NCBI RefSeq assembly: GCF_900091475.1
Contig: NZ_FMIB01000002.1
Coordinates: 5,766,001-5,830,000 of the forward strand
Origin: Micromonospora chersina
GTDB lineage: Bacteria > Actinomycetota > Actinomycetes > Mycobacteriales > Micromonosporaceae
Direction: 5' to 3'
Length of the DNA: 64,000 nucleotides
The position numbers and the translations under genes were made by a program. Positions 1 through 64,000 of this stretch are shown in pieces; position 1 is the stretch's first letter, and every line of letters begins with the position of its first letter. The notes under the pieces are model-generated. The model searched no databases and was not told the DNA's origin. It saw only the letters and a list, made by a program, of their open reading frames with translations.

Positions 1-485
1 CGCCCAGCGTGGACAGTCCACGCGCGATGGTCGAGCGCGAGGCGCTGAAGCTCGCCCTCCAGGAGCCGGTGCTGGCCGGCCCGATGTTCGACGCGGTCGA
101 GGCGGCCGAATACCGGCACCCCGTGCACGTGGCGGTCCGCGCGGCCATCGCGGCGGCCGGCGGGGCGGCGGCGGCCACCGGCGGCGCGGTCTGGATCGAG
201 CAGGTCCGCGACGCCTGCGACGACCTGGCCGGCCAGGCGCTCGTCGGCGAGTTGGCAGTGGAGCCGCTGCGCATCGACGGCGAGCCCGACCCCCGGTACG
301 TGTCGGTCACCATGGCCCGCCTCCAGTGGGGTTCGGTGACCGGGCGGATCAAGGACCTCAAGTCGAAGATCCAGCGGATCAACCCGGTGAGCAACAAGGA
401 CGAGTACTTCGCCCTCTTCGGGGAACTGCTCTCGCTGGAGCAGCACGCGCGGGCGTTGCGCGAGCAGGCCGCCGGAGGGCTGTAG
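1..485 (+). CDS. dnaG: DNA primase DnaG, C-terminal part (5' end outside window)
   Basis: This is the last ~160 residues of bacterial replicative primase; the zinc-binding and TOPRIM catalytic domains lie upstream of the window. The fragment is the helical C-terminal helicase-binding domain that contacts DnaB at the replication fork. It opens with the actinobacterial signature DSPRAMVEREALKLALQEP and ends with the long helix SKIQRINPVSNKDEYFALFG followed by EQHARALREQ. The GTG at position 9 is an internal valine, not a start: the frame is open to the edge of the window. The next gene starts on the base after its TAG stop, so the two are probably translated from one message. Recognition rests on family sequence memory; the truncation comes only from the window edge. 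Confidence 0.9.
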   Translation, partial: PSVDSPRAMVEREALKLALQEPVLAGPMFDAVEAAEYRHPVHVAVRAAIAAAGGAAAATGGAVWIEQVRDACDDLAGQALVGELAVEPLRIDGEPDPRYVSVTMARLQWGSVTGRIKDLKSKIQRINPVSNKDEYFALFGELLSLEQHARALREQAAGGL

Positions 486-1022
486 ATGGGACTGTTCAGC
501 CGCAAGCCGAAGCTGCCGCCGGCCGACCGGCCGCCGCTGCGCGCCGACGAGCGGGTGCTCGCCTGGGCCGCCGTCGGCAACGGCGAGGGCGACGGCGTGG
601 TGGTGGCCAGCAACCTGGGGCTCTGGCTGCCCGGGCGGGGCGAGCGGATCGGCTGGCACGACGTCCTCAAGGCGGTGTGGTCCGGCCGCGAGCTGACCGT
701 CACCCCCGCCGACCGGGTCGCCGAACGCGACGGCTACCTGGTGGTCGCCGACTGTCCGGCCGAGACCTACCTGCTGCTCGACCCGGGGGAGCTGCCGCAC
801 CAGGTGCGGGCCCGGGTCACCCGCTCGGTCGCGTACACGGCGCACCACCCGGTGCCCGGCGGCGCCGGCCGGATCGTCGCCCGCCGGGTGCCCGGCGCGG
901 ACGGGCTGACGTGGACGGTGCGGTACGACCCGGGCACCCCCACCGACGACGAGGCGGTGACCGCCGAGACGGACCGGCTCGTCGCCGCCGCCCGGGCCGC
1001 CACCGCCCCCGCGGACCTCTAG
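486..1022 (+). CDS. Hypothetical protein downstream of dnaG
   Basis: A 178-residue soluble protein of unknown function. It starts with MGLFSRKPKLPPADRPP, a basic proline-rich tail, then a compact alpha/beta region with repeated G-E-G-D and W-V-W segments (GLWLPGRGERIGWHDVLKAVW) that suggests a small beta-rich fold. I see no signal peptide, membrane helix or catalytic motif. ATG follows the dnaG stop with no gap, so it is almost certainly co-transcribed and translationally coupled with dnaG. Its stop lies 4 bp from the convergent stop of the TAXI lipoprotein gene, leaving no room for a separate terminator. I do not recognise a named family, and a role in replication is only suggested by position. 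Confidence 0.75.
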   Translation: MGLFSRKPKLPPADRPPLRADERVLAWAAVGNGEGDGVVVASNLGLWLPGRGERIGWHDVLKAVWSGRELTVTPADRVAERDGYLVVADCPAETYLLLDPGELPHQVRARVTRSVAYTAHHPVPGGAGRIVARRVPGADGLTWTVRYDPGTPTDDEAVTAETDRLVAAARAATAPADL

Positions 1023-1026
1023 GCCG

Positions 1027-1995
1027 TCAGCCGTTGCGGTAGTAGCGCACGGCGCCCGGGTGCAGCGGGATCGGCTGGCTGGCGGCGGCGCTCTCCCGGG
1101 TGAAGTTCGCCGCCTCCGGGTGCACCTTGATCAGCTCGCCCTGCCAGGTGAAGAGCACCCGGGTCAGGTCGTACGCGAGCTGGTCCGGCATGTCGGCGGC
1201 CACCAGGATCACGTTCGCCACCGTGATGGTCGGGGTGGGCGCCGGGGTGCCGTAGACCTCCTTGGGCAGCACGGCCGTCGTGTAGACCGAGCCGTAGCGG
1301 GCGGCCAGCGGCTCGGCCAGCTCGGTGAGCGGGAGCAGCCGGAACGCCCCGGGCGCGCTGGAGAGCAGGTCCTTGATGCCCGGGGTGGGCAGGCCGCCGG
1401 AGAAGAACATCCCGTCCAGGGTGGCCGCCCGCATCCGCTGCACGGTCTCCGGCAGCGACAGGTTGAGCCGCTGGATGTCCTTGTCCGGGTCGATCCCGCC
1501 GGCGGTGAGCAGCCGCCCGGCGATGATGTCCGTGCCGGACCGGGGCGAGCCGGTGGAGATCCGCTTGCCGCGGAGATCGGCGAAGCTGTCGATCTTTGCG
1601 CCGGCCCGGACGATGACGTGGGTGTAGTTGCTGTAGACCCGGGCCAGTGCGCGTACCGGCTGCGGCTGGCCGTCGAACGCGCCCCGGCCGCTGACCGCGT
1701 CCGCGGCCGTGTCGGCGAGGCTGAAGGCGATCTCCATGTCGCCGCCGGCCAGCCGGGTGATGTTCTCCACCGAGGCGCCGGTCGGCTCGGCCCGCGCCTC
1801 GTAGCCGGGCAGGTGCCGGCTGATGAGGTCGGCGTAGCCGCCGCCGAGCTGGTAGTAGACGCCTGTGGTGTTGCCGGTGGCCAGGAAGATCCGCCCGTCG
1901 TGCCAGGCGCGCGGCCCGGTGTCGGCCCCGCCGCAGCCCGCCAGCAGGGCGGCCAGCAGGAGCGCGGCGACCAGCCGCAGCGGGCGGCGGGTCAC
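1027..1995 (-). CDS. TAXI-family TRAP solute-binding lipoprotein (second copy)
   Basis: A 322-residue extracytoplasmic binding protein of the TAXI branch of TRAP transporters. The start is the GTG at 1995 (VTRRPLRLVAALLLAALLAGC), which overlaps the roadblock stop by four bases; this gives a clean lipoprotein signal with lipobox LAGC. The mature protein carries family landmarks: ATGNTTGVYYQLGGGYADLI near the N-terminus, then GASVENITRLAGGDMEIAFS, and KRISTGSPRSGTDIIAGRLL. It is a paralogue of the TAXI protein at 4919-5938 but sits downstream of a kinase and a roadblock protein rather than beside the permease. It may deliver ligand to the same TRAP permease or act as ligand-sensing partner of the kinase; the second idea is inference. 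Confidence 0.88.
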   Translation of the reverse strand: MTRRPLRLVAALLLAALLAGCGGADTGPRAWHDGRIFLATGNTTGVYYQLGGGYADLISRHLPGYEARAEPTGASVENITRLAGGDMEIAFSLADTAADAVSGRGAFDGQPQPVRALARVYSNYTHVIVRAGAKIDSFADLRGKRISTGSPRSGTDIIAGRLLTAGGIDPDKDIQRLNLSLPETVQRMRAATLDGMFFSGGLPTPGIKDLLSSAPGAFRLLPLTELAEPLAARYGSVYTTAVLPKEVYGTPAPTPTITVANVILVAADMPDQLAYDLTRVLFTWQGELIKVHPEAANFTRESAAASQPIPLHPGAVRYYRNG

Positions 1996-2384
1996 CGGCG
2001 GGCCGCCGGTTCCAGCGCCTCCGCCACCCGCTGCACCAGCGTCGCCGTCTCGTAGCCGATCTGGCCCAGGTCGCAGCCGGGCGCGGCGAGCACCCCGAGC
2101 AGCGCCCGCTCGCCGACCGCCATCACCAGCATGACCCCGCCGTCCATGTCGACGATCTGCTGGCGTACCCGGCCGGCGGACATCAGCCGGGCCGCGCCGA
2201 CGGTCAGGCTGGCCAGCCCGCTGATCACCGCGGCGAGCTGGTCGACCTGGTCGGGTGCGAGGTCGGGGGACGCGGCGAGCCGCAGGCCGTCCTCGGACAC
2301 CGCGAGGGCGTGCGACACGTCCGGCACCTGCTCGGCGAAGTTCGCCAGCAGCCAGTCGAGTCCGGCGGTCACGGGTGGGGTCAT
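1992..2384 (-). CDS. Roadblock/LC7 domain protein (conservon CvnB-type)
   Basis: A 130-residue single-domain roadblock/LC7 protein. In actinomycete conservons the equivalent (CvnB) is encoded between a sensor kinase (CvnA) and a DUF742 protein (CvnC) and works with a small Ras-like GTPase (CvnD). Visible family features are WLLANFAEQVPDVSHALAVS at the N-terminus, the central DQVDQLAAVISGLASL helix, and VDMDGGVMLVMAVGERALLG. It overlaps the kinase gene by 4 bp (ATGA) upstream and the TAXI gene by 4 bp downstream, so it is locked into this operon. DUF742 and GTPase partners are not present in the window, so any GTPase partner would have to be supplied in trans. Confidence 0.9.
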   Translation of the reverse strand: MTPPVTAGLDWLLANFAEQVPDVSHALAVSEDGLRLAASPDLAPDQVDQLAAVISGLASLTVGAARLMSAGRVRQQIVDMDGGVMLVMAVGERALLGVLAAPGCDLGQIGYETATLVQRVAEALEPAARR

Positions 2385-4855
2385 GGATTTCTCCCGGTGG
2401 GTGTGGTGTTCGGGGCACGGCGCATCGCGCTGGCCACCCCCTCGGCGAGGGCAGACAGGCGGGCGCGTACCACCTCGGGGTCGAGCAGGTCGTCCGCGGG
2501 CCGTGGCGGGGCGGTGGTGGGCAGCGGCGCGGGAAGCTGCCCGCCGCGGGTGCGGCGCGGCAGCCCGGCGCCGGTGGTCTGCGGCGCCGCGGGCGGGGCG
2601 CCGGCCGGCCGGATCCGGGCGGCGCTCGGCGCCAGCAGGGCGGCGCCGGGCGGGCGTACGGCGGCGACGCCCCGGACGGCGGCGGGCGGCGGTCCGCCGG
2701 CCACGGGCCCGGCGGGCGCCGGGTCGCCGGCCTCGACAGCCGTCCCGCGCTGCGGGCCGGGCGTTGGCCGGAACCCCAGGGCGGCCGGCTCGGGGGCGGT
2801 GGTGACCAGGTGCCGGGCGCCGGTGGCCGGCCGCCGTGTCGCCGGGCCGGTGGCTCTGGGCCGGAACCAGGGGGCGCCGCGGCCGGCTGCCGGGCGGGCC
2901 TCGGCGGCCGGCCGCCGGGTCACCGACTCGACCCGGGTCAGGACCGCCTCGGGCACCTCCACCTGGGCGACAGTGCCGCTGCCGGTGTGGTGCAGCTGCA
3001 CCCGGATCCCGTGGCGGGCGGCCAGGTGCGCCACCACGTGCAGGCCCATGCTGCCGGCCGCGGCGCTGGACAGGGTGGCCGGCGCGGCGAGCCGCTCGTT
3101 GATGGTGGCCAGCCGGGTCTCGCTGATGCCGATGCCCTGGTCGTGCACCCGCAGGGTGAGCCCGTCGACGGTGCGCCGCCCGTCGACCAGCACCCGGGCG
3201 TCCGGTGGCGAGTAGACGGTGGCGTTCTCCAGCAGTTCGGCCAGCAGGTGCACCAGGTTGCCGGTCGCCGCGCCGTGCACGGCGGCGGTCGGCACGTCGA
3301 TCTCCACCCGCGGGTAGTCCTCGATCTCGGAGGCGGCCGCCCGGACCACGTCGTCGAGGAGCAGCGCGCCCTCGTGCCCGCGGCCGGGCTCGCCACCGGC
3401 GAGGACCAGCAGGTTCTCGCCGTTGCGGCGCAGCCGGGCGGCGAGGTGGTCCAGGGCGAAGAGCCGGGCCAGCGCGTCCGGGTCGGTCTCCTCGCGTTCG
3501 AACTCGTCGAGCAGGCGGAGCTGGCGGGTGATCAGCGTGCGGATGCGCCGGGCGAGGGCCTCGGCCATCCGGGTCACGTCCAGCCGCAGCTCGGCCTGCT
3601 CGCCGGCGAGCCGCAGCGCGGCCTTGTTGACCGTGTCGAACGCCTCGGCCACCTGGGCCACCTCGTCCCGGTCCCGGCGGATCCCGTCGGTCAGCCGGGT
3701 GGCCGTGCCCTCGACCGGCGCGCCCTCGCCCGCGGCGATCGCGGTGATCCGCTCCGGCAGCTCCCGGTTCGCCATGGTGAGCGCCGCGACCCGCAGCCGG
3801 CGCAGCCGCCGGCTGGTGCGGACCGCCAGCAGCACGGCGGTGAGCAGGGAGCCGAGCGCCACGGTGCTTGTCGCGCCGGCCGTGAGCAGGGCCCGCTGCC
3901 GGGCGATCCGGGCCAGCGCGGCGGCGTCCCGGTCCAGGCCGTCGGAGAGTTCCCGGCCGAGCAGGTTGTAGCGGCGGATGGCGCCGCTCTGGGCCACGTA
4001 CCAGGCGTCGCCGTCGGTCTTCAGCGACTCCGGGGCTCCGTCGGTGTCCAGCACGGCGTCGCGCATCCGCCGCGACGCCTCCACGTCGGCGCCGTCGACC
4101 AGCCGGTACCAGGCGGAGCTGGCCGGGCCGGCGGCGATCCGGAGGAACTCGGCCTGGCGCTGCTCGCGGGCGCCCCGGAGCCGGCCCAGCCGGGCCAGCT
4201 CGCCCCGGACCAGCGCGCCGCGGACGAACACCCCGCGCAGCAGGTCGCGTTCCAGCGCCGACAGGTGCTCCTGGGCGGCCACCGCGGCCACCTCCCGTGC
4301 CTCGTTGGCCAGGTCGGCGTCGCGCAGTTGGGCGGGCAGCGCGTCGGCGACGGCGAGGAGCGACTCGACGAGCGTCGCGTACGCCGGGTCGCCGCTGTCC
4401 CCGCCGAGCGCCAGGTCCCGGGTGGGCGCGAGCTGGCCCAGCCGGCCGTCGGCGTCGTTGAGCACCGGGTTCAGGTCCGGGGCGGCCCGCCGGGCGTCGC
4501 CGCTGGCGGTGCGGTAGCGGGCGACGGCCCCGTCCACCCGGCGCCGCTGCGCGTCGACGAGCGGCCGGCCGGCGGTGCCGCCGCGCTGGCGCAGCGCCGC
4601 CGTCTCGCCGAGTTCCCGTTCCAGCTCGTGCACCAGCCGCACGGTGGCGGTGGCGGTGCCGGCGAGCACGCGGGCCCGGTCGGCGTCGGCGGAGGCGTCG
4701 AGCGCCGCGTCGGTCTGGGCGGCGCCGAGCACCACCAGGCCGACCGTGGCCACCAGGATGGGTGCGAGCAGTTGCACCCGCACCGAGCGGAGATGCCCGG
4801 TGCGGTCCGCGGGCCGGTGGTGCCGGCGTACGCGGGCGGGGTGGGGCAGCGGCAC
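2381..4855 (-). CDS. Nitrate/nitrite-sensor-like histidine kinase (conservon CvnA-type)
   Basis: An 824-residue membrane sensor kinase. Order of parts: basic N-terminus; membrane helix about residues 25-46 (QLLAPILVATVGLVVLG); extracellular helical NIT-type sensor about 47-316; second helix about 317-340; HAMP about 340-415; helical dimerisation region with LDHLAARLRRNGENLLVLAG near 467-488; HATPase about 498-635 with N-box ELLENATVYSPPD, G1 motif VHDQGIGI and GSMGLHVVAHLA. The last ~190 residues are Pro/Ala/Arg rich and look disordered. It overlaps the roadblock gene by 4 bp, the usual CvnA-CvnB arrangement, and lies 63 bp after a TAXI gene. The substrate sensed is unknown; I infer it is the ligand of the flanking TAXI proteins. 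Confidence 0.88.
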   Translation of the reverse strand: MPLPHPARVRRHHRPADRTGHLRSVRVQLLAPILVATVGLVVLGAAQTDAALDASADADRARVLAGTATATVRLVHELERELGETAALRQRGGTAGRPLVDAQRRRVDGAVARYRTASGDARRAAPDLNPVLNDADGRLGQLAPTRDLALGGDSGDPAYATLVESLLAVADALPAQLRDADLANEAREVAAVAAQEHLSALERDLLRGVFVRGALVRGELARLGRLRGAREQRQAEFLRIAAGPASSAWYRLVDGADVEASRRMRDAVLDTDGAPESLKTDGDAWYVAQSGAIRRYNLLGRELSDGLDRDAAALARIARQRALLTAGATSTVALGSLLTAVLLAVRTSRRLRRLRVAALTMANRELPERITAIAAGEGAPVEGTATRLTDGIRRDRDEVAQVAEAFDTVNKAALRLAGEQAELRLDVTRMAEALARRIRTLITRQLRLLDEFEREETDPDALARLFALDHLAARLRRNGENLLVLAGGEPGRGHEGALLLDDVVRAAASEIEDYPRVEIDVPTAAVHGAATGNLVHLLAELLENATVYSPPDARVLVDGRRTVDGLTLRVHDQGIGISETRLATINERLAAPATLSSAAAGSMGLHVVAHLAARHGIRVQLHHTGSGTVAQVEVPEAVLTRVESVTRRPAAEARPAAGRGAPWFRPRATGPATRRPATGARHLVTTAPEPAALGFRPTPGPQRGTAVEAGDPAPAGPVAGGPPPAAVRGVAAVRPPGAALLAPSAARIRPAGAPPAAPQTTGAGLPRRTRGGQLPAPLPTTAPPRPADDLLDPEVVRARLSALAEGVASAMRRAPNTTPTGRNP

Positions 4856-4879
4856 GGGGGTCTCCCGGTCGATGTCGGG

Positions 4880-4910
4880 GCCGGGCCCGGACGCTCGTTC
4901 CGGGCCCGGC
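4880..4910 (-). terminator. Intra-operon hairpin between TAXI and kinase genes
   Basis: A perfect 11-bp inverted repeat (arms 4880-4890 and 4900-4910, core CCGGGCCCGG, 9-nt loop) in the 63-bp gap after the upstream TAXI stop. No U-tract follows. It could be a partial terminator or an mRNA-stabilising 3' structure that lets permease and TAXI be made in excess over the kinase. Confidence 0.5.
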
Positions 4911-4918
4911 TCGTCGGG

Positions 4919-5938
4919 TCAGCTCGCGCCGAGGTCCTTGAGCGCCCGGTCCGCCCCGCGGTGCAGCCCGACGGGGTCGGTCTTGCGGGCGTTGGCCAGG
5001 TCGATGCCCTTGGCGGCCGGGTTGGCCTGGGCGAGCGTGTCCTTCTTCTCGAAGACCGTCTTCGTGATCACGCAGGCCACGTCGGCGTCGAGGTTGTCCC
5101 GGACCAGCAGCACGTTCGGCACCACGATGGTGGGCACGTCGGCGGGCGTCCGGTAGATGTCCTTTCCGATGGTGCCGGCCTGGTACGCCGGGTTCAGCTC
5201 GGCCATCTTCGGCAGCAGCGGGGTGATGTCGAGGAACCTCACCTTGTCGCCGGTCGTGGTGAACAGGTCGGTCACCCCGCCGGTGGGCACGCCGCCGGAC
5301 CAGAAGAAGCCGTCGATGCTGCCGTCCTTCATGCCGTCGACGGTCTTGGTCAGGTCGAGCCGCTGCGCCTGGATGTCCTTGGCCGGGTCCAGCCCGGCGG
5401 CGGTGAGCAGCCGGTTGGCGATGACCTCGGTGCCGGACTTGGGCGACCCCGTGGAGATCTTCCTGCCCTTCATCCCGGCGACCGAGGTGATCCCCGAGTC
5501 GGCCCGGACGACCACCTGGGTGTAGTTGTCGTAGATGCGGGCCAGCGCCTTGACCGGCTGCGGCGAGCTGAAGCTGCCCTTGCCCTGCACGGCGTTGACG
5601 GCCGTGTCGAAGAGGGAGAACGCCACGTCGTACTGGCCGGCCACGAGTTGCTCGACGTTCTGCACCGAGGCGCCGGTCTCGGCGGCCGTGCCGGTGAGCT
5701 TGCCCCCGGTGGTCGCGGAGAGCTGGCCGGCCAGCGCGTTGCCGACCACGTAGTAGACCCCTGTGGCGTTGCCGGTGGCGATGCCGACCCGGGTGTCCTT
5801 GGTGACCTTGCAGGTGACCTCACGGGCGGCGTCGTCCTTCGCCGCGCCGTCCTGACGGCCCCCGCATCCGGCGGCGCCGGCCGCGACCAGGGCCAGCGCC
5901 CCGACGCCCGCGGCGATCCGCACGTCGATCCGTCTCAC
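4919..5938 (-). CDS. TAXI-family TRAP transporter solute-binding protein
   Basis: A 339-residue secreted lipoprotein that binds the TRAP substrate outside the membrane. The N-terminus MRRIDVRIAAGVGALALVAAGAAGCGG gives a signal peptide with lipobox AAGC. TAXI landmarks: VGIATGNATGVYYVVGNALA, ETGASVQNVEQLVAGQYDVA, GRKISTGSPKSGTEVIANRL, and FFWSGGVPTGGVTDL. It overlaps the permease by 4 bp and follows it directly, as is normal for TAXI-TRAP pairs. Known TAXI proteins have been linked to glutamate/glutamine or 2-oxoglutarate-type ligands, but the ligand cannot be read from this sequence. It is the presumed primary receptor of this transporter; the paralogue at 1027-1995 is more diverged. Confidence 0.92.
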   Translation of the reverse strand: MRRIDVRIAAGVGALALVAAGAAGCGGRQDGAAKDDAAREVTCKVTKDTRVGIATGNATGVYYVVGNALAGQLSATTGGKLTGTAAETGASVQNVEQLVAGQYDVAFSLFDTAVNAVQGKGSFSSPQPVKALARIYDNYTQVVVRADSGITSVAGMKGRKISTGSPKSGTEVIANRLLTAAGLDPAKDIQAQRLDLTKTVDGMKDGSIDGFFWSGGVPTGGVTDLFTTTGDKVRFLDITPLLPKMAELNPAYQAGTIGKDIYRTPADVPTIVVPNVLLVRDNLDADVACVITKTVFEKKDTLAQANPAAKGIDLANARKTDPVGLHRGADRALKDLGAS

Positions 5939-8148
5939 TCTCTCTCCTCCCGGTGGTCCACCAATTCAGCTACCGACGGGCCGCCGGCGCGGCCGGCGGA
6001 TCCACGTCGGACGAGCACGCCCGCGACGGCCAGCGCGGCGAGCACCGCGCCGACCGCGACGGGCAGGGGTTCGAGCCAGAGCAGCACCAGCCCGGCGACC
6101 GCGCCGAGGATCCGCTCCGGCGTGCCGGCGGGCCCGACGCCGGGCAGCCAGCCGCCGGCCGCCACTGCCAGCACCGTGACACCGAGCGCGGAGACCACGC
6201 CGGCCACCGCGATGCGGCCCGCCCCGCCGATGCCGAGCAGGCCGAGGCCGGTCGGCGTGATCACGAAGGCGATCGGGATGAGGTACGCGGGCAGCGCGTA
6301 CCGGAGGGTCTGCCACATGGTCGGCACCAGCCGGCCGCCGGTGACCGCGGCGGCGGCCACCGCGGCGAGGGCGGTCGGCGGGGAGACCTCGGACAGCACC
6401 GCGAAGTAGAAGACGAACATGGCCGCGGCGGGGGCGGCGACGCCGAGGTGCAGCAGCGCCGGGCCGATGATCACCCAGCCGATCACGAAGGACGCGGTCA
6501 CCGGCACGGCCAGCCCGAGCAGGCTGAGCGCGACGGCCGCGAGCAGCGCGGTGAGGGCGAGCACCACGGCCGGCTCGGAGCTGACCGCCTGCGCCCCGCC
6601 GACCAGCAGCGCGGCGGCCTGCGGGCCGAGGCCGGTCTTGGTGGTGGTGGCCGTGATGATGCCGGCCGCGGCGCAGACCGCGCTCACCGCGAGGACCCCG
6701 CGTACGCCACCGCTGAGCGCCTCGACGAGCCGGGCGGGGGTGAGCCGGTGCCGGCGGTCCAGGAAGGACAGCGCGGCGGCCAGCACGGTGGCGATGACCA
6801 CGGCCCGGGTGGCCGAGAGACCCATGGCCAGCACCACGATGATCACGATGAGCGACAGGAAGTGGTAGCCGAAGCGGAGCAGCAGGCGCCCGGCCGAGCC
6901 GGTGTCGATGACCACCGGGCGGACCCCGGACCGCCGGGCGTCGATCTCGACGGAGAGCAGGATGCCCAGGTAGTAGAGGACCGTCGGCACTGTCGCCCAG
7001 CCGAGCACCTGGAGGTACGACACACCCAGGTACTCGGCGATGATGAAGGCCGCGGCGCCCAGCGTCGGCGGGGAGAGGATCGCGCCGACGCCCGCGGCGG
7101 CCAGCATGCCGCCGGCCCGCTCGGCCGGGTAGCCGGCGCGGCGCAGGATCGGCCAGGTCACCGCCCCGATGCTGACCGTGGTGGCCGCGCCCGAGCCGGA
7201 GACCGTGCCGAGCAGGAAGCCGGAGGCGACGGCCGTCCGCCCGGCGGCGGTGCGGGAGCGGCGGAAGGCGGCGGCGGAGAGTTCGACGAAGAACCGGCCC
7301 GCGCCGGAGAGGTCCAGCACCGCGCCGTAGATGGTGAACAGCACGATGTACGAGGCGGCCACGTCCAGCGGGGTGCCGTAGAAGCCGCTGTCGGAGTTGT
7401 AGAAGGCGTCGACCAGTTGCGCGAAGTCGAGCCCGGCGTGGGCCACCGGCCAGGACTGCGGCAGCAGCCCGCCGTAGTAGCCGTAGGCCAGGAACAGCAG
7501 GCAGACGGCGGGGAGGATCCAACCCGTGGTGCGCCGGCACGCCTCCAGCAGCAGGAGCAGCAGCACGGTGCCCAGCGCCACGTCCAGCGGCTCCAGCAGG
7601 CCCTGCCGGTCGAGGAACGCGTCGTAGCCGCCGCCGCCCGTGCCGACGGTCACCGGCAGCACGGGGTAGAGGCAGGCCAGCAGCGCGGTGAGGGCGAGCA
7701 GCCAGTCGACCGGGCTGGGGCCATCCCGCTCCGCCGGCCCGTCGTCCGCGGGCCGCCGGCGCAGCCGCACCCCTGAGGGGTACGCCAGGAAAACCATCGG
7801 CAGCACGCCGGCGAGGAAAAAGATGAGGTAGTACTTGCTGCCCTGCGGAAGCGGGAAGAACACCTGCCAAAGGGCGAGCAGGGCGACCGTGACCGTGCCG
7901 CCGGTGAACAGCAGCCCGACCGGTCCGGACAGCACCCGGCCCGGTTTCTCGTCCTCGAAACGGGCCGCCAGTTCCCGCGTGTCGTGGTGCGCTCCCACCG
8001 GTCCGTCGTCGGCCCACACCGGGTCGGCGGTGGCGCCCTCGTCGGGCGCGAGCGGCACCGCAGCGGTGTCCAGATCGGACGCCGTGGTTCGCGCCGCGGC
8101 GGAGCGGGGCGGCGGGGGAGTCGCGTCGGAGGGGCGAACGGGCGGCAC
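5935..8148 (-). CDS. TRAP transporter fused permease subunit (TAXI type)
   Basis: A 737-residue fused DctQM-like permease that drives ion-coupled uptake across the plasma membrane. A ~70-residue Ala/Pro/Thr-rich hydrophilic N-terminal extension precedes the first helix (VGLLFTGGTVTVALLALWQV). About 16-18 hydrophobic segments follow. Large-subunit landmarks include ASGFLLGTVSGSGAATTVSI, GGMLAAAGVGAILSPPTLGA, and SEVSPPTALAAVAAAAVTGG. GTG at 8148 is chosen because a -10-like TATCGT (8162-8157 on this strand) stands 8 bases before it; there is no clear ribosome site, so translation may be nearly leaderless. It is the first gene of the minus-strand operon and overlaps the TAXI gene by 4 bp. Confidence 0.9.
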   Translation of the reverse strand: MPPVRPSDATPPPPRSAAARTTASDLDTAAVPLAPDEGATADPVWADDGPVGAHHDTRELAARFEDEKPGRVLSGPVGLLFTGGTVTVALLALWQVFFPLPQGSKYYLIFFLAGVLPMVFLAYPSGVRLRRRPADDGPAERDGPSPVDWLLALTALLACLYPVLPVTVGTGGGGYDAFLDRQGLLEPLDVALGTVLLLLLLEACRRTTGWILPAVCLLFLAYGYYGGLLPQSWPVAHAGLDFAQLVDAFYNSDSGFYGTPLDVAASYIVLFTIYGAVLDLSGAGRFFVELSAAAFRRSRTAAGRTAVASGFLLGTVSGSGAATTVSIGAVTWPILRRAGYPAERAGGMLAAAGVGAILSPPTLGAAAFIIAEYLGVSYLQVLGWATVPTVLYYLGILLSVEIDARRSGVRPVVIDTGSAGRLLLRFGYHFLSLIVIIVVLAMGLSATRAVVIATVLAAALSFLDRRHRLTPARLVEALSGGVRGVLAVSAVCAAAGIITATTTKTGLGPQAAALLVGGAQAVSSEPAVVLALTALLAAVALSLLGLAVPVTASFVIGWVIIGPALLHLGVAAPAAAMFVFYFAVLSEVSPPTALAAVAAAAVTGGRLVPTMWQTLRYALPAYLIPIAFVITPTGLGLLGIGGAGRIAVAGVVSALGVTVLAVAAGGWLPGVGPAGTPERILGAVAGLVLLWLEPLPVAVGAVLAALAVAGVLVRRGSAGRAGGPSVAELVDHREERE

Positions 8149-8211
8149 GATGGGGCACGATACGCGAATCGTCTACATCATGGGAACATTGCCCGGCATG
8201 ATTGCATTGAG

Positions 8212-8230
8212 TGACCGGAATGAACGGTCA
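8212..8230. promoter_or_regulatory. Candidate operator palindrome
   Basis: Perfect TGACCG - 7 nt - CGGTCA inverted repeat about 65 bp upstream of the TRAP permease start and 250 bp upstream of the ABC ATPase. Its position suits a regulator of the TRAP operon. No adjacent regulator gene explains it. Confidence 0.45.
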
Positions 8231-8468
8231 ATCACTCACCGCACGCTGATTCCGAGCTGTCCTCACAATTGTTGCGCGAAAAGCGGTAACAATTTTCCGG
8301 CATTCGCTCGCGCCCGGCCGGCATCCGTCCACTATGGTGAGTTAGGTCCGGTTCCTCGGCCACCGGCGGGCGCTCCTCAATTGATCACCTTCCGTAGCCG
8401 GTGTCACTCTGCGTGCCTGCCTGACTGCGCCTCCGCGTTAACCGGTCGAGTCTGTCGGACCGGGCGGT

Positions 8469-8474
8469 TAGGGT
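8469..8474 (+). promoter_or_regulatory. -10 box TAGGGT for leaderless ABC ATPase mRNA
   Basis: TAGGGT ends exactly six bases before the GTG at 8481, the geometry expected of a leaderless actinobacterial transcript. No Shine-Dalgarno sequence is present, which supports the GTG as both transcription and translation start. Confidence 0.5.
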
Positions 8475-8480
8475 CGGCCC

Positions 8481-9413
8481 GTGACCAGCACGCAACCACT
8501 CATCCAGGCACGGGGGCTGGTGAAGCGGTTCGGCGACTTCACCGCCGTCGACGGCATCGACGTCGAGGTGCGCCCCGGCGAGGCGTTCGGGTTCCTCGGC
8601 CCCAACGGCGCCGGCAAGTCCTCCACCATGCGCATGATCGGCTGCATCTCGCCGCCCTCGGGCGGGGAGCTGCGCATCCTGGGCATGGACCCGGTCCGCG
8701 ACGGCCCGGCGATCCGGGCCCGGCTGGGCGTGTGCCCGCAGCTCGACAGCCTTGACCCGGAGCTGACCGTCCGGGAGAACCTCACCACCTACGCGCGCTA
8801 CTTCGGCATCCCGCGCCGGGTGGCCCGCGAGCGGGCCGCCGAGCTGCTCGACTTCGTCCAGCTCACCGAGCGGGCCGAGAGCAAGGTGGAGCCGCTCTCC
8901 GGCGGGATGAAGCGGCGGTTGACCATCGCCCGCGCGCTGGTCAACAACCCCGAGATCGTGCTGCTCGACGAGCCCACCACCGGCCTCGACCCGCAGGCGC
9001 GGCACCTGGTGTGGGAGCGGCTGTTCCGGCTCAAGCAGCAGGGCGTCACGCTGGTCCTCACCACGCACTACATGGACGAGGCGGAGCAGCTCTGCGACCG
9101 GCTCGTGGTGATGGACGGCGGCCGGATCGTCGCCGAGGGCTCGCCCCGGGCGCTGATCGAGCGGCACTCCACCCGCGAGGTGGTCGAGCTGCGCTTCGCC
9201 GCCGAGTCCCAGGAGCCGTTCGCCGGCAAGCTGGGCGGGCTGGGGGAGCGGGTCGAGGTGCTGCCGGACCGGGTCCTGCTCTACGTGGCCGACGGCGACG
9301 CCGCGGTGGCCGAGGTGACCGCGCGCGGCCTCGTCCCGGCCGGCGTCCTGGTCCGGCGCAGCAGCCTGGAGGATGTCTTCCTCCACCTCACCGGCCGCAC
9401 CTTGATCGACTGA
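8481..9413 (+). CDS. Daunorubicin-resistance-type ABC exporter ATPase (DrrA-like)
   Basis: A 310-residue ABC ATPase of the DrrA/ABC-2 exporter class. Walker A GPNGAGKSST is at residues 40-49, Q-loop VCPQLDSLD at about 84-92, signature LSGGMKRR at 139-146, Walker B plus D-loop LLDEPTTGLD at 161-170, and the switch histidine in TTHYMDEAE. The C-terminal ~80 residues match the DrrA C-terminal extension, ending LEDVFLHLTGRTL. It should energise export of a hydrophobic compound or lipid by an ABC-2 permease. The best candidates are the permeases at 11384-13008, now separated by ~2 kb of apparently inserted DNA. The GTG start is supported by the -10 box six bases upstream. Confidence 0.93.
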   Translation: MTSTQPLIQARGLVKRFGDFTAVDGIDVEVRPGEAFGFLGPNGAGKSSTMRMIGCISPPSGGELRILGMDPVRDGPAIRARLGVCPQLDSLDPELTVRENLTTYARYFGIPRRVARERAAELLDFVQLTERAESKVEPLSGGMKRRLTIARALVNNPEIVLLDEPTTGLDPQARHLVWERLFRLKQQGVTLVLTTHYMDEAEQLCDRLVVMDGGRIVAEGSPRALIERHSTREVVELRFAAESQEPFAGKLGGLGERVEVLPDRVLLYVADGDAAVAEVTARGLVPAGVLVRRSSLEDVFLHLTGRTLID

Positions 9414-9414
9414 G

Positions 9415-9584
9415 CACGTCAACGGCGCCCTCAACGCCGGCCTGACGCCGTCGGAGATCGTCGAAGCGCTGCTCCAGGCGGTGGTCTACTGCGGGTGCCG
9501 CGGGCGGTCAACGCCACACTCGTCGCCAGGAAGGTCTTCGCGGAGCGCAACCTGCTCCCCGTCCACCCCGCCCCGGCCGGCTGA
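9415..9584 (+). pseudogene. Carboxymuconolactone decarboxylase family remnant (truncated, frameshifted)
   Basis: Starting directly after the ATPase stop, one frame encodes HVNGALNAGLTPSEIVEALL then QAVVYCG; the frame is then lost by a one-base deletion in a G-run near 9493-9496. The next frame continues VPRAVNATLVARKVFAERN and ends LLPVHPAPAG at TGA 9582-9584. Both halves fit the C-terminal half of carboxymuconolactone decarboxylase/AhpD-like proteins, whose typical sequence here would read AVYCGVPRAVNA across the break. The N-terminal half, with the catalytic CxxC or His region, is missing. So this is a dead fragment, probably left when the ABC exporter locus was rearranged. It has no start codon or ribosome site. 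Confidence 0.8.
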
Positions 9585-9671
9585 CCCGGCCGCGGTCCCG
9601 CCACCGGCCGACACGGACCCGCGTCCGAGCCGTGTCCGCCGGGCGACGCGGATCTTGGAGGCACCCGGGTC

Positions 9672-9725
9672 GATCAAGAGGTTTGCGCCGTACTCCACGC
9701 GAATCCCGACGCAAACTTCTTGATC
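9672..9725. repeat. 16-bp inverted repeat, possible MITE-like or REP element
   Basis: Arms 9672-9687 (GATCAAGAGGTTTGCG) and 9710-9725 (CGCAAACTTCTTGATC) pair with one mismatch around a 22-nt spacer. The flanks continue the symmetry weakly (CGATC and GATCAACG). The element is notably A/T rich for this genome and lies between a dead gene and a conserved small gene, so it looks mobile or dispersed rather than a terminator, although it could end transcription from both sides. Confidence 0.6.
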
Positions 9726-9762
9726 AACGCCAGTGGGGTGAGGTCGGCGTCGTGGAAGGGCG

Positions 9763-10008
9763 TCAGCGTGCGCGGGCCCAGGTGACGAAGCGGTCGGTCA
9801 GGCGCTGTGGCGTGTTCCGCCCGTGCGTGTCGGCGAGGTCCGCCGTGGCCTCGCACAGCAGCGTGCCGAGGTGGACGAGTAGCGCGATCCGGTCCTCGCG
9901 ATACTCGCCGAGCAGCGCCAGCCGCGCCGGTGAGCACGGCCACGGCGCCCCGCAGGCGCGGCAGCGCCAGGACGGTCGGGCCGCCACGTGCGGGCGGTAG
10001 CGGGGCAT
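9763..10008 (-). CDS. Small zinc-ribbon-like protein of the Scr1/DUF397 neighbourhood
   Basis: An 81-residue protein starting MPRYRPHVAARPSWRCRACG. The spacing Cys16-X2-Cys19-X5-Cys25 (CRACGAPWPC) suggests a metal-binding knuckle. The remainder is two or three helices (LLGEYREDRIALLVHLGTLL) ending FVTWARAR. Homologues in Streptomyces and Micromonospora stand next to Scr1-type HTH regulators and are often labelled flavin reductase; I see no flavin-binding motif and regard that label as unsupported. ATG at 10008 overlaps by one base (TGATG) with the stop of an 18-codon upstream ORF that has the real ribosome site, so translation should be coupled. It is divergent from the HTH gene. Confidence 0.8.
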   Translation of the reverse strand: MPRYRPHVAARPSWRCRACGAPWPCSPARLALLGEYREDRIALLVHLGTLLCEATADLADTHGRNTPQRLTDRFVTWARAR

Positions 10009-10064
10009 CAGCGCACGCCCTCCTCGCCGCCGCGCGCCCTGGGGTGCGGGAACCTGAGTCGCAT
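10008..10064 (-). CDS. 18-codon leader peptide ORF
   Basis: A tiny ORF encoding MRLRFPHPRARGGEEGVR. It has a textbook ribosome site, GGAGG 8 bases before its ATG (on this strand GACGGAGGCTCCACTC-ATG), and its TGA overlaps the ATG of the 81-residue zinc-ribbon gene. The downstream gene has no ribosome site of its own, so the leader probably sets its translation. The peptide is arginine rich with no known function. Confidence 0.55.
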   Translation of the reverse strand: MRLRFPHPRARGGEEGVR

Positions 10065-10171
10065 GAGTGGAGCCTCCGTCGTGGGAAGGGGGTGCCCGCC
10101 CACCTCGTCGTGCGCGGGCGCCCCCGGCCTGGTTCCGCCCGCCGTCCGGTGCCCGTGAGCGGTTCCGCTGC

Positions 10172-10201
10172 GTGACAGTCTGGTGACCGGGCGACTACGG
10201 T
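10172..10201 (+). promoter_or_regulatory. Promoter of the Scr1-type HTH gene
   Basis: GTGACA (10172-10177), 18-bp spacer, TACGGT (10196-10201): a good match to the main sigma factor consensus, 76 bp before the chosen GTG. A 12-bp stem-loop (10088-10125, one mismatch) lies upstream in the divergent region. Confidence 0.55.
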
Positions 10202-10277
10202 GGGAGATCCCGCGCGCCGACGACCAGGGCGTACGGCGGCCGGCCCGGAGCGGTACGAGGATGTACGGAGGCTGTCC

Positions 10278-11081
10278 GTGGACCGTTCGTCCATGCTGGA
10301 CCACTTCGCCGAGGAGCTACGGCTCGCCCGGGCCACAAGTGGGCTGTCCCAGAGCGCGCTTGCCGAGGCCCTGAGCTACTCGGGCGCGCTGGTGGCCAAG
10401 GTGGAGACGTGCGAGCGCCGGCCGGGCCTCGACTTCGCCCGCCGCTGCGACACGGTGTTCGGCACGGACGGGCGGTTCGAGCGGATCCAGCGGCGGATCA
10501 GCCGGGAGACCGTGGTGCCGTGGTTCCGCGACTGGGCGGGCATCGAGCAGGAGGCTCGTGCGCTGCGCACGTTCGAGCCGCTGTGTGTGCCCGGCCTGTT
10601 GCAGACCGAGGGCTACGCACGGGCGATCCATGCCGGCGGCGGCCTGTTCGCGGCGGACGAGATCGAGCGGCAGGTGACGACCCGGTTGGACCGGCAGGCG
10701 GTACTCACGCGCGACCGGCCGCCGTTGCTCAGCGTGGTCGTGGACGAGTATGTGCTGCGCCGCCGCATCGGCGGGCCGGAGGTGATGCGCGAGCAGTTGC
10801 AGCACCTGGTGAAGCTGGGCTGTGGGCTGGCCCGGGTCCGTATCCACGTCGTGCCCATGTCGGCCGGCGCGTACCCTGGGCTCGCTGGACCCTTCGTGAT
10901 CGCCACCTTGCCCGCCGGGGAGGACGTCGTCTACCTGGAGGGGCAACGCCATGGACAGGTGGTTGACCGAACCGACTTCGTGCAGCAGATGGTCGAGGTG
11001 TGGGAGTCGATCCGGGGCGAGGCACTATCGCACCAGCAATCCCTCGACCTGATCGCGGAAGTGGCGGAGACATGGACCTGA
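10278..11081 (+). CDS. Scr1-family HTH transcriptional regulator
   Basis: A 267-residue XRE-type DNA-binding protein with the Scr1/DUF5753 C-terminal domain. The helix-turn-helix occupies about residues 12-60 (RLARATSGLSQSALAEALSY, then ALVAKVETCERRP). The C-terminal domain shows PLCVPGLLQTEGYARAI, LLSVVVDEYVLRRRIGG and VYLEGQRHGQVV. GTG at 10278 is chosen because GGAGG lies 6 bases upstream and the HTH then starts at the usual distance; a longer in-frame start exists at 10200 but lies inside the promoter. The last 10 bases overlap the DUF397 gene. Such pairs are described as toxin-antitoxin-like, the HTH protein controlling its own operon; the target process here is unknown. Confidence 0.9.
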   Translation: MDRSSMLDHFAEELRLARATSGLSQSALAEALSYSGALVAKVETCERRPGLDFARRCDTVFGTDGRFERIQRRISRETVVPWFRDWAGIEQEARALRTFEPLCVPGLLQTEGYARAIHAGGGLFAADEIERQVTTRLDRQAVLTRDRPPLLSVVVDEYVLRRRIGGPEVMREQLQHLVKLGCGLARVRIHVVPMSAGAYPGLAGPFVIATLPAGEDVVYLEGQRHGQVVDRTDFVQQMVEVWESIRGEALSHQQSLDLIAEVAETWT

Positions 11082-11263
11082 CCGGCGCCCGGTGGCGCAA
11101 GAGCACCCGAAGCAGTGGCCAGGGCGGCAACTGCGTGGAGGTGGCCGGGAACCTTCCCGGCGTGGTCGCCGTACGCGATTCCAAGGACCCAACCGGTCCG
11201 GTGCTGGCGTTCGCCCCGCACGCGTGGCGCGCGTTCCTCACGCGGGTCGCCCGCCGGCCGTAG
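11072..11263 (+). CDS. DUF397 domain protein, partner of the Scr1-type regulator
   Basis: A 63-residue DUF397 protein: MDLTGARWRKSTRSSGQGGN, then CVEVA, VAVRDSKDPTGPVLAFAPHAW and a C-terminal helix RAFLTRVARRP. Every family landmark is present (W-R-K-S-x-x-S, N-C-V-E-V, V-R-D-S-K). It starts inside the HTH gene (10-base overlap), which is the normal arrangement, so the two are co-translated. DUF397 proteins are small basic proteins that modulate the paired regulator; whether they act as toxin or as cofactor is unsettled. The length is typical for the family and nothing appears broken. Confidence 0.92.
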   Translation: MDLTGARWRKSTRSSGQGGNCVEVAGNLPGVVAVRDSKDPTGPVLAFAPHAWRAFLTRVARRP

Positions 11264-11383
11264 CGGCCCGACCCGGCCCACGAGCACGGAAACCCCGGCG
11301 ACACCGTGCGTCGCCCGCCGTAGGGTGACCGGCGGGCTGTCGTACCCGGGCGGTAGGAAGGGCGACATGCGCGGAGGACGGGG

Positions 11384-12187
11384 GTGGTCCAGGTGACCGT
11401 GGCGGAACGGGCCGGTCCGGGGCTGCCCCGCGTGCCGGCGCTGGCGGTGCTCTCCCATTACCTGGTCGGCTACCGCCGGACGTGGCGGGCGGGTGTCTTC
11501 TCGTCCTTCCTGCTGCCGGTGCTCACCGTGCTCGGCTTCGGCGTCGGGGTCGGCGCGTACGTGGACCAGGGCGTGGACGGGGTGACCTACCTGGACTGGC
11601 TGGTGCCCGGGCTCATCGCCTCCACCGCCTTCCAGGTGGCCACCGCCGAGTCGACCTGGCCGGTGCTCAGCAACTTCCGGTGGATCCGCACCTACCACGC
11701 GCAGGTCGCGGCGCCGCTGCGGACCGGCGACATCCTCGGCGGCCACCTCGCCTTCGTGCTGTTCCGGGTGCTCACCAGCACGGCGGCGTTCCTGCTGGTG
11801 ACGGCGCTGTTCGGGGCGTTGCGCTCGCCCTGGGCGCTGGCCGTCCTGCCGGTGAGCGTGCTGCTGGGCCTGGCGGTGGCCGCGCCGGTCTTCGCGTACG
11901 CCGCGGCGGTGCCGGGCGACAGCTACCTGGCCCTGCTGTTCCGGTTCGCGGTGATCCCCATGACCCTCTTCGCGGGGGTGTTCTTCCCGGTCGGGTCGCT
12001 GCCCGACGGGCTGCGCCAGTTCGCCTACGCGACCCCGCTCTGGCACGGGGTGGACCTGTGCCGGGCCGCCACGCTGGGCGTCGCTCCGGAGTGGTCGGTC
12101 ACCGGTCACCTGCTCTACCTCGCCGTCTGGGCCGGCGCCGGCTGGTGGCTGGCCCGCCGCGTGTTCCACCGTCAGCTCGTCGTCTAG
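11384..12187 (+). CDS. ABC-2 type transporter permease (first)
   Basis: A 267-residue integral membrane protein of the ABC-2/DrrB class with about six hydrophobic helices: FSSFLLPVLTVLGFGVGVGA, then GLIASTAFQVATAE, LTSTAAFLLVTALFGAL, VLPVSVLLGLAVAAPVFAYA, MTLFAGVFFPVGSLPDGLRQ (typical ABC-2 loop), and a C-terminal helix. GTG at 11384 has GGAGG about 7 bases upstream; GTG at 11393 is an alternative. It is followed 11 bp later by a paralogous permease, so the exporter is probably a heterodimer energised by the DrrA-like ATPase at 8481. No ATPase lies next to it, which supports the view that the cassette was split. Confidence 0.88.
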   Translation: MVQVTVAERAGPGLPRVPALAVLSHYLVGYRRTWRAGVFSSFLLPVLTVLGFGVGVGAYVDQGVDGVTYLDWLVPGLIASTAFQVATAESTWPVLSNFRWIRTYHAQVAAPLRTGDILGGHLAFVLFRVLTSTAAFLLVTALFGALRSPWALAVLPVSVLLGLAVAAPVFAYAAAVPGDSYLALLFRFAVIPMTLFAGVFFPVGSLPDGLRQFAYATPLWHGVDLCRAATLGVAPEWSVTGHLLYLAVWAGAGWWLARRVFHRQLVV

Positions 12188-12198
12188 GGGAGGGTGTC

Positions 12199-13008
12199 GT
12201 GGTCAATCTCGTCCTGCCCCGGCTGGTCAGCTTCGAGGGCGCGCCGCGCCGCTCGGCCTCGGTGGCCGAGCGCAACTTCACGGCGCTGCGCAGCGCCTAC
12301 TGGCTGGTGCTGCTCTCCGGCTTCCTGGAGCCGGTGCTCTACCTGTTCTCGATCGGCGTCGGGGTGGGCGCGCTGGTCGGCGACCTGCCCCTGCCCGGCG
12401 GTCAGGTGGTCTCCTACGCGGCGTTCGTGGCCCCGGCCATGCTCGCGTCGTCGGCCATGAGCGGGGCGCTGGCCGAGACCACCTTCAACTTCTTCGGGAA
12501 GATGAAGTACATGAAGCTGTACGACGGGGTCATCGCGACCCCGGTGCAGCCGTTCGAGATCGCCCTCGGCGAGCTGGGCTGGGCGATGATCCGGGGCGCC
12601 CTCTACTCGGCCGCGTTCCTGGTCCTCATGGTGACGATGGGCCTGACCAGCGCGGGCCGGGCTCTCGCCGCGTTCCCGGCGGCGGTGCTGGTCGGCTTCG
12701 CGTTCGGCGCGCTCGGCATGACCGTCTCCACGCTGATGCGCAGCTGGCAGGATTTCGACCTCATGGGGTCGGCCCAGTTCACCCTCTTCCTCTTCTCCGG
12801 CACGTTCGTCCCGGCCGAGGCCTACCCGGCGGTGCTGCGCTGGGTGGTCGAGGTGACCCCGCTCTACCGGTCGGTGCACCTGATCCGGGGCATCTCCGTG
12901 GGCGCGTCCGGCTGGTCCTGGCTGCTCGACGTGGCCTACCTGGTGGCGTTGACGGTCGGGATGCTCGCGGTCGCCTCCCGGCGGATGGGCAGGCTGTTGT
13001 ACAAGTAG
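12199..13008 (+). CDS. ABC-2 type transporter permease (second)
   Basis: A 269-residue DrrB-like permease, starting MVNLVLPRLVSFEGAPRRSA at the GTG of 12199 with GGAGGG just upstream. Hydrophobic segments include YWLVLLSGFLEPVLYLFSIG, VAPAMLASSAMSGALAETTF, and the family loop LFLFSGTFVPAEAYPAVLRW. The motif NFFGKMKYMKLYDGVIATP is characteristic of DrrB-type permeases. The start is 11 bp after the first permease stop, so the two form one unit. It ends immediately before a weak leader region of the YihY-family gene; I see no terminator between them. The cargo is not evident. Confidence 0.88.
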   Translation: MVNLVLPRLVSFEGAPRRSASVAERNFTALRSAYWLVLLSGFLEPVLYLFSIGVGVGALVGDLPLPGGQVVSYAAFVAPAMLASSAMSGALAETTFNFFGKMKYMKLYDGVIATPVQPFEIALGELGWAMIRGALYSAAFLVLMVTMGLTSAGRALAAFPAAVLVGFAFGALGMTVSTLMRSWQDFDLMGSAQFTLFLFSGTFVPAEAYPAVLRWVVEVTPLYRSVHLIRGISVGASGWSWLLDVAYLVALTVGMLAVASRRMGRLLYK

Positions 13009-13071
13009 GTGGTTAACCGGCCCTCCCGCCGGGGCATGTCGTGGGACGACACCGACGACGAGGGAGGGGCG

Positions 13072-14088
13072 ATGGCCACCGACGAGTCTTCCGCCCGGCA
13101 CGGGCGCGACCGGACCGGGCCGGTCGGCCCGGACGAGGGGCCGGACAGCCCCACCGACCTGCCGGGCACGGGTTGGGTGGCGACGCTCAAGCGCACGGTC
13201 CGCGAGTTCCAGGACGACAGCCTGACCGACTGGGCGGCCGCGCTCACCTACTACGGGGTGCTGTCGATCTTCCCGGGGATGCTGGTGCTGATCTCCGTGC
13301 TCGGCCTGCTGGGTGACCGCGCCACCCAAGGAGTCAAGGACACCGTCGACCAGGCGGTGCCGGAGGAGAGCGTCCAGAAGATCATCGAGAGCGCCATCGA
13401 CCAGGCCGGCGCCTCCGGTGGCCTGGCCAGCCTCGCGGCGATCATCGGTCTGCTGGCCGCGTTCTGGTCCGCGTCCGGATACATCGGCGCCTTCATGCGC
13501 GCCTCGAACAGCATCTACGACGTGCCGGAGGGCCGGCCGATCTGGAAGACCCTGCCGATCCGGCTCGGCGTGACCGCGGTGATCGGCGTGATGCTGCTGA
13601 TCAGCGCGGTGATCGTGGTCTTCACCGGTGGTCTCGCCGAGCAGGCGGGCAACGCCATCGGGCTGGGCTCGACCGCCGTCACGGTGTGGAACATCGCCAA
13701 GTGGCCGGTGCTGCTGGTGCTGGTCAGCCTGATGTTCGCGATCCTCTACTGGGCCTCGCCGAACGCCCGGCACGGCGGCTTCCGCTGGGTGAGCCCCGGC
13801 GGGATCCTGGCCGTGGTGATCTGGCTGGTCATCTCCGGCCTGTTCGCCCTCTACGTGGGCAACTTCGCCTCGTACAACAAGACCTACGGCGCGCTGGCCG
13901 GTGTGATCGTCTTCCTGGTCTGGCTCTGGCTCAGCAACATCGCCATCCTGCTGGGCGCCGAGTTCGACGCCGAACTGGAGCGCAGCCGCGCCATCGCGGC
14001 CGGGCACCCGGCCGACGAGGAGCCGTACGTCGAGCTGCGCGACGACCGGAAGCTGAAGAAGAAGCGCAACGCGGCCACCCGCCGCTGA
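13072..14088 (+). CDS. YihY/BrkB-family inner membrane protein
   Basis: A 338-residue multi-pass membrane protein of the YihY (formerly RNase BN) family. A hydrophilic N-terminus rich in Asp, Gly and Pro (about 45 residues) is followed by LTDWAAALTYYGVLSIFPGM, the family hallmark, and about six helices; other landmarks are AFWSASGYIGAFMRASNSIY and YASYNKTYGALAG-type sequence (NFASYNKTYGALAGVIVFLV) with WLWLSNIAILLGAEFDAELE. The tail is Lys/Arg rich (RKLKKKRNAATRR). ATG 13072 is chosen for GAGGGAGGGGCG upstream; a longer frame from 13009 has no ribosome site. Function is not established for the family; earlier RNase claims were withdrawn. A GC-rich hairpin follows the stop. Confidence 0.9.
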   Translation: MATDESSARHGRDRTGPVGPDEGPDSPTDLPGTGWVATLKRTVREFQDDSLTDWAAALTYYGVLSIFPGMLVLISVLGLLGDRATQGVKDTVDQAVPEESVQKIIESAIDQAGASGGLASLAAIIGLLAAFWSASGYIGAFMRASNSIYDVPEGRPIWKTLPIRLGVTAVIGVMLLISAVIVVFTGGLAEQAGNAIGLGSTAVTVWNIAKWPVLLVLVSLMFAILYWASPNARHGGFRWVSPGGILAVVIWLVISGLFALYVGNFASYNKTYGALAGVIVFLVWLWLSNIAILLGAEFDAELERSRAIAAGHPADEEPYVELRDDRKLKKKRNAATRR

Positions 14089-14103
14089 CCGACCGTTCCA
14101 CCC

Positions 14104-14141
14104 CCGCCGCCCCCGCGCGCCGCCCGCGCCGGGGGCGGCGG
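14104..14141 (+). terminator. Terminator of the YihY gene
   Basis: Stem of CCGCCGCCCCCG (14104-14115) with CGGGGGCGGCGG (14130-14141), extended by a CGCG/CGCG inner stem with one bulged base. No U-tract, as is common for actinomycete terminators. Confidence 0.6.
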
Positions 14142-14190
14142 CGTGTTCCGGGCCGCTCACCTCGGCGGAGTTTCCATGATCCAGTACCCG

Positions 14191-14212
14191 CTTTTGCTCA
14201 GATGGACAAAAG
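14191..14212. promoter_or_regulatory. Candidate ROK operator, site 1
   Basis: Palindrome CTTTTGCTCAGATGGACAAAAG-type: left half CTTTTGCTCA and right half TGGACAAAAG. It lies about 117 bp before the ROK gene start and 25 bp before a predicted -35 box. Closely similar palindromes occur at 28963-28985 and 42035-42057, both in front of secreted sugar-enzyme genes. The AT-rich core stands out in this genome. Confidence 0.65.
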
Positions 14213-14236
14213 TTTGGCCCGGATGTGCCGAAGCTA

Positions 14237-14266
14237 TGGACACGTGCCCCGGAAGGCTCCTACTGT
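14237..14266 (+). promoter_or_regulatory. Predicted promoter of the ROK/ABC importer operon
   Basis: TGGACA (14237-14242), 18-bp spacer, TACTGT (14261-14266). The -10 box runs into a second inverted repeat, GTGTCG (14265-14270) and CGACAC (14275-14280), which could be a further operator at the transcription start. Confidence 0.45.
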
Positions 14267-14328
14267 GTCGGACACGACACGTCGCCGTTGCGTCGATGTG
14301 AACGACTCCGATGCGGAGGTGAGTCCCG

Positions 14329-15507
14329 GTGCGGACGGTCGACCCCCTGCACGTACAGCTCCTGCGAACGCTCCGGGACGAGGGGGCGGTCTCCCGGGCC
14401 GAGCTGGGCGACCGGCTCCAGATGCCCCGCCCGCGCCTCCTCGCCGAGCTGGAACGCCTGGTCAACCTCGGTTACGTGGCCGAGGCCGGTCTGGCCGCCT
14501 CCCGGGGCGGGCGCCGCTCCACCCTTGTCGAGCTGAGCCCGCACCTGCGCTTCGCCGCCGTCGACCTGGGCGCCAGCTCGATCGACGTCGAGGTGGTGAA
14601 CGGCCGGCTGGAGCCGGTGGCCGCCTACACCGAGCCCGCCGACATCCGGTCCGGCCCGAAGGTGACCCTCCAGCGGGTCAACGAGCTGCTGCACAAGGCC
14701 AGGGTGGACGGCGCGTACGAGCGGCTCGACGCCATCGGCATCGGCGTCCCCGGCCCGGTGAGCTTCCGGGACGGCGTGCCGGTCTCCCCGCCGATCATGC
14801 CGGGCTGGGACCGCTTCCCCGTCCGTGAGCTGCTCACCCGGGAGCACGGCTGCCCGGCGGTGGTCGACAACGACGTCAACATCATGGCGATCGGCGAGCG
14901 GCACGGCGGCGTCGCCCACTCGGTGGACGACTTCCTGTTCATCAAGATCGGCACCGGCATCGGCTGCGGCATCTACCTCAACGGGGAGGTCTACCGGGGC
15001 ACCGACGGGTGCGCCGGCGACATCGGCCACATCCAGGTCGACCCGAACGGTCCGATGTGCTCCTGCGGCAACCTCGGCTGCCTGGAGGCGGTGTTCAGCG
15101 GGGCCGCGCTGGCCCGGGCGGCCACCGCGGCGGCCCGCGCCGAGGTGTCGCCCGCGCTCGCCGAGCGGCTCGCCGCCCGGGGCGCGGTGACCGCGCTGGA
15201 CGTGGCGCAGGGGGCGGTCGAGGGGGACGTCACCTGCATCCAGCTCATCCGCGACGGCGGCCGGCGGGTCGGCAGCGTGCTGGCCGGCCTGGTCAGCTTC
15301 ACCAACCCGTCGATGATCGTGATCGGCGGCGGGCTGGCCCAGCTCGGCCACATCCTGCTCGCCGAGATCCGCAGCGTGGTCTACCGCCGCTCGCTGCCGC
15401 TGGCCACCGGCAACCTACCGGTCGTCCTGTCCGAGCTGGGTCCGCGCGCCGGCGTCGCCGGCGCCGCCGTGCTGGCCAGCGACCTCGCCTTCGGCGAAGC
15501 CGCATGA
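14329..15507 (+). CDS. ROK-family transcriptional regulator (first copy)
   Basis: A 392-residue repressor of the NagC/Mlc/XylR type. Residues ~8-60 form a winged HTH (LLRTLRDEGAVSRAELGDRL, then RPRLLAELERLVNLGYV). The ROK kinase-like domain follows: AAVDLGASSIDVEVV, GVPGPVSFRDG, VVDNDVNIMAIGE, DDFLFIKIGTGIGCGI, AGDIGHIQVDP, and the zinc motif with Cys244, Cys246, Cys251 (CSCGNLGCLE). GTG 14329 has a GGAGG-type site ~10 bases upstream. The stop overlaps the ABC ATPase start (ATGA), so regulator and importer are one operon, a standard arrangement in which the imported sugar or a derivative is the inducer. It is paralogous to the ROK protein at 36083-37267. Confidence 0.93.
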   Translation: MRTVDPLHVQLLRTLRDEGAVSRAELGDRLQMPRPRLLAELERLVNLGYVAEAGLAASRGGRRSTLVELSPHLRFAAVDLGASSIDVEVVNGRLEPVAAYTEPADIRSGPKVTLQRVNELLHKARVDGAYERLDAIGIGVPGPVSFRDGVPVSPPIMPGWDRFPVRELLTREHGCPAVVDNDVNIMAIGERHGGVAHSVDDFLFIKIGTGIGCGIYLNGEVYRGTDGCAGDIGHIQVDPNGPMCSCGNLGCLEAVFSGAALARAATAAARAEVSPALAERLAARGAVTALDVAQGAVEGDVTCIQLIRDGGRRVGSVLAGLVSFTNPSMIVIGGGLAQLGHILLAEIRSVVYRRSLPLATGNLPVVLSELGPRAGVAGAAVLASDLAFGEAA

Positions 15508-17090
15508 GTGACAGCGAGGAGGTCGAGGTGACGAACGAACCGCTGGTCGAGGCGCCCGCCGACACCGTCGCGGGCGAGGTGGTGCTGCGCCTCACCGACG
15601 TGGTCAAGACCTTCCCCGGCGTACGCGCGCTGGACGGGGTCCAGCTGGAGGTGCGCGCCGGCGAGGTGCACTGCCTGCTCGGGCAGAACGGCGCCGGCAA
15701 GTCGACCCTCATCAAGGTGCTCGCCGGGGTGCACCGGCCGGACTCCGGCGAGGTGGTGTGGCGCGGCGAACCCGCCGCCTTCGCCAACCCGCAGGCGGCC
15801 ATGCGGGCCGGGATCGCCACCATCTACCAGGAACTCGACCTGGTCGAGGACCTGTCGGTGGCGGAGAACGCCTTCCTGGGCCACGAGCCGCGCCGTCTCG
15901 GCTTCGTCCGGCGCGGGCACATGGCCCGCAGGACCCGGCAGATCCTGGCCCGGCTCGGCCACCCGGAGATCCCGCCCGGGCGGCTGGTCCGGCACCTTCC
16001 GGCGGCCGGCAAGCAGATCGTCAGCATGGCGCGGGCGCTCTCCCACGAGGCCCGGCTCATCATCATGGACGAACCGAGCGCGGTGCTCGCCCACGACGAG
16101 GTGGGCAACCTGTTCCGGATCATCCGGGAACTCACCGCGCAGGGCATCGCGGTCATCTACATCTCCCACCGGATGGAGGAGATCCGCGAGATCGGCGACC
16201 GGGTGACCGTACTCAAGGACGGCCGGACCACCGCGGCCAACCTGCCGGCCCGCGACACGCCCACCCGCGACCTGGTCGCCCGGATGACCGGCCGGACCAT
16301 CGAGTACGTCTTCCCGGACCGCCCCGACGACGACCCGAGCGGCCAGGAACTGCTGCGGGTGGAGGGGCTGACCCGGCACGGCGAGTTCGCCGACGTCTCG
16401 CTCGGCGTGCGCGCCGGGGAGATCGTCGGCATCGCCGGCCTGGTCGGCTCCGGCCGCTCGGAGCTGCTGGAGACGATCTACGGCGCCCGCCGGGCGCAGG
16501 CCGGCACGGTCCGGATGGGTGGGCGGACGCTGCGGCCGGGCAGCGTCGGCGCGGCGGTGCGGGCCGGCATGGGGATGGCCCCCGAGGAGCGCAAGAGCCA
16601 GGCGCTGCTGCTCGGTGAACCCATCTACCGCAACGTCACGCTTGCCACCTTCGGCCGGTACGCCCGCCTCGGCTTCACCGACGCCGGGCGGGAACGGGCC
16701 GCGGCGGACCGGATCGCCGCCTCGCTGGACCTGCGTCCCCGGGACGTCCGCCGTGCGGTGCGCACCCTCTCCGGCGGCAACCAGCAGAAGGTGGTGGTCG
16801 GCCGGTGGCTGCTCGGGAACACCCGGCTGCTGCTGCTCGACGAACCGACCCGGGGCGTGGACGTGGGCGCCCGGGCCGAGCTGTACCAGGTGATCCGGGA
16901 ACTCGCCGCGCGGGGCGTCGGGGTGCTGCTGGTCTCCAGCGAGGTGCCCGAGGTGCTCGGCCTGGCCGACCGGGTGCTGGTGATGCGGGAGGGCCGGGTG
17001 GTCCGCGAGGCCCCGGCCGGCGAACTCGACGAGAACACCGTGCTCGACCTCGTCATGGCGGGGTCCCTCATGGAAGGCGCGCCAGCATGA
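15504..17090 (+). CDS. CUT2 sugar ABC transporter ATPase (RbsA/MglA-like)
   Basis: A 528-residue duplicated ABC ATPase for ribose-type sugar import. First half: Walker A GQNGAGKST, Walker B LIIMDEPSAVLAHDEV, with a degenerate signature (HLPAAGKQIVSMARAL), normal for this family. Second half: degenerate Walker A GLVGSGRSE, signature LSGGNQQKVVVGRW, Walker B LLLLDEPTRGVDVG. ATG 15504 overlaps the ROK stop; GTG at 15528, preceded by GAGGAGG at 5 bases, is an attractive alternative start that would remove eight residues. The permease follows with a 4-bp overlap. The sugar cannot be told from the ATPase; CUT2 importers take up monosaccharides and, in some cases, inositol. Confidence 0.93.
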   Translation: MSDSEEVEVTNEPLVEAPADTVAGEVVLRLTDVVKTFPGVRALDGVQLEVRAGEVHCLLGQNGAGKSTLIKVLAGVHRPDSGEVVWRGEPAAFANPQAAMRAGIATIYQELDLVEDLSVAENAFLGHEPRRLGFVRRGHMARRTRQILARLGHPEIPPGRLVRHLPAAGKQIVSMARALSHEARLIIMDEPSAVLAHDEVGNLFRIIRELTAQGIAVIYISHRMEEIREIGDRVTVLKDGRTTAANLPARDTPTRDLVARMTGRTIEYVFPDRPDDDPSGQELLRVEGLTRHGEFADVSLGVRAGEIVGIAGLVGSGRSELLETIYGARRAQAGTVRMGGRTLRPGSVGAAVRAGMGMAPEERKSQALLLGEPIYRNVTLATFGRYARLGFTDAGRERAAADRIAASLDLRPRDVRRAVRTLSGGNQQKVVVGRWLLGNTRLLLLDEPTRGVDVGARAELYQVIRELAARGVGVLLVSSEVPEVLGLADRVLVMREGRVVREAPAGELDENTVLDLVMAGSLMEGAPA

Positions 17091-18196
17091 GCGAGACGAC
17101 ACCCACCGCGGCGCCGGAGCGGGCGGCCGACCTGCCGGCCCAGTCGCCGCCGGTCGACCCCGCCGAGACCGCGAAGGCCGACGCGTCGGCCCGGCTCTCC
17201 TGGTGGCGCGGCGACGGCGGGGAGGGCGCCAAGCGCAACCTCGGCCTGCTGGCCACCCTGGTGGTGCTCGTGGTCATCGGCATCCTGACCCGGCCCGACC
17301 TCTACGGCGACGCCAGCTGGGTGTGGGGCAACACGCTCACCATCCTCAAGCTCGCCTCGGTGGTCGGCGTGGTCACGGTCGGGATGACCTTCGTGATCAT
17401 CGGCGGCGGCATCGACCTCTCGGTCGGCGCGATCGTCGCGCTCGCCGGGGTCTGGTGCACCACTGTCGCCACCCAGAGCTACGGCGCCGGCGGCATGATC
17501 TTCAGCGCGCTCACCGTGGGGCTGGCCGTCGGCGTGGTGAACGGGCTGCTCATCTCGTACGGGCGGCTGGTGCCGTTCATCGCCACGCTGGCCATGATGG
17601 TCGCCGCCCGCGGCCTGGCCGCCGAGATCTCCGACAAGCAGACCCAGGTCTCCAACGACAGCTTCATCAACGGCATCGCCACCGTGAAGCTGCTCGGCAT
17701 CCCGCTGCTGGTCTACATCCTCGCCGCGGTGGTGCTGGCCGGCTGGGTGCTGCTCAACCGGACCACCTTCGGCCGCCGCACGGTGGCCGTCGGCGGCAAC
17801 CCCGAGGCGGCCCGGCTCGCCGGCATCAACGTCCGCCGGCACACCGTGCTGCTCTACGCGCTCTCCGGCCTCTGCTGCGGCATCGCCGCGATCATGCTGA
17901 CCGCGCAGGCCACCTCCGCCCAAGCGGCGATGGCCAACCTCTACGAGCTGGACGCGATCGCCGCCGCGATCATCGGCGGCACGCTGCTCAGCGGCGGGCG
18001 GGGCACCATCATCGGCTCCCTGCTCGGCGTGATCATCTTCTCGACGATCACGAACCTCTTCGCCATCAACGGCCTCTCCACCGAGGCCCAGAACATGGTC
18101 AAGGGCGGCATCATCGTCGCGGCCGTCCTGGTCCAGCAGGTGCAGTTCCGCAGCCTCTCCCAGTTCCTCGCCCGCAACCGCGCCACCACCACCTGA
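17087..18196 (+). CDS. CUT2 sugar ABC transporter permease (RbsC-like)
   Basis: A 369-residue membrane permease. A ~50-residue hydrophilic N-terminus (PTAAPERAADLPAQSPPVDP) precedes about nine to ten helices. Family landmarks: GMTFVIIGGGIDLSVGAIVA, GLVNGLLI-like GVVNGLLISYGRLVPFIATL, RTTFGRRTVAVGGNPEAARL-AGI (the EAA-like loop), and AAIIGGTLLSGGRGTIIGSL. It overlaps the ATPase by 4 bp and is followed, after a stem-loop, by the binding protein. It forms the translocation pore of the importer controlled by the adjacent ROK protein. Length and motifs are ordinary for the RbsC family. Confidence 0.93.
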   Translation: MSETTPTAAPERAADLPAQSPPVDPAETAKADASARLSWWRGDGGEGAKRNLGLLATLVVLVVIGILTRPDLYGDASWVWGNTLTILKLASVVGVVTVGMTFVIIGGGIDLSVGAIVALAGVWCTTVATQSYGAGGMIFSALTVGLAVGVVNGLLISYGRLVPFIATLAMMVAARGLAAEISDKQTQVSNDSFINGIATVKLLGIPLLVYILAAVVLAGWVLLNRTTFGRRTVAVGGNPEAARLAGINVRRHTVLLYALSGLCCGIAAIMLTAQATSAQAAMANLYELDAIAAAIIGGTLLSGGRGTIIGSLLGVIIFSTITNLFAINGLSTEAQNMVKGGIIVAAVLVQQVQFRSLSQFLARNRATTT

Positions 18197-18213
18197 TCCC
18201 ACCGCGTCCGCCA

Positions 18214-18238
18214 GACCGCCGTCGCACCGACGGTGGTC
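18214..18238 (+). promoter_or_regulatory. Intercistronic stem-loop between permease and binding-protein genes
   Basis: GACCGCCGTCG (18214-18224) pairs with CGACGGTGGTC (18228-18238), one G.U pair, 3-nt loop. Such a stem in a sugar-ABC operon commonly protects or raises the downstream binding-protein message, or ends part of the transcripts. Confidence 0.45.
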
Positions 18239-18287
18239 CGGCCCACCGCACCCGAAAACACCCCACCACCTCATTCAGGAGGCCGTC

Positions 18288-19331
18288 ATGACAAGTGACC
18301 TGTCACGCCGCCGGCTGCTCTTCGGCGGGGCCGCGCTCTCCGCCGGCGTGCTGCTCGCCGGCTGCACCAGCAACGAGCAGACCCCCACCCAGGCCCAGAC
18401 CAAGGCCGCGGCCACCGGCGCCAACAGCGAGCCGGGCAAGAAGGTGACAATCGGCTTCTCCGCCCCGGCCGCCGACCACGGCTGGATCGCCGCCATCACC
18501 AACAACGCCAAGGCGCAGGCCGGGGCGTACTCGGACGTGGAGCTGAAGAGCGTGGAGGCCGGCGCGGACGCGGCGGCCCAGCGTGCGGCGCTGTCCACCC
18601 TGATCTCCCAGAAGCCCGACGTGATCGTGCTGCTGCCGCACGACGGCAAGGAGCTCAACGCGTTCGGCCTGGAGGCCATGAAGGCGGGCATCCCGGTGGT
18701 CAACCTGGACCGGGCGTTCCCCGACGCGCGGGCCTACCGGCTCCAGATCAAGGGCGACAACTACGGCATGGGGGTGGCCGCCGCCACCTACATCGCCGAG
18801 CAGCTCAAGGCCAAGGGCGTCAGCAACCCGGTCATCGGCGAGATCCCCGGCATCGACTCGCTGGAGCTGACCCAGGAACGCTCCAAGGGCTTCGCCGACA
18901 CGCTGGCCTCGCTCGGCCTCAAGGTGGCCAACCGCCGCCCGGCCGAGTTCACCGCCGACTCGGGCCAGCAGGCCGCCACCGGGCTCTTCCAGGCCCTGCC
19001 GAAGATCGACGCGCTCTGGAACCACGACGACGACCAGGGCATCGGCGTCCTCGCCGCGGTCAACCAGGCCAACCGCAAGGAGTTCTTCATGGTCGGCGGC
19101 GCCGGCTCGAAGAAGGCCATGGAGGACATCGCGGCCGACAACACGGTGCTCAAGGCCACCGTCACCTACAGCCCGTCGATGGCCTCCTCGGCCATCTCCC
19201 TGGCCCGCCTCATCGGCCAGGGCAAGGGCATGTCCGACCTGGTCGAACTCCAGGTACCGAAGGAGATCGTCCTCGCCTCCGAGACGATCACCAAGGAGAA
19301 CGCGAGCAACTACCTGAAGCTCGGGTTCTGA
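18288..19331 (+). CDS. Sugar ABC transporter substrate-binding lipoprotein
   Basis: A 347-residue periplasmic-binding-protein-like lipoprotein (RbsB class). The N-terminus [20 protein letters not shown], then VLLAGC, has both a twin-arginine-like motif (SRRRLLF) and a lipobox with Cys26, so export may use Tat or Sec before lipidation. The mature domain shows [40 protein letters not shown] and [11 protein letters not shown], all typical of monosaccharide-binding type 1 proteins. AGGAGG lies 7 bases before the ATG. It supplies ligand to the CUT2 permease. The ligand is unknown; proximity to a Gfo/Idh dehydrogenase and a cyclitol-phosphate synthase homologue makes an inositol-like or oxidised sugar worth testing. 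Confidence 0.92.
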
Positions 19332-19351
19332 CACACGGGGGGAGACCCACC

Positions 19352-20557
19352 TTGTCCACTCACGACAACGTCCTGCGGGTCGGGATGGTCGGCTACGCGT
19401 TCATGGGCGCCGCGCACTCCCAGGCGTGGCGCACCGTGAACCGCGTGTACGACCTGCCGGCGCAGGTGCGGATGGCGCTCGTCTGCGGTCGCGACGAGCC
19501 GAAGGTGGCCGAGGCCGCCGCACGGCTCGGCTGGGACGGGCACACCACGGACTGGCGGCGGCTCGTCGAATCCGACGAGATCGACGTGGTCGACATCTGC
19601 ACACCGGGGGACAGCCACTGCGAGATCGCCCTCGCCGCGCTGGCCGCGGGCAAGCACGTGCTGTGCGAGAAGCCGCTGGCCAACACCGTCGAGGAGGCCC
19701 GGCAGATGACGGCCGCCGCCGCCCGGGCCCGGACCGCCGGGGTACGCGCCATGTGCGGCTTCAACTACCGGCGGGTGCCCGCGGTCACCCTGATGCGGCG
19801 GCTCGTCGCCGACGGGCGGCTCGGCGAGATCCGGCACGTCCGGGCGGTCTACCTCCAGGACTGGATCGTGGACCCGCAGTTCCCGCTGGTCTGGCGGTTG
19901 CAGAAGGACAGGGCGGGCTCCGGCGCGCTCGGCGACATCGGCGCGCACATCATCGACCTGACCCAGTACGTGACCGGGCAGCTCATCACCGGGGTCAGCG
20001 CGGTCACCGAGACGTTCGTCAAGGAACGGCCGCTGCCGGCCGGGTCGAGCGGCCTGGCCGCGCAGGCCGACGGCAACGGCCGGGCGACCGGACCGGTCAC
20101 CGTGGACGACGCGGCGGTCTTCGTGGCCCGCCTCGACGGTGGCGCGCTCGCCACCTACGAGGCGACGCGGTTCGCCACCGGCCGCAAGAACGCCCTGCGT
20201 GTCGAGATCAACGGCTCGAAGGGCAGCGTGGTGTTCGACCTGGAACGCCTCAACGAACTGGAGTTCCTCGACGCCACCCGACCGTCGGCCGAGCAGGGCT
20301 TCAGCCGGATCCTGGTGACCGAGCCGGAGCACCCGTACCTGTCGGCGTGGTGGCCGCCCGGCCACATCATCGGCTACGAGCACTCCTTCACCCACCAGAT
20401 GCGCGACTTCGTCGAGGCGGTCGCCACCGGCGTCGACCCGACGCCGTCGTTCGCCGACGCGTTGCAGGTCCAGCTCGTGCTCGACGCCGTGACCCGCTCC
20501 GCCGAGCGGGCCGCCTGGACGGAGGTGGAGCCCGCGCTGGCCGAGCTGGCCGCCTGA
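19352..20557 (+). CDS. Gfo/Idh/MocA family oxidoreductase
   Basis: A 401-residue NAD(P)-dependent sugar or cyclitol dehydrogenase. The Rossmann start is [16 protein letters not shown] (residues 11-26), the catalytic CEKPLANT lies at 105-112 with Lys107, and the C-terminal substrate domain has [19 protein letters not shown] with the family Asp/His. TTG 19352 is chosen with a GGGGGGAG site 6-10 bases upstream; no better start lies before the Rossmann strand. It follows the binding-protein gene by 20 bp, so it belongs to the importer operon and probably oxidises the imported compound. Members act on myo-inositol, glucose, glucose 6-phosphate or 3-keto sugars; the sequence alone does not choose among them. 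Confidence 0.92.
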
Positions 20558-20569
20558 CCGATCCACCCC

Positions 20570-20624
20570 GCGGCGCGCCCCACGCGCCGCCCGACACCGC
20601 TGTCCACGCGGCGCACCGCGCCGC
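20570..20624 (+). terminator. Tandem stem-loops after the importer operon
   Basis: Two short perfect hairpins: GCGGCGCG/CGCGCCGC (20570-20590) and GCGGCGC/GCGCCGC (20608-20624). They lie 13-67 bp after the Gfo/Idh stop and may separate the importer operon from the ebo-like operon. Confidence 0.4.
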
Positions 20625-20745
20625 CCGAAGGGCTTTCCGGCGCCGGCCGGCGAGGGCCCGCCGCGGTTGCGCCCCGCGGCGGGGACGAGGCCGGCCCCGG
20701 GGAGCGTGCCGCCGGAGACTCGGCCGGCACGAACCAGCAGGCCGT

Positions 20746-20782
20746 CCGGTGCGGCCGGACCGGGATTCCCCGGCCGCACCGG
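20746..20782 (+). promoter_or_regulatory. Leader hairpin of the ebo-like operon
   Basis: A perfect 13-bp inverted repeat, CCGGTGCGGCCGG (20746-20758) and its complement (20770-20782), 11-nt loop, ending 32 bases before the first ATG. It is too close to the start to be only the terminator of the upstream gene; attenuation, an operator or an mRNA-stability role are all possible. Confidence 0.45.
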
Positions 20783-20814
20783 CGGACCGGCCCGACGACG
20801 GGGAGGCAGGAACC

Positions 20815-21963
20815 ATGCGTACGGGTGTCTGGCTGGTGGGAGCGCGCGGCTCGGTCGCGACCACCAGCATCGTCGGGGCGCTCGCCCTGCGGGCCGGGCT
20901 CACCGGCCCGACCGGTTGTGTCACCGAGCTGCCCGAGCTGCGCGGGCCCGCCCTTCCGTCCTTCGCCGATCTGGTGTTCGGCGGACACGACGTGGTGGAC
21001 ACCCCGCTGCCCAAACGCGCCGAGGCGCTCGCCGCCGCCGGGGTGGTGCCCGGCCGGCTGGTCGACGCCCTCGCCGGTGAGCTGGCCGAGGTGGAGGCGG
21101 CTTTGCGTCCCGCGCCGGCCGGCGGCAGCGCGGCCGAACAGGTCGCCGCCGTGGCCCACGACGTGTCCGAGTTCCGCCGCCGGCACGCGCTCGACGGGGT
21201 GGTGGTCGTCAACGTCTCCGCCACCGAACCGGCGCCCGAGCCGCACCCGGCCCACGACGACCTCGCCGCGCTGCGGGCCGCGCTGGCCGGCCCCTCCGAG
21301 GTGCTGCCGCCCAGCTCGCGGTACGCGTACGCGGCGTTCACGGCCGGCTGCCCGTACGTGGACTTCACCCCGTCCACCGGCGCCCGGCTGCCCGCCCTGG
21401 CGGCACTCGCGCGGGAGCGCGGCCTGCCGTACGCCGGGCACGACGGCAAGACCGGCGAGACCCTCGTCAAGTCGGTGCTCGCACCGATGTTCGCGCTGCG
21501 GCACCTGGCCGTCCGCTCCTGGTCCGGTGTCAACCTGCTCGGCGGCGGCGACGGCGCCACGCTCGCCGAGCCCGCCGCCAACGCGGCAAAGGTCGCCAGC
21601 AAGCAGCGGGTGCTCGGGGAGACCCTCGGCTACGTCCCGCAGGGCGACACCCGGATCGACCACGTGGCCGAACTGGGCGACTTCAAGACCGCCTGGGACC
21701 TGGTCACCTTCGCCGGCTTCCTCGGCACCGGCATGCGGCTGGAGTTCACCTGGCACGGCTGCGACTCGGCGCTCGCCGCGCCGCTGGTCCTCGACCTGGC
21801 CCGGCTCACCGCCGCCGCGCACGCCGCCGGCCGGACCGGGCCGCTGGCCGAGCTGGCCTTCTTCTTCAAGGACGGGATCGACGCCCCCACCCACGCGCTG
21901 GCCGAGCAGTGGACGCTGCTGCGGGAGTTCGTCGCCGGCCTGCACGCCGGGGCGGCCCGATGA
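20815..21963 (+). CDS. Inositol-3-phosphate-synthase-family sugar phosphate cyclase, first gene of ebo-like operon
   Basis: A 382-residue NAD-dependent cyclase of the myo-inositol-1-phosphate synthase family. The N-terminal nucleotide fold reads WLVGARGSVATTSIVGALAL (residues 6-25). VNVSATEP follows at ~133. The active-site stretch GHDGKTGETLVKS (208-220) keeps Lys212 at the position of the family K-S/T-G-x-T motif. NLLGGGDGATLAEPAANAAK and GFLGTGMRLEFTWHG are also family-like. GGAGG lies 10 bases before ATG 20815. It overlaps the UbiA gene by 4 bp. In cyanobacterial and pseudomonad ebo operons the cyclase is a dehydroquinate-synthase-like protein (EboD); here an unrelated cyclase fold holds that place. 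The predicted product is a cyclic polyol phosphate; the true substrate is unknown. Confidence 0.85.
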   Translation: MRTGVWLVGARGSVATTSIVGALALRAGLTGPTGCVTELPELRGPALPSFADLVFGGHDVVDTPLPKRAEALAAAGVVPGRLVDALAGELAEVEAALRPAPAGGSAAEQVAAVAHDVSEFRRRHALDGVVVVNVSATEPAPEPHPAHDDLAALRAALAGPSEVLPPSSRYAYAAFTAGCPYVDFTPSTGARLPALAALARERGLPYAGHDGKTGETLVKSVLAPMFALRHLAVRSWSGVNLLGGGDGATLAEPAANAAKVASKQRVLGETLGYVPQGDTRIDHVAELGDFKTAWDLVTFAGFLGTGMRLEFTWHGCDSALAAPLVLDLARLTAAAHAAGRTGPLAELAFFFKDGIDAPTHALAEQWTLLREFVAGLHAGAAR

Positions 21964-22877
21964 CCCGCCTCGCCGACCTCGCCGAACTGGTCCGGGCGCC
22001 GGCCGCGCTCTCCGTGCCGGGGGACGTGCTGTCCGGCGCGGCGGCGGCCGGCGTGCTGGACCGGCGTACGCCCGCGCTGGCCGGTGCCTCGGTGCTGCTG
22101 TACTGGGCCGGGATGGCCGCCAACGACTGGGCGGACCGGCGGCTCGACGCCGTCGAGCGCCCCGAGCGGCCGATCCCCTCCGGCCGCGTCCGCCCGGCCA
22201 CCGCGCTCGGCGTCGCCGCCGGCCTGACCGCCGCCGGGCTCGCCGTGGCCGGCGCCGCCGGGGGCCGGCGCGCCGCCGCCGTCGCCGTCCCCCTCGCCGC
22301 CACCATCTGGGGGTACGACCTGCTCGCCAAGAACACGGCCGCCGGCCCGGCCGTGATGGCCGCCTGCCGGGGCCTGGACGTGCTGCTCGGCGCGAGCGTC
22401 GGCCCGGCCCGTGGCCGTGGCGGGCGGCAGTCGCCGCCGGCCGCTCGCGGGCTCCTCCGGACGCCGCCGGCGGCTCGCGGGCTGGTCCGGGCGCTGCCGG
22501 CCGCGCTGACCGTGGCCGCGCACACCTGGACCGTCACCGCGCTGTCCCGCCGCGAGGTCTCCGGCGCCGACCGGCGGCTGCCCCGGGCCACCCTGGCCGG
22601 GACCGCGCTGGTCGCGGCCACCGCGCTGGGTCGCCCCGACCCGGTGCCGGTGGCGCTGGCCGCCGGCTACGCGGGCCGGTACGGCGCCGCGCAGGCCCGG
22701 GTGCTCGCCGACCCGTCGCCCGCCCGGGTACGCGCCGCCGTCGGCGCCGGCATCACCGGCCTGCCCGCGTTGCAGGGCGCGCTGACCGCCCGGGCCGGCG
22801 CCCGGCTGCTCGGCCTCGCCGTCGCCGCGGCCGCCCCGCTCGGCCGCCGCCTGGCCCGACTGATCTCACCGACATGA
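21960..22877 (+). CDS. UbiA-family prenyltransferase (EboC-like, SCO3242 type)
   Basis: A 305-residue membrane prenyltransferase with about eight helices. The two prenyl-diphosphate/Mg motifs are NDWADRRLD (residues 55-63) and YDLLAKN (119-125), both in the expected place after helices 2 and 4. The enzyme should attach a prenyl chain to a polar acceptor in the membrane. ATG 21960 overlaps the cyclase stop (ATGA) and its own stop overlaps the next gene. An odd feature is a Pro/Arg-rich loop about residues 148-180 containing two in-frame 10-residue repeats (PPAARGLLR/PPAARGLVR) from a 30-bp tandem duplication. In this operon the obvious donor is made by the polyprenyl synthase at 27889 and the acceptor by the cyclase. 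Confidence 0.88.
   Translation: MTRLADLAELVRAPAALSVPGDVLSGAAAAGVLDRRTPALAGASVLLYWAGMAANDWADRRLDAVERPERPIPSGRVRPATALGVAAGLTAAGLAVAGAAGGRRAAAVAVPLAATIWGYDLLAKNTAAGPAVMAACRGLDVLLGASVGPARGRGGRQSPPAARGLLRTPPAARGLVRALPAALTVAAHTWTVTALSRREVSGADRRLPRATLAGTALVAATALGRPDPVPVALAAGYAGRYGAAQARVLADPSPARVRAAVGAGITGLPALQGALTARAGARLLGLAVAAAAPLGRRLARLISPT
22431..22490 (+). repeat. 30-bp in-frame tandem duplication inside ubiA
   Basis: Two adjacent 30-bp units (22431-22460 and 22461-22490) sharing GCCGCCGGC(C/G)GCTCGCGGGCT. They add about ten residues to a cytoplasmic or loop segment of the prenyltransferase without breaking the frame. Confidence 0.7.
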
Positions 22878-23749
22878 CCACCCCGCCGCCGACGACGCTC
22901 GACCCGGCCGGGCTGCGATTCGGGTACGGCACGAACGGGTTTTCGAACCACCGGCTCGGCGACGCGCTCGCCGTCCTGGCCGACCTCGGCTACCAGGGCG
23001 TGGCGCTCACGCTGGACCACGACCACCTGGACCCGTTCACGCCCGGGCTCGCCCGGCGGGTGGCCGCCGTGCGCCGCCGGCTGGACGCGCTCGGCCTGGC
23101 CGTGGTGGTCGAGACCGGTGCCCGCTACCTGCTCGACCCCTGGCACAAGCACGCGCCGACGCTGCTGCACGACGACCCCGCCCCGCGGATCGACTTCCTC
23201 CGCCGCGCCGCCCGGATCGGCGCGGACCTGGGCGCCGAGGCGGTGTCGTTCTGGGCCGGCGTCCGCCCGCCCGAGGTGCCGGCGGCGCTCGCCTGGCAGC
23301 GCCTGGTGGCCGGCTGCGACGCCGTCTGCGTCGAGGCCGCGGCGGCCGGAGTGCCGCTCGGCTTCGAACCCGAGCCGGGCATGCTTGTCGAGGACATCGC
23401 CGGCTGGTTCCGGCTGCGGGAGGCAGTGGGCGCGCCACCCGGCTTCGGGATCACCCTCGACATCGGACACTGCCGCTGCCTGGAGCCGCGGCCGGTGCCC
23501 GACTGCGTGACGGCGGTCGCCGAGCACCTGGTCAACGTGCAGATCGACGACATGCGCCGGGGCGTGCACGAGCACCTGGAGTTCGGCGCGGGCGAGATCG
23601 ACTTCCCTCCGGTGCTGCGCGCCCTCGCCGCCGCCGGCTACCGCGGCCTGGTGGCCGTCGAACTGCCCCGGCACTCCCACGCCGCCCCGGCCGTGGCCGC
23701 CCGCTCGCTCGACTTCCTCCGCGCCGCCGCCTGCAAAGGCGGTGGTTGA
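22874..23749 (+). CDS. Xylose-isomerase-like TIM barrel protein of the ebo-like operon
   Basis: A 291-residue AP-endonuclease-2/sugar-phosphate-isomerase superfamily protein. It starts after GYGTNGFSNHRLGDALAVLA and shows barrel strands ending in candidate metal ligands: VVVETGARYLLDPW, FEPEPGMLVED (164-174, Glu), TLDIGHCRCLEP (Asp, His), VNVQIDDMRRGVHEH and VAVELPRHSH. These four Glu/Asp/His positions fit a divalent-metal isomerase or epimerase site. It overlaps ubiA by 4 bp. It shares the unusual GFEPEPG motif with the EboE protein at 25254, so the two are probably ancient duplicates. The reaction is unknown; isomerisation of the cyclic polyol or keto form made by neighbouring enzymes is my inference. 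Confidence 0.85.
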   Translation: MTTPPPTTLDPAGLRFGYGTNGFSNHRLGDALAVLADLGYQGVALTLDHDHLDPFTPGLARRVAAVRRRLDALGLAVVVETGARYLLDPWHKHAPTLLHDDPAPRIDFLRRAARIGADLGAEAVSFWAGVRPPEVPAALAWQRLVAGCDAVCVEAAAAGVPLGFEPEPGMLVEDIAGWFRLREAVGAPPGFGITLDIGHCRCLEPRPVPDCVTAVAEHLVNVQIDDMRRGVHEHLEFGAGEIDFPPVLRALAAAGYRGLVAVELPRHSHAAPAVAARSLDFLRAAACKGGG

Positions 23750-23782
23750 GCACCTGCCACCCGGCTCGAAAGGGGAGACGGC

Positions 23783-24403
23783 ATGACACCCGACCGACTG
23801 CGCGCCGCGCTGCGGGGCGTACCCGATCCGCAGTGGCTGGACGCGGCCCTGCGCCGCGTCGCGAGCGAGCCCGCCGCGATCCCGCGACTGTTCGCCCTCG
23901 CCGCCCGGCGGTGCGGCCGGGGGCCGCTGCCCGACCCGCCCGGCTGGACCGTCGACGAGGCCGCCCGAACGCTGCTGCTCACCGCGCTCCCCGCCGACCA
24001 CGCCGCGACGGCCGAGGCGCTCTACCGGCACGGTGACGCCGCCGAGAAACGCGCCGTGCTGCGCGCCCTTCCGCTGCTGCCGATCGGGGCGGAGTGCGTG
24101 CCGCTGCTGCACGACGCGATCCGCACCAACGACACCCGGCTGGTGGCCGCAGCCCTCGGCCCGTACGCCCGGCACCTGGAGCAGCCCGCCTGGCGGCACG
24201 CGGTGCTCAAGTGCGTCTTCACCGGCGTGCCGCTGGCCGTCGTCGACGACCTGGACGGGCGGGCGGACGGCGAACTGGCCGCGATGCTCGCCGCGCTCGC
24301 CGCCGAGCGGAACGCCGCCGGCCGCGCCATGCCCGCCGACGCCACCGACCTGCTCGACCGGCTCGGCGCCGGCTCGCACCCGACCACCGCCAGGGAGGCG
24401 TGA
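23783..24403 (+). CDS. eboA: EboA domain-containing protein
   Basis: A 206-residue helical protein matching the EboA family, found only with ebo-type operons and of unknown biochemical role. It starts MTPDRLRAALRGVPDPQWLD. The central part WTVDEAARTLLLTALPADHA, the LYRHGDAAEKRAVLRALPLL segment and GAECVPLLHDAIRTNDTRLV are the family-defining pieces, rich in Leu/Ala helices resembling HEAT-like repeats. No catalytic motif is visible. AAGGGGAG is 9 bases before the ATG. A 33-bp gap separates it from the barrel gene, the largest gap in the operon, and its stop overlaps the TatD-type gene start. I suggest a scaffold or carrier role; this is speculative. Confidence 0.85.
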   Translation: MTPDRLRAALRGVPDPQWLDAALRRVASEPAAIPRLFALAARRCGRGPLPDPPGWTVDEAARTLLLTALPADHAATAEALYRHGDAAEKRAVLRALPLLPIGAECVPLLHDAIRTNDTRLVAAALGPYARHLEQPAWRHAVLKCVFTGVPLAVVDDLDGRADGELAAMLAALAAERNAAGRAMPADATDLLDRLGAGSHPTTAREA

Positions 24404-25254
24404 TGCGCATCTTCGACCCGCACATCCACATGACGTCCCGGACCACCGACGACTACGAGCGGATGGCCGCGGCCGGGGTGCGCGCCGTGGTGGAACCCGC
24501 CTTCTGGCTGGGCCAGCCGCGCACCAGCGTGGACACCTTCGTCGACTACTTCGACTCGCTGATCGGCTGGGAGCCGTTCCGGGCCGGCCAGTTCGGCGTC
24601 CGGCACCACGCCACCGTGGCGCTCAACCCGAAGGAGGCCAACGACCCGCGCTGCCGCCCGGTGCTCGACCTGCTCCCGCGCTACCTCGACAAGGACGGCG
24701 TGGTGGCGGTCGGGGAGATCGGCTACGACTCGATGACCCCGGCCGAGGACGCCGCCTTCGCCGGCCAGCTCGCCCTGGCCGTGGCGCACGACCTGCCCGC
24801 CCTCGTGCACACGCCGCACCGGGACAAGGCGCGCGGCGTCGAGCGCACCCTCGCCGTCGTCGCCGAATCCGGCATCGAACCCGGGCGGGTGCTTGTCGAC
24901 CACCTCAACGAGGTCACCGTGAAGCTGGTGCGGGACACCGGCTGCTGGCTCGGCTTCTCCATTTATCCCGAGACGAAGATGTCGCCGCCGCGGATGGTCG
25001 AGCTGCTGCGGACGTACGGGACCGAGCGGATGCTTGTCAACTCGGCCGCCGACTGGGGGCGCTCCGACCCGCTGCTCACCCGGGCCACCGGCGAGGCCAT
25101 GCTGCTCGCCGGGTTCACCGAGGACGACGTGGACCAGGTGCTGTGGCGCAACCCCGTGGAGTTCTACGGCCAGTCCGGCCGGCTGGACCTCACCGACCTG
25201 GAGGGTGCCGCCGCCACGTTCGCCGGCAACTCGATCCTGCGTGGAGGCGAGTGA
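24403..25254 (+). CDS. eboB: TatD-family metal-dependent hydrolase (EboB)
   Basis: A 283-residue amidohydrolase-fold enzyme. Metal ligands are in order: His7 and His9 (FDPHIHM), Glu in VAVGEIGYDSM, His in LVHTPHRDK, His in LVDHLNEVT, and Asp in NSAADWGRSDP. These define a TatD-like two-metal site. The start ATG overlaps the EboA stop (TGATG) and has AGGGAGG about 6 bases before it; its stop overlaps EboE. TatD proper is a nuclease; the ebo version is a separate branch and its substrate is unknown, probably a small phosphorylated or esterified metabolite of the pathway. All ligands are intact, so the enzyme should be active. Confidence 0.88.
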   Translation: MRIFDPHIHMTSRTTDDYERMAAAGVRAVVEPAFWLGQPRTSVDTFVDYFDSLIGWEPFRAGQFGVRHHATVALNPKEANDPRCRPVLDLLPRYLDKDGVVAVGEIGYDSMTPAEDAAFAGQLALAVAHDLPALVHTPHRDKARGVERTLAVVAESGIEPGRVLVDHLNEVTVKLVRDTGCWLGFSIYPETKMSPPRMVELLRTYGTERMLVNSAADWGRSDPLLTRATGEAMLLAGFTEDDVDQVLWRNPVEFYGQSGRLDLTDLEGAAATFAGNSILRGGE

Positions 25255-26501
25255 TGCGGCTGCGGCACGCCGACGGGACGACCGTCCACCTCGGCTACTG
25301 CACCAACGTCCACCCCGCCGAGGACCTGCCCGGGATCCTCGCCCAGCTCGACACCTACGCCGTCGCCGTCCGCCGGGCGCTCGACACCGACCGGCTGGGG
25401 CTGGGGCTGTGGCTGGCGGCCCCGGTGGCCGCCGCGCTCGCCGCCGACCCGGCGGCCCGCCGCCGGCTCCGGCACGAGCTGACCGTACGCGGGCTGGAGG
25501 TGGTCACGCTCAACGGCTTCCCGTACGCGGCCTTCCAGGCCCCGGTGGTCAAGGGCGCCGTCTACCACCCGGACTGGACCACGCCGGACCGGCTCGCGTA
25601 CACCCTGGACCTGGCCCGGGTGCTGGCCGACCTGCTCCCCGACGACGCGGCCCGCGGCTCGATCTCCACCCTGCCGCTGGCCTGGCGCACACCGTGGGAC
25701 ATCGGCCGGGCCGAGGCCGCCCGCCGCCGCCTCGACGCCCTCGCCGTCGGGCTGGCGGCGGTGGAGCGGGAGACCGGCCGCGCCGTCCGGGTCGGCTTCG
25801 AACCGGAACCGGGCTGTCTGGTGGAGTCCACGGGACAGGCACGCGAGGTATTGTCAGCCATGGATACCGAGCGGCTCGGGATCTGCGTGGACCTGGCACA
25901 CCTCGCCTGCGCCTGGGAGGAGCCGGTCGAGGCCCTCGCGCGGCTGCGCGACGCCGGGCTGCCGGTGGTCAAGGTGCAGGTCTCCGCCGCCGTGGAGGCG
26001 CCCGACCCGGCCGGCTCGGCCGAGGCACTGCGCCGCTGGGTCGAGCCGCGCTTCCTGCACCAGACCCGCGCCGCGGGCTGCGCCGGCGCCACCGACCCGG
26101 CCGACCCGGCGTACGCGGCCGACGACCTGGACGCCGCCCTCGACGCGCGGCTGCCCGGGGCGTGGCGGGTGCACTACCACGTGCCGTTGCACGCACCACC
26201 CGAACCGCCGCTGCGATCCACCGTGCCGGTGCTCCGGGCCGCCCTCGCCGCGCTCTACACCGGCCCGGTCGCCGGCTGCGACCACCTCGACGTCGAGACG
26301 TACACCTGGGGGGTGCTGCCGGCCGCGCGACGGCCGCACACCGACGCGGAGCTGGCCGCCGGCATCGCCGCCGAGCTGGCCTTCGCCCGCGACGAGCTGG
26401 TCGGCCTGGGGCTGGCCACCACGGCGGGGGCCGTGAGCGCGTGGAGTGAGCCGGTTCTGCGAGCCCCGCAGTCGCGAACGAAGGAAGGTGCTGCCTCGTG
26501 A
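25254..26501 (+). CDS. eboE: Metabolite traffic protein EboE (TIM barrel)
   Basis: A 415-residue xylose-isomerase-like barrel protein of the EboE family. Visible family parts: VHLGYCTNVHPAEDLPGILA at the N-terminus, EVVTLNGFPYAAFQ, VKGAVYHPDWTTPDRLAYTL, GFEPEPGCLVE at 181-191, GICVDLAHLACAWE, VVKVQVSAAVE, and VHYHVPLHA near the C-terminus, where Glu, Asp and His residues could bind a metal. It overlaps TatD by 4 bp and the phosphodiesterase gene by 4 bp. In Nostoc the ebo genes are needed for a scytonemin precursor to reach the periplasm, hence the name; EboE itself has no proven reaction. The fold suggests an isomerase, not a transporter. Confidence 0.88.
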   Translation: MRLRHADGTTVHLGYCTNVHPAEDLPGILAQLDTYAVAVRRALDTDRLGLGLWLAAPVAAALAADPAARRRLRHELTVRGLEVVTLNGFPYAAFQAPVVKGAVYHPDWTTPDRLAYTLDLARVLADLLPDDAARGSISTLPLAWRTPWDIGRAEAARRRLDALAVGLAAVERETGRAVRVGFEPEPGCLVESTGQAREVLSAMDTERLGICVDLAHLACAWEEPVEALARLRDAGLPVVKVQVSAAVEAPDPAGSAEALRRWVEPRFLHQTRAAGCAGATDPADPAYAADDLDAALDARLPGAWRVHYHVPLHAPPEPPLRSTVPVLRAALAALYTGPVAGCDHLDVETYTWGVLPAARRPHTDAELAAGIAAELAFARDELVGLGLATTAGAVSAWSEPVLRAPQSRTKEGAAS

Positions 26502-27892
26502 GCCGGCGGCTCGTGGTGCTCGACGTGGTGGGGCTGACCCCGCGGCTGCTGGCGCACATGCCCCGGCTGCGCGCGATCGCGGAGGCCGGCTTCGCCGCCG
26601 AGCTGGGCACCGTGCTGCCCGCGGTGACCTGCTCGGTGCAGTCGACCTTCCTGACCGGCGAGCCCCCGTCCGGGCACGGGATCGTCGGCAACGGCTGGTA
26701 CTTCCGCGACCTCGGCGAGGTGCTGCTCTGGCGGCAGCACAACGCCCTGGTGGGCGGGGAGAAGCTGTGGCAGGCGGCGCGCCGGGTCGAGCCCGGCTAC
26801 CGGGTCGCCAACGTCTGCTGGTGGTACGCCATGGGCGCCGACGTGGACTGGACGGTGACCCCGCGCCCGATCTACCACGCCGACGGGCGCAAGGAGCCGG
26901 ACTGCTGGACCGACCCGCCGGAGCTGCACGACGAGCTGACCGGCGCGCTCGACACCTTCCCGCTGTTCACCTACTGGGGGCCCGGCGCCGGGCTGCCCTC
27001 GTCGGCCTGGATCTGCCGGGCCGCCGAGAAGATCCTCGCCGACCACGCGCCGGACCTCACCCTCGTCTACGTCCCGCACCTCGACTACGACCTGCAACGC
27101 TTCGGCCCGTCCTCGCCCCGGGCCGCCGCCGCGGCGGCGGAGCTGGACGCGGTGCTCGCGCCGCTGCTCGACGCCGCCCGGGAGCGGGACGCCACGGTGG
27201 TGGCGCTCTCCGAGTACGGCATCACCGACGTCTCCCGGCCGGTGGACGTCAACCGGATGCTGCGCGCCGAGGGGCTGCTGCGGGTCTACACCCAGGCCGG
27301 CATGGAATACCTGGACCCGTGGACCTCGCGGGCCTTCGCGGTCGCCGACCACCAGGTGGCGCACGTCTACGTGCGGGACCCGGCCGACGTGCCCGCGGTG
27401 GCGAAGCTCTGCGCGGCCCTGCCCGGGGTGGCCGAGGTGCTGGACGCCGCCGGCCAGGCCGGGTACGGGCTGGACCATGCGCGCTCCGGCGAGCTGGTGC
27501 TGGTGGCCGAACCGGACGCCTGGTTCACCTACTACTACTGGCGGGACGACGCCCGCGCGCCCGACTTCGCCCGGCTCGTCGAGATCCACCGCAAGCCCGG
27601 CTACGACCCGGCCGAACTCTTCTTCGACCCGGCCGCGCCGGGCGCCGCGAAGCGCCGGGCCGCTGTCGCGCTGGCCCGCAAGAAGCTCGGGATGCGCTAC
27701 CTCATGAGCGTGGTCGGCCTGGACGCCGGGGCCCGGGCGGTGCGCGGCTCCCACGGCCGGCTCCCCGCCGACCCGGCCGACGGGCCGGTGCTGCTCTGCT
27801 CCGACCCGGCCGCGGCCCGGGACCGGCTGGCCGCGACCGACGTGAAGGCGCTGCTGCTCCACCTCGCCGGACTGGCCCGGGAGGCCCCATGA
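26498..27892 (+). CDS. Alkaline-phosphatase-superfamily nucleotide pyrophosphatase/phosphodiesterase (EboF-like)
   Basis: A 464-residue enzyme of the type I phosphodiesterase/nucleotide pyrophosphatase family. Metal and nucleophile sites are visible: Asp in VLDVVGLTP, the Thr nucleophile in LPAVTCSVQSTFLTG, GHGIVGNGWYFRD, YVPHLDYDLQRFGP (Asp and His ligands), LSEYGITD, and DHQVAHVY (His). No signal peptide or membrane helix, so it acts in the cytosol. GTG 26498 overlaps eboE by 4 bp; GAAGGAAGG stands ~9 bases upstream. It would hydrolyse a phosphodiester or diphosphate bond, for example dephosphorylating the prenylated intermediate. This matches the eboF place in known ebo operons, which is the reason for the EboF-like call. 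Confidence 0.87.
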   Translation: MSRRLVVLDVVGLTPRLLAHMPRLRAIAEAGFAAELGTVLPAVTCSVQSTFLTGEPPSGHGIVGNGWYFRDLGEVLLWRQHNALVGGEKLWQAARRVEPGYRVANVCWWYAMGADVDWTVTPRPIYHADGRKEPDCWTDPPELHDELTGALDTFPLFTYWGPGAGLPSSAWICRAAEKILADHAPDLTLVYVPHLDYDLQRFGPSSPRAAAAAAELDAVLAPLLDAARERDATVVALSEYGITDVSRPVDVNRMLRAEGLLRVYTQAGMEYLDPWTSRAFAVADHQVAHVYVRDPADVPAVAKLCAALPGVAEVLDAAGQAGYGLDHARSGELVLVAEPDAWFTYYYWRDDARAPDFARLVEIHRKPGYDPAELFFDPAAPGAAKRRAAVALARKKLGMRYLMSVVGLDAGARAVRGSHGRLPADPADGPVLLCSDPAAARDRLAATDVKALLLHLAGLAREAP

Positions 27893-28956
27893 CCGTGACC
27901 GTCGCACCGACCGACCCGGCCCTGCTGCGGGACCGCTTCGACGCGGCGCTCGCCGCGTTCCTCCGCGAGCGCGGGCCGGGTCGGCCGGACGACGGCACGG
28001 GGGCCGTGCACGCGGTGCTCCGCCGGTTCGTCCTGGCCGGCGGCAAGCGGCTGCGGCCGCTGTTCTGCTACTGGGGCTGGCGGGGCTTCGGCGGCCCCGA
28101 CGGGGGCCCCATCGTGGTGGCCGCGGCGGCGCTGGAGCTGTTCCACGCCTTCGCGCTGATCCACGACGACATCCTGGACCGCAGCGACCGCCGGCGCGGC
28201 GAGCCGACCGTCCACCGGATCTTCGCCGACCGGCACGTCCGGGCCGGCTGGCGCGGCGACCCCGAGGCGTACGGCCGGCAGGCGGCCCTGCTCTGCGGCG
28301 ACCTGTGCGCCGCCTGGTCCGGGCAGATGTTCCACGGCTGCGGGCTGGACACCGAGCGGCTGCGCCGGGGCCACGCCCTGCTGGCCCGGATGCGGGCCGA
28401 GGTGATCGCGGGGGAGTACCTCGACGTGGTGGCCGCTGCCGGCGACGGCTCGGTGGCCAGCGCCCTCGCGGTGGTCCGGATGAAGACGGCGCGCTACACG
28501 GTGACCCGCCCGGTGCAGGTGGGCGCCGCCCTGGCCGGGGCGGACCCGGAGGTGGTGGCGGCGCTGGCCGGGTTCGGCGACCCGCTCGGGGACGCCTTCC
28601 AGCTCCGCGACGACCTGCTCGGCGTCTTCGGCGACCCGGCGCTGACCGGCAAGTCCAACCTGGACGACCTGCGGGAGGGGAAGCCGACCGTGCTGCTGGC
28701 GCTGGCCCGGGCGCACGCCGGGCCGGCCGGGTTGGCACGGCTGCGGGCGCTTGTCGGCGACCCGGCGCTGGGCCCGGCGGGCGCCGCCGAGGTGCGTGGC
28801 ATCGTCGAGGCGTCCGGTGCGCGGGCGGCGGTGGAGCGGATGATCCGGTCGCGGGCCGACGCCGCCCTGGCCGCCCTGGACCGGCTGCCGCTGACCGGGC
28901 CGGCCCGGGCGGCGCTGGCGGACCTGGCGGCCCGGGCCGTGGACCGGCGTCGCTGA
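27889..28956 (+). CDS. Polyprenyl diphosphate synthase
   Basis: A 355-residue trans-isoprenyl diphosphate synthase. GGKRLRP (51-57) binds isopentenyl diphosphate; the first Asp-rich motif DDILD is at 93-97, with LIHDDILDRSDRRRGEPTVH; the second reads FQLRDDLLGVFGD (237-249), where the usual fifth-position Asp is Gly. Residues before the first DDxxD are ALELFHAFALI; Phe residues at the -5/-8 side would limit chain length, pointing to a short or medium product such as C15-C20, but this is inference. ATG 27889 overlaps the phosphodiesterase stop by 4 bp. As last gene of the operon it supplies the prenyl donor for the UbiA enzyme. Confidence 0.92.
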   Translation: MTVTVAPTDPALLRDRFDAALAAFLRERGPGRPDDGTGAVHAVLRRFVLAGGKRLRPLFCYWGWRGFGGPDGGPIVVAAAALELFHAFALIHDDILDRSDRRRGEPTVHRIFADRHVRAGWRGDPEAYGRQAALLCGDLCAAWSGQMFHGCGLDTERLRRGHALLARMRAEVIAGEYLDVVAAAGDGSVASALAVVRMKTARYTVTRPVQVGAALAGADPEVVAALAGFGDPLGDAFQLRDDLLGVFGDPALTGKSNLDDLREGKPTVLLALARAHAGPAGLARLRALVGDPALGPAGAAEVRGIVEASGARAAVERMIRSRADAALAALDRLPLTGPARAALADLAARAVDRRR

Positions 28957-28962
28957 CGCCGA

Positions 28963-28985
28963 CTTTTGTCGCAGATTGACGAAAG
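28963..28985. promoter_or_regulatory. Candidate ROK operator, site 2
   Basis: CTTTTGTC - 7 nt - GACGAAAG, with flanking A and T extending the symmetry. It begins 6 bp after the polyprenyl synthase stop and 259 bp before the secreted dehydrogenase gene, so it most likely controls the latter. It matches sites at 14191 and 42035 in length and half-site. Confidence 0.6.
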
Positions 28986-29243
28986 TCGTTCCGGAACCAA
29001 CGGAAGGTATGGACAGCCGAATCGAAAGGTCTTAATGTCGTGCGCAAGCACGAAGCTGTTTCGCCGAGGTGAACCGCCCCCAACCGGCACCCTCGACGAG
29101 GTGACTGCCGGCCGGCCGCAACCACCGGTGGTCACGGCCCACCGGGCCTCATCCGGCGGGCCCGGCGCAGCATCCCCCGCACGGCATCCGGCGCGACGCG
29201 CGCCCGATCCTGGCTGCGCGCGTCAGGAAGGGACAGCAGAGGC

Positions 29244-32078
29244 ATGTCCAGCCCCCACCACACCCCCACCCGACGATGGCTCCCCGCCGGATCGGCGCTG
29301 CTACTCGCGGCGGCCGCCGGCGCGGTCGGCCTTGCCGCGACGCCCGTCCCGGCGTCCGCGCACCCCATCTCCGCGACCGACTTCCAGCAGGTGGAACTCG
29401 CCCGCGGCGTCGCCGAGACCGGCGAACCGATGTCCCTCGCGGTGCTGCCCGACCGTTCGGTCCTGCACACCGCCCGCAACGGCACGCTGCGGCGCACCGA
29501 CGCCGCCGGCGTCACCACAGTGATCGGCACGCTGTCCGTCTACACCCACGACGAGGAGGGGCTCCAGGGCGTCGGCGTCGACCCCGGCTTCGGGAGCAAC
29601 CGGCAGATCTACCTCTACTACGCGCCCCCGCTGTCCACCCCGGCCGGCGACGCACCCGCCACCGGCACCGACTTCTCCGTCTGGCGCGGCGTCAACCGGC
29701 TCTCCCGGTTCACCCTCAACGCCGACTTCACGCTCAACCAGGCGAGCAAGGTCGACGTGCTGGACGTGCCGGCCGACCGGGGCATCTGCTGCCACGTCGG
29801 CGGCGACATCGACTTCGACGCCGCCGGCAACCTCTACCTCTCCACCGGCGACGACACCAACCCGTTCGACTCCGGCGGCTACGCGCCGATCGACGAGCGG
29901 ACCGACCGCAACCCCGCGTACGACGCGCAGCGCAGCGCCGGCAACACCAACGACCTGCGCGGCAAGATCCTGCGGATCAAGGTGAACGCCGACGGCTCGT
30001 ACTCGATCCCCGCCGGCAACCTCTTCCCGGTCGGCACCGCGAAGACCCGGCCGGAGATCTACGCGATGGGCTTCCGCAACCCGTTCCGGATGAGCGTGGA
30101 CCGGGCCACCGGCGTCGTCTACGTCGGCGACTACGGCCCGGACGCCGGCACCAGTTCGGCCCGCGGCCCCTCCGGGCAGGTTGAGTTCGACCGCGTCACC
30201 GCGCCCGGCAACTACGGCTGGCCGTACTGCACCGGCACCAACACGGCGGCCGAGACGTACGCCGAGTGGGACTTCGCCACCGGCACGGCCGGCGCGAAGT
30301 ACAACTGCGCGGGCGGCCCCACGAACAACTCGTTCCGCAACACCGGCCAGAGCACGCTGCCGGCCGCCAAACCGGCCTGGATCCGGTACGCGGGCGACGC
30401 CGGCAGCCCGCCCGAGTTCGGTGGCGGCTCCGAGTCGCCGATGGCCGGCCCGGTCTACCGGTACGACGCCGCCAACCCGTCCACCACGAAGTTCCCGCAG
30501 TCCTTCGACGGGCAGTTCTTCGCCACCGAGTTCGGCCGGGGCTGGATCAAGCCGATCCACCTCAACGCCGACGGCACGCCCGGCACCATCGATTCCTTCC
30601 CGTGGACCGGCAAGCAGGTGATGGACTCGGCGTTCGGGCCGGACGGCGCGTACTACGTGCTCGACTACGGCACCGGCTACTTCAACGGCGACGCCAACTC
30701 GGCGCTGTACCGCTTCGACTACCTCGGCGGCGGCAACCGCGCGCCGGTGGCCCGGGCCGCCGCCGACAAGACCTCCGGCGCCGCGCCGTTGGCGGTCGCC
30801 TTCTCCTCGGCCGGCTCGTCCGACCCGGAGGGCGGGGCGCTCACGTACGCCTGGGCGTTCGGTGACGGCGGCACCTCGACGGCGGCGAACCCGTCGCACA
30901 CCTACACCGCCAACGGCCGGTACACCGCCACGCTGACCGTCCGGGACCCGCAGGGCGCCACCGGCACCGCCAGCGTGATCATCACGGTCGGCAACACCGC
31001 GCCGACGGTCACCGTGAACAGCCCGGGCAACGGGCAGCTCTTCTCCTTCGGCGACACCGTGCCGTTCCGGATCACCGTCACCGACCCGGAGGACGGCACG
31101 ATCGACTGCACAAAGGTCAAGATGACCTACGTGCTCGGCCACGACCAGCACGGCCACCAGATCACCTCGGCGACCGGCTGCACCGGGTCGATCAGCATCC
31201 CGGTCGACGGCGAGCACGACGACGCGGCGAACATCTTCGCGATCTTCGACGCCGAGTACACCGACTCCGGCGGCCTGACCACGCACACCCAGCACACCCT
31301 CCAGCCCCGCCACCGGCAGGCCGAGCACTTCAAGACCTCGTCCGGGATCAACACCTTCGACAAGGCGACCGCCGAGGGCGGCAGGACGGTCGGCGACATC
31401 CAGAACGGGGACTGGATCGCGTTCGAGCCGTACCAGCTCGGCAACGTCACCGGGTTCAGCGCCCGGGTCTCCTCGGCCGGGGCGGGCGGCACCCTCCAGA
31501 TCCGGGCCGGCTCGGCCACCGGCACCGTGCTGGGCTCGGCCACCGTGCCGGTGACCGGGGCGTGGGACACGTTCACCACGGTGACCGGCGCGATCACCAA
31601 CCCGCCCGCCGGGACCACCACCCTCTACCTCACGTTCGCGGGCGGCACCGGCGCGCTCTACGACGTGGACTCGTTCACCCTCACCACCTCCGCCGTCCGC
31701 ACCGGGCCCATCCGGGGGCTGGCCGGCAAGTGCCTCGACGTCCGCAACGCCGCGACCGCCGACGGCACCCAGGTCCAGCTCTACACCTGCAACGGCACCG
31801 CCGCGCAGAGCTGGACGGTGACCCCGAACGCGACCATCAAGGCGCTCGGCAAGTGCCTCGACATCTCCGGCGGCGCGACCGCCGACGGCACGAAGATCCA
31901 GCTCTGGACGTGCAACGGCACCGGCGCGCAGAACTGGTCCGCCCAGGCCGACGGCACGCTGCGCAACCCGCAGTCCGGCAAGTGCCTCGACGTCTCCGGC
32001 AACAACTCCGCCGACAGCACCCCCGTACACCTCTGGACCTGCACCGCCGCGCCCAACCAGAAGTGGCTCCTGCCCTGA
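29244..32078 (+). CDS. Secreted PQQ-type sugar dehydrogenase with PKD, CBM6 and ricin-type lectin domains
   Basis: A 944-residue exported enzyme. Signal peptide 1-39 (cleavage after VPASA). Residues ~45-495 form a glucose/sorbosone dehydrogenase beta-propeller (GVAETGEPMSLAVLPDRSVL, DEEGLQGVGVDPGF, GRICCHVGGD-type segment ICCHVGGDIDFDAAGNLYLS, PEIYAMGFRNPFRMSVD, NYGWPYC). A PKD domain lies at ~499-590, a further beta-sandwich at ~591-690, CBM6 at ~690-815 and a ricin B-type lectin at ~821-944 with three GKCLDV repeats. It should oxidise sugar units of a polysaccharide or bound glycan outside the cell, passing electrons to an unknown acceptor. Its C-terminal half is nearly identical to that of the next gene. 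Promoter region holds ROK site 2. Confidence 0.9.
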   Translation: MSSPHHTPTRRWLPAGSALLLAAAAGAVGLAATPVPASAHPISATDFQQVELARGVAETGEPMSLAVLPDRSVLHTARNGTLRRTDAAGVTTVIGTLSVYTHDEEGLQGVGVDPGFGSNRQIYLYYAPPLSTPAGDAPATGTDFSVWRGVNRLSRFTLNADFTLNQASKVDVLDVPADRGICCHVGGDIDFDAAGNLYLSTGDDTNPFDSGGYAPIDERTDRNPAYDAQRSAGNTNDLRGKILRIKVNADGSYSIPAGNLFPVGTAKTRPEIYAMGFRNPFRMSVDRATGVVYVGDYGPDAGTSSARGPSGQVEFDRVTAPGNYGWPYCTGTNTAAETYAEWDFATGTAGAKYNCAGGPTNNSFRNTGQSTLPAAKPAWIRYAGDAGSPPEFGGGSESPMAGPVYRYDAANPSTTKFPQSFDGQFFATEFGRGWIKPIHLNADGTPGTIDSFPWTGKQVMDSAFGPDGAYYVLDYGTGYFNGDANSALYRFDYLGGGNRAPVARAAADKTSGAAPLAVAFSSAGSSDPEGGALTYAWAFGDGGTSTAANPSHTYTANGRYTATLTVRDPQGATGTASVIITVGNTAPTVTVNSPGNGQLFSFGDTVPFRITVTDPEDGTIDCTKVKMTYVLGHDQHGHQITSATGCTGSISIPVDGEHDDAANIFAIFDAEYTDSGGLTTHTQHTLQPRHRQAEHFKTSSGINTFDKATAEGGRTVGDIQNGDWIAFEPYQLGNVTGFSARVSSAGAGGTLQIRAGSATGTVLGSATVPVTGAWDTFTTVTGAITNPPAGTTTLYLTFAGGTGALYDVDSFTLTTSAVRTGPIRGLAGKCLDVRNAATADGTQVQLYTCNGTAAQSWTVTPNATIKALGKCLDISGGATADGTKIQLWTCNGTGAQNWSAQADGTLRNPQSGKCLDVSGNNSADSTPVHLWTCTAAPNQKWLLP
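31866..31993 (+). repeat. Duplicated lectin-domain DNA, copy 1
   Basis: Runs of identity with the next gene: 31866-31939 equals 34046-34119 (74 bases), and 31944-31993 equals 34124-34173 (50 bases). The whole lectin segments (about 31705-32075 and 33890-34255) are alignable with few changes. Confidence 0.85.
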
Positions 32079-32086
32079 GCTGAGAA

Positions 32087-32134
32087 AGGAGGGGCCCCTT
32101 CTTAACGCCTGGCGTTGTACAGGGGCCCCCTCCT
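32087..32134. repeat. GGGGCCCC-type hairpin repeat, copy 1
   Basis: AGGAGGGGCCCCT (32087-32099) faces AGGGGCCCCCTCCT (32121-32134) with one bulged base; an inner ACGCC/GGCGT stem and TTAAC blocks lie between. It shares its 13-base core with the repeat at 36033-36086. It lies 9 bp after the dehydrogenase stop and may act as terminator, but its repetition and symmetry suggest a dispersed genus-specific element. Confidence 0.7.
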
Positions 32135-32152
32135 AACACCTAGGAGAGCGAC

Positions 32153-34258
32153 ATGAGACTTCTCCGCACCGTTCTCGGCGCGGCCACCGCCGTCCTCGCC
32201 ACCCTCGCCTGCACCACCCCGGCCACCCCGGCGGCCGCCGCCGACGCGCCCTACGACGTGCTGGTCTTCTCCAAGACCGCCGGCTTCCGGCACGACGCCA
32301 TCCCGGCCGGCATCCAGGCCATCCGCGACCTCGGCGTGGCGAACAACTTCACGGTCACCGCCACCGAGGACGCCGCGCAGTTCACCACCGCCAACCTCGC
32401 CCGGATCGAGGCGGTGGTCTTCCTCAACACCACCGGCGACGTGCTCAACGCCACCCAGCAGACCGCCTTCGAGGCGTACATCGGCGCGGGCGGCGGCTAC
32501 GTGGGCGTCCACGCCGCGGCCGACACCGAGTACGACTGGCCGTTCTACGGCAACCTGGTCGGTGCCTGGTTCGCCTCCCACCCGGCCATCCAGGCGGCGA
32601 ACGTGAAGGTGGAGGACCGGGCGCACGCCGCCACAGCCCACCTGCCGCAGACCTGGAACCGCACCGACGAGTGGTACAACTACCGCACCAACGCCCGGTC
32701 CACCGCGCACGTGCTGGCCACCCTCGACGAGTCGTCCTACTCGGGCGGCTCCATGGGCGGCGACCACCCGCACGCCTGGTGCAAGGCGTACGCGGGCGGC
32801 CGGTCCTTCTACACCGGCGGCGGCCACACCCAGGCGTCCTACGCCGAGCCCGCGTTCCGCGCCCACCTGCTCGGCGGCATCCGGTACGCGGCCGGCCGCA
32901 GCAGGGCCGACTGCCGCCCGGAGACGGGCTACACGGCGCTCTACAACGGCGCCACCACCGGCTGGTCCCAGGCCGGGCCGGGCAGCTTCACCAACGCCGA
33001 CGCCACCCTCACCTCGGTCGGCGGGATGGGCCTGTACTGGTACAGCGCGAAGCAGTTCACCAACTACTCGCTGAAGCTCGACTGGCGGCTGGCCGGCGAC
33101 GACAACTCCGGCGTCTTCATCGGCTTCCCGCCGTCGAGCGACCCCTGGTCGGCGGTGAACAACGGCTACGAGATCCAGATCGACCCGACCGACAGCCCCG
33201 ACCGGACCACCGGTTCGGTCTACACCTTCAAGTCCGCCGACCTCGCGGCCCGGGACGCGGCGCTCAACCCGGCGGGGGAGTGGAACACCTACGAGCTGCT
33301 GGTCGAGGGGGAGCGGCTCCAGGTCTTCCTGAACGGCGTGAAGATCAACGACTTCACCAACACGGACCCGGCGCGGTCCCTCGCCGGCCACGTCGGCATC
33401 CAGAACCACGGCACCGGCGACGACGTCTCGTTCCGCAACATCCGGATCAAGGAACTGGGTGGCACGCCGCCGACCGGGAACACCACAGTGCAGGCGGAGG
33501 CGTTCAGCTCCGCCAGCGGCGTCACGCCGTTCACCAAGGCCGGCGCCAACGGCGGGCAGACCCTCGGCTACGTCGACCCGGGCGACTGGGCCGCGTACCA
33601 GGGGCTCGACCTGACCGGGGTGACCTCGTTCCGGGCCCGGGTGGTCTCCGGCGGGCCGGGCGGCACCATCCAGATCCGCACCGGCTCCCCGACGGGCACC
33701 GTGCTCGGTCAGGTGGCCGTGCCCAACACCGGAAGCTGGACGACGTTCGCCGACGTCAGCACCGCGCTGACCGGCGTGCCGAGCGGCAGCCAGACCCTCT
33801 GGCTGACCTTCACGGGCACCGGCTCCGGGCTGTTCGACGTCGACGACTTCACGCTGGTCCGGGGCGGCGGCGGTGGTGGCACCGGCCCGATCCGGGGCCT
33901 GGCCGGCAAGTGCCTCGACGTGCGTAGCGGCGCCACCGCGGACGGCACCCAGATCCAGCTCTACACGTGCAACGGCAGCACCGCGCAGACCTGGACGGTG
34001 ACCCCCAACTCCACCGTCAAGGCGCTGGGCAAGTGCCTCGACGTGTCCGGCGGCGCGACCGCCGACGGCACGAAGATCCAGCTCTGGACGTGCAACGGCA
34101 CCGGCGCGCAGAACTGGTCGGCGCAGGCCGACGGCACGCTGCGCAACCCGCAGTCCGGCAAGTGCCTCGACGTGGCGGGCAACAACTCCGCCGACAGCAC
34201 CCCGGTGCAGCTCTGGTCCTGCACCGGCGCCGCGAACCAGCGGTGGACCCTGCCCTGA
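32153..34258 (+). CDS. Secreted ThuA - DUF1080 (3-keto-disaccharide hydrolase type) protein with CBM6 and ricin-type lectin
   Basis: A 701-residue exported protein. Signal peptide about 1-29 (PAAAA-DAP). ThuA-like domain ~33-250 (YDVLVFSKTAGFRHDAIPAG, GGYVGVHAAADTEYDWPFYG, MGGDHPHAWC). DUF1080 domain ~257-435, starting YTALYNGATTGWSQAG and containing GVFIGFPPSSDPWSAVNNGY with EIQID, typical of the 3-keto-disaccharide hydrolase family. CBM6 ~442-575 and ricin B lectin ~583-701 follow. CTAGGAGAG is 8 bases before the ATG. ThuA proteins take part in 3-keto-sugar (for example trehalose-derived) metabolism, and DUF1080 relatives cleave 3-keto-glycosides. Paired with the dehydrogenase upstream, it suggests extracellular oxidation then cleavage; the pairing is observed, the pathway inferred. 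Confidence 0.9.
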   Translation: MRLLRTVLGAATAVLATLACTTPATPAAAADAPYDVLVFSKTAGFRHDAIPAGIQAIRDLGVANNFTVTATEDAAQFTTANLARIEAVVFLNTTGDVLNATQQTAFEAYIGAGGGYVGVHAAADTEYDWPFYGNLVGAWFASHPAIQAANVKVEDRAHAATAHLPQTWNRTDEWYNYRTNARSTAHVLATLDESSYSGGSMGGDHPHAWCKAYAGGRSFYTGGGHTQASYAEPAFRAHLLGGIRYAAGRSRADCRPETGYTALYNGATTGWSQAGPGSFTNADATLTSVGGMGLYWYSAKQFTNYSLKLDWRLAGDDNSGVFIGFPPSSDPWSAVNNGYEIQIDPTDSPDRTTGSVYTFKSADLAARDAALNPAGEWNTYELLVEGERLQVFLNGVKINDFTNTDPARSLAGHVGIQNHGTGDDVSFRNIRIKELGGTPPTGNTTVQAEAFSSASGVTPFTKAGANGGQTLGYVDPGDWAAYQGLDLTGVTSFRARVVSGGPGGTIQIRTGSPTGTVLGQVAVPNTGSWTTFADVSTALTGVPSGSQTLWLTFTGTGSGLFDVDDFTLVRGGGGGGTGPIRGLAGKCLDVRSGATADGTQIQLYTCNGSTAQTWTVTPNSTVKALGKCLDVSGGATADGTKIQLWTCNGTGAQNWSAQADGTLRNPQSGKCLDVAGNNSADSTPVQLWSCTGAANQRWTLP
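34046..34173 (+). repeat. Duplicated lectin-domain DNA, copy 2
   Basis: Partner of 31866-31993, with identical runs 34046-34119 and 34124-34173. The two copies are about 2.2 kb apart in direct orientation, so recombination between them could delete or fuse the intervening ThuA-DUF1080 segment. Confidence 0.85.
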
Positions 34259-34266
34259 CGGGCGGG

Positions 34267-34314
34267 CCGGCGGCGGACCGGGCGACCTGCGGGATCCGCC
34301 CGGTCCGCCGCCGG
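34267..34314 (+). terminator. Strong terminator after the secreted ThuA gene
   Basis: Perfect 18-bp stem: arms 34267-34284 and 34297-34314, core CGGCGGACCGGGCG, 12-nt loop. It starts 8 bp after the stop codon. No U-tract. Confidence 0.8.
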
Positions 34315-34324
34315 GGTGCTGCCG

Positions 34325-34330
34325 TACGGT
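34325..34330 (+). promoter_or_regulatory. -10 box TACGGT for a leaderless small gene
   Basis: TACGGT ends six bases before the GTG at 34337, directly after the terminator. The spacing supports GTG 34337 over the earlier GTG at 34316, which lies too close to the hairpin and upstream of the -10 box. Confidence 0.5.
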
Positions 34331-34336
34331 GACCGT

Positions 34337-34822
34337 GTGGGACGCCTGGAGCGGTGGCGTCGGGTCGCCCGGGCGGGCCCGAGGGTCGGTGGCGCGGTGC
34401 GGGCCGCCCTGCTCCGCGTGCTGCGCCGCGACGGTCAGCCGGCCGGGCCCGCGCCCAGCCTCACCCGGCTGGACGCGCTCATCGACGAGTTCGCCGCCGG
34501 CCAGCCGGTGCGCTGGCGGGTGGGCGGCCAGCCCCGCCCGCTGCCCGGGGCGGTCGACGTGGCCGCGTACCGGATCATCCAGGAGGCCCTGACCGACGCG
34601 TGCCGGACCGCGCCGGGCGCGGCCGCCGCGGTCCGGCTGCGCTACGACCCCACCGGCCTCACCGTCGAGGTACGCGGCGACGGGCCCGCCGTCCCGCCCG
34701 CCGGCCTGCGGGCGCGTGCCGAGTCGGTCGGCGGCCGCCTCCACGCCGGCCCGGACCCCGAGGGCGGCTGGCTGGTCCGCGCCGACCTGCCCGCACCCGA
34801 GGACGAGGCGGAGCTGTCCTGA
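34337..34822 (+). CDS. Degenerate histidine-kinase-like ATPase domain protein
   Basis: A 161-residue protein resembling the C-terminal ATPase part of NarL-type sensor kinases without sensor, membrane or phosphoacceptor regions. VAAYRIIQEALTDACRTAPG corresponds to the N-box helix (normally YRIVQEALTNALKHA), so the Asn is replaced by Asp and the His/Lys by Arg-Thr. LRYDPTGLTVEVRGDGPAVP sits at the G1 box, where the expected D-D-G-x-G has become G-D-G-P-A; RAESVGGRLHAGPDPEGGWL aligns with the end of the domain. It therefore probably cannot hydrolyse ATP normally and could be a decaying kinase or a regulatory relic. Translation from GTG 34337 would be leaderless. It lies between two sugar genes but shows no link with them. 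Confidence 0.6.
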   Translation: MGRLERWRRVARAGPRVGGAVRAALLRVLRRDGQPAGPAPSLTRLDALIDEFAAGQPVRWRVGGQPRPLPGAVDVAAYRIIQEALTDACRTAPGAAAAVRLRYDPTGLTVEVRGDGPAVPPAGLRARAESVGGRLHAGPDPEGGWLVRADLPAPEDEAELS

Positions 34823-34848
34823 CCCTTCCGCGCCGGTCCGGTCCGACC

Positions 34849-34854
34849 TAGAGT
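34849..34854 (+). promoter_or_regulatory. -10 box TAGAGT, probable promoter of the isomerase gene
   Basis: TAGAGT lies 160 bp before the isomerase ATG at 35015, leaving a long 5' leader of about 155 nt in which I see no further gene or known riboswitch. Confidence 0.35.
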
Positions 34855-35014
34855 GAGGGCGGCGACCGTGAGGTGGCCGGTGACCCGGCGGGAGGCGCAA
34901 CCCGGCGGGCCCCGACGCGAACGCGTCCACCGGTGCCGTCGTGGCCGCCCGCACCCGGTCGCCTCGCCCCGGTCCGCAACGGAATCCCCCCATCACGACA
35001 GGGGAGAAGGACAC

Positions 35015-36025
35015 ATGGCGCGACCCATCACGCTCTTCACCGGCCAGTGGGCCGACCTTCCGTTCGACGAGGTCTGCCGGCTCGCCGCCGAGTGGGGCTA
35101 CGACGGCCTGGAGATCGCCTGCTGGGGCGACCACTTCGAGGTCGACAAGGCGCTCGCCGACGAGGCGTACGTGGACCGCAAGCGGGCCACCCTCGCCAAG
35201 CACAACCTCCAGGTCTTCGCCATCTCCAACCACCTGGTCGGTCAGGCGGTCTGCGATCACCCGATCGACGAGCGGCACCAGGACATCCTTCCCGCCCGGA
35301 TCTGGGGCGACGGCGAGCCGGAGGGCGTCCGCCGCCGCGCCGCCGAGGAGATGAAGGACACCGCCCGCGCTGCCGCGAAGCTCGGGGTGAAGACGGTGGT
35401 CGGCTTCACCGGCTCGTCGATCTGGCACACCCTGGCGATGTTCCCGCCGGTCTCGCCGGCCATGATCGAACGCGGCTACCAGGACTTCGCCGACCGCTGG
35501 AACCCGATCCTCGACGTCTTCGAAGAGGTGGGCGTGCGCTTCGCCCACGAGGTGCACCCCAGCGAGATCGCCTACGACTACTGGACCACCAAGCGGGCCC
35601 TGGAGGCGATCGGCCACCGGCCCGCGTTCGGGCTGAACTGGGACCCGTCGCACTTCGTCTGGCAGGAGCTGGACCCGGTCAACTTCATCTTCGACTTCGC
35701 CGACCGGATCTACCACGTCGACTGCAAGGACGCGAAGGTGCGCACCGGCGACGGCCGGCGCGGCCGGCTCTCCTCCCACCTGCCCTGGGCGGACCTGCGG
35801 CGCGGTTGGGACTTCGTCTCCACGGGCCACGGGGACGTGCCGTGGGAGGACTGCTTCCGCGCGTTGAACGCGATCGGCTACACCGGCCCGATCTCCATCG
35901 AGTGGGAGGACGCCGGCATGGACCGCCTCGTCGGCGCCCCGGAGGCGCTCCAGTTCGTGCGCCGGCTCGCCTTCGACGCCCCGTCCGCCGCCTTCGACGC
36001 GGCCTTCAGCAGCAGCCGGGACTGA
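35015..36025 (+). CDS. Cytosolic sugar phosphate isomerase/epimerase (xylose isomerase-like TIM barrel)
   Basis: A 336-residue enzyme of the AP-endonuclease-2/xylose-isomerase-like superfamily. It begins [20 protein letters not shown], with [55 protein letters not shown] (Glu, His), [13 protein letters not shown] (Asp, His), [10 protein letters not shown] (Asp, His-like) and [11 protein letters not shown] (Glu): the metal-binding set of such barrels is complete. GGGGAGAAGG stands ~7 bases before ATG 35015. No signal peptide, so it works on imported or internal sugars. Relatives occur beside Gfo/Idh dehydrogenases and ThuA proteins in keto-sugar or inositol pathways. Its stop is 7 bp before a hairpin repeat. 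Confidence 0.88.
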
Positions 36026-36032
36026 CCCCCCG

Positions 36033-36086
36033 GTAAGGAGGGGCCCCTTGTTAACAAGCGTCTGTTAACAAGGGGCCCCTCCTTAC
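36033..36086. repeat. GGGGCCCC-type hairpin repeat, copy 2 (perfect 24-bp arms)
   Basis: Arms 36033-36056 and 36063-36086 are perfectly complementary, 6-nt loop. Each arm is itself built of two small palindromes, AGGGGCCCCT and GTTAAC. It separates two convergent genes and would end both transcripts. The TAA stop of the ROK gene (36083-36085) lies inside the right arm, so the repeat supplies that stop codon. Confidence 0.85.
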
Positions 36087-37267
36087 CTTGCGGCGAAGAC
36101 CTGGTCGCTGACCAGCCGGGCCGCGCCCACCAGGCCGGCCCGGTCGTCGAGGTCGGACAGGACGATAGGCATGCTGCCGGTGGCCAGCGGGGTCGAGCGC
36201 CGGTAGACGACGCCCCGGATCTCGGCCAGCAGCACCGGGCCGATGCCGGGCGCGGCGCCGCCGATGATCACGATGGCCGGGTTGACGAAGCTGACCAGGC
36301 CCACCAGCACCTGCCCGAGCCGGCGGGCGGCGTCGCGGACCAGGGTCTGCGCGGCCGGGTCGCCGGCGGTCGCCGCCGCGGCCACGTCGGTCACGGTGAG
36401 CGCGCCGGCGGCGGCCAGCCGGTCGGCGAGCGCCGTCGAGCGCCCGCCCCGCGCGGCGGTCACCGCCTCCCGCACCAGAGCGGCATCCCCGCAGTACGCC
36501 TCGACGCAGCCGGTGTTGCCGCAGGTGCACAGCGGCCCGTCCTCGGTGAGCTGGAGGTGCCCGATGTCCCCGGCGCCGCTGGCCGCGCCCCGGTAGAGCG
36601 CCCCGCCGAGCACCAGGCCGCAGCCCACCGCGTCGCCCAGCTTCACGTAGAGGAAGTCCTCGAACGGCCGGCCGGTGCCGGCGTGCCGCTCACCCAGGGC
36701 CATCACGTTGGCGTCGTTGTCCACCTGCACCGGGCAGCCCAGCTCGGCGGCGATGGTGTCGCGTACCGGGAACTGGTGCCAGCCGGGCAGCGCGGGCGGG
36801 GAGACCGGGGCGCCGTCGCGGACCGCTACGGGCGCGGGGAGCGCCACCCCGACGCCGGTCAGCCGGGCCAGCCCGGCCTCGGCCCGCAGCTTGCCGAGCA
36901 GTTCGACCGCCCGGCCGACCACCGCCTCCGGGCCGAGCCGGACGTCGACCGGCTCGCCGTGCCGGGCGAGCAGGGTCAGCTCGCCGTCGGTGAGCGCGAC
37001 CTCCAGCCGCCCGCCGCCGACCCGCACCGCGCCGAAGCGCACCTGCCGGCCGACCCGCAGCAGCGAGGAGCGGCGCCCGCCCCGGGACGCGGCCGGCCCG
37101 GCGGTCTCCACCAGGCCCTGCGCGGTCAGCCGGTCCGCCTCGGCGGTGAACCGGGCCCGGGGCAGCCCCAGGACGTCGGCCAGTTCGACCCGCGAGCGCG
37201 GGCCGTCGTCGCGCAGCAGGCGCAGCAGCCGCGCCTGGTCCGCGTTCTCCGGTCCGACCATCGTCAT
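36083..37267 (-). CDS. ROK-family transcriptional regulator (second copy)
   Basis: A 394-residue paralogue of the ROK regulator at 14329. HTH at ~10-60 (LLRLLRDDGPRSRVELADVL, RARFTAEADRLTAQGLVE). ROK domain: GVALPAPVAVRDGAPVSPPA, VQVDNDANVMALGERHAG, FLYVKLGDAVGCGLVLGG, AGDIGHLQLTEDG, and zinc motif CTCGNTGCVEAYCG. ATG 37267 has GGGGAGG 8 bases upstream; GTG 37270 is possible. It is separated from the Tat-secreted isomerase upstream by a terminator, yet has no ROK-type palindrome before it. It probably shares operator preference with the first ROK protein; which one binds the three palindromes, or whether both do, cannot be told. Its stop codon is provided by a hairpin repeat. Confidence 0.92.
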   Translation of the reverse strand: MTMVGPENADQARLLRLLRDDGPRSRVELADVLGLPRARFTAEADRLTAQGLVETAGPAASRGGRRSSLLRVGRQVRFGAVRVGGGRLEVALTDGELTLLARHGEPVDVRLGPEAVVGRAVELLGKLRAEAGLARLTGVGVALPAPVAVRDGAPVSPPALPGWHQFPVRDTIAAELGCPVQVDNDANVMALGERHAGTGRPFEDFLYVKLGDAVGCGLVLGGALYRGAASGAGDIGHLQLTEDGPLCTCGNTGCVEAYCGDAALVREAVTAARGGRSTALADRLAAAGALTVTDVAAAATAGDPAAQTLVRDAARRLGQVLVGLVSFVNPAIVIIGGAAPGIGPVLLAEIRGVVYRRSTPLATGSMPIVLSDLDDRAGLVGAARLVSDQVFAAR

Positions 37268-37321
37268 CACGATCACCTCCCCCCGAATGTGCCACACCGG
37301 CGTCACGGCGGTGTGACGCGA

Positions 37322-37352
37322 GGGGGCCGCACCGGTTTCCGGTGCGGCCCCC
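37322..37352 (-). terminator. Terminator of the Tat-secreted isomerase gene
   Basis: Perfect 14-bp stem GGGGGCCGCACCGG (37322-37335) with its complement at 37339-37352 and a 3-nt TTT loop, 22 bp downstream of the isomerase stop. Confidence 0.85.
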
Positions 37353-37374
37353 TGCGATCGAACTGTCGGGTCGG

Positions 37375-38445
37375 TCAGCCCCGCAGACCCGACATGTGCT
37401 GGTAGCTGATCTCCGCGTAGCGCAGCGACCGGCCCGGGTCGGCGGCGCCACCCGGCGCGTTGTCCTGCTCCCACATCGGGTTGTGGTAACCCTTCGCCCC
37501 CATGTTGGCGAAGAAGTTCCCGTAGTCGATGTCGCCCTCGCCGAGCGGCACCATCGCGTAACCGGCCGCACTGGCCGGGTCGTAGGTGCCGTCCTTGGCG
37601 TGGAACAGCGGGAACCGGATGGGCTGGGCCGCGACCACGGCCAGCGGGTCGAAGACGCTGGTCTGGGTCACCCCGTCCGGGTCGGTGTAGCTGCGGAACC
37701 GGTGCTGGGCCACGTGCGCCCAGTAGATGTCCATCTCGAACCAGACCCACTCCGGGTTGGTCCGCGCGATGAAGTACTCCAGCTTCCGGACGCCGGAGGA
37801 CCGGGTCGGCCGGCCCAGCGCGTCCAGCGGCCCGCTGTCCAGCAGGAAGTTGTACGCGGCGTCGTGGTTGTGCGTGTACAGCTTCAGGCCCCGGGCCGCG
37901 GCCATCTCGCCGAAGGTGTTCCACCGGTCCACGGCGGCGTCCCAGTCGGCCTTGTAGTTGCTGCCGGTCGGGTCGCTGCCGGTGCCGATGTGGGTCATGC
38001 CGAGGATCTCGGCGGTGTCCAGCGTCTGCTCGAACGCGGCGATGGTGGCCGGGGTGACAGTGCCCGGGATCGACGCGTGCGAGCCGTTGGCGCGCAGACC
38101 GTTGTCGTCGAGGATCTTGCGGATCTCCGCCGGGGTGATCTGCCGGCCGAGGATCGAGGTGTGCTGGGTGTACCCGGCGAACTCGACCTCCTTGTAGCCG
38201 ATCTCGGCGAGCCGGCCGAGGACCCGCTCGAACCCGAAGGGCACGCCGCTGCCGTCGTCGGCCGCGCCGATCCGGTCCCGGACGCTGTAGAGGATGATGC
38301 CCCGCTTGCCGGTCGGGACGAGCAGCCCGTTGCCGGCGAAGGCGGCCGACGGGAGTCCGGCGGCGCCGACGGCGACGGCGCCCGCCGCCCCGGCGATGGT
38401 GCCGAGCACCCGGCGACGGCTCATGCCGTGCGATGTGTCGTTCAT
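37375..38445 (-). CDS. Tat-secreted sugar phosphate isomerase/epimerase-like protein
   Basis: A 356-residue TIM-barrel protein carrying a twin-arginine signal peptide: MSRRRVLGTIAGAAGAVAVG (from residue 8), cleavage near AFA-GNG. The barrel contains GYKEVEFAGYTQHTSILGRQ, DDNGLRANGSHASIPGTV, LKLYTHNHDAAYNF, WVWFEMDIYWAHVAQ (Glu, Asp) and FPLFHAKDGTYDP (His, Asp), matching the metal site of secreted isomerases found next to ThuA and Gfo/Idh genes. Folded export by Tat suits a metal enzyme loaded in the cytosol. It is 87 bp downstream of the ThuA-dehydrogenase fusion gene on the same strand, with a terminator between. I infer it converts an oxidised sugar released by that protein. Confidence 0.88.
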   Translation of the reverse strand: MNDTSHGMSRRRVLGTIAGAAGAVAVGAAGLPSAAFAGNGLLVPTGKRGIILYSVRDRIGAADDGSGVPFGFERVLGRLAEIGYKEVEFAGYTQHTSILGRQITPAEIRKILDDNGLRANGSHASIPGTVTPATIAAFEQTLDTAEILGMTHIGTGSDPTGSNYKADWDAAVDRWNTFGEMAAARGLKLYTHNHDAAYNFLLDSGPLDALGRPTRSSGVRKLEYFIARTNPEWVWFEMDIYWAHVAQHRFRSYTDPDGVTQTSVFDPLAVVAAQPIRFPLFHAKDGTYDPASAAGYAMVPLGEGDIDYGNFFANMGAKGYHNPMWEQDNAPGGAADPGRSLRYAEISYQHMSGLRG

Positions 38446-38494
38446 GTCCTGACTGCCTTTCTGACGGTGCTGGGTGGTGTGGGAGGACGGAAGG

Positions 38495-38529
38495 CCGGGT
38501 GGGGCCGCCCGGGTGGCGGCCCCACCCGG
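38495..38529 (-). terminator. Terminator of the ThuA-dehydrogenase fusion gene
   Basis: Perfect 15-bp stem CCGGGTGGGGCCGCC (38495-38509) with 38515-38529, 5-nt loop, 4 bp after the TGA. Confidence 0.85.
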
Positions 38530-38532
38530 GCG

Positions 38533-41500
38533 TCACGGGGTGACGCCGATGCCCTGGCCGGTGAACTCGACCCAGTTGAGGTTGCCGAAGCCGCTGGCCG
38601 GGCCGCCGGGAACGGTGGTCAGGACCAGGTAGAGCTTGTGCGTCCCGCCGGGGTCGGTGACCGGCACGGTGGTGCTCGTGAAGGCGTTGTTGCCGGAGGT
38701 CGCGTTGACCGTGGCCGTGGCCAGCAGCGGGCCGGTGGGGGAGTCCAGCCGGAACTGGACGCCGAACCGGGGCTGCCCGGCGGTGGCGGCGCTGCCCCCG
38801 GAGGTCCGCAGCGTCACCGACTGCATGTTCTTCAGGTTCACGGTGTTGTTGATCGCGATCCAGTCGCCGGGGTCGAGGCTGCCGCGCTGCTGCCCGCCCC
38901 CGGTGTCGGCGCTGGTGCCGACCGTGGTGCCGGACTCCTCGGTGGCGAACTCGACCTCCTGGCGCTTGGCCTGGATGATCTGCTGGTCCACGGTGGTCAG
39001 CGCCGGCTGGCCGTTGGCGCCCTTGTCCGTGTACGACGCGCTGACCACGCCGTAGATGTAGCCGCCGTGCGAGGCGTCGTCGGCGTCCGTGGGCAGCACC
39101 CCCGAGCAGCCGAACTGGTTGGCCTCACCGTGCCCGTGGCTGTCGTGGCCGAGCACGAAGGTCACCTCGACCTTGGCGCAGTCGACAGGCCCGTCCTCCG
39201 GGTCGGTGACGGTGACCGTCCACGGGATGTCGTCGCCCCAGCTGAAGAAGCCGCCTTCGAGCGGGGTGGTGACCGTGACTGTCGGCGCGGTGTTGCCGAC
39301 CGTGATCGTGGTGTTCGCCGACGCGGTCTTGCCGCTGGAGTCGGTCACCGTGAGCCGGGCGGTGTAGACGCCGTTGGTGGTGTAGGTGAACGACGGGTTC
39401 GGGTCGATCGAGTCGGTGGTGCCGTTGCCGTCGAAGTCCCAGGCGAACGAGATGGAGTCCGCCGGGTCCGGGTCCTTCGAGCCGTCGCTGGAGAAGGCGA
39501 CGGTCAGCGGCGCCCGACCGTTCGTCGGGGTGGCGTTCAGCACGGCGGTCGGCGCCCGCAGGCCCTTGACGTAGCTGAACTTGAGCATCGCCGCGTCCGG
39601 GTTGACGTTGAAGAACCCGTCGCCGTACGTCAGCAGGTAGAAGTTGCCGTCCGCGCCCCAGCGCATGTCCATGGGGTTGTCGCAGAGGAACGGCTTCGCG
39701 GGCGTGGTGGGCGCCTGCCCGCAGTTCAGCACATTGTTGATCTTCAGGATGTCGCCCTGGTCGTCCAGCCGGATCTCCTTGAGGGTGTCCCGGGTGAACT
39801 CACCGAAGAAGATCGCGCCGTCGTAGTACTCGGGGAACTTCGTCTCCGACCTCAGCTCCGGGTCGAAGTCGTACTTCGCCGCTCCGTGCGGGCCGACGCC
39901 GCCCGTGCCCAGCTCCGGGAAGAGCACCGGGCAGGTCTGCGTGGGAGTCGACAGGTAGGACTCCGGGCAGGGCGTCGGGGCCTGGAACGAGTACCACAGC
40001 TCTGACTTCTCCACCCGGGGCAGGTCGGTCAGGCCGGTGTTGTGCCGCGAGGTGTTCTTCGGGGCGGCGCAGTCGAACGGCGCCACCGGGGAGATCGGGG
40101 TGGTGGTCCAGTTCATCTCGATGTACGGCAGGTTCGGCTGCACGCACATCGGCCAGCCGTAGTTCGCCGGCTTGTCGACGACCATCATCCGGCCGGTGCC
40201 GGCGGGACCGCGGCCCACCTGGGCGACCGAGGAGTCCGGCGAGTAGTCGGTGATGTAGGCGACGTCGTTCTTGTCGAGGGTGATCCGGAACGGGTTCCGG
40301 AAGCCCATGGCGTAGATCTCCGGCCGGGTCTTGTCGGTCCCGGCCGGGAACAGGTTCCCCGCCGGAACGGTGTACGACCCGTCCGCGCCGACGGTGATCC
40401 GCAGGATCTTGCCGCGCAGGTCGTTGGTGTTGGCCGAGCTGCGCCGGGCGTCGACGAACGGGGCCTGGTAGACGCCGGTGGCGCTGACCGAGTCGTTGTG
40501 CGGCGAGAAGCCGCCGGACCCGCCGCCGCCGGCCGGGGTGTCGTCCCCGGTGACCAGCCAGAGGTTGTTCTCCGAGTCGAACGCGATGTCACCGGCCACG
40601 TGGCAGCAGGCGCCCCGGTCCACCGGCACCTGGAGGATCTTCTGCTCGGTGCTCAGGTCCAGCGACGGCGTCTCCCCGTCGACGAACTTGAAGCGGGAGA
40701 GCTGGAAGTAGCCCTTCCACACGTCCCAGGCGTTCGGGTCGGTGCTGGTCGTGGGCGCGCTGCCCGTGGGGGTGTCCAGCGGGGGCGCGTAGTACAGGTA
40801 GACCCACCTGTTGGTGGCGAAGTCCCGGTCCACCGCGGGGCCGTACATCCCGTCCTCGCTGTTGGTGTAGACGGGGATCTGGGCCAGCACGGTGGTCTGG
40901 TTGGTCTCCGGGTTGTGCAGCCGTACGCCGCCGCGCCGGTCGGTCTGGAGCACCCGGCCGTCGGGGAGCACGTCGAAGCCGATCGGCTCGTTGACGTTGG
41001 GCTGCGCCCCGACCACCGTCATCTGGTAGTTGGCCAGCACGGTCGCGCCGCAGTCGCCGTCGGTGACGCCGGCCGCCCACTGGATCGCCCCGCCGAGGTG
41101 GGCCCGCAGGTCGGCGCTGTCGTAGCTCTCCGGGGTCGCGCCGAGTCCGGTGTAGAACGAGCGGCCGCCCTGGTAGTCCTTGCACCAGGTGACCGGGTGG
41201 TCGAAGCCCATGCTGCCGCCGGTGTACGTCTTCTCGTCCACCGTGGCCAGCACGTGGGAGACGCCCCGGACGTTGGCCGCGAAGTTGTACCACCGGTCGG
41301 TGGTGGACCAGCGCTGCGGCAGCGTCTCCGACGCCGGGTGGACCCGGTCGGCGACGGTGACGGTCGCCCGGCTCGCGGCGGTCGGCGCGCCGGTGGCCCG
41401 GGTGCCGAGCACGTTGGTGAGGAACGACCAGTCCGGCTCGGCCTCGATGGCGGAGTGGACGCCCACGAAGCCCCCGCCGTCGCGGTAGTACGCCTCGAAG

Positions 41501-41871
41501 GCGGCCTGCTGGGCGTCGTCGAGCACGTCGCCGGCGGTGTTCAGGAACACCACGGCGCGGAACTGCTTCAGGTGGGCCTGGTCGAACTTGCGCGGGTCGT
41601 TGGTGACCTCGACGGTGAAGCGGCGCTCCTGACCCAGTTTCTGAACCGCCTGCACGCCGGCCGCGGTGGCGGCGTTGTTGCCGGTGGCCGACCTGGTGAA
41701 GACGAGCACCTTGTACTGGATGCCGTTGCTGACGGGTGCGGGGGCGGTGAGCACCGGCGCGGCCTGCGCCGGGGTCGGGGCACGCTCCGCCGTCGCGACG
41801 AGCGACGCGGCGACGAGAGTGAGCAGGCTGAGATGGGTGGCGGCCCTGCGGCCGAACGGTCTTCTGCGCAT
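38533..41871 (-). CDS. Secreted ThuA - PQQ-type sugar dehydrogenase - PKD - CBM fusion protein
   Basis: A 1112-residue exported protein. Signal peptide ~1-37 (APTPAQA). ThuA-like domain ~49-275 (YKVLVFTRSATGNNAATAAG, GGGFVGVHSAIEAEPDWSFL, MGFDHPVTWC). Glucose/sorbosone dehydrogenase propeller ~283-765 (NVNEPIGFDVLPDGRVLQTD, RGACCHVAGDIAFDSENNLW, PEIYAMGFRNPFRITLD, NYGWPMC). PKD ~770-850, a beta-sandwich with LGHDSHGHGEAN, then a CBM6-like domain ~960-1108. It combines in one chain the two activities encoded separately at 29244 and 32153, minus DUF1080 and the lectin. It starts 164 bp from ROK site 3 and is followed by a terminator. Predicted role: binding a glycan and oxidising it outside the cell. 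Confidence 0.9.
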   Translation of the reverse strand: MRRRPFGRRAATHLSLLTLVAASLVATAERAPTPAQAAPVLTAPAPVSNGIQYKVLVFTRSATGNNAATAAGVQAVQKLGQERRFTVEVTNDPRKFDQAHLKQFRAVVFLNTAGDVLDDAQQAAFEAYYRDGGGFVGVHSAIEAEPDWSFLTNVLGTRATGAPTAASRATVTVADRVHPASETLPQRWSTTDRWYNFAANVRGVSHVLATVDEKTYTGGSMGFDHPVTWCKDYQGGRSFYTGLGATPESYDSADLRAHLGGAIQWAAGVTDGDCGATVLANYQMTVVGAQPNVNEPIGFDVLPDGRVLQTDRRGGVRLHNPETNQTTVLAQIPVYTNSEDGMYGPAVDRDFATNRWVYLYYAPPLDTPTGSAPTTSTDPNAWDVWKGYFQLSRFKFVDGETPSLDLSTEQKILQVPVDRGACCHVAGDIAFDSENNLWLVTGDDTPAGGGGSGGFSPHNDSVSATGVYQAPFVDARRSSANTNDLRGKILRITVGADGSYTVPAGNLFPAGTDKTRPEIYAMGFRNPFRITLDKNDVAYITDYSPDSSVAQVGRGPAGTGRMMVVDKPANYGWPMCVQPNLPYIEMNWTTTPISPVAPFDCAAPKNTSRHNTGLTDLPRVEKSELWYSFQAPTPCPESYLSTPTQTCPVLFPELGTGGVGPHGAAKYDFDPELRSETKFPEYYDGAIFFGEFTRDTLKEIRLDDQGDILKINNVLNCGQAPTTPAKPFLCDNPMDMRWGADGNFYLLTYGDGFFNVNPDAAMLKFSYVKGLRAPTAVLNATPTNGRAPLTVAFSSDGSKDPDPADSISFAWDFDGNGTTDSIDPNPSFTYTTNGVYTARLTVTDSSGKTASANTTITVGNTAPTVTVTTPLEGGFFSWGDDIPWTVTVTDPEDGPVDCAKVEVTFVLGHDSHGHGEANQFGCSGVLPTDADDASHGGYIYGVVSASYTDKGANGQPALTTVDQQIIQAKRQEVEFATEESGTTVGTSADTGGGQQRGSLDPGDWIAINNTVNLKNMQSVTLRTSGGSAATAGQPRFGVQFRLDSPTGPLLATATVNATSGNNAFTSTTVPVTDPGGTHKLYLVLTTVPGGPASGFGNLNWVEFTGQGIGVTP

Positions 41872-42034
41872 CGAACCTCGCTCTGGTCGGGCGGGTCCGC
41901 CTCAGCGCCGGGACGAGGCTGAGGAGGTCGCTGGGAGGTGACGAGAGCCTGGCCAGGTTCTACGCGAGACGATATTTGCGCCCGGGACCAAAGAGAAGAG
42001 GTAGAAGCCAAAAGTTTTCGATGAACCACTCAGA

Positions 42035-42057
42035 CTTTTGTTCAGGATGAGCAAAAG
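42035..42057. promoter_or_regulatory. Candidate ROK operator, site 3
   Basis: CTTTTGTTCA - 3 nt - TGAGCAAAAG, the most symmetrical of the three palindromes, with flanking A and T continuing the symmetry (42034-42058). It lies 164 bp upstream of the ThuA-dehydrogenase fusion gene on the minus strand. An AT-rich stretch (GATATTTGCG, CCAAAAGTTTTCG) fills the gap and presumably holds the promoter. Confidence 0.65.
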
Positions 42058-42088
42058 TAGGAGCGGGGTCTCGTTCGGACAGACGAGA

Positions 42089-42120
42089 GCGGGCCGGTCG
42101 CCCGATGGCGACCGGCCCGC
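42089..42120 (-). terminator. Terminator of the YtxH-like gene
   Basis: Perfect 14-bp stem GCGGGCCGGTCGCC (42089-42102) with 42107-42120, CGAT tetraloop, 13 bp after the stop. Confidence 0.85.
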
Positions 42121-42133
42121 TGCCCGGTTGGCG

Positions 42134-42523
42134 TCAGAGGTTGTTGCTCGTGCCGGACGACCTGGTGCTCGTGCCGGAGGTCGACGTGCTGGTCGAGCTC
42201 GTGCCGGTCGAGCCGGACTTGGCGCCGACGGCGGCCGGCGTGCCGGCGAACGGCTTGTCGGCGTCGGTCAGCCCCTGCTTGCTGCCGTTGCCGGTGGCGG
42301 TGCCCAGCTTCTCACCGAGCTTGGTCTGCCCCAGCTTGTCCTTGCCCTCGGAGTAGAGCCGGGTCGCCTGGGCCTGCGCGACTCCCGCCGCCTCCTGGAC
42401 GGTCGGGTGGTCGAGCACCTTGCGGCCCCGGACCACCAACTCCTCGTACTTCTCCCGGCCGGCACGGGCGCCCAGGACGAATCCCGCAGCCAGCCCGCCA
42501 AGAAACATGATCTTTCCGCGCAT
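42134..42523 (-). CDS. YtxH-like small membrane-anchored protein
   Basis: A 129-residue protein with one N-terminal membrane helix containing the YtxH-type motif: MRGKIMFLGGLAAGFVLGAR then AGREKYEELV. The middle is a charged helix (VQEAAGVAQAQATRLYSEGK) and the last ~40 residues are a low-complexity Ser/Thr/Gly tail (STGTSSTSTSTSGTSTRSSG). YtxH-type proteins are linked with stress or general envelope functions in Gram-positive bacteria; none has a defined reaction. AAGGAGCCGCC stands before the ATG. It is a single gene with its own terminator and is next to tRNA-Asn, so it is not part of the sugar locus. The Ser/Thr tail codons are repetitive. Confidence 0.8.
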   Translation of the reverse strand: MRGKIMFLGGLAAGFVLGARAGREKYEELVVRGRKVLDHPTVQEAAGVAQAQATRLYSEGKDKLGQTKLGEKLGTATGNGSKQGLTDADKPFAGTPAAVGAKSGSTGTSSTSTSTSGTSTRSSGTSNNL

Positions 42524-42797
42524 GGCGGCTCCTTCCGTACCTGACGCGCCGCCGATCCCGGCCCGGTGGCCCCGGGCGGGAGCGACCTTCTCGCGCCTGC
42601 GTCCTCTGTCGTCCGCTAACTACCCATCCTGCTCTCCGCTCATACCTGCCTGTGCCGAGATGGCGATTTGTCCGATATTCTTGGGTCTCGGTCGGGTGGG
42701 GGACGTGGGGTAACCCCCTGGCGCACCACCCCCCGATGTCCTGTACTCTTGTCCCCGTCGCACGGCGCGGAGAGATCCGCAGCCGGGTGACCTACGG

Positions 42798-42870
42798 TCC
42801 CCCGTAGCTCAATTGGCAGAGCAGCCGGCTGTTAACCGGCAGGTTTTTGGTTCGAGTCCAAACGGGGGAG
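42798..42870 (+). tRNA. tRNA-Asn (anticodon GTT)
   Basis: A 73-nt cloverleaf: acceptor TCCCCCG with CGGGGGA, discriminator G, D-arm GCTC/GAGC, anticodon stem GCCGG/CCGGC with loop CTGTTAA (GTT), T-arm TTTGG-TTCGAGT-CCAAA. CCA is not encoded. TACTCT about 50 bp upstream may be the -10 box. Confidence 0.95.
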
Positions 42871-43046
42871 CTCCGCTCCACACGACGCCCGTCGGCCCAG
42901 GCCGGCGGGCGTTTCGCGTTGCCGGCGCCCGCGCCCCTCGACAGCCGGTTTCCGCCCGTGACGCCACTTCGCCCGGCAGGATGGTCGATGTCGACTTAGA
43001 CTCCCGCTGCGTCGATTACTGCGTCGATTCAAGGGTGGACGGACAC

Positions 43047-45167
43047 ATGGCCGGAGGGCGGGGCCGCTGGACCGCGACGGTGATCGCGGTGGTCGTGGTG
43101 CTGAGCTGGCTGGTCGTCGGCGGCGTCGCCGGGCCCTACGCCGGCAAGCTCGGCGACGTCGCCACGAACGACAACGCCTCCTTCCTGCCCGCCGACGCCG
43201 AGGCCACCCGCGCGCAGGACCTCGCCGCCGGCTTCGTGGACCGGGAGACCACCCCCGCGCTCGTCGTCTACGAGCGCACCTCCGGCATCACCCCCGCCGA
43301 CCAGCAGCGGGTCCAGGCCGACACGGCCCGCTTCGCGGAGCTGCCCGGCGTGGTCGGCCCGCTGCCACCGCCGATCGTCAGCGAGGACCGGCAGGCCGTG
43401 CAGGTGGTCGTCCCGATCGACGCGGCCGAGGGCGAACAGATCGGCGCGGTGGTCGACCAACTGCGGGAGATCGCCGGCGCCGACCGGGACGGGCTCACCG
43501 TCGACGTGGCCGGCCCGGCCGGCCTGCTCGCCGACCTCATCGAGGTCTTCACCGCCATCGACGGGCCGCTGCTGCTGGTCACCCTCGTCGTGGTGCTCGT
43601 CATCCTGCTGATCGTCTACCGCAGCCCGGTGCTCTGGGTCTTCCCGCTGCTCGCCGCCGGGATGTCGTACTCGCTGGCCGCGCTCTTCGTCTACCTCCTC
43701 GCGAAGAACGACGTCATCAAGCTCAACGGGCAGGCCCAGGGCATCCTCACCGTCCTCGTCTTCGGCGCCGGCACCGACTACGCGCTGCTGCTCATCGCCC
43801 GCTACCGGGAGGAACTGCACCGGCACGAGCGGCCCTGGGACGCCATGCGGGCCGCGTGGAAGGGCGCCGCCCCGGCGATCATCGCCTCCGGCGCCACCGT
43901 CATCGTCAGCCTGCTCTGCCTGCTGCTGTCCAGCCTCAACTCCAACCGGGCGCTCGGCCCGGTGAGCGCCGTCGGCATCGCCGCCACCCTGCTCGTGATG
44001 CTCACCTTCCTCCCCGCCCTGCTGCTGCTCGGCGGGCGGTGGGCGTTCTGGCCCCGGCGGCCCCGGTACGACCACGCCGACCCGCGGACCGAACACGGCA
44101 TCTGGGGGCGGATCGCGGGGTTCGTGGCCCGCCGCGCCCGTACCGTCTGGATCGTCACGGCGGTGGTCCTGGCCGCGCTCGCCCTCGGGGTGACCCAGCT
44201 CGGCGCCACCACCCTCGGCCAGTCCGACCTGTTCACCCAGCGCACCGACTCGGTGGCCGGCCAGGAGGTGATCGCCCGCCACTACCCGGCCGGTACCGGC
44301 AGCCCGGCCACCATCTTCACCAACCAGGCCACCGCACAGCAGGTCGCCCAGGTGGCGCAGGGCGTACGCGGGGTGTCCTCGGTGCGCCCGTTCAGCCGGC
44401 AGGGGCCGGCCGGGCCGCCCGAGGTGGTCGACGGGCGGGTGCAGTTGCAGGCCACCCTCGCCGACCCACCGGACAGCAACGGCGCCGAACGCGCCATCCG
44501 CGAGCTGCGCGTCGCGGTCCACCGGGTGCCCGGCGCCGACGCGGTGGTCGGCGGCTTCACCGCCATCAACGTGGACACCGCCGACGCCTCCACCCGGGAC
44601 CGCAACGTCATCATCCCGGTGGTGCTGCTGGTCATCGCGGTCATCCTGGCCGTGCTGCTGCGGGCCCTGCTCGCCCCCGTGCTGCTGATCGCCACCGTGG
44701 TGCTGTCGTTCCTGGCGACGCTCGGCCTGTGCGCGCTGATCTTCAAGTACCTCCTCGACTTCCCCGGCGTCGACCAGTCGTTCCCGCTGTTCGCGTTCGT
44801 CTTCCTGGTCGCCCTCGGCATCGACTACAACATCTTCCTGATGAGTCGGGTCCGCGAGGAGTCGGTCCGGCGCGGCACCCGGGCCGGCGTGCTCACCGGC
44901 CTGGCGGTCACCGGCGGCGTGATCACCTCCGCCGGCATCGTGCTCGCCGCCACCTTCTCCGCGCTCGCCGTACTGCCCCTGGTGGTACTCGTCGAGCTGG
45001 GCGTGGCGGTCGCCGCCGGCGTGCTGCTCGACACCATCGTGGTGCGCTCGCTGCTGGTGCCCGCGCTCGCGTACGACATCGGGCCGACAGTCTGGTGGCC
45101 CGGCCGGCTGTCCCGGACCAACCGGGACGGCGACCGGGCCGGCACGGAGGTGGCCGATGCCCACTGA
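43047..45167 (+). CDS. MMPL-family RND-type membrane transporter
   Basis: A 706-residue MMPL transporter with two six-helix halves. N-terminal helix TVIAVVVVLSWLVVGGVAGP, then a large extracytoplasmic loop (ATNDNASFLPADAEATRAQD), a five-helix block ~190-340 with VFGAGTDYALLLIARYREEL (proton-relay GTDY motif), KGAAPAIIASGATVIVSLLC, a second extracellular domain ~370-540, and a second block with VALGIDYNIFLMSRVREES (GIDYN motif) and TSAGIVLAATFSAL. ATG 43047 is chosen; GTG 43035 is a possible earlier start. It overlaps the flavoprotein gene by 11 bp. MMPL proteins export lipids or hydrophobic compounds using the proton gradient; cargo unknown. Confidence 0.9.
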   Translation: MAGGRGRWTATVIAVVVVLSWLVVGGVAGPYAGKLGDVATNDNASFLPADAEATRAQDLAAGFVDRETTPALVVYERTSGITPADQQRVQADTARFAELPGVVGPLPPPIVSEDRQAVQVVVPIDAAEGEQIGAVVDQLREIAGADRDGLTVDVAGPAGLLADLIEVFTAIDGPLLLVTLVVVLVILLIVYRSPVLWVFPLLAAGMSYSLAALFVYLLAKNDVIKLNGQAQGILTVLVFGAGTDYALLLIARYREELHRHERPWDAMRAAWKGAAPAIIASGATVIVSLLCLLLSSLNSNRALGPVSAVGIAATLLVMLTFLPALLLLGGRWAFWPRRPRYDHADPRTEHGIWGRIAGFVARRARTVWIVTAVVLAALALGVTQLGATTLGQSDLFTQRTDSVAGQEVIARHYPAGTGSPATIFTNQATAQQVAQVAQGVRGVSSVRPFSRQGPAGPPEVVDGRVQLQATLADPPDSNGAERAIRELRVAVHRVPGADAVVGGFTAINVDTADASTRDRNVIIPVVLLVIAVILAVLLRALLAPVLLIATVVLSFLATLGLCALIFKYLLDFPGVDQSFPLFAFVFLVALGIDYNIFLMSRVREESVRRGTRAGVLTGLAVTGGVITSAGIVLAATFSALAVLPLVVLVELGVAVAAGVLLDTIVVRSLLVPALAYDIGPTVWWPGRLSRTNRDGDRAGTEVADAH

Positions 45168-46404
45168 CACCGACGTGGTCATCGTCGGCGGCGGCCTGGC
45201 CGGCCTCGCCGCCGCCCGCCGGCTCCACCGTGCCGGCGTGCCCTGGCGGCTCGTCGAGGCCGCCGACCGGCTCGGCGGCCGGGTCGCCACCGACGAGGTC
45301 GACGGCTACCTTCTGGATCGCGGCTTCCAGGTGCTCAACACGGCGTACCCGCGGCTCGCCGGCCTCGTCGACCTCGGCGCCCTCGACCTCGGCCGGTTCA
45401 CGTCCGGCGTGCTGGTCCGCCGCGGCGACCGGCTGGACCGCCTCGTCAACCCGCTGCGCGACCCCGCCGGCGCGCCCGGCACCCTGACCGCGGGCGTCGG
45501 ATCGCTTGTCGACCGGCTCCGCTTCGCCGCACTCGCCACCGGCTGCGCCACCCTGCCCGTGGGCCGGCTGCTCAACGCCCCCGAGACCACCACCGAGACG
45601 GCGCTGCGCCGGGCCGGCCTCTCCGCCGCGTTCATCGAGGAACTGCTCCGGCCGTTCCTCTCCGGCGTCGTGCTCGACCGCGAGCTGGCCACCTCCAGCC
45701 ACGTGCTGGCCGTCCTCCTGCGCGCCTTCGTCCGCGGCCGGATCGGCCTGCCCGCCCGCGGCATGGCCGCGCTGCCCGCCGCCGTCGCCGGCCCGCTGCC
45801 CGCCGAACTGATCGACCTGGACAGCCCGGTCGCCGAGGTCGCGCCGGGCCGGGTCCGCACCCCCGCCGGCGACATCACCTGCCGCGCCGTCGTGGTCGCC
45901 GTGGACCCGCCGGCCGCGGCCACCCTGCTGCCGCGGCTCCAGCGGGTACGCATGCACAGCTACACGACCTACTACCACAGCACCGACACCCCACCGCTGG
46001 CCGAGCCGATCCTGCTCCTCGACGGGGAACGGCGGGAACTCGTCGCCAACACGGTGGTGGTCAGCAACGCGGCACCCACGTACGCGCCGGCCGGCAGGCA
46101 CCTCGTCGCCACCTCGGTGGTCGGCCCGCAGCCCCCGCCCGAGCCGCTGATCCGCCGCGAGCTGGACCGCCTCTACGGCCGCTCCACCGCCGACTGGACC
46201 CACCTCACCACCGTGTCGGTGCCCGAAGCGCTGCCCGCCGCGCCGCCGCCACAGGGCCGGCTCCGCAAGCCGGTCGCGCTCGGCGAAGGACTCTTCGTGG
46301 CCGGCGACCACCGCGACAGCCCGTCCATCCAGGGCGCCCTCGCCAGCGGCTGGCGGGCCGCCGGCGCGGTGCTGGCCGAACTGCGCCGCACCGGCGCGAT
46401 GTGA
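45157..46404 (+). CDS. FAD-dependent amine-oxidase/desaturase-type oxidoreductase
   Basis: A 415-residue flavoprotein. The dinucleotide motif VVIVGGGLAGLAAARRLHRA is at 7-26, followed by EAADRLGGRVATDEVDGYLL-DRGFQVLNTAYP, typical of the protoporphyrinogen oxidase/phytoene desaturase superfamily. The C-terminal FAD segment reads GEGLFVAGDHRDSPSIQGAL, then ASGWRAA. No signal peptide or membrane helix is strong. It starts within the MMPL gene (11-bp overlap) and was therefore selected to be made with it, which suggests it modifies the lipid or isoprenoid that the transporter exports; this link is inference. Substrate cannot be read from the sequence. Confidence 0.87.
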   Translation: MPTDTDVVIVGGGLAGLAAARRLHRAGVPWRLVEAADRLGGRVATDEVDGYLLDRGFQVLNTAYPRLAGLVDLGALDLGRFTSGVLVRRGDRLDRLVNPLRDPAGAPGTLTAGVGSLVDRLRFAALATGCATLPVGRLLNAPETTTETALRRAGLSAAFIEELLRPFLSGVVLDRELATSSHVLAVLLRAFVRGRIGLPARGMAALPAAVAGPLPAELIDLDSPVAEVAPGRVRTPAGDITCRAVVVAVDPPAAATLLPRLQRVRMHSYTTYYHSTDTPPLAEPILLLDGERRELVANTVVVSNAAPTYAPAGRHLVATSVVGPQPPPEPLIRRELDRLYGRSTADWTHLTTVSVPEALPAAPPPQGRLRKPVALGEGLFVAGDHRDSPSIQGALASGWRAAGAVLAELRRTGAM

Positions 46405-46537
46405 CCACCGGCGCGACGGAGCGATCCGCTGCGCGCTGTTATTCTCGCGTTGCCCATCGTGCCGGCCAGATCATCAACCCGGCCCGACGGGTGATGGCCG
46501 GTGATCCGTCGAGCGGGTTACGATCCGGCGCGGTAGC

Positions 46538-46614
46538 GGGGCGGTAGCTCAGCGGGTTAGAGCAGGGGACTCATAATCCCTCGGTCGCGGGTTCGAGTCC
46601 CGCCCGCCCCACCA
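46538..46614 (+). tRNA. tRNA-Met (anticodon CAT), elongator
   Basis: Acceptor GGGGCGG with CCGCCCC, discriminator A and encoded CCA (46612-46614). D-arm GCTC/GAGC, anticodon stem GGGGA/TCCCT with loop CTCATAA (CAT at 46572-46574), T-arm GCGGG-TTCGAGT-CCCGC. A CAT anticodon could also mark tRNA-Ile2 (lysidine-modified); the paired G-C acceptor end excludes initiator tRNA. The 3' end abuts an integrase remnant. Confidence 0.92.
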
Positions 46615-46771
46615 GCCGTTTTTCCTGGTCAACGATGCTTGGGTCGACCCGGACGAACCGCATCGCCGTGTGCCGTGGTTCGTGCGGCGTCAGGCCGTCG
46701 AGCCCGGTCGACTCCGCAGCCCGATCGAAGACGCGGCGACGGAAGTTGTTGATGCGCAACACCTCGCCGGC
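46615..46771 (-). pseudogene. Tyrosine recombinase (phage/ICE integrase) C-terminal remnant at tRNA-Met
   Basis: On the minus strand this encodes GEVLRINNFRRRVFDRAAES then TGLDGLTPHEPRHTAMRF, a clear match to the box II region of actinomycete tyrosine integrases, whose usual form is LTPHELRHTAAS. The catalytic H-x-x-R is visible but the conserved Leu is Pro, the catalytic Tyr is absent, and the frame is closed upstream by a TGA ~15 codons earlier. So only about 50 codons survive. It reads toward the tRNA-Met 3' end, the normal orientation for an integrase inserted at a tRNA att site. It marks the edge of a decayed integrative element. Confidence 0.75.
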
Positions 46772-46882
46772 CGAGGAACGTGCACTTCAGCTCAAGTTCT
46801 CTGTTGCCAGGTGACTCAGCGCCTGGTCGAAGCCAACGGCCAGTGCCTATTGGACCGGTCGAACGACGCCTAACATGAGCCG

Positions 46883-47242
46883 ATGATCGAGCAAAGTCAG
46901 CGACGCGTTCCTGTGCCGGTCGCCGCCGCCTCCGTGATTCTGCTCGTGGCGGCCGCGCTCTCGGCGTCGATGATGTTTGCGAGTGGTCCATCCATCGCCA
47001 TCGGGTTGATAGGGGTGCTTCTTCTCCTGGCGTTGGCGTACGGCCTGTGGCGTGGTAGCGGCCGGGCCCGATTTTGGACAACAGTTATCTCGACCGCCAG
47101 CGTTGTGTACGGCGTCGTCGCGATCACCAAGGCTGAGGCTCTAGGGCTACTGCAGATCGTTGGTGCATCAGTCATCGTTGGCCTGTTGCTGGTGCCGGCA
47201 TCGTCTCGGCGGTGGTTTCACGACCTGCCGGCGGAGGAGTAG
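46883..47242 (+). CDS. Small hypothetical integral membrane protein
   Basis: A 119-residue protein with four predicted helices: VPVAAASVILLVAAALSASM, IAIGLIGVLLLLALAYGLW, FWTTVISTASVVYGVVAI, and ALGLLQIVGASVIVGLLLVP, with short charged loops and a C-terminal DLPAEE. No family name is recognised. ATG 46883 stands exactly six bases after TAACAT (46871-46876), a good -10 box, so the mRNA is probably leaderless. Codon use is less GC-biased than in flanking genes (many T/A third positions such as TTT, GTT, ATT), consistent with acquisition as part of the decayed element beside tRNA-Met. Confidence 0.65.
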   Translation: MIEQSQRRVPVPVAAASVILLVAAALSASMMFASGPSIAIGLIGVLLLLALAYGLWRGSGRARFWTTVISTASVVYGVVAITKAEALGLLQIVGASVIVGLLLVPASSRRWFHDLPAEE

Positions 47243-47494
47243 CGCCGACCTTCAGTTGAGCGTGGGGTCCGCGAGCAGCGTCGCAGCGACCGCGACGCAG
47301 AGGCCGAGCCGTCGTACCGTCAACGCCGCGTCCCATCCAACGGCACGCTGTGCCTGGACCTCCTGGACGGGATCGACTACCGGCCTGCCCTGATGCAGTT
47401 CGGCTCGACGCTCGATGGCGGCCCGCCGGAAGCCGTGTCGGGAAATCGCCAATGATGTGAGTCGATCAAATGGTCGGCCGTAGGTTGCGTGGGC

Positions 47495-47983
47495 ATGAGA
47501 CTGAAACTCGCCCTTGCCGTCGCGATCGCGGCGCTGGCGTCCGTCATCGTCCTTCCGGCCGCCGCCCAGGCCGCACCGGACAGCCTGGCCTGCGCTGCCG
47601 CGGGCAGCTACAGCCGCGTCGTCGGCGGCACGCCGACCACCTTCTGGCTGGTCGGCTCGGTCAGCACCTATCGGTACTGGCACGTCGTCGACGCCACCTC
47701 CGACAGCTACCAGCGCAGCTACGTGGTGCGGTGCAGCGGCGAAACCATCGTCACCGCTACGGATCTGGCCGTGACCGCCACCGGCGGGGACCGCTGCGGC
47801 AGCACCTCCACCACCCCGTACCAGTACGTCGGCGCCCGGACCGGCCTTGAGCCGAACCCGAGCTGGCCAGGGTTCTACCTGGAGTACGAGTACCACTACT
47901 GGCACGTGAAGCGCTGGGTGTGGTCCGGATCCTTCGGGTACTGGACCTACGACCACTCGGAACTCGCCCGCTGCCTGATCTGA
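47495..47983 (+). CDS. Secreted hypothetical protein rich in Tyr/Trp
   Basis: A 162-residue protein with a classical signal peptide, MRLKLALAVAIAALASVIVL then PAAAQA before APDS. The mature part has four cysteines (LACAAAG, VRCSGE, DRCGST, ARCLI), probably two disulfides, and many aromatic residues (YRYWHVVDA, YEYHYWHVKRWVW), suggesting a small beta-rich extracellular domain. I do not recognise the family. TAGGTT (47481-47486) 8 bases before the ATG could be the -10 box; GTG 47489 is an alternative start two codons earlier. It lies in the less GC-biased region after the integrase remnant. The preceding 250 bp (47243-47494) holds nothing I can support. Confidence 0.65.
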   Translation: MRLKLALAVAIAALASVIVLPAAAQAAPDSLACAAAGSYSRVVGGTPTTFWLVGSVSTYRYWHVVDATSDSYQRSYVVRCSGETIVTATDLAVTATGGDRCGSTSTTPYQYVGARTGLEPNPSWPGFYLEYEYHYWHVKRWVWSGSFGYWTYDHSELARCLI

Positions 47984-48018
47984 CACGGGACCTTCGGGCG
48001 ACCAGGACGGGGCAGGAC

Positions 48019-48699
48019 ATGGACCGGGGCTCCCGCGACGAGTTGCTCGGCCGCCTGGCTGAGGCGGTTTGCTCCGTCAGGGTCGTACACCCGACGCGAG
48101 TTGCCGTCGACGGACCGCCCGCCGCCGGCAAGACCACTCTCGCCGACGAGCTGGCCGCCGTCCTGCGCGGGCGGGGCCGCGATGTCATCCGCGCGACGAT
48201 CGACGATTTCCTCTTCCCCCGTGCGCAGCGCTATCCGCGCGGCGAGTACTCGGCCGAAGGCTGCTACTTCGACACCCACGACCACGGCGCGCTGAACCGG
48301 GTTCTGCTGGATCCGCTCGGCCCGGGCGGAGACCGACGCTTGCAGCACGCGGTCTACGACCGCACCGCGGATTCTGTGCTGTCCCCGCCGGTCACGACCG
48401 CCCCCGCCGACGCCGTGCTGGTCTTCGACGGCGTCTTTCTCCTGCGCCCGGAACTGGTTGACCGGTGGGAGCTGCGCATCTTCGTGTCGACCGCCCTCGA
48501 GACGACCGTGGACCGTGCCGTGATCCGGGAGCGCCGGGTGTCATCCCGGGCCGAGGTCGAACGGCGCTGGCGCCGGCGTTACATCCCGTCCCAACAGTTC
48601 TACTTCGCGACGGTCCGCCCGGCCGATCACGCCGACATCGTCGTGCACAACGACGAGCCCCAGCAGCCGATCTGGGAGGACCGCACCGGAACACACTGA
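48019..48699 (+). CDS. Uridine-kinase-like P-loop kinase
   Basis: A 226-residue nucleoside-kinase-like protein. Walker A is VDGPPAAGKTTLADELA (residues 30-46). RATIDDFLFPRAQRYPRGEY and GCYFDTHDHGALNRVLLDPL match the uridine kinase/phosphoribulokinase superfamily acceptor region, and VLVFDGVFLLRPEL carries the Walker B-type Asp. RWRRRYIPSQQFYFATVRPA matches the lid arginines. ATG 48019 is preceded by GGGGCAGGAC; an earlier in-frame start would overlap the secreted protein gene. Such stand-alone actinomycete homologues phosphorylate small hydroxylated substrates, not necessarily uridine. It lies 8 bp from the convergent YciI gene end. Confidence 0.82.
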   Translation: MDRGSRDELLGRLAEAVCSVRVVHPTRVAVDGPPAAGKTTLADELAAVLRGRGRDVIRATIDDFLFPRAQRYPRGEYSAEGCYFDTHDHGALNRVLLDPLGPGGDRRLQHAVYDRTADSVLSPPVTTAPADAVLVFDGVFLLRPELVDRWELRIFVSTALETTVDRAVIRERRVSSRAEVERRWRRRYIPSQQFYFATVRPADHADIVVHNDEPQQPIWEDRTGTH

Positions 48700-48707
48700 C
48701 CGCCGGG

Positions 48708-49088
48708 CTACCTCTCCCCGGAACCGTTACGCCCGGTCTGCCCGGGACCGCGGAACCGGTGGACCTCCTGCGGCCAGCCGAGCACGGTCGCGAGCCTGCC
48801 GGCCCAGTGTCGCGCCGCCGCGTCGTCGGGCACGTCCACGACGACGAAGCCGCCGAGGTGCTCCTTGGTCTCGACGTAGGGGCCGTCGGTGAAGACCGGC
48901 CTGCCGTCAACCGGCTCGACACTGCACACCGTGGTGGACCGGTCGAGCCCGCCGTTGGTGAAGATGAGGACGCCGTCGGCCTGCATCTCCTCGATCACGG
49001 TCCGGGCGGCCATGCTCTTCTCACGCAGTTCCTCCGCCGTGTGGTCGGGCACCCACTCATCGTTGAAGGTGATCAGGTACTCCGTCAT
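48708..49088 (-). CDS. YciI family protein
   Basis: A 126-residue dimeric alpha/beta (ferredoxin-like) protein of the YciI/DGPF type. MTEYLITFNDEWVPDHTAEE is followed by MAARTVIEEMQADGVLIFTN, then VFTDGPYVETKEHLGGFVVV, containing the DGPF-like segment DGPYVETKE that defines the family, and ARHWAGRLATVLGWPQEVHR. Relatives include small oxygenase-like or muconolactone-isomerase-like enzymes and partners of ECF sigma factors, but the function here is unknown. GAGAGGAGACGACC precedes the ATG. It is convergent with the kinase gene and stands alone. Confidence 0.85.
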   Translation of the reverse strand: MTEYLITFNDEWVPDHTAEELREKSMAARTVIEEMQADGVLIFTNGGLDRSTTVCSVEPVDGRPVFTDGPYVETKEHLGGFVVVDVPDDAAARHWAGRLATVLGWPQEVHRFRGPGQTGRNGSGER

Positions 49089-49249
49089 GGTCGTCTCCTC
49101 TCAGCGCACACTCGTTCTACGAACGGCTGCGCCCTGATCCGACATCATCCTGGAAACCTCCTTCGGAGCGGCACCTCGTCACCGTCACCCCCATCGGGTC
49201 GTTCCCCCAGGTACCGGCCGGGGGCGGTCGGTGGGAGGGCGGGACGACT

Positions 49250-50545
49250 GTGACGACCGCAGGGCGGCTGACAGCCGCGGTCAAGAACCGCAGGACCGCG
49301 AACATCGCGGTCCTCGTCGGCGCGCAGACCGTCAACCTCGGCGGGGTCCTCGTCGTCACGGCCCTGTTCGCCCCGGCCGACTTCGGCCGGTTCGCGACGC
49401 TGTTCGCGGTCGCCGCGATGGTCGGCGGAGCCAGCCCGCTGCGGCTCGAGGTGGCGGCCACCACCGCCACCGAGGCGGACGCCGCGCAGCTCATCCGGGC
49501 GGCGATGCGTTCCAACCTCGTCGCCGCCGCCGCGACCGGGATCATCGCCCTCACCTGCCACACCGTGTGGGGGCAGCTCGACGGCGGGGCCCTCGCCGAG
49601 TCGGCGGCGCTGGCCGCCGTCACCTACGCCATCGCGGCCGCCGGCACCTACACCTATGCGCGCGTACGGGAACGCCGCTACATGCGCGTGTCCGGCAGCA
49701 AGCTCCTCACCGCCGCCGTGCAGGTCGCCGGCCAGGTGGCGGCCAGCGTGGTGATGCCGACCCCGGCGGGCCTGCTCGCCGCGGCCGCCGTCGGCTACGG
49801 CGCCGGCACGCTGCTCCTGCTCACCCCCACCCCCACCGGCGGGATCACCCTCCCGCCGATGCGGGACGTCCTCCGCCGGCACCGCGCGTTCATGCTCGCC
49901 GCGGCGCCGGCCGGGATCGTGTCGGCCGTGGCCGTCAACCTGCCGGTCGCGGCGTCCGGCGTCGCGCTCGGTACCGTCGCGGCGGCCGACGTGGCGTTGG
50001 CGCTGCGGATCGGGGCGCTCCCGTCGGCGCTGCTCGGGCAGGCGCTGATGCCGCTGCTCCTCGGGGAGATCACCCACCGGGTACGCACCGACGCGGCGCT
50101 GGCGTTGCCGACCTTCATGCGGGCCCTGCGGGGCCTGACCGCTGCGGGTTGCGTGTCCGTCGCCGCCGTCGTCGCCGCCGGCTGGTGGCTGATCCCTGTC
50201 GTCCTCGGTGAGCAGTGGCACGGGGTGGGGCTGGCGTTGCTGCTGCTCTCGCCGTTCCTCCTCGGCCAGTTCGCCGTGGCCCCGGTCAGCCAGAGCCTCA
50301 ACGCCGCCGGACGGAACGCGACGCAACTCGTGTGGGACGTCGCCCGGTTGGCGGCGACCGCGGCGGTGTTCGGGGCCGCCGCGGCAGGCGTGATCGGCTA
50401 CCGGGCCTGCCTGCTGTGGTTCTCGGCGATGATGGCCGCCGCGTACGCCGCGCATGTCGCGCTGACCCGGGCCGCGCTGGCCGGGCTGCCCGACGCATCC
50501 CGCAAGGAACCGGTGGCGGCGACGGCGACGGCGGCATACCGGTGA
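49250..50545 (+). CDS. Polysaccharide flippase-like membrane protein (MATE/Wzx type)
   Basis: A 431-residue protein with about twelve helices and little soluble sequence, resembling lipopolysaccharide or polysaccharide flippases. It starts TAAVKNRRTANIAVLVGAQT, with VVTALFAPADFGRFATLFAV (the family LG-x-ADFG-type start), then EVAATTATEADAAQLIRAAM. The C-terminal half shows LLLSPFLLGQFAVAPVSQSL. GTG 49250 has GGGAGGG ~12 bases upstream. Its stop overlaps the O-antigen-ligase-like gene (GTGA). Together they could move and polymerise a surface glycan, yet no glycosyltransferase or nucleotide-sugar gene is near; the pair may serve a pathway encoded elsewhere. Confidence 0.8.
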   Translation: MTTAGRLTAAVKNRRTANIAVLVGAQTVNLGGVLVVTALFAPADFGRFATLFAVAAMVGGASPLRLEVAATTATEADAAQLIRAAMRSNLVAAAATGIIALTCHTVWGQLDGGALAESAALAAVTYAIAAAGTYTYARVRERRYMRVSGSKLLTAAVQVAGQVAASVVMPTPAGLLAAAAVGYGAGTLLLLTPTPTGGITLPPMRDVLRRHRAFMLAAAPAGIVSAVAVNLPVAASGVALGTVAAADVALALRIGALPSALLGQALMPLLLGEITHRVRTDAALALPTFMRALRGLTAAGCVSVAAVVAAGWWLIPVVLGEQWHGVGLALLLLSPFLLGQFAVAPVSQSLNAAGRNATQLVWDVARLAATAAVFGAAAAGVIGYRACLLWFSAMMAAAYAAHVALTRAALAGLPDASRKEPVAATATAAYR

Positions 50546-51855
50546 ACACCACGCCGGCGCCCACCGTGACGGTCACCGCCCGGGACGTGGCCGCGGTCGC
50601 CCCGATCGTCGCCCTGCCGGCGGCGGTCCTCCTCGACGGTTCCCGGCTCGTCGCCGACGCGCTCGCACCCGTGGCCGGCGCGGCGGCCGCCCACCCGCAC
50701 CTGCTGCTGTACGCGACGCTCGCCGCGGCGGCCGCCGTCACCCTGGCGGGCTGGTCGCGGCGAGGGTTCCGGCCGCTCGCCGGATCGGGGCCGTTCCTGG
50801 TGCTGCTGCTGTCGTTCACACCCGGACTGGTGCTCACGTCCTTCGACGCCTACTCGACGACGAAGGTCACGACGATGCTCACCGTCACGCCGCTGCTGGT
50901 TGTCGGCGCGCTGACGGTGGTCGACCGGCCCGCCCGCCGTGCCGCCGCCCTGTGGGTGCTCGCATTCCTCGGCGTCCTGGTGGCCGTGCTCGCGCTGGCC
51001 GTGCCCGAGCCCGCCTACGAGATCCAGCAGGCGGTGGTGCTCCGGGGCAACGTCACGATCTCCACCGCCCGTGTCATCGGCTTCGGGGCGGTGGCCCTGC
51101 TCTGCCTGGCCGTGGCGCACCGGCGGTTGCCGATCCGGGTGGTCGCCGCCGCCGGCGCGGCCGCCCTGGTGGTGCCGCTGACGTTGACCGGTTCACGAGG
51201 CCCGGTCGTCTCCGCTGTCGCCGCCGCCGCGGTGCTGGTGGTGCTGCGCAGCCGAGGCGGCCGGTGGATGACCATCGTGCCCGGCGTCGCGGCGGTCACC
51301 GCCGTCGCTGCCGCTGTCGCGTCGTCGCTGGTGCCCCAGCAGTCCGCGGCCCGGTTCGAGGTGCTGTCCGGCGGCCCTCTCGATCCGTCCTCGCAGGCCC
51401 GGGTGGCGTTGTCGCACCTGGCGTTCGACACGTTCACGGCGCACCCGATCGGGCTGGGCTGGGGTGACTTCGGGTCGGTGGTGCCGGGCTACCTGCTGGC
51501 GTACGCGCCGGGCCGGGAGGACATCGTCTACCCGCACAACCTGCCGCTGGAGGTGGCGGTGGAAGGCGGGTTGGTGGCGTTGGCAGGACTGCTGCTGCTG
51601 GCCGCCGCGGTGGCCCGGGCCGTGTGGGTGCGGCGCGGCGACCCCACGGCCGCCGGGATGGGCGCCCTCGTCGTGTACGCGACGGTGAACGCGCTGTCGA
51701 GCGCGGACATCAACGGCAACGTCATGGTGTGGGTGTTCAGCGCCGTGGCGCTCGTGGCCGGGTCCCAGCGGGCTGGGGCGCACCGCAAGGTGGACGCTGC
51801 CGCGCCGGTGCCCCGAGCCGGCCGCACACCGGTCGGTACGGCCGCCCCTCGCTGA
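50542..51855 (+). CDS. O-antigen ligase/polymerase-like membrane protein
   Basis: A 437-residue multi-pass protein with ~11 helices. The O-antigen ligase (Wzy_C) hallmark occurs at the large extracellular loop: VPLTLTGSRGPVVSAVAAAA, then FEVLSGGPLDPSSQARVALS, HPIGLGWGDFGSV, and VYPHNLPLEVAVEGGLVALA (the H-N-x-x-L-E-x-x-x-E/G motif common to WaaL/Wzy proteins). GTG 50542 overlaps the flippase stop by 4 bp. It should join or polymerise lipid-linked glycans on the outer face of the membrane. In a Gram-positive the acceptor would be an exopolysaccharide, teichoic-acid-like polymer or protein, not LPS. No specificity can be inferred. Confidence 0.85.
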   Translation: MNTTPAPTVTVTARDVAAVAPIVALPAAVLLDGSRLVADALAPVAGAAAAHPHLLLYATLAAAAAVTLAGWSRRGFRPLAGSGPFLVLLLSFTPGLVLTSFDAYSTTKVTTMLTVTPLLVVGALTVVDRPARRAAALWVLAFLGVLVAVLALAVPEPAYEIQQAVVLRGNVTISTARVIGFGAVALLCLAVAHRRLPIRVVAAAGAAALVVPLTLTGSRGPVVSAVAAAAVLVVLRSRGGRWMTIVPGVAAVTAVAAAVASSLVPQQSAARFEVLSGGPLDPSSQARVALSHLAFDTFTAHPIGLGWGDFGSVVPGYLLAYAPGREDIVYPHNLPLEVAVEGGLVALAGLLLLAAAVARAVWVRRGDPTAAGMGALVVYATVNALSSADINGNVMVWVFSAVALVAGSQRAGAHRKVDAAAPVPRAGRTPVGTAAPR

Positions 51856-51919
51856 TCTCCCACCGGCGGCGGGGCTTCCCGGCTTCGCGGGATGGAGGCC
51901 GGCCCGGCACCTCGGCCGG

Positions 51920-53143
51920 CTACCGGCCGGCCGGTGGCTGCCAGGCGGCGGGTGCGGCGCGGAGGTCCTGCTCGACCCGCGCGCGTACCGCCGTCGGGTC
52001 GACGCCGAGGTCGCGCAGCACCGCGCTGCCGCCGCCCGCGTCGTCCTCGATCAGCGCGAGCAGGAGGTGACCGGTGCCCGTGTCGGAGTGCCGGTAGGCG
52101 AGCGAGATCTCCATGGCGCGCGTCACGGCGGTGACGACGTCGGCGTCCGCGAACGGGTCGCCCAGGCGCTGGCTGCTCAGCTGCTCGGTGAGCACCTCGG
52201 CCGGCGGCTCCTCGGGCCCGCCGCGCCGTGCGGCGAGCACGCGGAGGCGGTGGGCGTCGACACCGTGGCCGCGCAGGACGGCCGCGCCCCGGTTGCGGCT
52301 CGACTGATGGGCGGGTACCGGGATCCGGGCCGCTTCGAGGGTGGCGTCATGGGTGAGCATCGCGAGCAGGATGTGCAGCGGGCCGATCACGTCCTGGCCG
52401 AGCCGGATCGCCTGGCGTTTCGCCTCGAACTCGACTCCGGCCAGTATCGGGCCGAAGCGGCTGAGCCGGGACGCACGCGCGAAGAACCGACCCGCGACGC
52501 GGTCGACAAGCGAACCGGAACGGGGCCAGAGCGCCAACCGCACGTCGTCGAGATCCGGGTAGGGCTCGTCGGGCCGTCGCATCGCCGGTTCGGCGCGCAA
52601 CCGGTCGATGGCCGAGAGCCGTGCGTACTCGTGGGGGAAGATGTAGGTGGTCCCGTCGCAGCCGCGCAGTCGCAGCATGCCGAGCACGAGATGGGACAGG
52701 TTGGCGAACGGCGTGCCGCTGTCGCGTGCGGCGTGCAGCGCGTCGGCGAGGGTGACACGGACGCCGCTCGTCCACAGTGGATGCACGCTCTGCTGTCCGA
52801 GGCGCCGGCCCGGCTGGCGACGGAACCGCCACTCGACCTCGCGGAGAATCGCCTGCACCTCGTCGTCGAACTCGCTCGCCGGCCCGGACACCAGTTCGCC
52901 GACCGCGCGTGCGGCCGGGATGCGGCGCGGGTCGGCCGCCATCCGCATGAGGTTCGCGCCATTCGCACCCGCGAGCAGCCACGGCGGAACCGACCTGGGG
53001 TACGGCGCGACCCGGCACAGCACGTCGAGGGTGCCGACGCTGTCCGCCCCGCGCTGGACCGCGCCCGAGTACGCCCGCAGTAGCACCCGCATCGGCATCG
53101 CGCCGAGCGCGACGAAGGGTCGCTGCTCCTCGTGCGGCAGCAC
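51920..53143 (-). CDS. Clp amino-terminal repeat-domain protein without ATPase
   Basis: A 407-residue protein built of ClpA/B/C N-terminal type repeats. Segments such as SGTPFANLSHLVLGMLRLRG, RQAIRLGQDVIGPLHILLAM with LTHD, and YRHSDTGTGHLLLALIEDDA each resemble the helical Clp-N hairpin (A-x-x-x-x-x-x-x-x-I-x-x-x-H-L-L-x-A-L). At least three, probably four, repeats are present. There is no Walker A or B motif, so it cannot unfold protein itself. GTG 53143 follows GGAGG by 7 bases. It is divergent from an Ino1-like gene with only 89 bp between. It could bind Clp substrates or adaptors, or be an anti-adaptor; this is inference. Confidence 0.8.
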   Translation of the reverse strand: MLPHEEQRPFVALGAMPMRVLLRAYSGAVQRGADSVGTLDVLCRVAPYPRSVPPWLLAGANGANLMRMAADPRRIPAARAVGELVSGPASEFDDEVQAILREVEWRFRRQPGRRLGQQSVHPLWTSGVRVTLADALHAARDSGTPFANLSHLVLGMLRLRGCDGTTYIFPHEYARLSAIDRLRAEPAMRRPDEPYPDLDDVRLALWPRSGSLVDRVAGRFFARASRLSRFGPILAGVEFEAKRQAIRLGQDVIGPLHILLAMLTHDATLEAARIPVPAHQSSRNRGAAVLRGHGVDAHRLRVLAARRGGPEEPPAEVLTEQLSSQRLGDPFADADVVTAVTRAMEISLAYRHSDTGTGHLLLALIEDDAGGGSAVLRDLGVDPTAVRARVEQDLRAAPAAWQPPAGR

Positions 53144-53232
53144 TGGTCCTCCAGGTTCGGGACGGAATGGCGTGCCTGGACAGCTCGCTCACGCCATGGT
53201 GCCTCCTTCCCGCACGCGCGTACCCTTCGTGC

Positions 53233-54174
53233 GTGATCAACAACGTGAAGCTCGCGGTCGTCGGCGTCGGCAACAACACGTCGGCGCTGGTGCAGGGGAT
53301 CGCCTTCCACCGCGGCACCGGCAGCCTGGTGGGCGTCCACCGGCCGGAGGTGGCCGGGCTGGCGGTCGGTGACATCGACGTCGTCGCGGCCTTCGCCCTC
53401 TCCGACGGCAAGGTCGGCAAGGACCTGCACGAGGCGATCTTCGTTGCGCCCAACAACTTCCCGCGGCTCGACGTGGAGCTGCCGCCCGCGGGCGTGACGG
53501 TGCAGGCCGGTCTCGTCGACTCGACGGAGGTCGAGCGGGTGGCACACGCGCTGGAGGGCGCCGAGGTGCTGCTCTATTCCGCGCCGAGCGGCAGGCCCGA
53601 AACCGCCCACGCGTACGCCGAGGCGGCCCTGCGGGCGGGCGTGGCGTTCGTGAACACCACCTCGGACGCGGTCGCCCGGGAACCGCTGTGGCTCACGCGG
53701 TTCGAGGAGGCCGGCCTGCCGCTGCTCGGCGACGACCTGGCCAGCCAGTTCGGCACCTCCGTGGTGCACCGCGCACTGCTGCGGTTGCTCGAGGAGCGCG
53801 GGCTCACCCTGGTCAGTTCCTACCAGGTGAATCTGGGGGGTACGGAGGACTTCCGTAACCTGGTCGAGAACCCCAACACCAAGGCGCGGTCCAAGTTGAA
53901 TGCCGTCGGGTCCGACAAGGTGCAGATGGCGCCCCTCGGATATCTCCCGCACCTGCGATCCCAGAAGATCGCCCACCTCAACGTCGAAGCGCAGGGCTGG
54001 GGTGGGACAGCGGTGAGCCTGGACGTGCGGCTGAAGGTGGACGACCCGAGTGGCGCGGCTGGCGTCAACATCGACCTGATCCGGATGGCCGCCGCCGCTC
54101 TGCGTTCCGGCCGTGGTGGCTACCTCGCCGAGGCGGCGTCGTACCTGAAGTCCCCGCCCGGAACCGCGATCTGA
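53233..54174 (+). CDS. Ino1-type myo-inositol-1-phosphate synthase homologue with altered active site
   Basis: A 313-residue protein of the actinobacterial Ino1 family. It starts INNVKLAVVGVGNNTSALVQ and shows SDGKVGKDLHEAIFVAPNNF, VLLYSAPSGRPETAHAYAEA, NTTSDAVAREPLWLTRFEEA and LPLLGDDLASQFGTSVVHRA. In catalytic Ino1 proteins the last motif is GDDIKSQVGAT; here Ala170 replaces the conserved lysine, while the two Asp remain. The C-terminal VDDPSGAAGVNIDLIRMAAA is normal. It is also shorter than typical (~360). TACCCT (53221-53226) six bases before GTG 53233 supports a leaderless start. It may have lost cyclase activity or do a different reaction. It is divergent from the Clp-N protein gene. 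Confidence 0.82.
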   Translation: MINNVKLAVVGVGNNTSALVQGIAFHRGTGSLVGVHRPEVAGLAVGDIDVVAAFALSDGKVGKDLHEAIFVAPNNFPRLDVELPPAGVTVQAGLVDSTEVERVAHALEGAEVLLYSAPSGRPETAHAYAEAALRAGVAFVNTTSDAVAREPLWLTRFEEAGLPLLGDDLASQFGTSVVHRALLRLLEERGLTLVSSYQVNLGGTEDFRNLVENPNTKARSKLNAVGSDKVQMAPLGYLPHLRSQKIAHLNVEAQGWGGTAVSLDVRLKVDDPSGAAGVNIDLIRMAAAALRSGRGGYLAEAASYLKSPPGTAI

Positions 54175-54208
54175 CGACACGGGAGGTTTCCCCGCTCGGG
54201 GCGACCGA

Positions 54209-54601
54209 TCACTGAGCCGTGCCCGCGAACAGCCACCGTCGGACCGGAACCTCCAGCAACACCCGCTCACCCTCCGGCTCCCCGACGTCCCATCCCTCGT
54301 ACTTGTCTGCGAACGCCTCGACGACAGTGGCGGGGTAGTCGCCGCGGTGCAGGTGGGCGACGCCCTCGGCCACCACGGGAGCGGTCCCGTCCTCCAGGGC
54401 CAGGGACACGCGCGGGTCGACCTCCAGGTTCCGTGCCTTGACGCTGCGAGCGTCGCAGCCGATCCACCAGGTGCCGTCCGCGTAGATGAACCAGACCGGC
54501 GTCACGTGGGGAGAACCGTCGCGGCGCACGGTGCACAGCCACACGTTCCGCTCGTCGGCCAGCCGGGTCTCGACGTCGGGGGGCGGGAGAGGTGAGGTCA
54601 T
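54209..54601 (-). CDS. Pyridoxamine 5'-phosphate oxidase family (FMN-binding split barrel) protein
   Basis: A 130-residue split-barrel flavin or F420 protein. VETRLADERNVWLCTVRRDG then SPHVTPVWFIYADGTWWIGC is the standard opening; SVKARNLEVDPRVSLALEDG, and VVAEGVAHLH follow. Members bind FMN or deazaflavin F420 and reduce diverse substrates; Micromonosporaceae have many F420-dependent ones. ATG 54601 is the start that gives the usual length; ATG 54619 would add six residues. It faces the inositol-phosphate-synthase-like gene tail to tail. No ribosome site is obvious. Substrate unknown. Confidence 0.85.
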   Translation of the reverse strand: MTSPLPPPDVETRLADERNVWLCTVRRDGSPHVTPVWFIYADGTWWIGCDARSVKARNLEVDPRVSLALEDGTAPVVAEGVAHLHRGDYPATVVEAFADKYEGWDVGEPEGERVLLEVPVRRWLFAGTAQ

Positions 54602-54683
54602 GTGGGAAGTGGACCACACCCGGGATGGGCGCGGATGCCGCTGGCGGCCCGCCGTCGCGAAGCGGGAGACCTAGAGTCGGGGA

Positions 54684-55127
54684 ATGCTGATCCGGATCGA
54701 GGGCGGCGACCTGCCGGGCCGGCGTACCGGCGCCGAGGCGGACCTGCTGCGGCTCCGCAACGTGCACGTGGGGATGCAGCGCAGGGCCGAGGTGGTCGAC
54801 CGGGTGCCCGCCGACGCGCGGGAAGCGGCCTGGCAGTTCGAGGTCACCAGCCGCGAGGTGGACGGCCTGCTCGACGTCGGTGGGCCGTGGGTGCACGGCC
54901 GCCCGGGGGCGCGATTCCTCTACCTCAGCTGGGGTGCGGTGACGGAGGACCGTTTCGAGATGTTCCGCCGGGCGAAGCTCCTGTTCGGTGACATCCCGGG
55001 GACGCTGCTGCGCGCCGGCCACGAGGGAGCCGGTGTGCTGGTCGGCCGGCTCCGGTTGACGGACGCCGAGGGTGGGCCGGTGTGTGCCCGGGTCCGGCCA
55101 TCCGGCGTCCACTGGACGGTGGAGTGA
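54684..55127 (+). CDS. DUF5990 family protein
   Basis: A 147-residue protein matching DUF5990: MLIRIEGGDLPGRRTGAEAD at the start, then LRNVHVGMQRRAEVVDRVPA, AAWQFEVTSREVDGLLDVGG and the central PWVHGRPGARFLYLSWGAV. Its C-terminus VCARVRPSGVHWTVE forms the last strand. It is a compact mostly beta protein of unknown function, widespread in actinomycetes. TAGAGT (54672-54677) ends six bases before the ATG, so the transcript should be leaderless. Its stop overlaps the following nucleotidyltransferase-family gene by 4 bp, so the two are co-expressed. Confidence 0.8.
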   Translation: MLIRIEGGDLPGRRTGAEADLLRLRNVHVGMQRRAEVVDRVPADAREAAWQFEVTSREVDGLLDVGGPWVHGRPGARFLYLSWGAVTEDRFEMFRRAKLLFGDIPGTLLRAGHEGAGVLVGRLRLTDAEGGPVCARVRPSGVHWTVE

Positions 55128-55747
55128 GCGCGCCGGTGGGTTGCGGCATGTCGCCGACCACTGAGCCGAGTGGTCCCCGGACGGCCGAGCTGGCCGAGCT
55201 GGTCGCGGGGTGTCCCTGGCTCCTCGACGTGCTGGTGGTGGTGCGGGAGGCCGGTCTACCGGACGCGTGGGTCGGGGCGGGCGTCCTTCGGGACCTGGTC
55301 TGGGGCCGGCGGTACGGCGGCGGCTTCGACCCGCGGGCCGTGCGGGACGTCGACGTCGCGTTCTTCGACCCCGACGATCTCACCCCGAGCGGCGACGCCG
55401 CGGCGACGGAACTGCTGCGCCGCCGCGACCCGGCGATCCCGTGGGAGGCGACCAACCAGGCCGCCGTGCACACCTGGTACGAGAGCGTGTTCGGCGTCGG
55501 TCCGGTCGATGCGCTGCGCTCGGTGGGCGAGGCGGTGGCCACCTGGCCCGAGACCGCCACCTGTGTGGCGGTGCGTCTCGACGCTGCCGGGACGCTGCAC
55601 GTCTGTGCCCCGCTCGGGCTGGACGACCTGCTCGACGGGGTGTGGCGGCGGAACCCGCGCCGGGTGACCGTGGAGCTGTCCCGTGCCCGCCTCGCCCGCC
55701 ACGATCCGGGCAGGCGCTGGCCTGGGGTGCGGATCCTGCCGCCGTAG
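55124..55747 (+). CDS. Nucleotidyltransferase family protein (DUF925-like)
   Basis: A 207-residue protein of the nucleotidyltransferase-like family. LPDAWVGAGVLRDLVWGRRY and DVDVAFFDPDDLTPSGDAAA carry the paired Asp expected for metal binding, and PAIPWEATNQAAVHTWYESV with FGVGPVDALRSVGEAVATWP fits the family C-terminal half. Members are bacterial relatives of minimal nucleotidyltransferases without assigned reaction. GTG 55124 overlaps the DUF5990 stop; ATG 55148 is an alternative that leaves a better-conserved start. The two genes form a small operon. Confidence 0.78.
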   Translation: MSAPVGCGMSPTTEPSGPRTAELAELVAGCPWLLDVLVVVREAGLPDAWVGAGVLRDLVWGRRYGGGFDPRAVRDVDVAFFDPDDLTPSGDAAATELLRRRDPAIPWEATNQAAVHTWYESVFGVGPVDALRSVGEAVATWPETATCVAVRLDAAGTLHVCAPLGLDDLLDGVWRRNPRRVTVELSRARLARHDPGRRWPGVRILPP

Positions 55748-55819
55748 CGATCACCGACGCCTCCCGACCCGAGTACGGATGCTCATTTCTCTGGCGGCGT
55801 GACGCGGCAGGATCGGGCC

Positions 55820-56218
55820 GTGACGAAGACGATGCGTACCCTGCTCGGCGGCCTGCTTCTGGCGGCGGCGACGGTCGGGGCCTGGTGGGCGTGGCTGGGC
55901 TGGGAGTCGGGCTACACGGTCGACCCGGAGACCGGCGCGACCAGCGGCCCGTACGCGGTCTGGCAGGTCGCCGCCGCCGTGCTCACCCTGATCGTGATCG
56001 CGGCCGTGGGCGGCTGGTTCTGGACTCCGTGGCTGGTGGCGCCGGTGATGACGGTGACCTTCACCGCGGTCTGGGCGGTGCGGGCCGCGTCGACGGACGC
56101 CAGCGGGCTCTGGGCGGTGGGGGCGGCGCTGGTCCCCATCGGCACCGCCATCGGGGCGACAGTGGTCAGCGGCGCGGCAGCCTGGCTGCGTCGCCGCGGT
56201 GGTGCCCCCGCCCGCTGA
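55820..56218 (+). CDS. Small hypothetical membrane protein
   Basis: A 132-residue protein with four likely helices: TLLGGLLLAAATVGAWWAWL, AVLTLIVIAAVGGWFW, APVMTVTFTAVWAVRAA and LVPIGTAIGATVVSGAAAWL. No catalytic motif or family is recognised. GTG 55820 is supported by CAGGAT (55808-55813) exactly six bases upstream, the same leaderless spacing seen for other genes here; ATG 55832 is an alternative. It ends 32 bp before the heme oxygenase start but the latter has its own -10 element. Confidence 0.6.
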   Translation: MTKTMRTLLGGLLLAAATVGAWWAWLGWESGYTVDPETGATSGPYAVWQVAAAVLTLIVIAAVGGWFWTPWLVAPVMTVTFTAVWAVRAASTDASGLWAVGAALVPIGTAIGATVVSGAAAWLRRRGGAPAR

Positions 56219-56250
56219 GGAGCGGACCGCCCGGCGGGCATACTTGCCGG

Positions 56251-56868
56251 ATGTCTGAGCAGGCCCGCCGCGCGCGACCGGAGGCCGTGTCGCCGATGCT
56301 GGCCGCGTTGCGGACCGGCACCCGCGACCACCATCTGGCGCTGGAACGCGACCTCGACCTGCCCGGCCGGATCCGGACCCGGGCCGACCTGGCGGCCGTG
56401 CTCTCGGCGCTGCTCGCCGCGTGGGCCCCGCTGGAACGCGACCTCGCCGCCGCGGACTGGTCCGGGCTGCGGCTCGACCCCCGGCTCGGCGCGGCGACCG
56501 GCCTGCTCCGCGCCGACCTGGCCGCGCTCGGCATCGCGCAGGCGGCGGGCGACGGCCGGGAGGACGGCGGTGTCCGGTTCGACACCCGGGCCCGGGCGGT
56601 CGGCGGACGGTACGTGTTGCTCGGCAGCGCGCTGGGCGGCAGCGTCATCGCTCCCGTGGTGGAACGGCGGCTCGGCCTCGCCGAGGGCGAGGCGACCGGC
56701 TTCTTCCGGCGCAGCGGCCGCGCGCCCGGGCGCGACTGGCGGGACTTCCGCGTGGCGCTGACCGCCGGCGAGTGGCCACCGGCGGAGCTGGCCGAGGCGG
56801 CCGAGGCCGCCCGCGCCACCTTCACCTTCGTGGGCCGGACCGCCGCGCCGCTGCTCCGCGCGGCCTGA
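56251..56868 (+). CDS. Biliverdin-producing heme oxygenase
   Basis: A 205-residue helical heme oxygenase. LRTGTRDHHLALERDLDLPG near the N-terminus places the proximal haem ligand at His28 (T-x-x-x-H-x-x-x-E spacing as in bacterial heme oxygenases). VGGRYVLLGSALGGSVIAPV is the distal helix with the flexible GSxxGG glycines, and TGFFRRSGRAPGRDWRDFRV carries the basic propionate-binding residues. It degrades haem to biliverdin, CO and iron. CATACT ends six bases before ATG 56251, again a leaderless arrangement. No phytochrome gene, its frequent partner, is in the window, so iron recovery or pigment supply remain open. Confidence 0.88.
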   Translation: MSEQARRARPEAVSPMLAALRTGTRDHHLALERDLDLPGRIRTRADLAAVLSALLAAWAPLERDLAAADWSGLRLDPRLGAATGLLRADLAALGIAQAAGDGREDGGVRFDTRARAVGGRYVLLGSALGGSVIAPVVERRLGLAEGEATGFFRRSGRAPGRDWRDFRVALTAGEWPPAELAEAAEAARATFTFVGRTAAPLLRAA

Positions 56869-56896
56869 CCGCCCGCGCGCGCCGTCCTCACCCTCG

Positions 56897-56964
56897 TCCG
56901 CCGGACCGCCGGACCGCCGGACCGCCGGATCGCCGGATCGCCGGATCGCCGGATCGCCGGACCG
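56897..56964. repeat. 8-bp tandem repeat array
   Basis: About 8.5 direct copies of (A/T)CCGCCGG or ATCGCCGG: first four units have ACC, next four ATC. Pure 8-bp periodicity, no spacers. It lies between the heme oxygenase and the convergent flavoprotein gene and probably arose by slippage; it is not CRISPR. Confidence 0.9.
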
Positions 56965-57142
56965 TCACGCCGCTGCTCGGCGTCGGCCAGGGGCGGGAAG
57001 CCGGCGGAGAGACGGTCGTCCGATGCCCGCCGCCCGCAACGCGGCGGGCCGGCCGCCGAACCCCCCTCGACGGCCGGCCTGCCGCGGGCCGGCGCCCCTC
57101 GCGCCGGCCGGGGACCGGGCCCCACCGGTCCCCGCGACAAGG

Positions 57143-58300
57143 TCAGTACGCCAGCGCCACCGGCCGGCCCAGCAGCCGCGCGCCGTTGTTGCCCAGCCAG
57201 CCCTCGGCGGCTGCCGCGTGCTGGGCGAACGTGTGGATGTCCCGGAACCGGCGCTGGAGCGGGGAGGAGTCGCGGGCCGCGCCGCCGCCGGCCGCCCGGT
57301 AGCAGGTGGCCACGGCGGCGATCGCCTGCTCGGTGACCCAGGGCAGGGCCGCCGAGATGGTCGGTTGCAGCGTCGGGATCCGCTCCGGGTCCTGTGCGCA
57401 GGCGGCCCAGAGGTCGTCGGCGAGGTCGGCGAGGAGCGTCCGGGCGGCGCGCACGTTCAGGTCGGCCCGGCCCAGGTGAATCCGGAAGGCGGGGGAGTCG
57501 GCGAGCGGCTGCCGGGCGTACAGCCGCTGCCGGTCGCCGCCGAGCAGGGCGGTCAGGTCGTCGAGCGCGCCCTGCGCGATGCCGACCGCCACGGCGCCCA
57601 GGTGCAGCACGAACTGCGCCAGCGGCGCCACGAACCCCGGGCCGGGCAGGCACGGCGTGCCGGTGAACAGGTCGAAGGTCGCCTCCGCCGGGCAGAAGGC
57701 CGAGTCGACCACCACGTCGTGGCTGCCGGTGCCGCGCAGGCCGAGCACGTGCCAGGTGTCCACAACTTGCACCCGGTCGGCCGGGAAGAGCATCGAGCGG
57801 GTCTCCGGCGGCGCGCCGTCCGCGCCCGGAATGGGCTGGCCGTCGGCGGTGACCAGGCAGTTGCCGAAGATCCAGTCGGCGTGCCGGCAGCCGCTGGCGA
57901 ACGCCCAGCGCCCGCTGACCTGGAAGCCGCCGTCGGCCAGCTCGGCCCGGCCCTGCGGGGCGAAGGCGCCGGCCACCACGACGTCCGGGCCGGCGGCGTA
58001 GATCTTGTCGAACCGCTCGCGGGACAGCAGGGCCAGCAGGTGCGGGGTCTCCGCGCCGATCATCACGGTCCAGCCGGTCGAGCCGTCCGCCCGGGCCAGG
58101 GTCTCCAGCACCGCCATGCCGGTGCGCAGGTCCACCTCGTACCCGCCGTGGTCGCGCGGCACGAACATCCGGAAGCAGCCGGCGGCGCGGAGCCGGTCGA
58201 GCAGGTCGGCGGGCAGTTCCCGCTCCCGCTCGATCTCCGCGGCCCGCGCGGTCAGCTCGGGCGTCAGCTCGCGTACGGCGGTCAGCAGGTCGTGCGCCAT
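57143..58300 (-). CDS. Acyl-CoA-dehydrogenase-fold flavoprotein (monooxygenase-like)
   Basis: A 385-residue protein of the acyl-CoA dehydrogenase superfamily, most like the flavin-dependent hydroxylases (HsaA/HpaB-C2 type). It starts MAHDLLTAVRELTPELTARA, then LPADLLDRLRAAGCFRMFVP-RDHGGYEVDL, ARADGSTGWTVMIGAETPHL, and VSGRWAFASGCRHADWIFGN (the FAD/FMN-binding beta domain). The usual catalytic Glu of dehydrogenases is not evident. GGGAGG stands ~7 bases before ATG 58300. Such enzymes use reduced flavin from a partner reductase to hydroxylate aromatic substrates. No reductase lies adjacent. The 3' region faces the 8-bp repeat array. Confidence 0.85.
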   Translation of the reverse strand: MAHDLLTAVRELTPELTARAAEIERERELPADLLDRLRAAGCFRMFVPRDHGGYEVDLRTGMAVLETLARADGSTGWTVMIGAETPHLLALLSRERFDKIYAAGPDVVVAGAFAPQGRAELADGGFQVSGRWAFASGCRHADWIFGNCLVTADGQPIPGADGAPPETRSMLFPADRVQVVDTWHVLGLRGTGSHDVVVDSAFCPAEATFDLFTGTPCLPGPGFVAPLAQFVLHLGAVAVGIAQGALDDLTALLGGDRQRLYARQPLADSPAFRIHLGRADLNVRAARTLLADLADDLWAACAQDPERIPTLQPTISAALPWVTEQAIAAVATCYRAAGGGAARDSSPLQRRFRDIHTFAQHAAAAEGWLGNNGARLLGRPVALAY

Positions 58301-58523
58301 TGGTGGCCTCCCTCGGCATCGTGTGCGGCTCCACGGTGGGCGGCCCACCGTCCCGGCCGCCAGGGACACCGACACCGACCGGTCGGGACACCGCCGGAGC
58401 CCGGGTACGCCCCGGGAACCGCCCGGACGGTCGGGACGCCCCGCCCCATGTGCCCGGGACGCCGGGACGGCGACGCTGCACCGAGCGGCCATCCGCCGCG
58501 CTCGCGTACCCGAAGGAGGAACC

Positions 58524-59210
58524 ATGACCAGCGCCCTGCTCGACACCACCGGCGCGCCGGCCGCCACCGACCGCCCCCGCCGGGGCTGGGCGGTCGCCGG
58601 AGCCGTCGCCGGCCTCACCGGCATCGCCCTCTTCCAGTTCAGCCCGGCGCTGACCGACGTGGACCGGTCGCTGCTCGCGGACAACGCCCGCTACGTGGCC
58701 GCGATGGACGGCCGCGAGGCGTACCTCTGGGTCTTCCAGGTCCTGGCCGTGCTGGCCGCCGGGTGCCTGGCGGTCTTCGCGGCCGGGCTGCGACGGCGGC
58801 TGGCCGCCCGTGAGCCGGCCGGTGGCCTGCTGCCCGACGTGGCGGCGGCCGGCCTGCTGCTCACCGCCGCGCTGCTGCTCGTCGGCGGCGGGGTCTCCAC
58901 CGAGCTGTACTGGGACCTGCTGCACCTGTCCGAGACCGACCCCGACACGGTCGCCGCGCTCGCCGCTCTCTACAGCACCTTCCCGTGGGTGTGGGCCGGT
59001 GCCGGGCTCAGCGCGGGCGCGGTGGCCGTGGCCGGGCTGCGCCGCCGGTCGGTGAGCCGCTGGCTCGCGGTGTTCAGCCTGGTGATGGCGCTGCTCGTGG
59101 TGGTCACCCAGGCGGTGCCGCTGCAGTACCTGGCGCTCGCCCCGACGGCGCTGTGGGCCACTGTCGCGGGTCTGACGTTCGCGCTGGAGCGGCGGGGTCT
59201 CGGAAACTGA
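58524..59210 (+). CDS. Hypothetical multi-pass membrane protein
   Basis: A 228-residue protein with six likely helices: WAVAGAVAGLTGIALFQFSP, LWVFQVLAVLAAGCLAVFAA, VAAAGLLLTAALLLVGGGVS, AGLSAGAVAVAGLRR, WLAVFSLVMALLVVVTQAVP, and ALAPTALWATVAGLTFAL. The conserved-looking acidic loop YWDLLHLSETDPDTVAALAA lies between helices 3 and 4. I do not recognise the family. AAGGAGGAACC is 5 bases before ATG 58524. It is followed 26 bp later by the sensor kinase gene, so it may be part of the same message. The 223 bp before it contain direct GGTCGGGACRCC-type repeats only. Confidence 0.7.
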   Translation: MTSALLDTTGAPAATDRPRRGWAVAGAVAGLTGIALFQFSPALTDVDRSLLADNARYVAAMDGREAYLWVFQVLAVLAAGCLAVFAAGLRRRLAAREPAGGLLPDVAAAGLLLTAALLLVGGGVSTELYWDLLHLSETDPDTVAALAALYSTFPWVWAGAGLSAGAVAVAGLRRRSVSRWLAVFSLVMALLVVVTQAVPLQYLALAPTALWATVAGLTFALERRGLGN

Positions 59211-59235
59211 CCCGGCGACTGCCAGGATCAGGGCC

Positions 59236-61323
59236 ATGTCCGCCGATCCGACGGCCGCGCCGTCCCGCGACCGCCGCCGCCCGGTCGCCGCCCGGCTGGT
59301 CGCCGTCGGCTGCGCGCTCCTGCTCGTGGGTACGGCGGTCTGCTGGGTGGCGGCCCGCCGGCCGTGGGGCCTGTCGCAGCTCTACTTCCTTGTCGACTTC
59401 ACCGACTGCGCGGTCTACGGCACGGTCGCCTGGCTGGTCCTGCTGCGCCGGGGTCACCCGGTCGCCTGGCTGCTCGCCGCGACCGGGCTGGGCGGCGGGC
59501 TCTCGGCGCTCAGCGCGCAGTACGTGGACCTGCTGGCGGTCCGGCCCGACCTGCCCGCGCCGGTGCTGCTCACCTCGGCCCGGGACTGGGCCTGGGTGTT
59601 CGGGATGCTCTCGCTCATCACGGTGGTGCCCTGGCTGGTCCGGGAGGGGCGGCTGCCTCTGCCGGCCCGGGTCGCCGTGGCGGCCGGCGCCCTGGTCACC
59701 GCCGGGGTCGCGGTGTTCCACCTGACCTGGCCGGGGCGGCCGGGGCATCCCTCCGGAGCGCCGTTCCCGGTCACCGCGCCGCGCTGGGCGGAGTTCGTGG
59801 TCGCGGGGGAGCCCTGGCTGTTCCGGGTGGTGCCGCTGCTCGGGCTGGTGGCCGCCGCCGGGGTGCTGCGGCGGTGGCGTACCGGGCCGCCGGCCGAGCG
59901 GGTGGGGCTGGGCTGGCTGGCGGTCGGCACCCTGCTGCTCGCGGTGAGCTTCGCACCGCTCGGCTTCCCCGTCGAGTGGGCCCGCCAGGTCCCGGACTGG
60001 CTGGCCCCGACCGCGATGCTCGCCTCGCAGGCGTTCTTCCCGGCCGCGGTGCTGGCCGTGGTGCTCCGGCAGCGGCTGTGGGGCATCGAGATCGCGGTGC
60101 GCCGCACCCTGGTCTGGTTCCTGCTCACCTTCCTGCTGGTCGCCGCGTACGTGGTCGGGGTGAGCGTGCTCGACGGGCTGCTGCCGTCGTCGCCGGCCGT
60201 GCCGGGGGTGCTGGTCACGGCGCTGGTGGCGGCCGGCACCCAACCGGCCCGGTCCCGGGTGCAGCGGGGCGTGGACCGGCTGATCCACGGCGAGGCGGTG
60301 GAGCCGCTCGGCGTGGTCCGTGGCGTCGGCCACCGGATCAGCGCCTCCGCCGACCCGGCGGACGTGCTGGACGGGGTGGCCGGCAGCGTGACGGACCTGC
60401 TCCGGCTGGGTGCCTGCGCCATCGAGGTGGACGGCCCCGAGCCGTACGCCGCGCACGGCTCCTCCGCCGGCCCGGTGGGCGCGCCGCTGGTGCTGCCGCT
60501 GCTCCGGGGCGGCACCGAGATCGGCCGGCTGGTCGCCTGGGCCCGGGCGGGGGAGCGGCTGGACGGGCGGACCCGCGCGGCGCTGCTGGACCTGGTGCCG
60601 CTTGTCGCCTCGGCCGCCAGCCTGGCCGCGACCGGGCGGGCGCTGGCCGCCTCGCGGGCCCGGCTGGCCGAGGCGCGCGAGGAGGAGCGGCGCAAGCTGC
60701 GCCGGGACCTGCACGACGGGCTCGGCCCGGCGCTGGCCGGGGTGGCGCTGGGCCTGGCGGCGGCCCGTAACCTGCTCACCGTGGATCCCGAGGCGGCCGG
60801 CCGGTTGCTGGACCGGTTGCGCGACGAGACCGACCAGCGGGTGGAGCACGTGCGGGACCTGGCCCGGGGGCTGCTGCCGCCGGTGCTGGGCGAGCGCGGC
60901 CTCGCCCCGGCGCTGCACGAGCTGGCCCAGCGGTACGCGGGCTCCGGGCTGGCCGTCCAGGTCGAGGCCGAGCCGCTGCCGCTGCCGGAGCCGGTGGCCA
61001 CCGCGATCTACGGGATCGTCTCCGAGGCGGTCCGCAACGCGCACCGGCACGCGGGCGCGGCGGACTGCCGGGTGACCGTGCGGCACGACGACGAGGGGCT
61101 CACGCTCCGGGTCGAGGACGGCGGCCGTGGCATCGTGCCGGGCACCCCGGCCGGGATCGGGATGCGTTCGATGCGGGAACGGGCCGAGGGGATCGGCGGG
61201 GTGTGCGTGGTGGCGCCGGGGCCGGACGGCGGTACCACTGTCACCGTCCGGGTGCCGGCCGCACGGCTGTCCGGCGACGCCGCGCCGGACGAGGCCGGGC
61301 AGCCGTTCGCGGTGGTCCCGTGA
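59236..61323 (+). CDS. NarL-type membrane sensor histidine kinase
   Basis: A 695-residue two-component kinase. About nine N-terminal helices (residues ~15-330, for example RLVAVGCALLLVGTAVCWVA and FLLTFLLVAAYVVGVSVLDG) are followed by a GAF-like linker ~330-470, the HisKA_3 helix with EERRKLRRDLHDGLGPALAG and phospho-accepting His493, then HATPase ~585-690 with VSEAVRNAHRHAGAADCRVT (N-box), VEDGGRGI and GIGMRSMRERAEGIGG. CAGGAT lies 7 bases before ATG 59236. The stop overlaps the response regulator start by 4 bp, so the pair is co-translated. The stimulus is unknown; the membrane part has no familiar ligand domain. Confidence 0.92.
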   Translation: MSADPTAAPSRDRRRPVAARLVAVGCALLLVGTAVCWVAARRPWGLSQLYFLVDFTDCAVYGTVAWLVLLRRGHPVAWLLAATGLGGGLSALSAQYVDLLAVRPDLPAPVLLTSARDWAWVFGMLSLITVVPWLVREGRLPLPARVAVAAGALVTAGVAVFHLTWPGRPGHPSGAPFPVTAPRWAEFVVAGEPWLFRVVPLLGLVAAAGVLRRWRTGPPAERVGLGWLAVGTLLLAVSFAPLGFPVEWARQVPDWLAPTAMLASQAFFPAAVLAVVLRQRLWGIEIAVRRTLVWFLLTFLLVAAYVVGVSVLDGLLPSSPAVPGVLVTALVAAGTQPARSRVQRGVDRLIHGEAVEPLGVVRGVGHRISASADPADVLDGVAGSVTDLLRLGACAIEVDGPEPYAAHGSSAGPVGAPLVLPLLRGGTEIGRLVAWARAGERLDGRTRAALLDLVPLVASAASLAATGRALAASRARLAEAREEERRKLRRDLHDGLGPALAGVALGLAAARNLLTVDPEAAGRLLDRLRDETDQRVEHVRDLARGLLPPVLGERGLAPALHELAQRYAGSGLAVQVEAEPLPLPEPVATAIYGIVSEAVRNAHRHAGAADCRVTVRHDDEGLTLRVEDGGRGIVPGTPAGIGMRSMRERAEGIGGVCVVAPGPDGGTTVTVRVPAARLSGDAAPDEAGQPFAVVP

Positions 61324-61973
61324 CCGGGGAGACGATCCGGGTCGCGGTGGTCGACGATCACCCGGTGTTCCGGCTCGGCATGAGCGCGCTGCTGGCGTCG
61401 ACGGCCGGGCTGGAGGTGGTCGGCGAGGCGGCCGACGCGGACGCCGCGTTGCGGGTCGCCGACCAGCACCTGCCCGACGTGATCATCATGGACCTGCACC
61501 TGGGCGGCCGCTCCGGGGTGGCGGCGACCCGGGAGATCGTGGCCCGGCACCCGGGGATCGGGGTGCTGGTGGTGACGATGCTGGACGACGACGACTGGGT
61601 CTTCGCGGCGCTGCGCGCCGGGGCCCGCGGCTACCTGCTCAAGGGCGCCGCCCCGGCCGAGGTGGAGCGGGCGGTCCGGGCGGTGGCCAACGGCGAGGTG
61701 CTGCTCGGCCCGGTCATCGCGAGCCGCGCGGTGAGCTACCTGTCCGGGGCGCGCGGCGCCGGGGCCGCCCCCTTCCCCGAGCTGACCGACCGGGAGCGCG
61801 AGGTGCTGGATCTGGTCGCGCAGGGGCTGAGCAACGTGGTCATCGCCCGGCGGCTGACGCTGAGCCCGAAGACCGTCCGCAACCACCTGTCGAACGTGCT
61901 GGCCAAGCTGCAGGTGGCCGACCGCGCCCAGGCCATCGTCCGGGCCCGGGAGGCGGGCCTCGGTCAGCCCTGA
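61320..61973 (+). CDS. LuxR-family (NarL) response regulator
   Basis: A 217-residue response regulator. Receiver domain 1-125: acidic pair Asp12/Asp13 (VAVVDDHPVF), phosphoacceptor Asp58 in VIIMDLHLGG, Thr in VVTMLDDDDW and Lys in GYLLKGAAP. The C-terminal HTH ~150-215 has LTDREREVLDLVAQGLSNVV then IARRLTLSPKTVRNHLSNVL. GTG 61320 overlaps the kinase stop. It is phosphorylated by that kinase and should regulate its own operon or nearby transport. It ends in a 10-bp overlap with the convergent TetR gene. All catalytic residues are in place. Confidence 0.93.
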   Translation: MTGETIRVAVVDDHPVFRLGMSALLASTAGLEVVGEAADADAALRVADQHLPDVIIMDLHLGGRSGVAATREIVARHPGIGVLVVTMLDDDDWVFAALRAGARGYLLKGAAPAEVERAVRAVANGEVLLGPVIASRAVSYLSGARGAGAAPFPELTDREREVLDLVAQGLSNVVIARRLTLSPKTVRNHLSNVLAKLQVADRAQAIVRAREAGLGQP

Positions 61974-62545
61974 CCGAAATCGGTGCTGAGGGCCCGCAGC
62001 GCGCGGGTCAGCTCGCGCGCCGAGGGGGCCGCCGCCGGGTCGACCAGCCACTGGGCCGCGACGCCGCCGATGAGCGCCTGGTGGAAGGCGCCGAGGGCGA
62101 GCGCTGTCGACTCGTCGAGGGCCGGGTCGAGCCGGTGGAAGACCTGGGCCAGCCCGAGCCGGGCCTGCCGGGTGACCCCGGCGAACGCCTCCCGCAGCTC
62201 GGGCGCGCGGTCCAGCTGGGCGATCAGCTCGAACTGGACGGCCCAGAGCGGCCGGAGCCGGGTGAACGACTCGATGATCCGCTCCCACGCCGCCTCGAAG
62301 CGCTGCTCGGGAGTGGCCTCCGGCCCGGCGTCCTCGGCGAGGGCACGTTGCAGCTCCTCGCCCCACTCCGCCATGGCCTCCACGAGCGCCTCGTTGAGCA
62401 GCGCCTTCGTCGTGCGGAAGTGGTAGCCGATGGCAGCCAGGCTGGTGCCGGCCGCGCCGGCCACGTCCCGGGCCGTGGTGGCCGAGTACCCCTTCTCCAT
62501 GAGGCAGCGCTTGGCGCCGGCGAGCAGGTCCTCCCGATTTCCCAT
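61964..62545 (-). CDS. TetR-family transcriptional repressor
   Basis: A 193-residue TetR repressor. The HTH occupies ~6-50: EDLLAGAKRCLMEKGYSATT then ARDVAGAAGTSLAAIGYHFR, with the family YHFRTTKALLNEAL recognition helix end. The C-terminal ligand domain is all-helical. ATG 62545 is selected because TACGCT stands exactly six bases before it on this strand, a leaderless promoter. The divergent FAD monooxygenase gene starts 72 bp away, and the palindrome between them is the expected operator. The likely inducer is the substrate of that monooxygenase. The longer frame upstream of 62545 runs through the operator and is not coding. Confidence 0.92.
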   Translation of the reverse strand: MGNREDLLAGAKRCLMEKGYSATTARDVAGAAGTSLAAIGYHFRTTKALLNEALVEAMAEWGEELQRALAEDAGPEATPEQRFEAAWERIIESFTRLRPLWAVQFELIAQLDRAPELREAFAGVTRQARLGLAQVFHRLDPALDESTALALGAFHQALIGGVAAQWLVDPAAAPSARELTRALRALSTDFGQG

Positions 62546-62570
62546 GGCGGAAGCGTAGCCGATTCCTTGA

Positions 62571-62604
62571 ACAAGCGTCTTGCACAGACGTCTAACACGC
62601 TTGT
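62571..62604. promoter_or_regulatory. TetR operator in divergent promoter
   Basis: ACAAGCGT (62571-62578) and ACGCTTGT (62597-62604) are perfect inverted repeats with an 18-bp centre containing the palindrome GACGTC. It covers the -35 region of both divergent promoters and touches the -10 box TACCGT (62604-62609) of the monooxygenase gene. Binding would block both directions. Confidence 0.8.
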
Positions 62605-62616
62605 ACCGTCGGTGGC

Positions 62617-63822
62617 ATGACTGACGTCCTGATCTCCGGCGCCGGTGTCGCCGGCCCCGCGCTCGCCTGGTGGCTGCGCCGCCACGGCTTCCGGCCGACC
62701 GTCGTCGAGCGCGCCCCGGCGCTGCGCGACGGGGGCTACAAGGTGGATGTCCGGGGCGCGGCGCTGACCGTGCTGGACCGGATGGGCCTGCGCGAGCAGG
62801 TGCGCCGGCACGACACCGGGATGCGGCTGGCCCGCTTCGTGGACGCGTCCGGCACGCAGCTGGCCACCATGGACGCCGCGCTCTTCGGTGGCCGCGAGGG
62901 CGACGACGTCGAGCTGATGCGCGGAGACCTGGCCCGGCTGCTCGTCGAGGCCACCGGCGACGTGGAATACCTCTTCGGCGACTCGATCGCCGCGCTGGAC
63001 CCGGCCGCCGACGGGGTGGACGTGACCTTCGCCGGGGGCGGGCGCCGCCGCTTCGACCTCGTGGTCGGCGCCGACGGGCTGCACTCGACAGTACGCCGGC
63101 TGGCGTTCGGCCCCGCGGCGGCGTACCTGCGCCCGCTGGGGCACCACATCGCGATCTGCACCGTCCCCGCCGGGTTCGGCGAGGAGCGGGTCGAGCTGAT
63201 GCACCCGGCGCCGGGCCGGACCGTCGGCGTCTACCGCACCGCCGGCGCGCCCGACGCCCGGGCGCTGTTCCTCTTCCCCTCGCCCGCCGAGGAGCCGGAC
63301 CACCGTGACCTGCCCGCCCAGCGGGCGGCACTGGCCGGGGCGTTCGGCGGGGCCGGCTGGCGGGTGCCCGAACTGCTCGCCGCCGCCGACGAGGCGCCGG
63401 ACTTCTACTTCGCTCCCATGAGCCAGGTGCGGATGGACCGCTGGTCCGCCGGCCGGGTCGGGCTGGTCGGCGACGCCGGCTACGGCCCGTCGCCGGCCTC
63501 CGGGCAGGGCACGAGCCTCGGGCTGGTCGGGGCGTACGTGCTGGCCGCCTCGCTGGCCGAGGCCGGCGGGGACCCGGTCGCCGGGTTCGCCGCGTACGAG
63601 CGCCGGATGCGCCCGTTCGTCGCGGCGAACCAGCGCCTGGCCGAGCGCAACCTCAAGGGGATGGTGCTGTCGTCGGCCGCGCAGATCCGGTTCCAGACGC
63701 TGATGCTGCGCCTCATGCCGCGCCTGCCCGGCCGGGAGCGGATGATCAGCCGGGTCACCGAGCCGATCCGCCGGGCGGCCACCGCGATCACCCTGCCGGA
63801 CGCCCCGGCGGCCGCGGCCTGA
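62617..63822 (+). CDS. FAD-dependent aromatic monooxygenase/oxidoreductase
   Basis: A 401-residue class A flavoprotein monooxygenase. FAD Rossmann ISGAGVAGPALAWWLRRHG (6-24), then VVERAPALRDGGYKVDVRG; the DG motif LVVGADGLHSTVRRLAFG at ~147-164; and the GD motif VGLVGDAGYGPSPASGQGTS near 285-304. No membrane helix. Such enzymes hydroxylate aromatic or polyketide compounds using NAD(P)H, and some members inactivate antibiotics such as tetracycline or rifampicin. ATG 62617 is 7 bases after TACCGT. Control by the divergent TetR protein suggests an inducible detoxification or tailoring activity. It ends 4 bp from a convergent gene. Confidence 0.9.
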   Translation: MTDVLISGAGVAGPALAWWLRRHGFRPTVVERAPALRDGGYKVDVRGAALTVLDRMGLREQVRRHDTGMRLARFVDASGTQLATMDAALFGGREGDDVELMRGDLARLLVEATGDVEYLFGDSIAALDPAADGVDVTFAGGGRRRFDLVVGADGLHSTVRRLAFGPAAAYLRPLGHHIAICTVPAGFGEERVELMHPAPGRTVGVYRTAGAPDARALFLFPSPAEEPDHRDLPAQRAALAGAFGGAGWRVPELLAAADEAPDFYFAPMSQVRMDRWSAGRVGLVGDAGYGPSPASGQGTSLGLVGAYVLAASLAEAGGDPVAGFAAYERRMRPFVAANQRLAERNLKGMVLSSAAQIRFQTLMLRLMPRLPGRERMISRVTEPIRRAATAITLPDAPAAAA

Positions 63823-63826
63823 CCGG

Positions 63827-64000
63827 TCAGTCCGCCAGGCGCTCGTCGTACGCGGCGCGCAGGTCGTCCCAGCCGAACTCCTTCGCCTCGGCGCCCCGGA
63901 TCGGGCCGACCGGGTCGCCGTCGAGCAGGTGGCCGGCGACGTCGAGGCAGAGGTGCCAGCCGGCGGCCATGCTCGCGCCCAGGGCCCGGTCGTCGAAGCG
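63827..64000 (-). CDS. SRPBCC/AHSA1-type protein, C-terminal part (5' end outside window)
   Basis: The last 57 codons of a protein reading RFDDRALGASMAAGWHLCLD, VAGHLLDGDPVGPIRGAEAK, EFGWDDLRAAYDERLAD. This fits the C-terminal helix and tail of SRPBCC-fold (activator-of-Hsp90-ATPase-like) proteins, with GWHLCLD-x-x-x-x-LL typical. The frame is open to the edge and the N-terminus is outside the window. The stop is 4 bp from the monooxygenase stop, tail to tail. Function of such proteins in actinomycetes is usually unknown, often small hydrophobic ligand binding. Confidence 0.75.
   Translation of the reverse strand, partial: RFDDRALGASMAAGWHLCLDVAGHLLDGDPVGPIRGAEAKEFGWDDLRAAYDERLAD

Follow-up and report, generated by a model that had tools for sequence, protein, structure and literature searches.

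The ebo genes, five of which are required for scytonemin in Nostoc, were named in 2016 and are spread over many phyla. The described cluster, eboABCDEF, occurs in cyanobacteria, Bacteroidota, proteobacteria and the plastids of eustigmatophytes, and the two papers concerned predict an isoprenoid-cyclitol as its product (PMC5133447, PMC6282210), a prenylated cyclitol having been proposed already in 2016 (PMC5133447). A C7 sugar is given as the predicted substrate of EboD, and Nostoc mutants point to a role of ebo in metabolite export, the only functional lead that these sources provide (PMC6282210).

The window analysed here, a stretch of 64,000 nucleotides from Micromonospora chersina, carries eight genes at positions 20815-28956, all on the + strand. 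They encode a cyclase of the myo-inositol-phosphate synthase (MIPS) superfamily that stands in for EboD (20815..21963; PF07994, 162 bits; PF01658, 95 bits), a UbiA prenyltransferase of the SCO3242 family as the EboC counterpart (21960..22877; NF045897, 361.7, cut-off 260), a xylose-isomerase-like TIM barrel (22874..23749; PF01261, 125.7, cut-off 31.1), EboA (23783..24403; NF035938, 160.8 bits, cut-off 50), the TatD-like hydrolase EboB (24403..25254, alternative GTG start 24400; PF01026, 41.9, cut-off 27), the TIM barrel EboE (25254..26501, alternative GTG start 25251; NF035939, 405.4, cut-off 250), an EboF-like phosphodiesterase (26498..27892; PF01663, 210.7, cut-off 23) and a trans-prenyl diphosphate synthase (PPS; 27889..28956; PF00348, 154.6, cut-off 27). 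The original prediction of a compact, ebo-like operon of eight genes was borne out in both respects. Overlaps do not exceed 4 bp, and the sole intergenic gap, between the TIM barrel and EboA (23749 to 23783), measures 33 bp; the MIPS/UbiA, UbiA/TIM barrel, EboE/EboF and EboF/PPS pairs each overlap by 4 bp, as do EboA/EboB and EboB/EboE with the GTG starts (1 bp with ATG). The EboA and EboE models are both passed. Seven of the eight genes exceed a Pfam gathering score; EboA has no Pfam match above it and stays under the cut-off of the stricter NF035937 (81.6 bits, cut-off 320), and no dedicated EboB model was among the profile-scan matches.

Judged by these profile matches, the operon is an ebo-type cluster of the MIPS type. 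It shares with eboABCDEF the EboA domain, the TatD-like EboB, a UbiA enzyme, EboE, a PF01663 EboF and the compact layout. It differs in having a MIPS relative where the described cluster has EboD, a UbiA enzyme of the SCO3242 family and an extra TIM barrel, to which most Micromonospora loci examined add the PPS. Among the matches listed from open-access articles, none reported an ebo cluster that contains an inositol synthase. The MIPS form is a variant of the known ebo cluster, and the cyclitol idea itself is already published.

The first gene had been labelled a sugar phosphate cyclase. A cyclase it is, but PF07994 and PF01658 place it with MIPS, outside the dehydroquinate-synthase-like superfamily of EboD, so that one member of the published six-gene ebo set is absent and replaced. 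Both MIPS Pfam domains and the Asp/Asn/Lys active-site set are present, with 8/8 checked positions intact, and these eight positions are invariant in 99/99 actinomycete ebo-MIPS copies. The nearest solved relative is the MIPS of A. fulgidus (1u1i; 330 bits with a 10-sequence profile). Its catalytic lysines are kept in the ebo cyclase, whereas Gly replaces its Asp at position 244, as read from the printed alignment, and the ebo gene context belongs to the Micromonospora side. Gly occupies position 244 in all 99 actinomycete ebo-MIPS copies and other MIPS have Asn (11/12) or Thr (1/12), so the substrate or product may differ from that of ordinary MIPS. Rings other than inositol can be within reach of MIPS relatives, as illustrated by a five-membered-cyclitol-phosphate synthase (6k96) that is related to the cyclase at 75 bits. 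The possibility that the gene is a duplicate of mycothiol Ino1 was rejected, as it scores 29.7 bits against the TIGR03450 cut-off of 638 and stands apart from Ino1 in the tree. Because Ino1 is a separate gene in the same genome (668.9 bits, cut-off 638), and the single DHQ_synthase match over the cut-off in that genome is located outside the operon, the ebo cyclase appears to be a dedicated enzyme.

The UbiA enzyme falls under the cut-off of the EboC equivalog NF035940 (116.5 bits, cut-off 250). The namesake of the family that it does pass is SCO3242 of Streptomyces coelicolor, which the accessible part of one paper places, together with SCO3243, given there as a myo-inositol phosphate synthase, among the CDA antibiotic cluster genes, with no ebo role mentioned in that part (PMC3610822). 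The enzyme has the first Asp-rich motif, NDxxDxxxD, of which N55, D56, D59 and D63 are invariant in 10/10 EboC/SCO3242 sequences. A second such motif is usual in UbiA enzymes; the second half of these 10 sequences contains no conserved Asp-rich stretch. Of the solved structures, digeranylgeranylglyceryl phosphate synthase (6m31) best matches the EboC/SCO3242 profile, at 68 bits over the first half only (profile positions 4-149); this archaeal ether-lipid prenyltransferase acts on a polyol phosphate. Menaquinone synthesis had been named beforehand as an unrelated pathway in which the operon enzyme might act. This role, and one in heme synthesis, can be ruled out because both functions are encoded separately: another UbiA gene passes MqnP (424 bits, cut-off 420) as well as a model for 4-hydroxybenzoate prenyltransferase (434.7, cut-off 364), and yet another is the heme o synthase (362, cut-off 246). 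A fourth UbiA gene in the genome, at C2:4686421, lies under every cut-off.

The profile of the extra TIM barrel matches xylose-isomerase-like proteins, among them IolE and further ones of the dehydratase or hydratase type, which may indicate the candidate types of its reaction. The PPS has a farnesyl diphosphate synthase as its nearest solved chain (252 bits) and a GGPP synthase as the next (240 bits). It comes after EboF at 11/13 further Micromonospora loci examined and seldom does so elsewhere; further matches in the fetched stretches lie downstream on the same strand (L139, 57 bits; L140, 58; L219, 43), upstream of MIPS (L040, L142, L165) or on the opposite strand (L044, L152), and none of at least 30 bits was found in L047-L137. 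The operon does have its own prenyl donor synthase, as had been claimed, but this is mainly a Micromonospora addition outside the conserved unit, and the PPS was rejected as a conserved cluster part outside that genus.

Across multi-gene actinomycete loci, MIPS is present in 97/104 and EboD in none, and the order MIPS-UbiA-TIM-EboA-B-E-F is kept in 92/104. The MIPS form is the usual actinomycete form of the ebo cluster. Only one (L190) of the seven loci that lack MIPS does so without an accountable cause. In a phylum sample of 296 genomes, the same 13, that of M. chersina included, were over the SCO3242 and EboE cut-offs; since these are the same 13 genomes, and the seven-gene order recurs so widely, the grouping of the genes is more than chance. 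A lack of conserved co-occurrence of the eight genes in related genomes had been set beforehand as evidence against the original prediction; seven families recur in fixed order across the class, and the prediction withstands this check. The PPS is mostly restricted to Micromonospora. Protein database searches with EboE and MIPS returned only close relatives among the matches listed (Micromonospora and one Verrucosispora were named) and were therefore used for identification, not breadth.

Of the 186 loci at which three or more core ebo families are present, 101 have MIPS, 76 EboD, nine neither and none both. As the sequences show, a MIPS-superfamily enzyme is, in gene content, the occupant of the place that EboD holds in other phyla. 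In Gemmatirosa, MIPS and the TIM barrel belong to a plasmid-borne ebo cluster, and the record that carries it lacks a DHQ synthase. In trees, the Gemmatirosa EboF groups with four proteobacterial EboD-type sequences (100/97), and the UbiA groups with the MIPS type of actinomycetes (87/90). Placing this UbiA with those four sequences, a group chosen after inspection of the tree, was rejected (p-AU 0.002), and placing it with all EboD-type sequences was not (p-AU 0.307); nor was one single cyclase switch rejected on EboF (p-AU 0.288) or EboE (p-AU 0.346). Three haloarchaeal plasmids combine MIPS with UbiA, TatD, TIM barrels and a phosphodiesterase, without EboA or EboE.

We propose that the MIPS-type operon probably makes a prenylated, inositol-derived cyclitol. 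Ring closure by the cyclase would turn glucose 6-phosphate, or a compound close to it, into an inositol phosphate, whose rearrangement and dephosphorylation would fall to the TIM barrels together with the two hydrolases, EboB and EboF. The membrane UbiA enzyme would attach a chain of farnesyl or geranylgeranyl length to the ring, with the donor in Micromonospora coming from the adjacent PPS, and the product, held in the membrane, would assist secreted enzymes or small molecules at the membrane or outside it. The role as a carrier or signal that was first suggested for such a compound is purely conjectural. It is conceivable, if doubtful, that MIPS-type and EboD-type clusters arrive by separate routes at one and the same compound, with MIPS and the TIM barrel jointly doing the work of EboD. 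The two cyclases are never found together in the 186 loci. The TIM barrel accompanies MIPS in 93/97 actinomycete loci as well as in the haloarchaeal sets and Gemmatirosa, and few EboD loci have it (2/82). However, four MIPS loci lack the TIM barrel, the UbiA enzyme of the MIPS type is of a different family, and MIPS would use a C6 sugar as opposed to the C7 sugar predicted for EboD (PMC6282210).

An aromatic acceptor for the UbiA enzyme, formed by dehydration of the cyclase product by the TIM barrels or obtained from elsewhere, is unlikely; it would lead to a prenylated phenol, quinoline or quinone. EboC homologues farnesylated quinolines in vitro, using 6/14 aromatic acceptors in a panel without cyclitols, but accepted no phenol or catechol (PMC9235831). 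A known example of a ring from a cyclitol pathway that a UbiA relative prenylates is BE-40644 (cited in PMC5133447). The IolE and other matches of the TIM barrel would fit such a dehydration; the conserved unit, however, has no oxygenase or aromatase gene, and the solved-structure match of the UbiA enzyme is a polyol-phosphate enzyme. We regard it as highly improbable that the cyclase is a mere supplier of inositol to another pathway, co-transcribed with the prenylation genes. This could account for the second clusters L037 and L154, which lack MIPS and keep the other six genes, but each of these genomes owns another cluster with MIPS, and both the near-constant presence of MIPS in a fixed order and the separate Ino1 gene in Micromonospora argue against it.

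Two + strand neighbours of the operon are at most candidate parts of it: a GSDH-type protein that also has PKD, CBM6 and ricin-type domains (29244..32078; PF07995, 111 bits) and a protein combining ThuA, 3-keto-disaccharide hydrolase, CBM6 and ricin-type domains (32153..34258; PF06283, 270 bits; PF06439, 136 bits). Secreted-type GSDH proteins lie near 53/97 MIPS loci. The GSDH and ThuA types are seen in actinomycetes, some Bacteroidota and haloarchaea, and ScyE in cyanobacteria. A ScyD/ScyE-like protein is a weak candidate for a general actinomycete neighbour (3/97 MIPS loci), the GSDH type being more general; elsewhere, such neighbours occur at the plasmid locus L052 and at 2/86 loci of the EboD-type set. 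It is decidedly unlikely, though worth stating, that bacterial and haloarchaeal ebo clusters, whichever of the two cyclases they have, make a prenylated polyhydroxy ring anchored in the membrane (from inositol in the MIPS type), and that it is the lipid partner of secreted beta-propeller proteins (GSDH/ThuA, ScyE), with substrate or electrons being handed over there.

With a ring-forming enzyme that is related to one whose action is well understood, the range of chemistry to be considered for the ebo product becomes smaller. The MIPS-type cluster predicts that EboD and the combination of MIPS with the TIM barrel are exchangeable, or that they make related rings, and the GSDH/ThuA link is a first hint of an extracellular partner.

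Eight forward-strand genes lie head to tail at 20815-28956 of the window, which covers C2:5766001-5830000 in the 6.68 Mb genome of M. chersina, with overlaps of 1-4 bp and a single gap of 33 bp. Family scans identified them, in gene order, as a cyclase of the myo-inositol-phosphate synthase (MIPS) superfamily, an SCO3242-family UbiA prenyltransferase, a TIM barrel, EboA, a TatD-like EboB, EboE, a PF01663 EboF and a trans-prenyl diphosphate synthase. Public annotation already labels parts of this set (inositol-3-phosphate synthase, SCO3242 family prenyltransferase, EboA and EboE). Database searches with EboE and the cyclase returned Micromonospora proteins as the nearest named matches, the cyclase being 98% identical to an M. 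chersina protein among the matches listed.

The cyclase distinguishes this operon from the published ebo cluster. EboD was described as a member of the dehydroquinate (DHQ)-synthase-like superfamily (PMC5133447), whereas the enzyme encoded here was assigned to PF07994/PF01658 by a Pfam scan. When solved structures were compared with a profile of 10 cyclase sequences, A. fulgidus MIPS scored best (330 bits) and M. tuberculosis Ino1 scored 62 bits. Eight active-site positions, chosen from known MIPS biochemistry and from two A. fulgidus lysine mutants seen among the structure matches, were invariant in all 12 other aligned MIPS and in 99/99 actinomycete ebo copies (matches of at least 140 bits, which excludes a short 68-bit match at locus L158). 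Position 244 is Gly in all 99 ebo copies, versus Asn (11) or Thr (1) in the 12 other MIPS, and this serves as a warning that the substrate or product of the cyclase may have shifted. In a genome-wide profile search Ino1 proved to be a gene of its own, and a single DHQ-synthase match in the genome exceeded the cut-off. A third MIPS-superfamily gene at 53167-54174 (+), adjoined on the opposite strand by a ClpN-domain gene, scored 61 bits to PF01658 and 172 bits, under the cut-off, to TIGR03450; it retains the eight checked positions.

The same arrangement recurs widely in actinomycetes. Thirteen genomes in a phylum sample of 296, including that of M. chersina, passed the SCO3242 cut-off, and the identical 13 passed the EboE cut-off; one other (G279) held fragments of both, below the cut-offs. 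The EboE cut-off was passed in 90 of 394 genomes of a class sample, and the SCO3242 cut-off in 45 of 61 genomes of a genus sample. We fetched 114 actinomycete loci. The phylum sample supplied 14 and the class sample another 84 EboE places above the cut-off; five more were EboE places below it, and the remaining 11 were taken from the 45 positive genomes of the genus. Of the 114 loci, 97 contained MIPS and none EboD, while eboE stood alone in 10. The full order MIPS-UbiA-TIM-EboA-B-E-F was found in 92 of the 104 multi-gene loci. Seven multi-gene loci lacked MIPS: two are second clusters in genomes that have another cluster with MIPS (L037, L154), three lie at a contig end (L162, L195, L196), one is damaged (L046), and L190 fits none of these cases. 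Four MIPS loci lacked the TIM barrel (L141, L143, L164, L170), and the UbiA search of the fetched loci detected none in L170 or L215. Genes upstream of L037 encode a FAD enzyme resembling CrtO/CrtI and an inositol-monophosphatase/HisN-type phosphatase. In the actinomycete loci L177, L206, L209, L220-L226 and L055, eboE was the sole ebo gene on the stretch fetched; L055 has type II polyketide genes alongside.

Beyond actinomycete chromosomes, we compared 91 loci, made up of 11 regions from two plasmid listings and 80 named loci from a genome scan; the latter are the best 80 of at least 581 matches to Deinococcus EboE and, because of that ranking, hold no actinomycete. Of the 91, 82 had EboD, accompanied by a TIM match in two cases, and no locus carried both MIPS and EboD. 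The MIPS carriers were three Streptomyces plasmid loci (L052-L054) and Gemmatirosa kalamazoonensis (L057). On the Streptomyces sp. AMCC400023 plasmid (L054), the cluster neighbours FAD enzymes, a 4Fe-4S protein, an amidase, and glutamine-synthetase-like and PurB-like genes, surroundings that may resemble diazo-forming antibiotic clusters. In Gemmatirosa, EboE is encoded on the strand opposite to EboB, EboF, UbiA, MIPS and TIM; no EboA turned up in this locus, and no DHQ synthase on its 1.04 Mb record. Searching plasmids with the cyclase gave 44 records; five were haloarchaeal, and four of these were fetched. The Halocatena, Halobaculum and Natronococcus plasmids (L248, L249, L250) carry ebo-like sets in which MIPS is accompanied by UbiA, a PF01663-type protein, a TatD protein and either two or three TIM barrels, with EboA and a full EboE absent from the fetched stretches; the fourth, from Halomarina, has MIPS amid glycosyltransferases. 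The Halocatena UbiA aligned with almost the entire EboC model (178 bits) and almost the entire SCO3242 model (164 bits), scoring below both cut-offs. Plasmid MIPS of Roseomonas and Hymenobacter (L252, L253) lie in a different set with YcaO-like and Gfo/Idh genes, that of Hymenobacter also including a TIM barrel that scored 147 bits against a TIM from a MIPS-type ebo cluster.

In the MIPS tree, 23 actinomycete ebo rows form one group (92/99), with Gemmatirosa and the haloarchaea branching outside it in no firmly supported order. Gemmatirosa groups with actinomycetes in the UbiA tree (87/90), and in the EboF tree it nests among four EboD-type rows from proteobacteria (100/97); the cyclase labels are coarse, as L061 and L117 count as EboD-type though no EboD was seen on their stretches, and L190 as MIPS-type though it lacks MIPS. 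The EboE tree also includes lone-eboE rows and L037. AU tests rejected Gemmatirosa UbiA with the four proteobacterial rows (p 0.002), a group named post hoc from the tree, and did not reject it with all EboD-type rows (p 0.307). Branch support thus suggests a second, independent cyclase switch, but the AU tests do not force it, because a single MIPS-type clade was not rejected for UbiA (p 0.261), EboF (0.288) or EboE (0.346).

Just downstream of the operon, at 29244-34258, are a GSDH-type protein (PF07995) and a ThuA/3-keto-disaccharide hydrolase protein, with CBM6 and ricin-type domains. Counting matches of at least 50 bits to window proteins on the fetched stretches, GSDH neighboured 53 of the 97 MIPS loci, ThuA 34, the 3-keto-disaccharide hydrolase domain 45 and a Gfo/Idh protein 23, versus 5, 6, 4 and 3 among 86 EboD-type stretches, a set that includes a few without visible EboD; the 10 lone-eboE stretches had no match to any of them. 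Fisher values overstate this enrichment because the loci share kinship. Among the MIPS loci, those with a GSDH neighbour were spread over 12 of 26 genera and 7 of 13 families, those with ThuA over only five genera. Unguided single-linkage clustering of neighbouring frames, in which shared domains may join members and clusters are named by example, gave a largest cluster in all 97 MIPS loci, taken to be shadow frames of the ebo genes themselves, followed by a GSDH-type cluster in 67 loci and 15 genera. Ten host genomes with a GSDH neighbour hold 44 GSDH genes, or approximately 0.01 expected per stretch. ThuA is encoded three times in M. chersina, and two of these genes lie downstream of the operon, no more than 13 kb away. 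A ThuA family also recurs next to 12 EboD-type loci (11 Bacteroidota, one Balneolota). A pqqB search gave no match in this genome and none over the cut-off in its control genomes. In Nostoc, the beta-propeller clan protein ScyE is required for scytonemin; a 2016 study argued that it does not act directly in the last step (PMC4870267), and a 2018 study assigned the final dimerisation to it (PMC6282210). Immediately upstream of its MIPS-type cluster, Streptomyces camelliae carries a member of the ScyD/ScyE family (243 bits against a cut-off of 80).

The first Asp motif is common to EboC and SCO3242 rows, and the second is not visible in their alignment. Among solved structures they come closest to digeranylgeranylglyceryl phosphate synthase, an enzyme that prenylates a polyol phosphate. 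Of 13 other Micromonospora loci (L038, L203, L227-L237), 11 have the prenyl diphosphate synthase after EboF; this enzyme likely makes a short chain, since its nearest solved relatives are farnesyl and geranylgeranyl diphosphate synthases. EboC homologues farnesylated 6 of 14 aromatic acceptors, quinolines best and phenols and catechols not at all, in a reported panel without cyclitols (PMC9235831).

The sequences establish which genes are present and in what order, the type of cyclase, the conserved residues and the replacement of EboD. An isoprenoid-cyclitol product was already proposed in 2016, in a paper that also noted an EboA-isomerase-like fusion in actinobacteria and genomes without eboD (PMC5133447); we found no description of MIPS replacement in ebo clusters among the open-access papers searched. 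We propose that MIPS would make the ring, which TIM barrels and hydrolases would then modify and to which UbiA would attach a prenyl chain. Nostoc mutants deleted for eboA, B, C, E or F no longer produce scytonemin and retain its monomer in the cell, eboD being outside the deletion set (PMC6282210). The prenylated lipid would act at the membrane, where, by analogy with Nostoc, it may have a role in export.
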